From a virus, in IMG/VR virus record IMGVR_UViG_3300023109_000139, positions 1-23,958 of that record: a stretch of 23,958 nt of DNA; one strand, 5' to 3'. This document shows positions 1 through 23,958 of this stretch, piece after piece; positions within the stretch are counted from its first letter, which is position 1; every line of letters begins with the position of its first letter. The translations under genes were made by a program, and so were the position numbers. The notes under the pieces are model-generated. The model was not told the origin of the DNA, made no database searches, and was given only the letters and a program-made list of their open reading frames with translations.

Positions 1-3000
1 TTGTAACATTATTAGTTGGTATACTAATAATACCACTACCATTAGCTCGTAATTCTAAGTTTGAATTTGTATCAGTTGTTTCAATTGTGTTGCCGTCAAT
101 ACTAATATTGCCGTTTGTAAACTCTCCCCCAGAAAGAGTAAAGGTACCTGTTTGTACAGTATTACCAAAATGCACTAAGCCACCGCTTACGTTTACGCTT
201 TGTAAATCAGTAGTACCGTTAACTGTTAATGCTTGGCCAAATACAACATCACTAGTGGGAACAGTCACAACCCCTGTGCCATTAGCACGTAATTCTAAAT
301 CTGCATTTGATGCAGTTGCTTCAACAGTTGTTCCGCTAATTTGTACATCACCGATATTAGCATTATTTGCTGTTATGTTTGCTGTGACTGTTAAGTTATT
401 AGCACCAATGTTGCCCGTAACTGATAAGTTGTTGGTGATATTTACATCGTTATTAGGAACAAGTATTTCGCCAGTTCCGTTAGCACGTAATTCTAAATCT
501 GTATCACTTGTGGTAGTTGTAATAAAATTATCATCAATTAATATTTCTTCAAACTGTGCTGCTGCACCAACAGTTAGATTTTGTCCAACAGTTAAATCTT
601 CAGTAAGCGTATAATTTCCAGTTTGATTTAAATCTCCAACTAGTGTTAGTGTGCCTGTAATAGCTGTATTAGCAAGTGTAACTGTTCCATCTACAGTTAG
701 ATCATTATCTATTTGTACATTGTTACTAGGTACAAGTACTTGACCTGTGCCTGATGCACGTAGCTCTAAGTCTGCGTCTGAATCTGTTGTTGTAATATAA
801 TTGTCACGTATTTGTAAACTATCTACGTTGATTTGATTTACATACAAATTACTCCAAGTTTTTGTAGCAGTACCTAAACTATATGTGCTATCTAATCTTG
901 GAATAATATCACTGTCAATTCCTGCAACAAACTGAATAGTATCACTTGCTTCGTCACCAATTGTAATGTTGCCGCCAATAGTTACATTACCTGTGACATC
1001 TAAATCACCAGTAATATCAACGTTGTCTAATAAATTAATTTGTCCACTTACTGCTGCAAAGTCTGCGTCTTGCGTTAGAGTTTGAATAGTGTTGCCACTA
1101 ATACGCCAGTCACCTGTTTCAATTTTAGTTCCGTCTACAAATGTAGTATTGCTTCCTGTATTAAAAGAAACTCCATTAGTTGTGTTAATAATAAAGTCAC
1201 TAACACTAAATGCAGCACTACCTGTATCTTGATTTACATAAAATAAATCTCCAACTCTAAAGTCACCTTTGTGATCTACCGAGTTATAACGTATCTGTGC
1301 ATCATTTGTTTCAACTACTTCGTTTGCTTGAATAACTGTACTTGTTTCATTAGTAACTTCTTTTCCGTTACCAATATATGCTAGGTTGTGTCCAATAGCA
1401 TAAACTAATACGCCCGGACCATCTCCTACTAATCCAAAGTTGCCGTAAACACTAGCACTACCGATCATTCTAATTTCAGCACCAAAGTCTCGTACATCTA
1501 CATTTTCGATTGTAGTTGCAGAGCCGCCTCCACTAAATGCAATAGTTGCTGGGGTTGTGTCAAAGCCAATTAAGTCTGTATTCTTACCATCAACAATAAG
1601 TATATCGCCGTTTTCAACACTTTCAATTGTTAATGGGCCAACTACTGTTGAACTGTCTGTTGAAGTAAATGTAACTGTTTGACTTGCTGCTGGTGCTGTT
1701 CCTGATAATCCACTTAGTCTAATACGTGTTTTACCGTCGCCTCTTAATCCAGTTGTTCCGTCAAATGCGTTTAGGCCTTTATTTGCAAAATATGTAAATG
1801 AATTTAGCCATTCTATTCTAGCACCATTAGTTGCTGTAAGTGCATCTACACCTGGTGTAATAAATGTTGCTGCGTGGAATAGCATTGCTGCTTCGCGACT
1901 GTTAGTTGTTGCGGCACTGCCGTCTACTAGGGCGCCTTTACCAGCATCACCTTGTGCAAAGCCTCTCGGGTCACTTGCACTTGTTACGCTACCTTTTGTA
2001 ATTACTGTAATGTTTTTAATATACGGACTACGACTAGTTACAGTAAACCCTGTAGCAAAACGGAAAGCATATCCTGTGTCGTTGCTACTGTTATAATAAA
2101 AATCTGCAACTGTGACATCTTCTACAGTGCTTTCGCCATTTAGCAAAAATGCATCTAAATCTTGTGTTGCTACTGTAGGAACAATTTTTACACTTCTTAA
2201 ACTTTCGCCTTTGACTGTAACGCCTGCTGGAACTGTTAACGGAAATGTTTCTGTGTACACACCTGGAAGAATATGTATAGTTGGAGCAAGTTCGCCATTA
2301 CTAACATCTGTTGCTGCAACGCTTAATGCGTGTGCTACTGATGCAAACGGATCTTGCGGATGATTACCGTAATGTGAATCATCGCCGTTTTCAGCAACAT
2401 AATAAATATTTCCTTGACGTAATGTTAGATTAATACCATCAACACTAATGTTACCAGTATTAACGCCGTCAGTAGTAATAGACCTAACCCAAATATCGTC
2501 CCAACGTTTAGCATCTTTTTGTAGTTGTGTAACGTTATATGTTCCGTTAGGAATATCTGGAACAGATACACTTGCTGTTTGTGGATTTGTTCCAGACCAA
2601 TCAGAAGTAGTAGTTGCAGAATATCTAGTACCTGATACTGTGTTTAGTGTTATTAGATAATAATATCCTGTTGTTTCTGATGCTACATCGTCTATCCAAG
2701 CAACTCCGGCTGCTGGTATAGATAATGTTCCAGTACCGTTGTTTACAGTTATTGTAATATCGCCTGCTGTATAAGTGGAGCCTTCTGAATATACTGTTCC
2801 TGCTGTACCTAGTGTATACGTTCTGTCTATATCTGGAATAATATTACTTGCAACATCAGCATTAAATGTAATATTATCAGTGTCAGCATCGCCCAGCGTA
2901 ATATTGCCGTCTGCAGATATATTACCAGTTGCGTGAATATTTCCGCTAACATTCATATCTGCTAGTACTTCTACAGTACCTGTGCCATTTGGTCGAAGTT

Positions 3001-3364
3001 CTAAATTTGAATTTGATACGTTTGTACTAATGACATTACCTTCAACATCAATGTCGTCTACACGTAATTTATTGTTGTAAACTATGTTATCAAGGGTACC
3101 TAAATTAAGATATTGGCCATCACTCCAGATGGTATTACCTTGGATATTTACATCTCCAATATCTGCTCTATTAGTAACTGTTAAATTTGTTGTACGTGTT
3201 GTACCTGTGACGTCTAATTCGTATTGAGGTGTTGCGTTTTTGATACCGATGCGTTGATTGTTTACATCAAGATATAATAAATCCGTCTCAAAAGCTAAAT
3301 CGATTCCATTACGAATCAAGTTCGACTTTAAGAGCGGACCGCTAATACGACCGATGGCGCTCAT
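1..3364 (-). CDS. Giant tail-fiber-like protein, paralogue A (C-terminus beyond the window)
   Basis: I read this frame on the minus strand from ATG at 3364 to the left edge: at least 1121 codons with no stop seen in the stretches translated. A good ribosome site (TTGAGGAGAAAAG) precedes the start. The N-terminus (GRISGPLL, then a D-V-N-N-x-R-I-G-I motif) matches that of the gene at 3528-8639, so the two are paralogues. Next come a segment with G-D-A-D-T-D and N-I-I-P-D, a right-handed beta-helix-like region (IYYVAENGDD, then HILPGVYTET), and at least five copies of a fiber repeat of the form G-N-x-I-x-T-T-x-x-N-S-x-L-E-L-R-A-x-G-T-G. Compared with the paralogue it carries two extra blocks, at about 2507-2810 and 1490-1770. 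The repeat and helix folds are typical of phage adhesins; binding to a host surface is inferred. Its late promoter is at 3498-3505. Confidence 0.85.
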   Translation of the reverse strand, partial: MSAIGRISGPLLKSNLIRNGIDLAFETDLLYLDVNNQRIGIKNATPQYELDVTGTTRTTNLTVTNRADIGDVNIQGNTIWSDGQYLNLGTLDNIVYNNKLRVDDIDVEGNVISTNVSNSNLELRPNGTGTVEVLADMNVSGNIHATGNISADGNITLGDADTDNITFNADVASNIIPDIDRTYTLGTAGTVYSEGSTYTAGDITITVNNGTGTLSIPAAGVAWIDDVASETTGYYYLITLNTVSGTRYSATTTSDWSGTNPQTASVSVPDIPNGTYNVTQLQKDAKRWDDIWVRSITTDGVNTGNISVDGINLTLRQGNIYYVAENGDDSHYGNHPQDPFASVAHALSVAATDVSNGELAPTIHILPGVYTETFPLTVPAGVTVKGESLRSVKIVPTVATQDLDAFLLNGESTVEDVTVADFYYNSSNDTGYAFRFATGFTVTSRSPYIKNITVITKGSVTSASDPRGFAQGDAGKGALVDGSAATTNSREAAMLFHAATFITPGVDALTATNGARIEWLNSFTYFANKGLNAFDGTTGLRGDGKTRIRLSGLSGTAPAASQTVTFTSTDSSTVVGPLTIESVENGDILIVDGKNTDLIGFDTTPATIAFSGGGSATTIENVDVRDFGAEIRMIGSASVYGNFGLVGDGPGVLVYAIGHNLAYIGNGKEVTNETSTVIQANEVVETNDAQIRYNSVDHKGDFRVGDLFYVNQDTGSAAFSVSDFIINTTNGVSFNTGSNTTFVDGTKIETGDWRISGNTIQTLTQDADFAAVSGQINLLDNVDITGDLDVTGNVTIGGNITIGDEASDTIQFVAGIDSDIIPRLDSTYSLGTATKTWSNLYVNQINVDSLQIRDNYITTTDSDADLELRASGTGQVLVPSNNVQIDNDLTVDGTVTLANTAITGTLTLVGDLNQTGNYTLTEDLTVGQNLTVGAAAQFEEILIDDNFITTTTSDTDLELRANGTGEILVPNNDVNITNNLSVTGNIGANNLTVTANITANNANIGDVQISGTTVEATASNADLELRANGTGVVTVPTSDVVFGQALTVNGTTDLQSVNVSGGLVHFGNTVQTGTFTLSGGEFTNGNISIDGNTIETTDTNSNLELRANGSGIISIPTNNVT

Positions 3365-3453
3365 CTTTTCTCCTCAATACGGGGATCCTGTCCCTCTACC
3401 CAAATTTTCAGCTTTCGCTCTTTGCCGGATAACCACAGTTAGTCCTGCTCAGC

Positions 3454-3475
3454 TTGTAGATATGTTGGTCTACAA
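3454..3475 (-). other. Perfect 7-bp hairpin in the leader of fiber A
   Basis: In the 163-nt gap 3365-3527, the minus-strand RNA contains TTGTAGA, an 8-nt loop and TCTACAA. Two smaller hairpins follow: AGC-GAAA-GCT at about 3408-3417 and GGGA-CAGGA-TCCC near 3381-3393, just before the ribosome site. No gene was seen in this gap. The hairpins would sit in the predicted 128-nt leader of the fiber A mRNA. Confidence 0.5.
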
Positions 3476-3497
3476 TGGTCTTGCTTTGCATTAATAG

Positions 3498-3505
3498 TAT
3501 TTATC
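3498..3505 (-). promoter_or_regulatory. T4-type late promoter for fiber A
   Basis: The minus strand reads GATAAATACTATT. Apart from its first base this is the extended T4 late-promoter consensus TATAAATACTATT. By T4 geometry (element at -13 to -6) transcription would start near 3492, giving a leader of about 128 nt before the ATG at 3364. It lies just downstream of the stop of the previous fiber gene. Confidence 0.7.
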
Positions 3506-3527
3506 GATTATGTAGAAAAGGTGTTGC

Positions 3528-6500
3528 TTACCCAAAGATTATGGTGTATTCTAACAACAAATCATCAAATTCTTGGGCAGTAATTGCAGCTTGCGTACCT
3601 GTAGAAATTACGTAAGATGTTCCGTCCCATGTTTCAAGTTGATCTTCAGCTGTATTCCAGCGAGTGTCTCCAACTTGCGGAGCTGGGCTAGGTACAACTG
3701 TAGCTCCAGAAGGAATAACAACTCCGTATGATCCTGAAATCTTTGAATATCCAGAGCCGGTATTTTTAATAATTAAGTTGTTTCCGTCATTGTCAATAAT
3801 ATTGTTTTTAAATGACAGATCATCAAGAATTAATTTTCCTAATCCGTTTGCTCTTAAATCTAAGTCTGAATTTGAAACTGTTGTACTAATAATATTGTTA
3901 TCTAAAAGTATATCATCAGTTTGTATACCGTGTATTTCTAATCCATCAGTGTTAACTTCTCCCACCGTTGTTGAATTAACTACAAATTGTATTGTATTTG
4001 TTGCTGTATCAGCAGTAACGTTGGTTTTCGTGTTTTCTGAATACACGCCGCCTAGTGATATTGTGCTTGTTAATCCAGTGCCTTCAAATATGCTATCGTC
4101 AGTATTAAATCTTATGTCGCCAATATTTCCTGAGGTTGTTAATAATGCAGAACCCGAGTTATAAATAGTATCACTTGCTCCAAATACAGTTGTAGCATCT
4201 CCACCGTCTAGTATAGTGCTGCTGTTTAAGGCTCCTCCACCGTCTAAGAAAGTATCTTGTGCTTGTATTCTTTGTGCTGTTGTGCCTTTAGGAATTTGAA
4301 GAGACTCTGTAGAATCAATTATTAAATCTTCTGTAGGTGCTAGTGTTAATGATAAAGTGTCGCCTTCGGCAATATTTGTACCGATAATATCATTATTAAT
4401 TTCTATATTTTGTAATAATACACTTCCAGTACCTGCTGCTCTAAGTTCTAAATTAGAATTAGTATTTGTAGTAGTAATAACATTATCTTCAAACTGTACA
4501 TCTGTACTAAGTTCTATTATTTCTAAATCAACACTATTAGCAACATTTATACTATCAACATTAAAATTACGTACTGTTAGATTATTTTGTATATCTACAT
4601 TTTCTTGCAGCCTAACTTGTCCTGTTCCTACTGCACGTAAATCTAAGTTTGAATTAGAAACAATAGTTTCAACAACATTTCCGCTAATATTAATGTCGCC
4701 AACCTGTAATGGTCTTGACATTGTTAACATTCCAGCAGTTAGATTGCCTGTTAGATTATAATTGCCAGTTTGTGTAGTATTTCCAACCTGTGTTAGTGTG
4801 CCGTTAATTGTAGTGTCTTGTAGATTAGTATCACCGTTTACGGTTAAGTTTTGCTCTATAATAGTATTTTCTTGAACAACAACATCACCAGTTGCACGTA
4901 GTTCTAAGTCAGCATTTGATACCTTGGTGCTAATAAAGTTATCGTCTATTTCAATAATACTAGGCGGTATTACAATTTCGTTAAGGACTAAATCATTGTT
5001 TACAGTTATGTCGACTGTTGATATACTTGCTGTAAATAAATTATTATTGACTTGTACATTGTTATTTGGTACAAGTACTTCACCTGTGCCACTAGCACGT
5101 AATTCTAAATCACTACTACTTTGTGTAGTTGTAATAAAATTATCTTCAATACGTACATCTTCAAACTGTGCTTGTGAACTAATATCTAGTGTTCCTGTAA
5201 CATCAAAATTATCAGTAACAGTTAAACTACCGTCTTGTGTATTTCCTAGTAATGCAACATCACCATTAATAGTCAATGCGCCTTGATATGTTAGTGTGCC
5301 GCCAACAGTTAGATTATTATCAATTGTTACAGTATCGCTAGGATCAATTATAACTTCGCCTGTACCACTAGTGCGTAATTCTAAGTCTGAATTAGTTTCA
5401 GTAGTTGTAATAAAATTATCTTCAAATAATATGTTGCCATTACTAATTTCACCAGCAATATTTAAATTTCCAGTTTGATTAGTGTTACCAGTATGTGTTA
5501 CTGCACCTGTAATAGTTGTGTCTTGTAAACTAGTTGTTCCGCTTACTGTTAGGTTATTTGCAATTACAACATCATTAGCGTCAACATTTATATCACCTGT
5601 AGCACCTAGTGTTAAATTGCCGGCAATAGTAGTAATAAAGTTATCTTCAATATAAACATTATCAACAGTTAGTTCGCCGCCAATATTGTAGTCACCTGTT
5701 TGTGTTCTATCACCAACGTGTGTTAGTGTACCATTTATATTTGTTACATCTAAATTAGTTATACCATCAACATCTAAATCATTTGCAATTTCAACATTGT
5801 TGCTGTCAACGTCTATATTACCAGTTGCTTCTAATATTAAGTTACCTGAGGTAGTAGTAATAAAGTTATCTTCAATATAAACATTGTCAACTGTAAATTC
5901 GCCGTTTAGTGTAAAATCATTGCCTGTGTTAGTTCCTCTATCACCCGTGTGGTTTAGAGACCCTGTTATAGATGTAGTACTGCCTAATAAATCAGTAAGT
6001 CCTGCTACTGTAAAGTCTTGTCCAAACACAACATCAGTTCCGGTAACTCTAACTTCGTTGTCGGCATTTAGTATTAAATTAGAATCTGTTGATGTTGCAC
6101 TAATATTATTATCATTTATTTCAATACTACCTATGTTAGCGTTGTCTGTGGTAGCATTAAGCGTTATATTAGCGTTTGTAGCAGTCGTGTCGCCGGCTGT
6201 TAGGTTGTTTGTTACATTGACACTATCTTGTAAGTTAACCGTGCCTGTGCCTGCTGCACGTAGCTCTAAAGGGGTGTTTGTAGTGGTTGTTGTAATAAAA
6301 TTATCATCAACTAGTATTTCTTCAAATTGCGCACTTGCGCCTACATTGATGTTTTGACCTATGTCGGCATCTTCACTAATAGTAAAGTTGCCAGTTTGAT
6401 TGACATCACCTACAATTGGTAGTACACTATCAGTAATACTTAAATTGTCAAGTATATTAGTTGTACCGTTAATAGTTACGTTATTAGTAAATCTAGCACT

Positions 6501-8639
6501 ATCAGTAATACGAATATTTCCTGTGCCTGCTGCACGTAGCTCTAAATCTGCGTCTGTTTGTGTAGTTTCAATTACATTGTCATATATGTTAATGTCGGGA
6601 GTTTCTATTTTATCTAAGTGTGTTTGTAACCATTTTTTAGCAAACGAACCTAATGAAAATATTTGATGTTGATGCGGATTAAAATCTTGATCTAATGCTG
6701 TATTAAATGTAAGACTATCAGTTGTCTGATCGCCGCCTATGTTTAATGCGCCGCCGAAACTAAAGTCACCGCTGATACCTAAGTTTCCTGTTATGTCAGT
6801 ATTATCTTGTAAATTAATTTTACCAGTTGCACTTGCTAGATTTAAATCTCCGCTGTCAGATTGTATAAGGTTATTAGCAAGAATTAAATTACCAGTATCA
6901 ACAAACGCTCCGTCAATAACAGTAGTGTCTGCTCCTGTGTTAACACGTAATGCATTAAATTGATTTACAGTTAATGTATCAATATTAATTGTAGTATTTC
7001 CAGTTTCAAAATCTACAAAGAAATTGTCTCCAATTCTAAATCCGCCTGTGTGATCTGTAGTTACAAAATTAATTTTACCACTGTTAAGTTCGGTTACTTC
7101 TTGACTTTGTATTGCTCTACTATCGTCGTTGTCAACAAATTTACCAGCACCAATGTAACCAAAATTATGTTGAATAAGATACATTAGTGTATCTGAACCG
7201 TCTGCTACTGCACCTGAATTACCATAAACACTTGCTGAGCCAATTGAACGAACTTCTGCACCGTAATTAGTAGTTCCGTATGCAGTTCTACCAGTAGATC
7301 CGTTGACTGCATATAATCCTTTATTTGCAAAATATGTAAATGAGTTTAGCCATTCAACTCTTACACCATTGGTCATTGTAATTGCATCTACACCTGGTGT
7401 AATAAATGTTGCTGCGTGAAATAACATGCTTGCTTCAATACTTGCACTGTCTAATTCTGCTCCGTCAATCCAAGCACCTTTACCTGCATCGCCTTGGTCA
7501 AATCCTCTTGGATCACTTGCACTAGTTACACTGCCGCTTGTAATTATAGTTACATTTTGTATGTAAGGACTTCTGTTTGTAATTACTGCGTTTGGACTAA
7601 ATCTAAATGCATAACCGGTATTATTGCCACTGTTGTATTGATAATCTTTAATTGTTAAGTCACTAATTGTTGTGTTATCATCAACATGAAATACATCTTT
7701 GCTTTCACTACCTGCCGCAGGTTTCACTACAACATTTCTAATATCTACACCTTGTACTGAAACATCACTAGGTATAACCAAAGGTAAATTTTCTTCGTAT
7801 ACTCCTGGAGCAATCCTTATTGTTACCGGTCCTGCTGTACTCGAATCAACTCTTGCTATCGCTTCTTCAATAGTTAGTAACGATCCATTTGGATGATCGC
7901 CTACATTTGTATCTATGCCGTCTTTAGAAACATATATTATATTTCCTGCTCTATTAGTTAAGTCAATTCCGTTTACGCTAATAGTAGAAGTATTAAGTTC
8001 TTGTCCGTTTACAAGTCTTGTGTCAAGTGCGTCCCAAGATTTATATGATATTCCAAGTGAGTATGTATCTGTTTGATCAGGAATAATATTTGAATTTACA
8101 TCACTGTTAAAGTCTACACTATCGGTATCTGCATCGCCAAAGGTTATGTTGCCGTCAAGTGTTATATTCCCGCCAGCGTTTAAGTTACCAAAAACTTCTA
8201 AATTAGATTTTACTTCTAATTCACCAGTACCATTAAATTTTAAATCAATATCAGTGTTTGTGTCTTTAGTTGAAATATAGTTGTCAGTAATATAAAATTG
8301 TTCAGTTTCAAGATTGGTAACTTGTATATGTTCTCCAGCATCTAAATAGATATCACCGCTGTCTGTATTAATATTGTTTGTGGTTAATTCAAGATTACCA
8401 AGAAAAGCTGTTGTACTAAGTGCATCATCAGCTTTCACAGTTCCTAACACTTCAACTCGATTTGCAGGAGATTCAACACCAGCAATACCGATTCTATTGT
8501 TAGCTACATCAATTTTTAAAAGTGTTGGATCGCTATTTGTATTTTTAAAACTTAAATTGGCCTGAGTTCCGTTGGCAATGCCTTGTCTTAACAAGTTTGC
8601 TTCTAATAACGGACCGGATATTCTACCTACTTGTGCCAC
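3528..8639 (-). CDS. Giant tail-fiber-like protein, paralogue B (1703 aa)
   Basis: Virion adhesin or fiber-type protein. Residues 1-60 form a conserved attachment-like head (GRISGPLLEANLLRQG, then ANNRIGI) shared with paralogue A. Residues about 233-500 look like a right-handed beta helix of the pectate-lyase/DUF1565 kind (IYVSKDGIDT, IRIAPGVYEENLPL, then evenly spaced short beta motifs). From about 560 to 1500 it is built from repeats of the form D-N-F-I-T-T-T-x-x-N-S-D-L-E-L-R-A-x-G-T-G; I count about 12 recognisable copies across the whole protein, some degenerate. Between them are N-N-L-T-V-x-G-T-T and H-x-G-N-x-x-Q-T-G-N beta units. The C-terminus carries two copies of a G-D-x-R-(F/W)-N-T motif and ends in ITAQEFDDLLLEYTIIFG. 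The start is supported by AAGGAGAATATT upstream. Function as a receptor-binding or side fiber is inferred from fold type and late expression. Confidence 0.9.
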   Translation of the reverse strand: MAQVGRISGPLLEANLLRQGIANGTQANLSFKNTNSDPTLLKIDVANNRIGIAGVESPANRVEVLGTVKADDALSTTAFLGNLELTTNNINTDSGDIYLDAGEHIQVTNLETEQFYITDNYISTKDTNTDIDLKFNGTGELEVKSNLEVFGNLNAGGNITLDGNITFGDADTDSVDFNSDVNSNIIPDQTDTYSLGISYKSWDALDTRLVNGQELNTSTISVNGIDLTNRAGNIIYVSKDGIDTNVGDHPNGSLLTIEEAIARVDSSTAGPVTIRIAPGVYEENLPLVIPSDVSVQGVDIRNVVVKPAAGSESKDVFHVDDNTTISDLTIKDYQYNSGNNTGYAFRFSPNAVITNRSPYIQNVTIITSGSVTSASDPRGFDQGDAGKGAWIDGAELDSASIEASMLFHAATFITPGVDAITMTNGVRVEWLNSFTYFANKGLYAVNGSTGRTAYGTTNYGAEVRSIGSASVYGNSGAVADGSDTLMYLIQHNFGYIGAGKFVDNDDSRAIQSQEVTELNSGKINFVTTDHTGGFRIGDNFFVDFETGNTTINIDTLTVNQFNALRVNTGADTTVIDGAFVDTGNLILANNLIQSDSGDLNLASATGKINLQDNTDITGNLGISGDFSFGGALNIGGDQTTDSLTFNTALDQDFNPHQHQIFSLGSFAKKWLQTHLDKIETPDINIYDNVIETTQTDADLELRAAGTGNIRITDSARFTNNVTINGTTNILDNLSITDSVLPIVGDVNQTGNFTISEDADIGQNINVGASAQFEEILVDDNFITTTTTNTPLELRAAGTGTVNLQDSVNVTNNLTAGDTTATNANITLNATTDNANIGSIEINDNNISATSTDSNLILNADNEVRVTGTDVVFGQDFTVAGLTDLLGSTTSITGSLNHTGDRGTNTGNDFTLNGEFTVDNVYIEDNFITTTSGNLILEATGNIDVDSNNVEIANDLDVDGITNLDVTNINGTLTHVGDRTQTGDYNIGGELTVDNVYIEDNFITTIAGNLTLGATGDINVDANDVVIANNLTVSGTTSLQDTTITGAVTHTGNTNQTGNLNIAGEISNGNILFEDNFITTTETNSDLELRTSGTGEVIIDPSDTVTIDNNLTVGGTLTYQGALTINGDVALLGNTQDGSLTVTDNFDVTGTLDISSQAQFEDVRIEDNFITTTQSSSDLELRASGTGEVLVPNNNVQVNNNLFTASISTVDITVNNDLVLNEIVIPPSIIEIDDNFISTKVSNADLELRATGDVVVQENTIIEQNLTVNGDTNLQDTTINGTLTQVGNTTQTGNYNLTGNLTAGMLTMSRPLQVGDINISGNVVETIVSNSNLDLRAVGTGQVRLQENVDIQNNLTVRNFNVDSINVANSVDLEIIELSTDVQFEDNVITTTNTNSNLELRAAGTGSVLLQNIEINNDIIGTNIAEGDTLSLTLAPTEDLIIDSTESLQIPKGTTAQRIQAQDTFLDGGGALNSSTILDGGDATTVFGASDTIYNSGSALLTTSGNIGDIRFNTDDSIFEGTGLTSTISLGGVYSENTKTNVTADTATNTIQFVVNSTTVGEVNTDGLEIHGIQTDDILLDNNIISTTVSNSDLDLRANGLGKLILDDLSFKNNIIDNDGNNLIIKNTGSGYSKISGSYGVVIPSGATVVPSPAPQVGDTRWNTAEDQLETWDGTSYVISTGTQAAITAQEFDDLLLEYTIIFG

Positions 8640-8660
8640 TCAATATTCTCCTTGACACAG

Positions 8661-8668
8661 TATTTATT
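8661..8668 (-). promoter_or_regulatory. Probable late promoter for fiber B
   Basis: The minus strand reads AATAAATACTG, one base from TATAAATA and with the extended ACT. It sits 22 nt upstream of the fiber B start, between that gene and the stop of the gene at 8673-9188. The predicted start near 8655 still leaves room for the ribosome site AAGGAG. Confidence 0.6.
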
Positions 8669-8672
8669 AGAA

Positions 8673-9188
8673 TTACTTATCGAAGTTATGTATAGCTGTT
8701 ACTGGTTTACCAGCATCAATTGGAGATGCAAATTCAATATACCAACCTGCTGCTTTGCCTGCTGGATTTTGAACTAAATCATAGTTTGTATTAGGGATTT
8801 GAAAAACATTTTCAGCAAATACTAAAATGTTTTGTGCTGCGGCTGGAATAGGATAAAAAGGATCACCGCTATCAAGTGGGCCAAAGATAGTTTCACTAGC
8901 ATCACCATTACCTAAACTTTGTACAGTAATAGGAGCATATGCTGACGGTGCTGCATTTCGAACGCCATTCCAAGCACCAGCTTCGTATATTTCAAAACGA
9001 TTATCGTCAGTGTTGTAGCGCATGTGGCCATTCTTTGGAAATTGAGGACGATCTTCTGTGCGTCCCTTAGGGACAAGTACAACATTCTCGCTATCAAGAA
9101 TCACTTCTTTATCTACAGTAGTTACATGAATGCCTCTACCTAAGCCAGTTCCTCTAGCGTTTGTTGTTTGTCTCTTGATATACTTCAT
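8673..9188 (-). CDS. Putative virion or fiber-associated protein (171 aa)
   Basis: I do not recognise a named family. Residues 39-75 contain V-P-K-G, then NGHMRYNT and F-E-I-Y-E-A-G-A-W, a short beta module common in phage fiber and tail proteins. The same module occurs twice in the C-terminal part of the fiber at 3528-8639 (GDIRFNT, GDTRWNT followed by W-D-G-T-S). The rest has no signal peptide, membrane segment or catalytic motif that I can see. The ATG shares one base with the TAA of the preceding gene (TAATG), so translation is probably coupled. Position just before the fibers suggests a fiber-base or connector role; this is inference. Confidence 0.8.
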   Translation of the reverse strand: MKYIKRQTTNARGTGLGRGIHVTTVDKEVILDSENVVLVPKGRTEDRPQFPKNGHMRYNTDDNRFEIYEAGAWNGVRNAAPSAYAPITVQSLGNGDASETIFGPLDSGDPFYPIPAAAQNILVFAENVFQIPNTNYDLVQNPAGKAAGWYIEFASPIDAGKPVTAIHNFDK

Positions 9189-9532
9189 TAGACTTCCATA
9201 TAACTTACGGTTGCTGTAATATTTGTAGGAGATGTAGATGATGCTCTTAAAATATCACCTGCTTCTAAAATAATTTTTTCTTCATTAAATGTAAACGTTT
9301 CGCCTGCTGGAATTGGTATGTTATTTAATACCATGTTATCTACTCCTGCTGCTGCTCCGCCGTTACAGAAATGTAAGTCTAAAAACGAATCTCCGCCATC
9401 TGTATATATTTCTTGTTGTGGATTGACAGCAACATTACAAAACAACATTGCAGTTACAGCCCAGCTTTTACCTGCTGGAACTTCTAGTATTGTTGTGTCT
9501 CCGCCGCCAACTTGTGTTGATTGTATTGCCAT
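9188..9532 (-). CDS. Small beta-rich putative virion protein (114 aa)
   Basis: A compact protein whose pattern suggests an all-beta sandwich: alternating hydrophobic strands, T-T-I-L-E-V-P-A-G-K-S-W-A-V near the N-terminus and I-P-I-P-A-G-E-T-F-T-F in the middle. There is no signal peptide or transmembrane segment. The ribosome site is AGGAAG, and the gene follows the TAG of the upstream gene by 9 nt. It overlaps the next gene by one base. Family unknown to me; a structural role is inferred from fold type and from its place inside a run of virion genes. Confidence 0.78.
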   Translation of the reverse strand: MAIQSTQVGGGDTTILEVPAGKSWAVTAMLFCNVAVNPQQEIYTDGGDSFLDLHFCNGGAAAGVDNMVLNNIPIPAGETFTFNEEKIILEAGDILRASSTSPTNITATVSYMEV

Positions 9533-9541
9533 TTTTTCTTC

Positions 9542-10624
9542 CTAAAATATCATTGAAAACAATAATGCTTTCTTTTTACTTACCAGTTCGTCTTGCGATC
9601 CGTAGCCATTAACGAAATACAAACTTGAGCCCGCTACGCCTTCGGCTCTACTAAACAGTTTAATACCATCAGTTGGAGCATCTGGATTTAATTCATCTGC
9701 ATCTATACCAAATGCAAATGTTCCACCAGCAACTCCGTCATCACCCGGATACGGTCCTTGAGGTATATATAACACATCATTAATTTGTACGCTATTTACA
9801 CCCGGTGCTCCAAGTATTAAATCACTTGTAAGTGAAGTTGTTTCAATTGTAGTATCTTGAATTTTAATATGTTGCAGTTCTGTTCTATCATTAAAAAAGT
9901 TTGCAGATGTTGTTCCGCCAATAGTAAATTCAATACCACTAACTGCATCTCCTGCATCAACATCATGTACAGCTACAAAAGTGTCGTCTTTTTCAATTTT
10001 AGACTGGAACTTACCAACAAAGAAACCTTCTACGTAATCTTCTAACCCTTGTGCATTTATTAAAGCATCGTTGTATCCTGCTTTAATAATTGGATCTGCT
10101 GTAAAGTCAACAATATCATTAGTAGGATCTGCTACATCGGTTGTGTATTCAAATATTTGTTTGTGGTAGTCAGTACAGCCTTGAACTGTTACTACACCAG
10201 TACCTTGATTAACTAAGTACAAGTCGGCACCAGCAGTATCAATTGAACTAGTTCGAATAGGCGTAAGCGCACCGTTGTTTGCATTTCCTATTCTTCCAAC
10301 AAAGGCTCCGTTAACATTGATACCGTTTGCACCTGGTGCAGTAATACCTTCGTCAAATACCCAAAATGCATCTTGGCCGCCTCGATCAATTTGTATTCCG
10401 GCAACATCGTCAACTATCTGATTTCCGGAAACATTTCCTCGGTTGAGTGTAATAAACGGATCATCAACTACTAATTCTTCACTATTAATAGTGGTTTGAT
10501 CACCGTCAACTTGTAAGTCACCTATTATACGAACTATTCCATCGTTTCCTGGATCAAGACGAATTTCTCCGCCGTCAGTTACTGTGATCTTATAATTTCC
10601 GTCTACATTAAGATACTTTGCCAT
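9542..10624 (-). CDS. Putative virion structural protein with fiber-type repeats (360 aa)
   Basis: The N-terminus (K-I-T-V-x-D-G-G-E-I-R-L-D-P-G, then IGDLQVDGDQTTINSEELVV and D-D-P-F-I-T-L-N) is a beta pattern I associate with structural proteins of marine T4-like phages. Around residue 270 it has D-T-T-I-E-T-T-S-L-T-S-D-L-I-L, a copy of the repeat that fills the two giant fibers, so it probably belongs to the same fiber or collar assembly. The start follows AAGGATAACAT and lies 3 nt beyond the stop of the preceding gene, suggesting one operon. Exact role unknown. Confidence 0.8.
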   Translation of the reverse strand: MAKYLNVDGNYKITVTDGGEIRLDPGNDGIVRIIGDLQVDGDQTTINSEELVVDDPFITLNRGNVSGNQIVDDVAGIQIDRGGQDAFWVFDEGITAPGANGINVNGAFVGRIGNANNGALTPIRTSSIDTAGADLYLVNQGTGVVTVQGCTDYHKQIFEYTTDVADPTNDIVDFTADPIIKAGYNDALINAQGLEDYVEGFFVGKFQSKIEKDDTFVAVHDVDAGDAVSGIEFTIGGTTSANFFNDRTELQHIKIQDTTIETTSLTSDLILGAPGVNSVQINDVLYIPQGPYPGDDGVAGGTFAFGIDADELNPDAPTDGIKLFSRAEGVAGSSLYFVNGYGSQDELVSKKKALLFSMIF

Positions 10625-10627
10625 ATG

Positions 10628-10993
10628 TTATCCTTGCTCTGTCAACAATACAATACTTGCTGTTGAATCGTTGTCAATTTCAAAGTTGTAAGAAATATTT
10701 TTAAAATCTGTCATTATATTATTTGCTATTGAAGCAATAAACACAAAAGCCGAACTTTTTAAAATATAACCCATTATAGATATTTCGTTACTATCTAATT
10801 CATCAACTTGTTTATTAACAAGTTTACAAACACCTTCATTACCTTGATCATCTTTAACTTTAAAAGTTGAGCTAGATAGTTGCGCTAAGACAGCTCCGTA
10901 AAGAGTTGCCTCAGCGTTTCCTATTTTAACTGAAACTACTAAGTCTTTTAATGACTGTAATAAATCAAAAAAGATGTTTATAGGACGTTCCAT
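10628..10993 (-). CDS. Hypothetical protein in the virion gene run (121 aa)
   Basis: No family recognised. The protein has an N-terminal helix (INIFFDLLQSLKDLVV), a middle beta region (A-Q-L-S-S-S-T-F-K-V-K-D-D-Q-G-N-E-G) that looks like a small SH3-like or OB-like barrel, and a moderately hydrophobic stretch (ILKSSAFVFIASIA) that is too short and mixed to call a membrane segment with confidence. It is tightly packed between neighbours (3 and 11 nt), so it is very likely co-translated with the virion genes. Confidence 0.7.
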   Translation of the reverse strand: MERPINIFFDLLQSLKDLVVSVKIGNAEATLYGAVLAQLSSSTFKVKDDQGNEGVCKLVNKQVDELDSNEISIMGYILKSSAFVFIASIANNIMTDFKNISYNFEIDNDSTASIVLLTEQG

Positions 10994-11004
10994 TAAGTTA
11001 GTCC

Positions 11005-11454
11005 TTATGCGTCTTCTGTAAAGTCGTCGTCGTCTGTTCCAACTAATGTATTATCGTCACCAGCTTCTTCAACTTGTGCTGCACCATCTGTTGTAGATGC
11101 TGCAAAGTTCCATGCTACACTTACACCGTCATACAAGTTAGTACCTGTTGCGCTTGGTGCTGACAATGTTGCTTTGCGTCCAGAAATTTTACTTACTGTA
11201 TATGTTTCTGCATCATCCATTTTGAATGAAATAGCCATTTCGCCTGCTGCTAATGCTGCTGGTAATTTACCAGTTGTTAGCGTACAAGTAAATTCACCTG
11301 CTGTGCCAATTTCTTCGCATACAAATTTTTTCGATCCTACTTGCTTTACGATATAACCTTCTTTGACTGCTGTGTCATTATGAAAGTTTACTTTGATTTC
11401 AGATCCGCCTGCTGTAGGTGCTCCAAATAATCTTTTGTTTAGTGGTCTTCCCAT
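11005..11454 (-). CDS. Putative virion protein of the MGRPLNKR type (149 aa)
   Basis: It begins MGRPLNKRLFG and continues with beta-rich sequence (I-K-V-N-F-H-N, Y-I-V-K-Q-V-G-S-K-K-F, T-Y-T-V-S-K-I-S-G). It ends in a strongly acidic tail (GDDNTLVGTDDDDFTEDA). I associate this N-terminus with small virion proteins encoded after gp23 in marine T4-like phages, but cannot name it. The ribosome site TAGGAG lies upstream. It is the first gene after a late promoter (11554-11561) and has an unusually structured leader. A capsid-decoration role would suit the position but is only a guess. Confidence 0.78.
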   Translation of the reverse strand: MGRPLNKRLFGAPTAGGSEIKVNFHNDTAVKEGYIVKQVGSKKFVCEEIGTAGEFTCTLTTGKLPAALAAGEMAISFKMDDAETYTVSKISGRKATLSAPSATGTNLYDGVSVAWNFAASTTDGAAQVEEAGDDNTLVGTDDDDFTEDA

Positions 11455-11478
11455 TTTTTTTCTCCTATAAAAAGTAGT

Positions 11479-11536
11479 CCTATGCCCGTTCTATGAGCTA
11501 CGCTGTGGGTTAAACAGCATAAGTCCGCCTTGCGGC
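11479..11536 (-). promoter_or_regulatory. Structured 5' leader of the late mRNA starting after the small RNA
   Basis: In the 94-nt predicted leader (11548 to 11455) the minus-strand RNA has GCC-GCAA-GGC (11527-11536, a GNRA tetraloop), GCTGT-loop-ACAGC (11502-11518) and a 7-bp long-range helix, CTTATGC with GCATAGG (11517-11523 with 11479-11485), ending just before the ribosome site. It could tune translation or protect the mRNA end. The role is inferred. Confidence 0.45.
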
Positions 11537-11553
11537 ACACTATTTGACACATG

Positions 11554-11561
11554 TATTTATC
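11554..11561 (-). promoter_or_regulatory. T4-type late promoter after the small-RNA terminator
   Basis: The minus strand reads GATAAATACATG, one base from TATAAATA. It lies immediately downstream of the minus-strand terminator at 11569-11602 and would restart late transcription for the genes 11454 down to 8673. Confidence 0.65.
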
Positions 11562-11568
11562 ATAAAAG

Positions 11569-11602
11569 AAAAAAGCCTGACACAGTTAAGTATCAGACTT
11601 TT
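11569..11602 (-). terminator. Rho-independent terminator of the small RNA
   Basis: On the minus strand an 11-bp stem (AAGTCTGATAC with GTGTCAGGCTT, two G-U pairs, 6-nt loop) is followed by a T run. The two G-U pairs become A-C mismatches on the opposite strand, so the element is designed for minus-strand RNA. Confidence 0.8.
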
Positions 11603-11812
11603 AATAAAAGTGATAGGTTGGACTTTGAGAATACCAACAACCTCCTAGTAGCTCTCGCTAAATTCGGAGGAGCCTAGCATCGGATAGTTACTTCCAAAAA
11701 CATATCTTTGTATCTCTACAATCATATGCTGCCACTACAGCTACTAGCCAAGTTGTGTCACTACGCAACACCGTTCCTTGCACTATCTAACTTAGACCGT
11801 CGCCTAACTTAT
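11569..11812 (-). ncRNA. Candidate structured small RNA, about 245 nt, downstream of gp23
   Basis: No protein gene fits this stretch. On the minus strand it begins 7 nt after a sigma70-like promoter and ends in its own terminator. Visible hairpins: 11755-11771 (GTGTT, 7-nt loop, GACAC); 11701-11728 (CATAT-GA-TTGTA-GAGA-TACAA-AG-ATATG: two 5-bp helices, a tandem G-A internal loop and a GAGA tetraloop); 11641-11670 (CCTCC outer helix, inner TAGC-GAGA-GCTA, GGAGG); 11617-11638 (GTTGG, loop, CCAAC). GNRA loops and sheared G-A pairs form only on the minus strand. CTAGTAGC (11740-11747) could instead pair with GCTACTAG (11646-11653), which would open the third hairpin, and GATAGT could pair with ACTATC. 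I could not match it to tmRNA, RNase P RNA, 6S RNA or tRNA. Confidence 0.65.
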
Positions 11813-11818
11813 GTAACT

Positions 11819-11846
11819 AATATAACATCATTAAAACAAATGTCAA
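11819..11846 (-). promoter_or_regulatory. Sigma70-type promoter for the small RNA
   Basis: The minus strand has TTGACA (11841-11846), a 16-nt spacer and TATATT (11819-11824). The -35 is a perfect consensus. It lies between the gp23 terminator and the structured RNA, and differs in type from the late promoters around it, so the host polymerase could read it before late-gene expression. Confidence 0.7.
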
Positions 11847-11869
11847 CCACTTTTTTAAAAAAAAGTCAT

Positions 11870-11898
11870 AAAAAAAGGGCGACCTAAGCCGCCCTTTA
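11870..11898 (-). terminator. Strong rho-independent terminator after gp23
   Basis: The minus strand reads AAAGGGCG, loop GCTTAGGT, CGCCCTTT followed by further Ts. This is a GC-rich stem in AT-rich surroundings, 24 nt after the gp23 stop. It should end the capsid transcript and isolate the small RNA downstream. Confidence 0.88.
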
Positions 11899-11921
11899 GT
11901 ATTGCAATTACCTAAGTAATA

Positions 11922-13094
11922 TTACGAGAATGAAATTCCCGCCATAGTTACTGTACCAAGATAATCCGCTGCGTTACCTAAAGATGACGCAGTGTTGTTA
12001 AGCTCTACATAACCATAACGTGTCATGAAGCTTACAACTGGCTCAAATGTATCTGGGTCTAGTACTACACCACTACTCATCAATGGAATGTATGGGCAGT
12101 AGAATGCAGCAGCATCTGACTCAGATGAACCTTTGTATCCAACTAATACGTTGCTGTCATCAGCTGCGTATGTGTTTACATAGATTTTCATAGCATTGTT
12201 TAATGTACCAACAAACTTAGTGTTTGTAGGTGCTTCAAACGAACCTTCTGTTGTTCTTGCGAACGCTGAAGTAGTTGCTGATTGAAGAACAGTTAGTGCC
12301 TGTGGAGACACAACAGCCCAGTTACCAGCGCCACGACGTGTGCGTTGTGCAATAGTGTTAGCAACACGGTTGATTTGAACAGCTAATGCAGCGTGTTCGT
12401 CACCAACAAATGTAGCTGTACCACTTACAGCAGCTTGGTTGTATGCTTCTTGGTTTGAAGTTCCTGCTAAGTTACCTAAAGAAGCTAATACTTCTTGGTC
12501 GATTTCAGCAGTAATTTCTTGTGCTAAAGCAGCCATAATTTCAGCTTCAACATCGATGCCATGCTGTGACTGTGCGTCTTGCGCAGCCTCAAATGTCCAA
12601 CGAGCTGATAGCTTACGTGATTTAGCTTCAACAGTTTGCTTCAAGATTTGAATACTAAGTTTGTTTCCTGGAGCACCTTCTAAAGCTGCTGTTGAAGCTG
12701 CTTTATCATCTAATGCACCTGAATACGCTTCAGCAATTTTGAATGGGCTTAATGCTTCTTCGCCTGCTGTAGTATCCGTTCCATTTGTTGAGTTTACTGC
12801 ATCTGCATAACGTACTCTCAACGTGTGGATTTGGCCCACTGGGCCTGTCATAGGTTGTACACCTACCAATTCGTTTGCAATAACGGTTGGCATTACACGT
12901 CTAATGACTGGTAAAATAACACGATTAAGTGTTGCGACATTGCCTGCAGAAGTTGCTCCAGCTGTAGCACTCTCTGACAAATACCTGCGGGTATTTTCCA
13001 GTGTACTTTCCATCACAGATTTTTTATTACCTGCTAAGCCTTCTAATAGAGCACCTTTAGTCTCCTGCCAGCGACTTTCTAGTAGTTCCGACAT
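11922..13094 (-). CDS. 23: Major capsid protein gp23 (390 aa)
   Basis: Builds the hexamers of the T4-type head. The diagnostic stretch is the maturation site and the segment after it: RRYLSE then SATAGATSAG, followed at residues 61-92 by LPVIRRVMP, GVQPM and G-P-V-G-Q, which matches the T4 gp23 pattern I-A-E/A-E, V-R-R-A-I-P, GVQPM-N-S-P-T-G-Q. The L-S-E motif at residues 39-41 fits the gp21 cleavage rule (L/I-x-E), so about 41 residues should be removed, against 65 in T4. At 390 aa it is much shorter than T4 gp23 (521 aa), implying a smaller delta segment and a reduced insertion domain. The ribosome site is TAGGAG. It follows gp22 by 15 nt and is closed by the terminator at 11870-11898. Confidence 0.96.
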   Translation of the reverse strand: MSELLESRWQETKGALLEGLAGNKKSVMESTLENTRRYLSESATAGATSAGNVATLNRVILPVIRRVMPTVIANELVGVQPMTGPVGQIHTLRVRYADAVNSTNGTDTTAGEEALSPFKIAEAYSGALDDKAASTAALEGAPGNKLSIQILKQTVEAKSRKLSARWTFEAAQDAQSQHGIDVEAEIMAALAQEITAEIDQEVLASLGNLAGTSNQEAYNQAAVSGTATFVGDEHAALAVQINRVANTIAQRTRRGAGNWAVVSPQALTVLQSATTSAFARTTEGSFEAPTNTKFVGTLNNAMKIYVNTYAADDSNVLVGYKGSSESDAAAFYCPYIPLMSSGVVLDPDTFEPVVSFMTRYGYVELNNTASSLGNAADYLGTVTMAGISFS

Positions 13095-13109
13095 ATTAAT
13101 CTCCTATAA

Positions 13110-14210
13110 TTATATTCCAGCTAGACGTTTAAATTCAACTAAGTTGTCTTTTTCGTCTGCTTGTCTACTAACGTTAGTTTGTGAAATAATTTCACGGTTG
13201 CCTGTAATTTCTTTGCCTTCTGTGATTTTTGCCTTTTTGGCTGGAGTATTACCGTCAATTACTGCCGATAGGTACTTATCAAACGACTTACGTAAGTTAG
13301 GTGTTTGAACTGATTCCAGTAAATCTATCATAATCTCTTTCTGGTCTTTTGATAAAGGTCCAGTAAGTTCATTAAGTGTGTCTTTGCGTTCTGCTGCTTC
13401 GACTAAACGCTTCTTCTCAGTTGCCTGAGCTTCTGCTAATGTTTTTGCCTTTGCTGCAAATGCTTTTGCTTCTGCTAATTGAGCATCCTTGGTTTCAAGA
13501 ACGGTCATTAGTTTAGCTGTTTCTGACTTTTCATTTAAGTAACTGCCCGCATACTCAGAAGCAAATGCTTCAAATAGTTTGCGACCAAAGTCATTTCTAC
13601 GTGCAACTTCAATATCTTCTTTAAGTCCGCCGATTTCGCTCTTAAGAGCTTTATCAACAGTCTCAGATACTGCTTTTGCACTTCTTTCGATAAAGTTAGT
13701 TTTAACTTTAGCGAAGTGTGTCTTAGCTTCGCGTACTAAACGTACTTTTGTTTCAGCTAAGTCTTTTTTATCTTCGTGGAACTCTGCAAGTTCTTTTGCA
13801 AGTGATTCAACAACAAATTCTTCAAGTTTTCCGAAGTTTTCAGCCATTGCTACTTGATCTGCATGTAGCTCACTAACTTCTTTAGTTAGTTGCTCCATAA
13901 CAAATCCTTTTAGTGTTTCAGCGTTTTCACGTTGAGCTACTGCATATTTTGCACGGGCTTCTGCTAACTGCTTTCGATCTTCAGCAAATTCAGCAATTTC
14001 TTCTGCTAAACGCTCAGATACTAAAGAATCAATGGCTTCAACCATAGTTCCTTTATCATGCTCATATTTTTGAGCAAACTCTTCACGTAATTCAGCAGTT
14101 GCTTGTTGACGATTTTCTTTGATCTTCGCGTCCCAAGCTTCTTGAATTTCGTTGCGCACTTCCTCTGAAACTACATCGTTTTCAAAAAGTGTTTTTAGTG
14201 CATCCAACAT
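13110..14210 (-). CDS. 22: Prohead scaffolding core protein gp22 (366 aa)
   Basis: Main scaffold inside the prohead, removed by the gp21 protease during maturation. The sequence is almost wholly charged alpha helix and coiled coil (long runs of E, K, A, L, with repeats such as L-A-E-x-x-A-E-F-x-E-D-R-K at about 68-84 and 140-152), as in the gp22 family. The C-terminal part (GPLSKDQKEIMIDLLESV, then FDKYLSAVIDG) is the conserved end I expect for this family. Several L-x-E and I-x-E sites could be cut by gp21. Gene order gp21-gp22-gp23 confirms the call. The start follows AGGAGAAAATAAT. Confidence 0.93.
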   Translation of the reverse strand: MLDALKTLFENDVVSEEVRNEIQEAWDAKIKENRQQATAELREEFAQKYEHDKGTMVEAIDSLVSERLAEEIAEFAEDRKQLAEARAKYAVAQRENAETLKGFVMEQLTKEVSELHADQVAMAENFGKLEEFVVESLAKELAEFHEDKKDLAETKVRLVREAKTHFAKVKTNFIERSAKAVSETVDKALKSEIGGLKEDIEVARRNDFGRKLFEAFASEYAGSYLNEKSETAKLMTVLETKDAQLAEAKAFAAKAKTLAEAQATEKKRLVEAAERKDTLNELTGPLSKDQKEIMIDLLESVQTPNLRKSFDKYLSAVIDGNTPAKKAKITEGKEITGNREIISQTNVSRQADEKDNLVEFKRLAGI

Positions 14211-14225
14211 ATTATTTTCTCCTCG

Positions 14226-14858
14226 TTATTGGAGTTTGTTGATTATATTAACCAACGATTCCTTTAGATACTTTTGTGCCTTTTTATCTTCTTTTGTTGC
14301 CTGTGCTAATTCGTATGCCTTCATCCCGCCACGTGCATTCATTAAATGTTCGTAGATTGGTGTAGGATATGCACCAGGGGCGCTTGGCTGAGCCACAACG
14401 TCCACAGTGATTATTTCAAAATCAGAAACTTCATTACTGCCGTCTTCTGATACGTTACCCGAACCTCTAGAGCTAACGCCAAGTTTGACGCCAGCTTCTA
14501 GCATAGTTTGGACTAACTGCCCCATTGGGGTAGGTAAAATCTTTAACTTTCCGTAACCGTTTGGTCCATCCATCCACATATCTGTGATCATATGGCTTAC
14601 ACGATCTAAGTTAATATTAAGGCCTTCCGGATGATCAACTTCACCGAGAACACTGTATCCTCCACTTACTTGATCATTGAGAGTTTTGACAGCCCTTCCA
14701 ATCTCATTAACAGGATACACACGTTGGTTTGCGTTACGCACTCCGCCTTGTATACAAATACCTTTCATATAAAGGTCTTTTCCCCCGTTGGGATTTTCAG
14801 TAGACTCAACGACCATATTAGCTTGGTCAAATGTCAAATGCTCTCGTAAGTTTTTCAT
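14226..14858 (-). CDS. 21: Prohead maturation protease gp21 (210 aa)
   Basis: Serine protease of the herpesvirus-assemblin-like fold that cleaves core, scaffold and capsid proteins after assembly. Visible elements: Y-M-K-G-I-C-I-Q near residue 30, then R-N-A-N-Q-R-V-Y-P at 41-49 (substrate-cleft motif of this family), GEVDHP with the likely catalytic His76, and GVSSRGSG with the likely nucleophile Ser129 or Ser130. The following D-F-E-I-I-T-V-D-V-V and P-S-A-P-G-A are also family motifs. Length matches T4 gp21 (about 212 aa). The C-terminal helix with several K and L may be self-processed. The ribosome site is AAGGAAG. Confidence 0.95.
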   Translation of the reverse strand: MKNLREHLTFDQANMVVESTENPNGGKDLYMKGICIQGGVRNANQRVYPVNEIGRAVKTLNDQVSGGYSVLGEVDHPEGLNINLDRVSHMITDMWMDGPNGYGKLKILPTPMGQLVQTMLEAGVKLGVSSRGSGNVSEDGSNEVSDFEIITVDVVAQPSAPGAYPTPIYEHLMNARGGMKAYELAQATKEDKKAQKYLKESLVNIINKLQ

Positions 14859-14871
14859 CTAAACTTCCTTA

Positions 14872-15789
14872 TTACTTGCCAACAGTCGATTTTTTATTGT
14901 CAGCACTTTCGCCTGCGCCTTTTTTCTCTGCGCCATGGCCTTTTGGTTGAGCTTTCATTGACTTCGATGCTTTACCACCTGGTACATTTACGTTACCAGC
15001 AGTTTCATCTTTTGCAGAGTCAGCTGTTCTACCAGTTTCTTCGCCACCTTGTACTAAGTTACCAGCGTCTCCGCCCATATCGTTAGTGCCAGCTACAGTT
15101 GACTTCGAGTTTGCACCGTTGTCGCCCATTTTAGCGGATACTTTTTCAACATACTCGCGCATTTCTTCGCCAGCTGTTTTTGGTTCTGTAGATTCTTCAA
15201 CTTCGTCTTCGTCAGTTGCTTCTTCTACTGCTTCTTCTGTGTCTTCTTCAGCTTCGCCAAAGTTAAATGACTCTTCTTCTGAATCGTCATCTTCATCACC
15301 AGCTTCCATATCGTCTTCAGCTTCGTCATCTCCGCCTTCGTCGCCAGCCATCATTTTTTCAAATTCAGCTTTTAGGTCATCTAGTGCATCTTCTAGGTCT
15401 TCAACACGATCTTCAACATCGCCTTCTTCACCTTCTTCACCTTCTTCTTCGTCGCCTGCGTCTTCGATGTCACTCATCATGTCATCTGCAGGATCGCCGC
15501 CCATGTCCATTGGGTCAGCTTCAACTTCAAATTCGTCTAAGTCGAATCCTTCGTCTACTTCTTCGTCAGTAGTCTCATCTACTTCTTCATCCGTAGCTTC
15601 ATCAACTTCTTCGTCTGTTGTTTCATCAACTTCTTCGTCTGTTACTTCTTCTAAATCATTTTCTAATAGACCTTCGTAGATGTCTCTTGACTTTTCTACG
15701 ACAATCTCGTGAAATAGCTCTTCAGCGCCTGACTTATCTTCATTGATAAGACGCTCGAGCATTTCTTCAAACTTATTGCGATCTGCCAT
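14872..15789 (-). CDS. Acidic prohead core protein (gp67/gp68 position, 305 aa)
   Basis: The protein lies directly upstream of gp21, where T4 has the core proteins gp67 and gp68. The N-terminus (KFEEMLERLINEDKSGAEELFHEIVVEKSRDIYEGLLEN) has the helical form of prohead core proteins. The middle is extremely rich in Asp and Glu, as in gp67, with a tandem repeat at residues 50-81 (four copies of TDEEVDE plus one variable residue). The tail (about 225-305) changes to basic, Gly/Lys-rich sequence and ends in KKSTVGK. It is much longer than T4 gp67 (80 aa) or gp68 (141 aa), so it may combine both roles. The late promoter at 15846-15853 drives it. Confidence 0.8.
   Translation of the reverse strand: MADRNKFEEMLERLINEDKSGAEELFHEIVVEKSRDIYEGLLENDLEEVTDEEVDETTDEEVDEATDEEVDETTDEEVDEGFDLDEFEVEADPMDMGGDPADDMMSDIEDAGDEEEGEEGEEGDVEDRVEDLEDALDDLKAEFEKMMAGDEGGDDEAEDDMEAGDEDDDSEEESFNFGEAEEDTEEAVEEATDEDEVEESTEPKTAGEEMREYVEKVSAKMGDNGANSKSTVAGTNDMGGDAGNLVQGGEETGRTADSAKDETAGNVNVPGGKASKSMKAQPKGHGAEKKGAGESADNKKSTVGK
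15547..15642 (-). repeat. Coding tandem repeat, four copies of 24 nt (TDEEVDEx)
   Basis: Four exact-length 24-nt units encode TDEEVDE followed by T, A, T or G. Nucleotide differences between copies (for instance ACT and GCT at the variable codon) show that they have begun to diverge. The repeat is in-frame and could expand or shrink by slippage without breaking the gene. Confidence 0.85.
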
Positions 15790-15845
15790 TGTTTTCTCCT
15801 AATAATAAAATTGTTACCTATGGTAAGGCTGTCATTTGTATTTAC

Positions 15846-15853
15846 TATTTATA
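15846..15853 (-). promoter_or_regulatory. Perfect late promoter TATAAATA for the acidic core protein
   Basis: The minus strand reads TATAAATAG. The predicted start, about 15840, gives a leader of roughly 50 nt ending in the ribosome site TAGGAG. It would drive the core protein, gp21, gp22 and gp23, since I saw no other clear late promoter between them. Confidence 0.75.
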
Positions 15854-15877
15854 CACAAATGTACGTAGATATAGGTG

Positions 15878-15893
15878 AAAAACGGCTCGTTTT
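15878..15893 (-). terminator. Weak possible terminator after the Rossmann-like gene
   Basis: The minus strand has AAAACG, a 3-nt loop AGC and CGTTTT plus one T. The stem is short and its Us are mostly in the stem, so termination would be partial at best. It lies between the stop at 15903 and the late promoter at 15846-15853. Confidence 0.3.
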
Positions 15894-15902
15894 GGAAAGA
15901 TG

Positions 15903-16613
15903 CTATAAAATATTAAAGATTTTTACAAAATCTTCAATAAACATAGTATTATAATTGTCAAATGTATTTAGTTCGTCAGGATCATAATTATCAGATGCTA
16001 TAACTCTAACAAATTTAGTTTCAGGATTTTGCTTTACTACTGCTATGGTTTGACGCATCCAGTTACCAAAAAATGTTGCACTATCAGTTGATTTTTTATA
16101 GTTTGCAGTGTCAGCATATATATTATTTAATAGTCTACCTTGGCTTAATCCTTTATAATCAAAGCCTAGTATATACACTGTTTCGTATCCATGTTCCGCT
16201 GCTAACCATAATGCTGTTGGTCCTGAACTCCAACCTTTTGACGGATTAAAAAAATTTAAATTTTTAATTCTTTGGTACGATTTGTTAGGATTAGTCCATA
16301 CTGTATTCTTATGTTGATAGCCTGCTTTGTTTATCTCAAGAACCATTTTAACATCAACTGCAACTAGATAATCAGGTTGAAATGTTCTATAAACTGCATT
16401 ACAAGCATAAACTTTTGCAATATTTTTTATTTTTTCTAAGTCAATAGACTTTCTACTTGTACCGTTTCCTAGTACAAAAGCAATATTATTAGAAGATTTA
16501 TTGATAGGATCTATAGATTGTGATAACGTTTTAAGACGTTTTTCTTGACGGCGTTCTTCTCGTATTTTGTGCCACTCTTTTTTAGTGAATTGAGACTTGT
16601 CTATTTTTGCCAT
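15903..16613 (-). CDS. Rossmann-like accessory protein, DUF115/MptE-like or glycosyltransferase-like (236 aa)
   Basis: After a basic N-terminus (KKEWHKIREERRQEKRLK) the protein shows IAFVLGNGTSR (45-54) followed by S-I-D-L-E-K-I, then VYACNAVYRTF and P-D-Y-L-V-A-V-D (68-87), and later GWSSGPTALWLAAEHGYE then V-Y-I-L-G-F-D (127-152). This spacing (G-N-G-x-S at the front, N and P-D-Y in the middle, S-x-P-x-A-x-x-L-A and G-F-D at the back) resembles DUF115/MptE-like proteins and some sugar-transferase families. A nucleotide- or sugar-binding role is therefore likely but not proven. It sits within the head cassette but is not known to be needed for capsid assembly, so it may be a modification gene carried along. 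The ribosome site is poor. Confidence 0.72.
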   Translation of the reverse strand: MAKIDKSQFTKKEWHKIREERRQEKRLKTLSQSIDPINKSSNNIAFVLGNGTSRKSIDLEKIKNIAKVYACNAVYRTFQPDYLVAVDVKMVLEINKAGYQHKNTVWTNPNKSYQRIKNLNFFNPSKGWSSGPTALWLAAEHGYETVYILGFDYKGLSQGRLLNNIYADTANYKKSTDSATFFGNWMRQTIAVVKQNPETKFVRVIASDNYDPDELNTFDNYNTMFIEDFVKIFNIL

Positions 16614-16658
16614 CTAAAATCCATATTCTTTGCTGTATGGATTTATTTACGTTTGATA

Positions 16659-16904
16659 TTAAATACCGGCTTCAGCATTGGCTGCAACTCCATACATTTG
16701 ACGAACAAAGTCTAATTCTTTATCTTGTTCTTTTGTATGTAACTCTGCTGCTCTACGAACTTTATTAATTTGACGTAATGTTAACCGTGTTTTACGAGTG
16801 TCATTATATTCAAGGGGTGAATCATCATCACGCTCGTCATAGCTCTCATCTTCGATTGGCTCGAAAGTTTCTTTGTCGTAATAAAATAGTTCTCTTAGTA
16901 TCAT
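16659..16904 (-). CDS. Small gene after the portal gene, possible prohead core component (81 aa)
   Basis: The first half is acidic (FEPIEDESYDERDDDSPL), the second half helical and basic (TRLTLRQINKVRRAAELHTK, then FVRQMYG). In T4 the small acidic core protein gp67 occupies this place after gp20, but similarity in sequence is not clear to me. I associate the R-x-T-L-R-Q-I-N-x-x-R-R helix with small genes next to the portal gene in marine T4-like phages. No ribosome site precedes the ATG; instead a perfect late promoter ends six bases upstream of it, see 16910-16917. Confidence 0.72.
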   Translation of the reverse strand: MILRELFYYDKETFEPIEDESYDERDDDSPLEYNDTRKTRLTLRQINKVRRAAELHTKEQDKELDFVRQMYGVAANAEAGI

Positions 16905-16909
16905 GTTAG

Positions 16910-16917
16910 TATTTATA
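16910..16917 (-). promoter_or_regulatory. Perfect late promoter containing the gp20 stop codon
   Basis: The minus strand reads TATAAATACTAACATG. The TAA of the portal gene (16913-16915) is part of the TATAAATA box. With T4 geometry (-13 to -6) the +1 falls on position 16904, which is the A of the next gene's ATG. Confidence 0.65.
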
Positions 16918-18658
16918 TCGTTTGGTCCGTTGCCGGTGCTGCTGGTGCTTCTGCCCCAGGTTCTGCTGTTGCGCCTGCCATTTCATCTCCGCCCATTGTT
17001 GGATCGGGTTCTTCTCCAGTAGCATCTTCAACACTACCAAGGTCTGAGCTTATACCTGCTGAACTTATACCTGCGCCGCGCATTTCGCCTGCTGCATCTG
17101 CTCCTGGTGTTTGCAAGTTTTCATCATTTTCTTCACGCCACATACGTTCGTTCTCAGCAATCTCTTCATCACTCATACCTAAGAAACGTTTCATTGCAAA
17201 TCTATTTGACACATATGGAATTGCACTCATTTGCGTAAATGTAGGAATACGTGCATTATCAATTTCACTTTGTCTATAACTTGCAAAGTTTTGTGGTGGC
17301 TGAAATCTAACATCAAACATTGCTGTGTCAATGTTTACACCTTTTTCTAAAATGTAACGTTTAAATTCTTGATTAAATTCTTCAACTACTAAATTCTGTA
17401 AACGTTCACAGTATGTATTAAATCTTAATTCTTGTATATAGGCTGTTCCAACTCGCCCGTCACTGTACTGAGAATTTCCATCATCAGGCCCGGTCGGTAA
17501 GTATGAACTAGGGATTCGTAAGCCACGTACGAGCTTATTAGTAAAATATCTAAGGTCATCAATTTCTCCGAGGTTAGTTCCGCCTGGTAGTGTCTCAACT
17601 TTAGATCCTCTACCTTCAGCAGTTTGTGGGAAGAAGTAGTCTTCATTAATTGATAGGGGATTGTAAGCTGAGTCTATAACATTTTGGCCACCCCCCGTTT
17701 GCGATGGGATTCGTCTTTGATGAATTTCCGTCTTAACACGTTCCACAAATTGCATAGCAAGGTGTGAAGGCATGTTGCCCACATCAACGTAGAATACTCT
17801 TCTTTCTGGAGCTCTTTGTACACGATATATAATAATCGCATCTTCGAGCAATTCTTTTTGTTTGAATACTTTAAATACTGTTTCTAATAGACTGTTACCA
17901 AACGGATAATTTAAGTCTAATCCTTCTGATAAACTTAAATGTACAATATGTTCTGCATCAACTGATATTTCGTTTTCGCCTGTTTGGAATCTGCTTCCGC
18001 CTGCACTTGTTTGTGTGTTTCCAACCATGCCGCGAACGCCGCCTTGTAAATAGCCATCGCCACCACCAGTTACATTGCCGTTTGTTTGATATGGCGTTGT
18101 TGCTACCATTTCAGCAAAGTTTAAATTAAAGTCTTTAATTACATACTGTTCAGGTGTTTTACCTTCTGATTCGTTAACAATAATCTTTGTAACTTTTGCA
18201 GAATCAACATGAAATAATTTTTTAGTTTCTGGATCTCTTACAAAAAATTCATCGCCGTATTTAAATACGTTACGCATTAAGCGGAACATACGTGTTTCAA
18301 AGTTTTGTAATTTACTCCACTGTTGCAAGTATTGTTGTATAATTGTAACTTCTGAATTAGTTGCTTTAGTTTTAAAGTCTATTAAGAATGGCGTTTTATT
18401 TTGTTTGTTTTGCTGTGTTGTGAATTCAGCAAGAATATCAAGAGCAGCATTTACTTCTGAATCTAAATCCATTGTATTGTATTGTCCGTAACGTTCAACA
18501 CGGTTAGGACTACCTACATATACATCTGGCAAATATGATGAATAGTTAGTGCGGGCTGGACCGGCACTGCCGCCTGTGCCTGCTCTGGTAAACGGACTAT
18601 ATGCGCCTTCCGGATTGTTACCAGTTTTTACTGGCGTAAAGTGTTTTTTCCAACTCAT
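16913..18658 (-). CDS. 20: Portal vertex protein gp20 (581 aa)
   Basis: Forms the dodecameric portal that nucleates the prohead and passes DNA. Characteristic pieces: V-E-R-Y-x-Q-Y-x-x-M-D-L-D-S-E-V-N-A-A-L-D-I-L-A-E-F near 55-80, Y-G-D-E-F-F-V-R-D near 134-142, GLDLNYPFGNSLLE near 253-266, Y-R-V-Q-R-A-P-E-R-R-V-F-Y-V-D-V-G-N-M-P near 283-302, then E-D-Y-F-F-P and L-P-G-G-T-N, a portal hallmark. Length is close to T4 gp20 (524 aa), with a longer flexible Gly/Ala/Pro-rich tail. The ATG directly abuts the TAA of the tape-measure-like gene (TAAATG) with no convincing ribosome site, suggesting coupled translation. Confidence 0.95.
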   Translation of the reverse strand: MSWKKHFTPVKTGNNPEGAYSPFTRAGTGGSAGPARTNYSSYLPDVYVGSPNRVERYGQYNTMDLDSEVNAALDILAEFTTQQNKQNKTPFLIDFKTKATNSEVTIIQQYLQQWSKLQNFETRMFRLMRNVFKYGDEFFVRDPETKKLFHVDSAKVTKIIVNESEGKTPEQYVIKDFNLNFAEMVATTPYQTNGNVTGGGDGYLQGGVRGMVGNTQTSAGGSRFQTGENEISVDAEHIVHLSLSEGLDLNYPFGNSLLETVFKVFKQKELLEDAIIIYRVQRAPERRVFYVDVGNMPSHLAMQFVERVKTEIHQRRIPSQTGGGQNVIDSAYNPLSINEDYFFPQTAEGRGSKVETLPGGTNLGEIDDLRYFTNKLVRGLRIPSSYLPTGPDDGNSQYSDGRVGTAYIQELRFNTYCERLQNLVVEEFNQEFKRYILEKGVNIDTAMFDVRFQPPQNFASYRQSEIDNARIPTFTQMSAIPYVSNRFAMKRFLGMSDEEIAENERMWREENDENLQTPGADAAGEMRGAGISSAGISSDLGSVEDATGEEPDPTMGGDEMAGATAEPGAEAPAAPATDQTI

Positions 18659-21600
18659 TTATACTATTCCCGTGTGCAAATTGTCTGATGTATTAGCTGC
18701 TGTTTTCTTATTGTATTTATTCGCGGACTGTAACTCGGTTAAAATTTGTGCTAATATCATTCTATTTTTAATTGCTTCTTCGTTGTTTCCGCCTAAATTA
18801 CTCATATTATCTATAGCACCGCCACCGCCTGATGCAGCAGTTGTGCCGCCTGTAGCTCCAGGAGTACTGGCTCCACCTAGTTCAGTGTTTAATTCGCCTA
18901 GTACTGCAACTAACTTCTCTAATGCTTCATTATACTTGGTTATTGCATCGCTGTCAAGTGTTTTGGTAATATCATTTAATCTTTGTAATCCGTCAGCACT
19001 TAGATTAATTTCACCTAAGTTTACATCTGAAGATGCAAATTCATTAAGTCCTTGTAAACCAGTTCCAACTTTGTGTATTGCATCAGCATTTACTTGTTCA
19101 AACTTTTTAAGTCCTTCTATTAGTGCATCAAATTGTCCTTCTTCGCCACCAAACAAGCTACTAATAAATCCGCCTACACCTTTGCTTACACTATCAAGTA
19201 CGCCGTCACCTGTAAATGCAGCAATACCTTGTTGTAACGCTGCTAGTGCTGGTCCAGTTGCTGTTAATCCTTTAACATCTAAGCCTTCAAAGGACTTAAC
19301 ACCTTTAGCAAGACCTTCTAATGCTCCGTCGCTTACAAAATTAGCAAAGAACCCTGCTGATGCTATTTCTTTAATAGGATCGCCGAGACCTTGTATTGCT
19401 GCTCCAATCGGAGTAAGTCCTGCAGCATCTAATCCTTCAAACGATTTAATTCCTGCTGCTAGTCCTTCTAATGCACCTTCACTAACAAAACTTGCAACAA
19501 TTCCGCCTTTGGCAAGATCCATAATGCCCGCTGTAAGAGGACCTAATGATGTGCCTACATCAAGTAGTTTACCTGAATCAAGATCTTCAAACTTTTTAAG
19601 TCCGTCAGCTAACTTTCCAACTGAACCTGTAATTGAATCAATTAAATCTGCAATGCCACTAGCACCAATACCAATACCTGCTGCTGCTGCACCAATTGCA
19701 ATTAATGGAAGTACCACAGGTTTTGCTACAAATCCTAATGCAACAATAGCTGCACCCATTACGCCTAGTGATATTGCTACTGTTTTCCAGTCCATATTGC
19801 TTATGGATTCCCAAATAGTGCTAAACATACCGCCAAACATTCCGCCGCTACCTTCGGCATTTTCCATCTCAGTAGATGTTTCAGCTATTTGTCTATCAAC
19901 TTCTCCTAATTGCGATTTTAGAGCTGCTAATTGTGCTTGAGCACCTTCAGTATTTGCACCTTCAACTGTTTTTATCTCTGTGTCTAATTCAGCTATTTGC
20001 TTTGCAATACTTTCTCTAGTATTGCCTAATGATGCTTGAGTTTTTTCTAAATCTGCTTTTACTTCTTCTGCACTCTGACCAAATATCATTGCTTTTAAAC
20101 TATCGATCATACTGTCAAATACAGGTTTTGCCGCGGTTCCTATATTTGACATTAAATTACTAAGTGCCGTACCAATACCAAAATTTTCTATATCAGTAGT
20201 AAATTGAGTTATCATTACTCCAATTTTGTCCATTGCTGTCTTTAACGAACCTTCAGAAGTTGACTTAAACAAATCAGATAGCTTAGTTAATTGCGGACCG
20301 ACTGCTTTAGTAATAGGTGCAACAACGTTTAATTCAAAGGCTTCTTTAATATTTCTTAATGTTTGTTGAAATGCTAACAATCCTTTAGCTGCTTCGTCAC
20401 GCTTGTCGTTTTCTTTTTGTGCAGCTTCAGCATCTTGTAAAAACTTTGCTCTGTTAAAATTACCGTTAGCGTCTGTATAGTCAGTAAACTTTATGCCCAT
20501 ATCGTTCATAATTTGAGCAATTTCGCCTGCAGGACCATCTAGTCCTGCGCCTGCTGCCATTAGCATAGTTTCCATACTCTTACCGGCATTTGCTTGCCCT
20601 TCAATAAAGTCTGCCAGTCTTCCTGCTGTTCCTGCACTAAATTGTTCCATTGTAACGCCGGTATTTGTTGCTTGTTCGTGCATAGATCGTATTGCAGTAG
20701 CACTATCGCCCATTGTTGCCACAAACATCTGTGTTGCACTAGTCAATGGTGGCATTCCTAAGAACTGTTGTTTAAAGTATTCTGCACCAACATCGCCACC
20801 AGCAGCTAATGCTTCTGCTAAACCTGCTTGTACCTTTGCACGTTCTTCAGGACGTAATTTTGCAAGTTGCATTTGGAATGCAATATCATTTTGTTTAGCA
20901 GCAAGTGCTTCTTTTTGTGCTTTTATGTCTTTGCCTGCTAGTTTAGACAATGTCAACAAACTTTTACTATACATTGCACTGCCTTCAGCAAGTGCTGCCA
21001 TATCTTGTTGTTGTCCTCGACTACCTGCTCTATTAAGAGTCATATAGTCCATTAACCCTTCGTTAATTTCTTCAAAGGTTAGGCCCATATTTAATAGGTC
21101 GCCTTCGTATCTATTAAGAGCCTTTCTTGCTTTACCAAACATTATGGCACCTTGTGTTACAGTACCACCAAATGCTGCTAAACCTTCAGTATTCTGGCCT
21201 ATTAGTCCTGCAAAACTTTCTAAACTAACCTTTGCTCCTGCTGCACTTGTTCTTAATAATGTCAAGTTATTATTAAAACTTGCACCTGAACTTGATAATT
21301 GTTGGAATACTGTTAATGTATTATCTAAGTATCCTGTAAACATTCCAAGTATGCTTCCGATACCGGGTATCGCACTTACCATATCGGTTAATGTGCCAGT
21401 TCCGTCACCAAATGCTTTTATTAGGTTAACACCAACTCCAATAACGCTGCCAATAGTCTTTTGAAGAAGTCCAAATGCACCAGTAGCAAGAAAGCTCACT
21501 GCACCAGCCATTTTCTCTAGTGCTGTGGTACTTTTATCAAGTCCTTTAGTATTTTTTGCTTGTGATTTAGTGCCCCTAGTTACTGCTGTTGTGTATAAAT

Positions 21601-21739
21601 CAGATGCTTTAGATGCTGCATCACTAGATCCTCCGCCGCCGCCCCCAGCTCCGCCTTTCATTACTTTTAGTAGTTCTTGTAATGTAGCTTCTGCTGCTGG
21701 TCCACCAGCAACGTCAACAATTTTTACTTCTTCAGCCAT
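18659..21739 (-). CDS. Tape-measure-like tail protein (1026 aa)
   Basis: Long, mostly helical, with no signal peptide. It shows the mix typical of tail tape measures: a Gly-rich linker at 29-38, helices with Gly-rich hydrophobic segments at about 78-105 and 652-697, a Gln/Ala-rich coiled region (565-627), and Gly-rich loops near the C-terminus (955-986). Residues 708-905 hold a repeat with a period of 50: KKFEDLD at 715, KSFEGLD at 765, KSFEGLD at 815, then a variant KKFEQVN at 878. If it sets tail length at the usual 1.5 angstrom per residue, the tail would be near 150 nm (inference). T4 has the tube gene gp19, not a tape measure, before gp20, so this order is unusual. It could instead be another internal virion protein. 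Confidence 0.75.
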   Translation of the reverse strand: MAEEVKIVDVAGGPAAEATLQELLKVMKGGAGGGGGGSSDAASKASDLYTTAVTRGTKSQAKNTKGLDKSTTALEKMAGAVSFLATGAFGLLQKTIGSVIGVGVNLIKAFGDGTGTLTDMVSAIPGIGSILGMFTGYLDNTLTVFQQLSSSGASFNNNLTLLRTSAAGAKVSLESFAGLIGQNTEGLAAFGGTVTQGAIMFGKARKALNRYEGDLLNMGLTFEEINEGLMDYMTLNRAGSRGQQQDMAALAEGSAMYSKSLLTLSKLAGKDIKAQKEALAAKQNDIAFQMQLAKLRPEERAKVQAGLAEALAAGGDVGAEYFKQQFLGMPPLTSATQMFVATMGDSATAIRSMHEQATNTGVTMEQFSAGTAGRLADFIEGQANAGKSMETMLMAAGAGLDGPAGEIAQIMNDMGIKFTDYTDANGNFNRAKFLQDAEAAQKENDKRDEAAKGLLAFQQTLRNIKEAFELNVVAPITKAVGPQLTKLSDLFKSTSEGSLKTAMDKIGVMITQFTTDIENFGIGTALSNLMSNIGTAAKPVFDSMIDSLKAMIFGQSAEEVKADLEKTQASLGNTRESIAKQIAELDTEIKTVEGANTEGAQAQLAALKSQLGEVDRQIAETSTEMENAEGSGGMFGGMFSTIWESISNMDWKTVAISLGVMGAAIVALGFVAKPVVLPLIAIGAAAAGIGIGASGIADLIDSITGSVGKLADGLKKFEDLDSGKLLDVGTSLGPLTAGIMDLAKGGIVASFVSEGALEGLAAGIKSFEGLDAAGLTPIGAAIQGLGDPIKEIASAGFFANFVSDGALEGLAKGVKSFEGLDVKGLTATGPALAALQQGIAAFTGDGVLDSVSKGVGGFISSLFGGEEGQFDALIEGLKKFEQVNADAIHKVGTGLQGLNEFASSDVNLGEINLSADGLQRLNDITKTLDSDAITKYNEALEKLVAVLGELNTELGGASTPGATGGTTAASGGGGAIDNMSNLGGNNEEAIKNRMILAQILTELQSANKYNKKTAANTSDNLHTGIV
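19024..19620 (-). repeat. Coding repeat of about 150 nt in the tape-measure-like gene
   Basis: Three units of exactly 50 residues and a fourth, more divergent and offset unit encode G-(L/V/I)-K-(K/S)-F-E-x-(L/V)-(D/N) followed by G-L/L-L, a Gly-rich hydrophobic helix and F-V-S-(E/D)-G-A-L-E-G-L. Units 1 and 2 share the whole pattern; unit 3 loses the F-V-S-x-G-A end. Confidence 0.7.
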
Positions 21740-21766
21740 TCTTTTTAGGTCCTAGTTATATACGCA

Positions 21767-21774
21767 CATAAATA
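21767..21774 (+). promoter_or_regulatory. Probable late promoter for the gp26-like gene
   Basis: The plus strand reads CATAAATAA, one base from TATAAATA. The predicted start near 21780 leaves a 38-nt leader with the ribosome site CGGAG ahead of the ATG at 21818. Confidence 0.55.
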
Positions 21775-21798
21775 AAAGAGATACATATTTACATAATG

Positions 21799-21806
21799 TA
21801 TTTATA
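21799..21806 (-). promoter_or_regulatory. Perfect late promoter TATAAATA for the tape-measure-like gene
   Basis: The minus strand reads TATAAATACAT. The predicted start near 21793 gives a leader of about 54 nt before the ATG at 21739. The element lies inside the leader of the opposing plus-strand gene. Confidence 0.72.
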
Positions 21807-21817
21807 CGGAGAAAACA

Positions 21818-22699
21818 ATGCAAAAATTTAATCCTAATGCGGGCAATGAAAATAATCCGCTTAAGAAGTATTTTAGACAAGCAAAACTACATGTTACTCT
21901 ACCTTCTGAGTATAAGTTTTATCCACCAGGATCAATTGATGTTCCTGAGACTGGAGAACTAGAAGTATTTTCAATGACGGCAAAAGATGAACTTTCTTTT
22001 AAGACACCTGATGCATTATTAAACGGTCAAGCAACAGTTGATGTTATACAAAGTTGTATTCCTGCAATTAAAAATGCATGGATTATGCCAAGTATAGATA
22101 TTGACGCTGCGTTAGTTGCTATTAGAATGGCAACATACGGTGAAAGTTTGACAATGACCACAAAAGTGCCAGTTACTGGTGAAGAAAGAGAATACGAACT
22201 AAACTTACGTGATGTTCTTGACGAGTTTTCAAATTTAGTTTATGATAATGTTGTTACCGCCGGGGATCTTACAATATTCCTCCGTCCTTTAACTTATCAA
22301 GAGTTTACTAAGAATGCATTAAAAACATTTGAAGAACAACGTATCTTTAATCTAGTTAATGATGAAAGTATTTCAGACGAAGATAAACTACAAGCGTTTA
22401 CTAATTCATTTACTAAACTTACACAATTAACAGTTGACATGATTGTGCAAGGAATTGATAAAATTGTAGTAGGCGAAGAAGAAGTTACTAATAGAGATCA
22501 TATTCAAGACTTTATGAAAAATGCAGACAAAGACTTTTTCAATAATGTTATGGATCATTTGAATACGCAGAAAGACAAGTATACAATTAAACCGATGGAA
22601 GTTCAATCAACTCCTGAGGATATTGCTAATGGTGCTCCGGCAACATTTTTAATTCCTATTACGTTTGATCAGTCAAATTTTTTCGCATCAGGATCCTGA
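21818..22699 (+). CDS. 26: gp26-like baseplate/tail-assembly protein, frame-0 product (293 aa)
   Basis: Resembles the T4 baseplate protein family that includes gp26 (Pfam T4_baseplate). Key features: LHVTLPSEYKFYPPGSI near residues 25-41, F-S-M-T-A-K-D-E-L-S-F-K-T-P-D near 52-66, then helices with QSCIPAIKNAW and L-R-D-V-L-D-E-F. The pattern 'L-P-S..Y-x-P-G..V..(M/T)-T-x-K-D-E' is what I rely on. It is longer than T4 gp26 (208 aa). In T4, gp26 belongs to the baseplate hub genes near gp51, gp27-gp29. The last 40 bases carry a frameshift signal (22675-22721), so this is probably the shorter of two products. It is the only plus-strand gene here apart from its extension, transcribed divergently from the tape-measure-like gene. 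Confidence 0.78.
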   Translation: MQKFNPNAGNENNPLKKYFRQAKLHVTLPSEYKFYPPGSIDVPETGELEVFSMTAKDELSFKTPDALLNGQATVDVIQSCIPAIKNAWIMPSIDIDAALVAIRMATYGESLTMTTKVPVTGEEREYELNLRDVLDEFSNLVYDNVVTAGDLTIFLRPLTYQEFTKNALKTFEEQRIFNLVNDESISDEDKLQAFTNSFTKLTQLTVDMIVQGIDKIVVGEEEVTNRDHIQDFMKNADKDFFNNVMDHLNTQKDKYTIKPMEVQSTPEDIANGAPATFLIPITFDQSNFFASGS

Positions 22700-22721
22700 A
22701 CTGGACCGTTCCAGAGATCCT
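22675..22721 (+). promoter_or_regulatory. Predicted -1 programmed ribosomal frameshift site
   Basis: Two overlapping heptamers in the correct frame: A-AAT-TTT (22675-22681) and T-TTT-TTC (22678-22684). A 5-nt spacer (GCATC) follows, then a stem-loop: AGGATC (22690-22695) with GATCCT (22716-22721) and CTGGA (22701-22705) with TCCAG (22710-22714), loop CCGT. The frame-0 stop TGA (22697-22699) is in the internal loop. Either heptamer gives the same fusion, ...S-N-F-F-R-I-R-I-L-N-W.... Confidence 0.8.
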
Positions 22722-22914
22722 AGCCGAAGTAAAGGTCCTCGAGCAAAATACTAAACAGTTAAAGCACGAGCTTACAAAACTATGTTGGTATATGCGCGGA
22801 GGACTTTCTTATGAAGAAGCATTCTACCTCGGACCTGAGGAAAGAGAAATTATTAGTAAAATAGTCGAAGAGAATATTGAAATTACTAAGAAAACACAAC
22901 TGCCGTTCTTTTAA
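22684..22914 (+). CDS. -1 frame extension of the gp26-like gene (76 residues; fusion of 365 aa)
   Basis: This frame is open from 22669 to TAA at 22912-22914, but has no ATG, GTG or TTG before a possible internal ATG at 22792. It is clearly coding: WTVPEILAEVKVLEQNT, a helix, L-C-W-Y-M-R-G-G-L-S-Y-E-E-A, then P-E-E-R-E-I-I-S-K-I and the end KKTQLPFF. Reading from 22684 after a -1 shift joins it to residue 289 of the gp26-like protein. The arrangement matches the G/GT tail-assembly chaperones, in which the longer product binds the tape measure during tail assembly. Alternatives are a non-AUG start (CTG at 22696) or an independent 40-residue peptide from 22792. The stop TAA overlaps the stop of the convergent gene in the palindrome TTAA. 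Confidence 0.75.
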   Translation, partial: RIRILNWTVPEILAEVKVLEQNTKQLKHELTKLCWYMRGGLSYEEAFYLGPEEREIISKIVEENIEITKKTQLPFF

Positions 22915-23958
22915 GCAGTTTTAAGTTTTTCAGTTCCTTTAACACCGGCTTGTTGAGCTTTTGCTGCTCCGGCTGTTCCTGCTTTAACACCTTTAGATAC
23001 TAACTGTGCTTTGATAAGTTTTGCTAATTCAGGATCTTTCTTAGCAGCATTAATAATTGCTGTAAACTTAGGATTAGGCAATCCCATATCATAACTTGCT
23101 TGTACACCTAATGGCTTTTTAGTTGCAGCATCGACCCAAAGAGCGCCTGCCCATTCGTAATCTTTTCCGCCTTTATTAATTACTGTGCCTTTTGCAATAG
23201 GTTCGTCTTTGACACCTGGCGCTTTTTTAGCTGCTGGTTGTTTCGAATCCGCACCTTTTTGTGCTGTATCCGTACTTGATGTAGGTTCTAGCTCAACTTT
23301 AGATGTTTGTCCGATAGATTTAATTTGATCATTGCTCATACCTGCATCTGCTAGTATGTTTGCAATACTACCTGAATCTAATGGTGATCCCATCTTAGTC
23401 CAGGCTTTAGTAAGTTTATCAGCAGTAACTTTATTACCTACATTTTTTGCAGTTTGTTTAATCTTACCACCTACAGCACCTGCTGCTTGGCCTGCAGCGC
23501 CAGCTGCTTTATTTGCTAATTTTCCTGCTCCACGTTTTAGTTTAGCACCTAGTGTATTAGGATTGTTTAGCGGTAATTCGCCCTGTGCAGGGTCTGCTTC
23601 TGCTAGATATAATTCAAAGCGGTCTTCCATTGACATTGATTCTGCTTTGTCTCCTACAGCACCAAAGTCTGATAGTTTTTGACTTTTGTCAAAGTTTTTA
23701 TCTACTGGCTTCGCATCACTTCCGCCTTTAAGATCTAATTCAAGTTGTTTTTTAGTTTCTGCGTCGACTGGCTTTGATTTTTGTGCATTTTTAGCAGTGT
23801 CGTCTACTGTTGCAAGAGCACCTTGTGCGGTTGCTGCTATTGTTCCGCCTGCTTTTGTTAATGCATTTAATACTTCAGTACCGGAATCTGATTGTGCAAT
23901 TAAAGTGTCAAGATTTGCAGTAGTTAACTGATCTTTTGGTATTTCTTTTAGTGCGTCC
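22911..23958 (-). CDS. Uncharacterised protein, N-terminus beyond the window (348 aa visible)
   Basis: The minus-strand frame is open from the stop at 22911 to the right edge, so the Met codons near 23636 are internal, not the start. The visible part is low in complexity at first (D-A-L-K-E-I-P-K-D-Q-L-T-T-A then Ala/Lys-rich runs), then MSMEDRFELYLAEADP, an Ala/Gly/Lys stretch (LANKAAGAAGQAAGAVGGKI), and a small folded C-terminus with TVINKGGKDYEWAGALWVDA and F-T-A-I-I-N-A-A-K-K-D-P-E-L. No enzyme motif or membrane segment. I associate the F-x-x-Y-L-x-E-A motif with proteins of marine T4-like phages, but no function follows. It converges on the gp26-like gene with no terminator seen between. 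Confidence 0.75.
   Translation of the reverse strand, partial: DALKEIPKDQLTTANLDTLIAQSDSGTEVLNALTKAGGTIAATAQGALATVDDTAKNAQKSKPVDAETKKQLELDLKGGSDAKPVDKNFDKSQKLSDFGAVGDKAESMSMEDRFELYLAEADPAQGELPLNNPNTLGAKLKRGAGKLANKAAGAAGQAAGAVGGKIKQTAKNVGNKVTADKLTKAWTKMGSPLDSGSIANILADAGMSNDQIKSIGQTSKVELEPTSSTDTAQKGADSKQPAAKKAPGVKDEPIAKGTVINKGGKDYEWAGALWVDAATKKPLGVQASYDMGLPNPKFTAIINAAKKDPELAKLIKAQLVSKGVKAGTAGAAKAQQAGVKGTEKLKTA

Follow-up and report, generated by a model that had tools for sequence, protein, structure and literature searches.

A gp26-like gene followed by a start-less reading frame

Is the short open reading frame (ORF) behind the gp26-like gene of an uncultivated T4-like virus a gene of its own or the second half of a frameshifted protein? 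The frameshift device that yields tail chaperones has been described as widely conserved "except T4" (2016 review, PMC5009743). We addressed this question in a 23,958-nucleotide stretch of an IMG/VR virus record (IMGVR_UViG_3300023109_000139, positions 1 to 23,958; hereafter, the window), which carries T4-like portal, capsid, and protease genes. An initial annotation, made from the sequence alone, had proposed that a -1 frameshift joins the two reading frames into a G/GT-type tail chaperone.

The upstream gene (positions 21818 to 22699, plus strand, frame 0) encodes a 293-residue protein. Its description as gp26-like is borne out by a match to the Pfam profile PF12322 (T4_baseplate; E value, 3.7e-14) at 53.4 bits, above the curated cut-off of 24.5, and the protein also matches the PHROG baseplate hub family phrog_150 (1e-16). 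The 3' end of the gene reads TCA AAT TTT TTC GCA TCA GGA TCC TGA. Two overlapping heptamers, A_AAT_TTT (22675 to 22681) and T_TTT_TTC (22678 to 22684), are both in phase, as originally noted, and the frame-0 stop codon (TGA, 22697 to 22699) lies 12 nt 3' of the second.

After a slip at T_TTT_TTC, the -1 frame on the plus strand is open from 22684 to 22911 (76 codons), with a stop at 22912 to 22914, and would yield a 365-residue fusion in which DQSNFF is joined to RIRILNWT. This frame was said to lack a start of its own, and indeed no ATG, GTG, or TTG precedes codon 37 (the ATG at 22792). Dinucleotide shuffling produces a -1 frame that stays open for at least 70 codons beyond the stop in 0.5% of cases, and in-phase TTTTTT[C/T] occurs only twice among the 6469 codons of the window. 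Searches of Pfam and PHROG with the -1 ORF gave no useful direct match. An in-phase T_TTT_TTT is also present mid-gene, at codon 119 of 237, in a minus-strand gene at 15903 to 16613 whose product is weakly sialyltransferase-like.

Conservation of the slip site in uncultivated and cultured phages

Used as the sole query, the -1 ORF retrieved 379 relatives from IMG/VR; TTTTTTC was kept in all 80 of those read, and in each the ORF was in register -1 relative to the ORF upstream. Because this query includes the slip site, the test was repeated with gp26 alignments ending before the Phe-Phe pair. In these searches with the gp26 N terminus, whose counts cover loci readable to the stop, the cyano-type loci (80/80) and the window-type loci (78/78) all have T_TTT_TTC in phase, a total of 158/158. 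T_TTT_TTT takes its place in eight of nine HTVC-type loci, the ninth of which stops early. None of the four readable T4-like control loci contains a slippery heptamer.

Both heptamers had initially been read as the signal, and T_TTT_TTC proves universal in the clade but A_AAT_TTT does not. The latter needs a preceding AAT codon, which is present in 67 of the 78 window-type loci, and it was rejected as the true shift site. The residue before the slip site varies (N, S, or A); the third base of its codon is always T. Given the encoded amino acids, the codon choice across 39 window-type clusters (<70% identity) has a log10 P of about -42, a figure that is overstated because it assumes independence.

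The same arrangement is found in cultured phages. T_TTT_TTC followed by a -1 ORF is present in Atu_ph07, Phosso, PA5oct, RaK2, 121Q, GAP32, Vibrio 2.275, SCTP-2, BF, CBB, and XbC2, and T_TTT_TTT followed by a -1 ORF is present in XacN1, so that all 12 jumbo isolates inspected have both a site and a -1 ORF. P-SSM2, S-PM2, and KVP40 also have T_TTT_TTC with a -1 ORF behind it, and HTVC008M, Cr30, and phiM12 have T_TTT_TTT (a run of seven Ts) in the same position. In these six T4-like isolates, the gp51 domain (phrog_634) lies exactly in the -1 frame.

Two phages depart from this pattern. In Rhodothermus phage RM378, the gp26 homologue is followed by a 67-codon +1-frame ORF at TCC TTT TTT TGG, possibly a +1 frameshift variant. 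The downstream ORF of Sphingomonas phage PAU is likewise in the +1 frame, has its own GGAG and ATG, and is probably a separate gene. Since both downstream ORFs are in the +1 frame, not every member of the PF12322 family, taken at its widest, has the device.

Candidate stimulators around the slip site

A hairpin (22690 to 22721, plus strand) begins 5 nt downstream of the heptamer, the spacer given in the initial annotation. Positions 22690 to 22701 pair with 22708 to 22721, and the frame-0 TGA is inside the 5' arm, as first described; the stem, however, is not 6 + 5 bp but 6 + 3 + 3 bp with two bulges. Its minimum free energy is -15.8 kcal/mol (z = -1.97). Across the window clade, the stem (alignment columns 13 to 24 with 33 to 44) is paired in 76.0% of cells versus 69.3% after shuffling (0/500), and its covariation is 0.248 versus 0.161 (0/500); slid structures pair in 30 to 47% of cells. 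RNAalifold found no consensus stem in 40 sequences, and inner stem pairs fail in many relatives. The inner stem is therefore not uniform, and the hairpin, a probable frameshift stimulator, rests on pair counts.

The cyano-type loci differ from the window clade in that their likely stimulator is an SD-like sequence upstream of the heptamer, not a hairpin. GGAGG is found there in 40/80 loci and GAGG in 27/80, the Glu residue is encoded by GAG in 67/80 (background, 30%), and the Gly residue by GGG in 20/80 (background, 4%); these loci are close mutual relatives, and the counts are not independent. No GGAGG- or GAGG-like feature is found upstream of the heptamer in window-type loci. An alignment of gp26 genes had been suggested as a check on whether heptamer, stem, and -1 ORF are kept together: heptamer and -1 ORF are, but the hairpin belongs to the window clade, and cyanophages have the upstream GGAGG instead. 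With a hairpin in one clade and an SD-like sequence in the other, the two therefore appear to use different stimulators around one slip site.

The -1 ORF and the gp51 of T4

The -1 ORFs of P-SSM2, KVP40, and HTVC008M overlap a gene annotated as gp51, "baseplate hub assembly catalyst." The gp51 of cyanophages and KVP40 is the -1 ORF behind T_TTT_TTC, annotated as a separate gene, usually from an ATG just past the gp26 stop. Both gp26 and gp51 are hub assembly chaperones, and gp51 is absent from the particle (Leiman et al., PMC3004832).

T4 gp51 consists of a PF12322 domain (residues 1 to 201; 3.9e-52) and a C-terminal phrog_634 domain. In alignment, it reads as the gp26 part joined in frame to the -1 ORF part; T4 gp51 is a gp26 paralogue to which the gp51 domain is fused in frame. 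T4 gp26 ends at the homologous place (GLKEFFELL), where the two Phe codons are the non-slippery TTC TTT. Thus, two genes give the short and long members of the T4 pair, and there are two in CP220 as well. T4 resembles the phages with a slip site in that gp26 and gp51 have the PF12322 domain in common and that gp51 carries, in addition, a C-terminal domain of the same kind; it differs in having two separate, divergent genes and in the non-slippery codons at the homologous Phe-Phe. Classic T4 appears to have replaced the slip device by two separate genes.

The window's own -1 ORF has no direct match to phrog_634. Comparison with cyanophage gp51 gave an E value of 0.11 with narrow profiles, and wide-profile hhalign comparisons with gp51 gave E values of 4e-4 to 4.5e-5 at probabilities of 35 to 69%. 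The link between this ORF and gp51 comes mainly from position and frame, and the sequence homology is weak.

The arrangement offers an answer to why the gp51 of cyanophages and marine vibriophages is without the first ~200 residues of T4 gp51 (Sullivan 2010, PMC3037559). On this reading, annotations of gp26 and gp51 are incomplete in the jumbo phage, cyanophage, and pelagiphage records inspected; the initial statement that frameshifting is not standard annotation for these T4-like genes holds in those records.

Selection on the -1 frame and other routes to the second protein

In 127 pairs at 5 to 30% divergence, the 29 codons past the frame-0 stop are free of stops in the -1 frame, where dN/dS is 0.19; the other two frames of the same codons have values of 1.3 and 1.6 and hundreds of stops. 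The following 22 codons of the -1 frame have a dN/dS of 0.165. This purifying selection indicates that the -1 frame is coding, in agreement with the view of the ORF as protein-like.

The downstream ORF could instead be a separate gene (gp51) reached by termination-reinitiation, with ribosomes stopping at the gp26 stop codon and restarting nearby. An ATG does lie 2 nt past the gp26 stop in 69 of 80 cyano-type loci and overlaps or adjoins the stop in Phosso, 121Q, XbC2, and BF, and the annotations of P-SSM2, KVP40, and HTVC008M treat gp51 as separate. However, no ATG is found within 30 codons past the shift in the window or in 25 of the 78 window-type loci, in HTVC-type loci none appears ahead of codon 18, and the slippery codons persist throughout, even at loci that do have an ATG. 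Further, the selected 29-codon stretch precedes the window's single in-frame ATG, evidence against a protein with a start of its own, and in T4 gp51 the two parts are fused. We regard reinitiation as an improbable explanation of the locus; in cyano-type loci, restart may yield free gp51 alongside the fusion.

Transcriptional slippage on the run of six or seven Ts, which would produce altered-length mRNAs encoding the fusion, seems very unlikely. The run is homopolymeric and extends to seven Ts in HTVC008M, Cr30, and phiM12, but it is short, and in nearly all loci it is ended by a C, for which a slipping polymerase would have no need and which a tandem slip on T_TTT_TTC tolerates. Both SD-like stimulators and a hairpin spaced as for a ribosome are, moreover, features of ribosomal slippage. 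That an assembly error or gene decay, by a sequencing indel, split one gp26-gp51 gene has a negligible probability even for a record that is a single metagenome contig, as it is refuted by the recurrence of this break at an identical codon in loci from the gp26 N-terminus searches (more than 150 contigs) and in cultured isolates, with the frame-0 stop and codon choice kept.

The comparative data remove a chance origin of the arrangement altogether. Programmed -1 frameshifting, as first proposed for this locus, is favored by the conserved phase and codon choice, by selection that acts on the -1 frame ahead of any start codon, and by covariation in the hairpin.

A predicted pair of tail-assembly chaperones

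Gene order is consistent with a role in tail assembly. In HTVC008M, the genes for the tail tube, gp26, gp51, a hypothetical protein, and the tape measure follow one another in this order, and KVP40 has tail tube, gp26, gp51, and a protein without an assigned function. In the window, the gene next to the gp26-like gene (18659 to 21739, minus strand) encodes a 1026-residue tape-measure-like or virion structural protein. The initial annotation correctly placed it as the immediate, divergent neighbor, not downstream, but its tape-measure assignment is weak (phrog_14121, 3e-5). That family is the one of RaK2 ORF088, annotated as "similar to tail tape measure protein."

An AF2 model of the window gp26 (pLDDT, 84.9) aligns with the HK97 tail-assembly chaperone (TAC) structure 2ob9 over 98 of 107 residues at an rmsd of 4.5 and a Z score of 6.2 (below 8), a match that is only suggestive of an HK97 gp13-like TAC fold. 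Foldseek found nothing significant for this model in the PDB, and a PDB sequence search found no relatives. VIA-align of a T4-like gp51 model gave no chaperone among the matches listed and nothing at a Z score of 5 or more.

The reading of the locus as a G/GT-type tail chaperone draws support from the gp51 annotation of the -1 ORF, the T4 fusion, synteny, and the weak full-length match to the HK97 TAC. It is very probable that -1 programmed frameshifting here makes short and long tail-assembly chaperones of the G/GT type. We infer the slippage event, its efficiency, and the chaperone role from these comparisons. Two chaperones would then arise from one start codon. Most ribosomes would stop at 22697 to 22699 and release the 293-residue gp26-like protein, the predicted short, lambda gpG-like chaperone (TAC-N). 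A minority would be held at T_TTT_TTC by the hairpin, where the two Phe-tRNAs would slip back one base and translation would go on in the -1 frame. The product would be the long chaperone (TAC-NC), whose last 76 residues, a putative gp51-like C-terminal domain (22684 to 22914 with the stop), match cyanophage gp51 and the C terminus of T4 gp51 in position and frame. If the pair works like lambda gpG/gpGT, TAC-N would coat the tape-measure protein, and TAC-NC would bring in tail-tube subunits.

Relation to known frameshifted chaperones

Frameshifted tail chaperones are classic, the device having been found in most phages with long tails. The lambda gpG/gpGT pair is one case (Levin 1993; Xu 2004; reviewed in PMC5009743). 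As in lambda, the locus pairs a short protein with a minor -1 fusion and has a heptamer near the 3' end in a tail gene neighborhood. It differs in that no sequence relation is detectable and the heptamer is poly-T; the lambda slip site is G-rich. The presence of the lambda-type device in distant T4 relatives offers an answer to why T4 seemed an exception to tail-chaperone frameshifting (PMC5009743).

Poly-T -1 frameshifting in a TAC gene that precedes the tape measure has also been inferred, from comparative genomics, for the TAC locus of the Vandenendeviridae/Andersonviridae (phage Adele, PMC12846349), a different phage lineage with the motif GTTTTT. By its title, a study by Vladimirov, Gautam and Davidson (2022, Virology 566:9-15) identified T4-like tail chaperone genes. 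It is cited by the PRFect paper (PMC10885494) for some T4-like phages in which a short gene is accompanied by a long, fused one and by the Adele paper for poly-T signals of frameshifting in the TAC-N genes of T4-like phages. For an explicit description of frameshifting in gp26, our literature search returned only such citing statements, the 2022 study being represented by its title and citations. With T4-like tail chaperones reported there, as far as these sources convey, our finding does not represent a new kind. Its novelty may lie in its breadth, which takes in uncultivated marine lineages and jumbo phages, and in the change of stimulators about an invariant site.

We lean slightly toward the view that the poly-T site is the ancestral, near-universal way for the T4 superfamily to make its tail chaperone pair. 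The site would have remained in place through a change of stimulator (an SD-like sequence upstream of it in cyanophages and a hairpin downstream of it in the window's marine clade), and T4 and Campylobacter phages would have lost the site, replacing it by paralogous short and pre-fused genes. These phages offer a natural series with one slip site, different stimulators, and a duplicated-gene alternative.

Other features of the window

An Rfam freshwater-2 RNA (RF02980; 66.1 bits; cut-off, 49.9) is present at 11452 to 11539 on the minus strand, directly upstream of an ORF at 11005 to 11454, next to the major capsid gene. Two very long proteins that resemble each other are encoded on the minus strand at 3528 to 8639 (1703 residues; no Pfam match) and 2 to 3364 (at least 1121 residues), and they share recurring repeats of the DLELRA.GTGE type.
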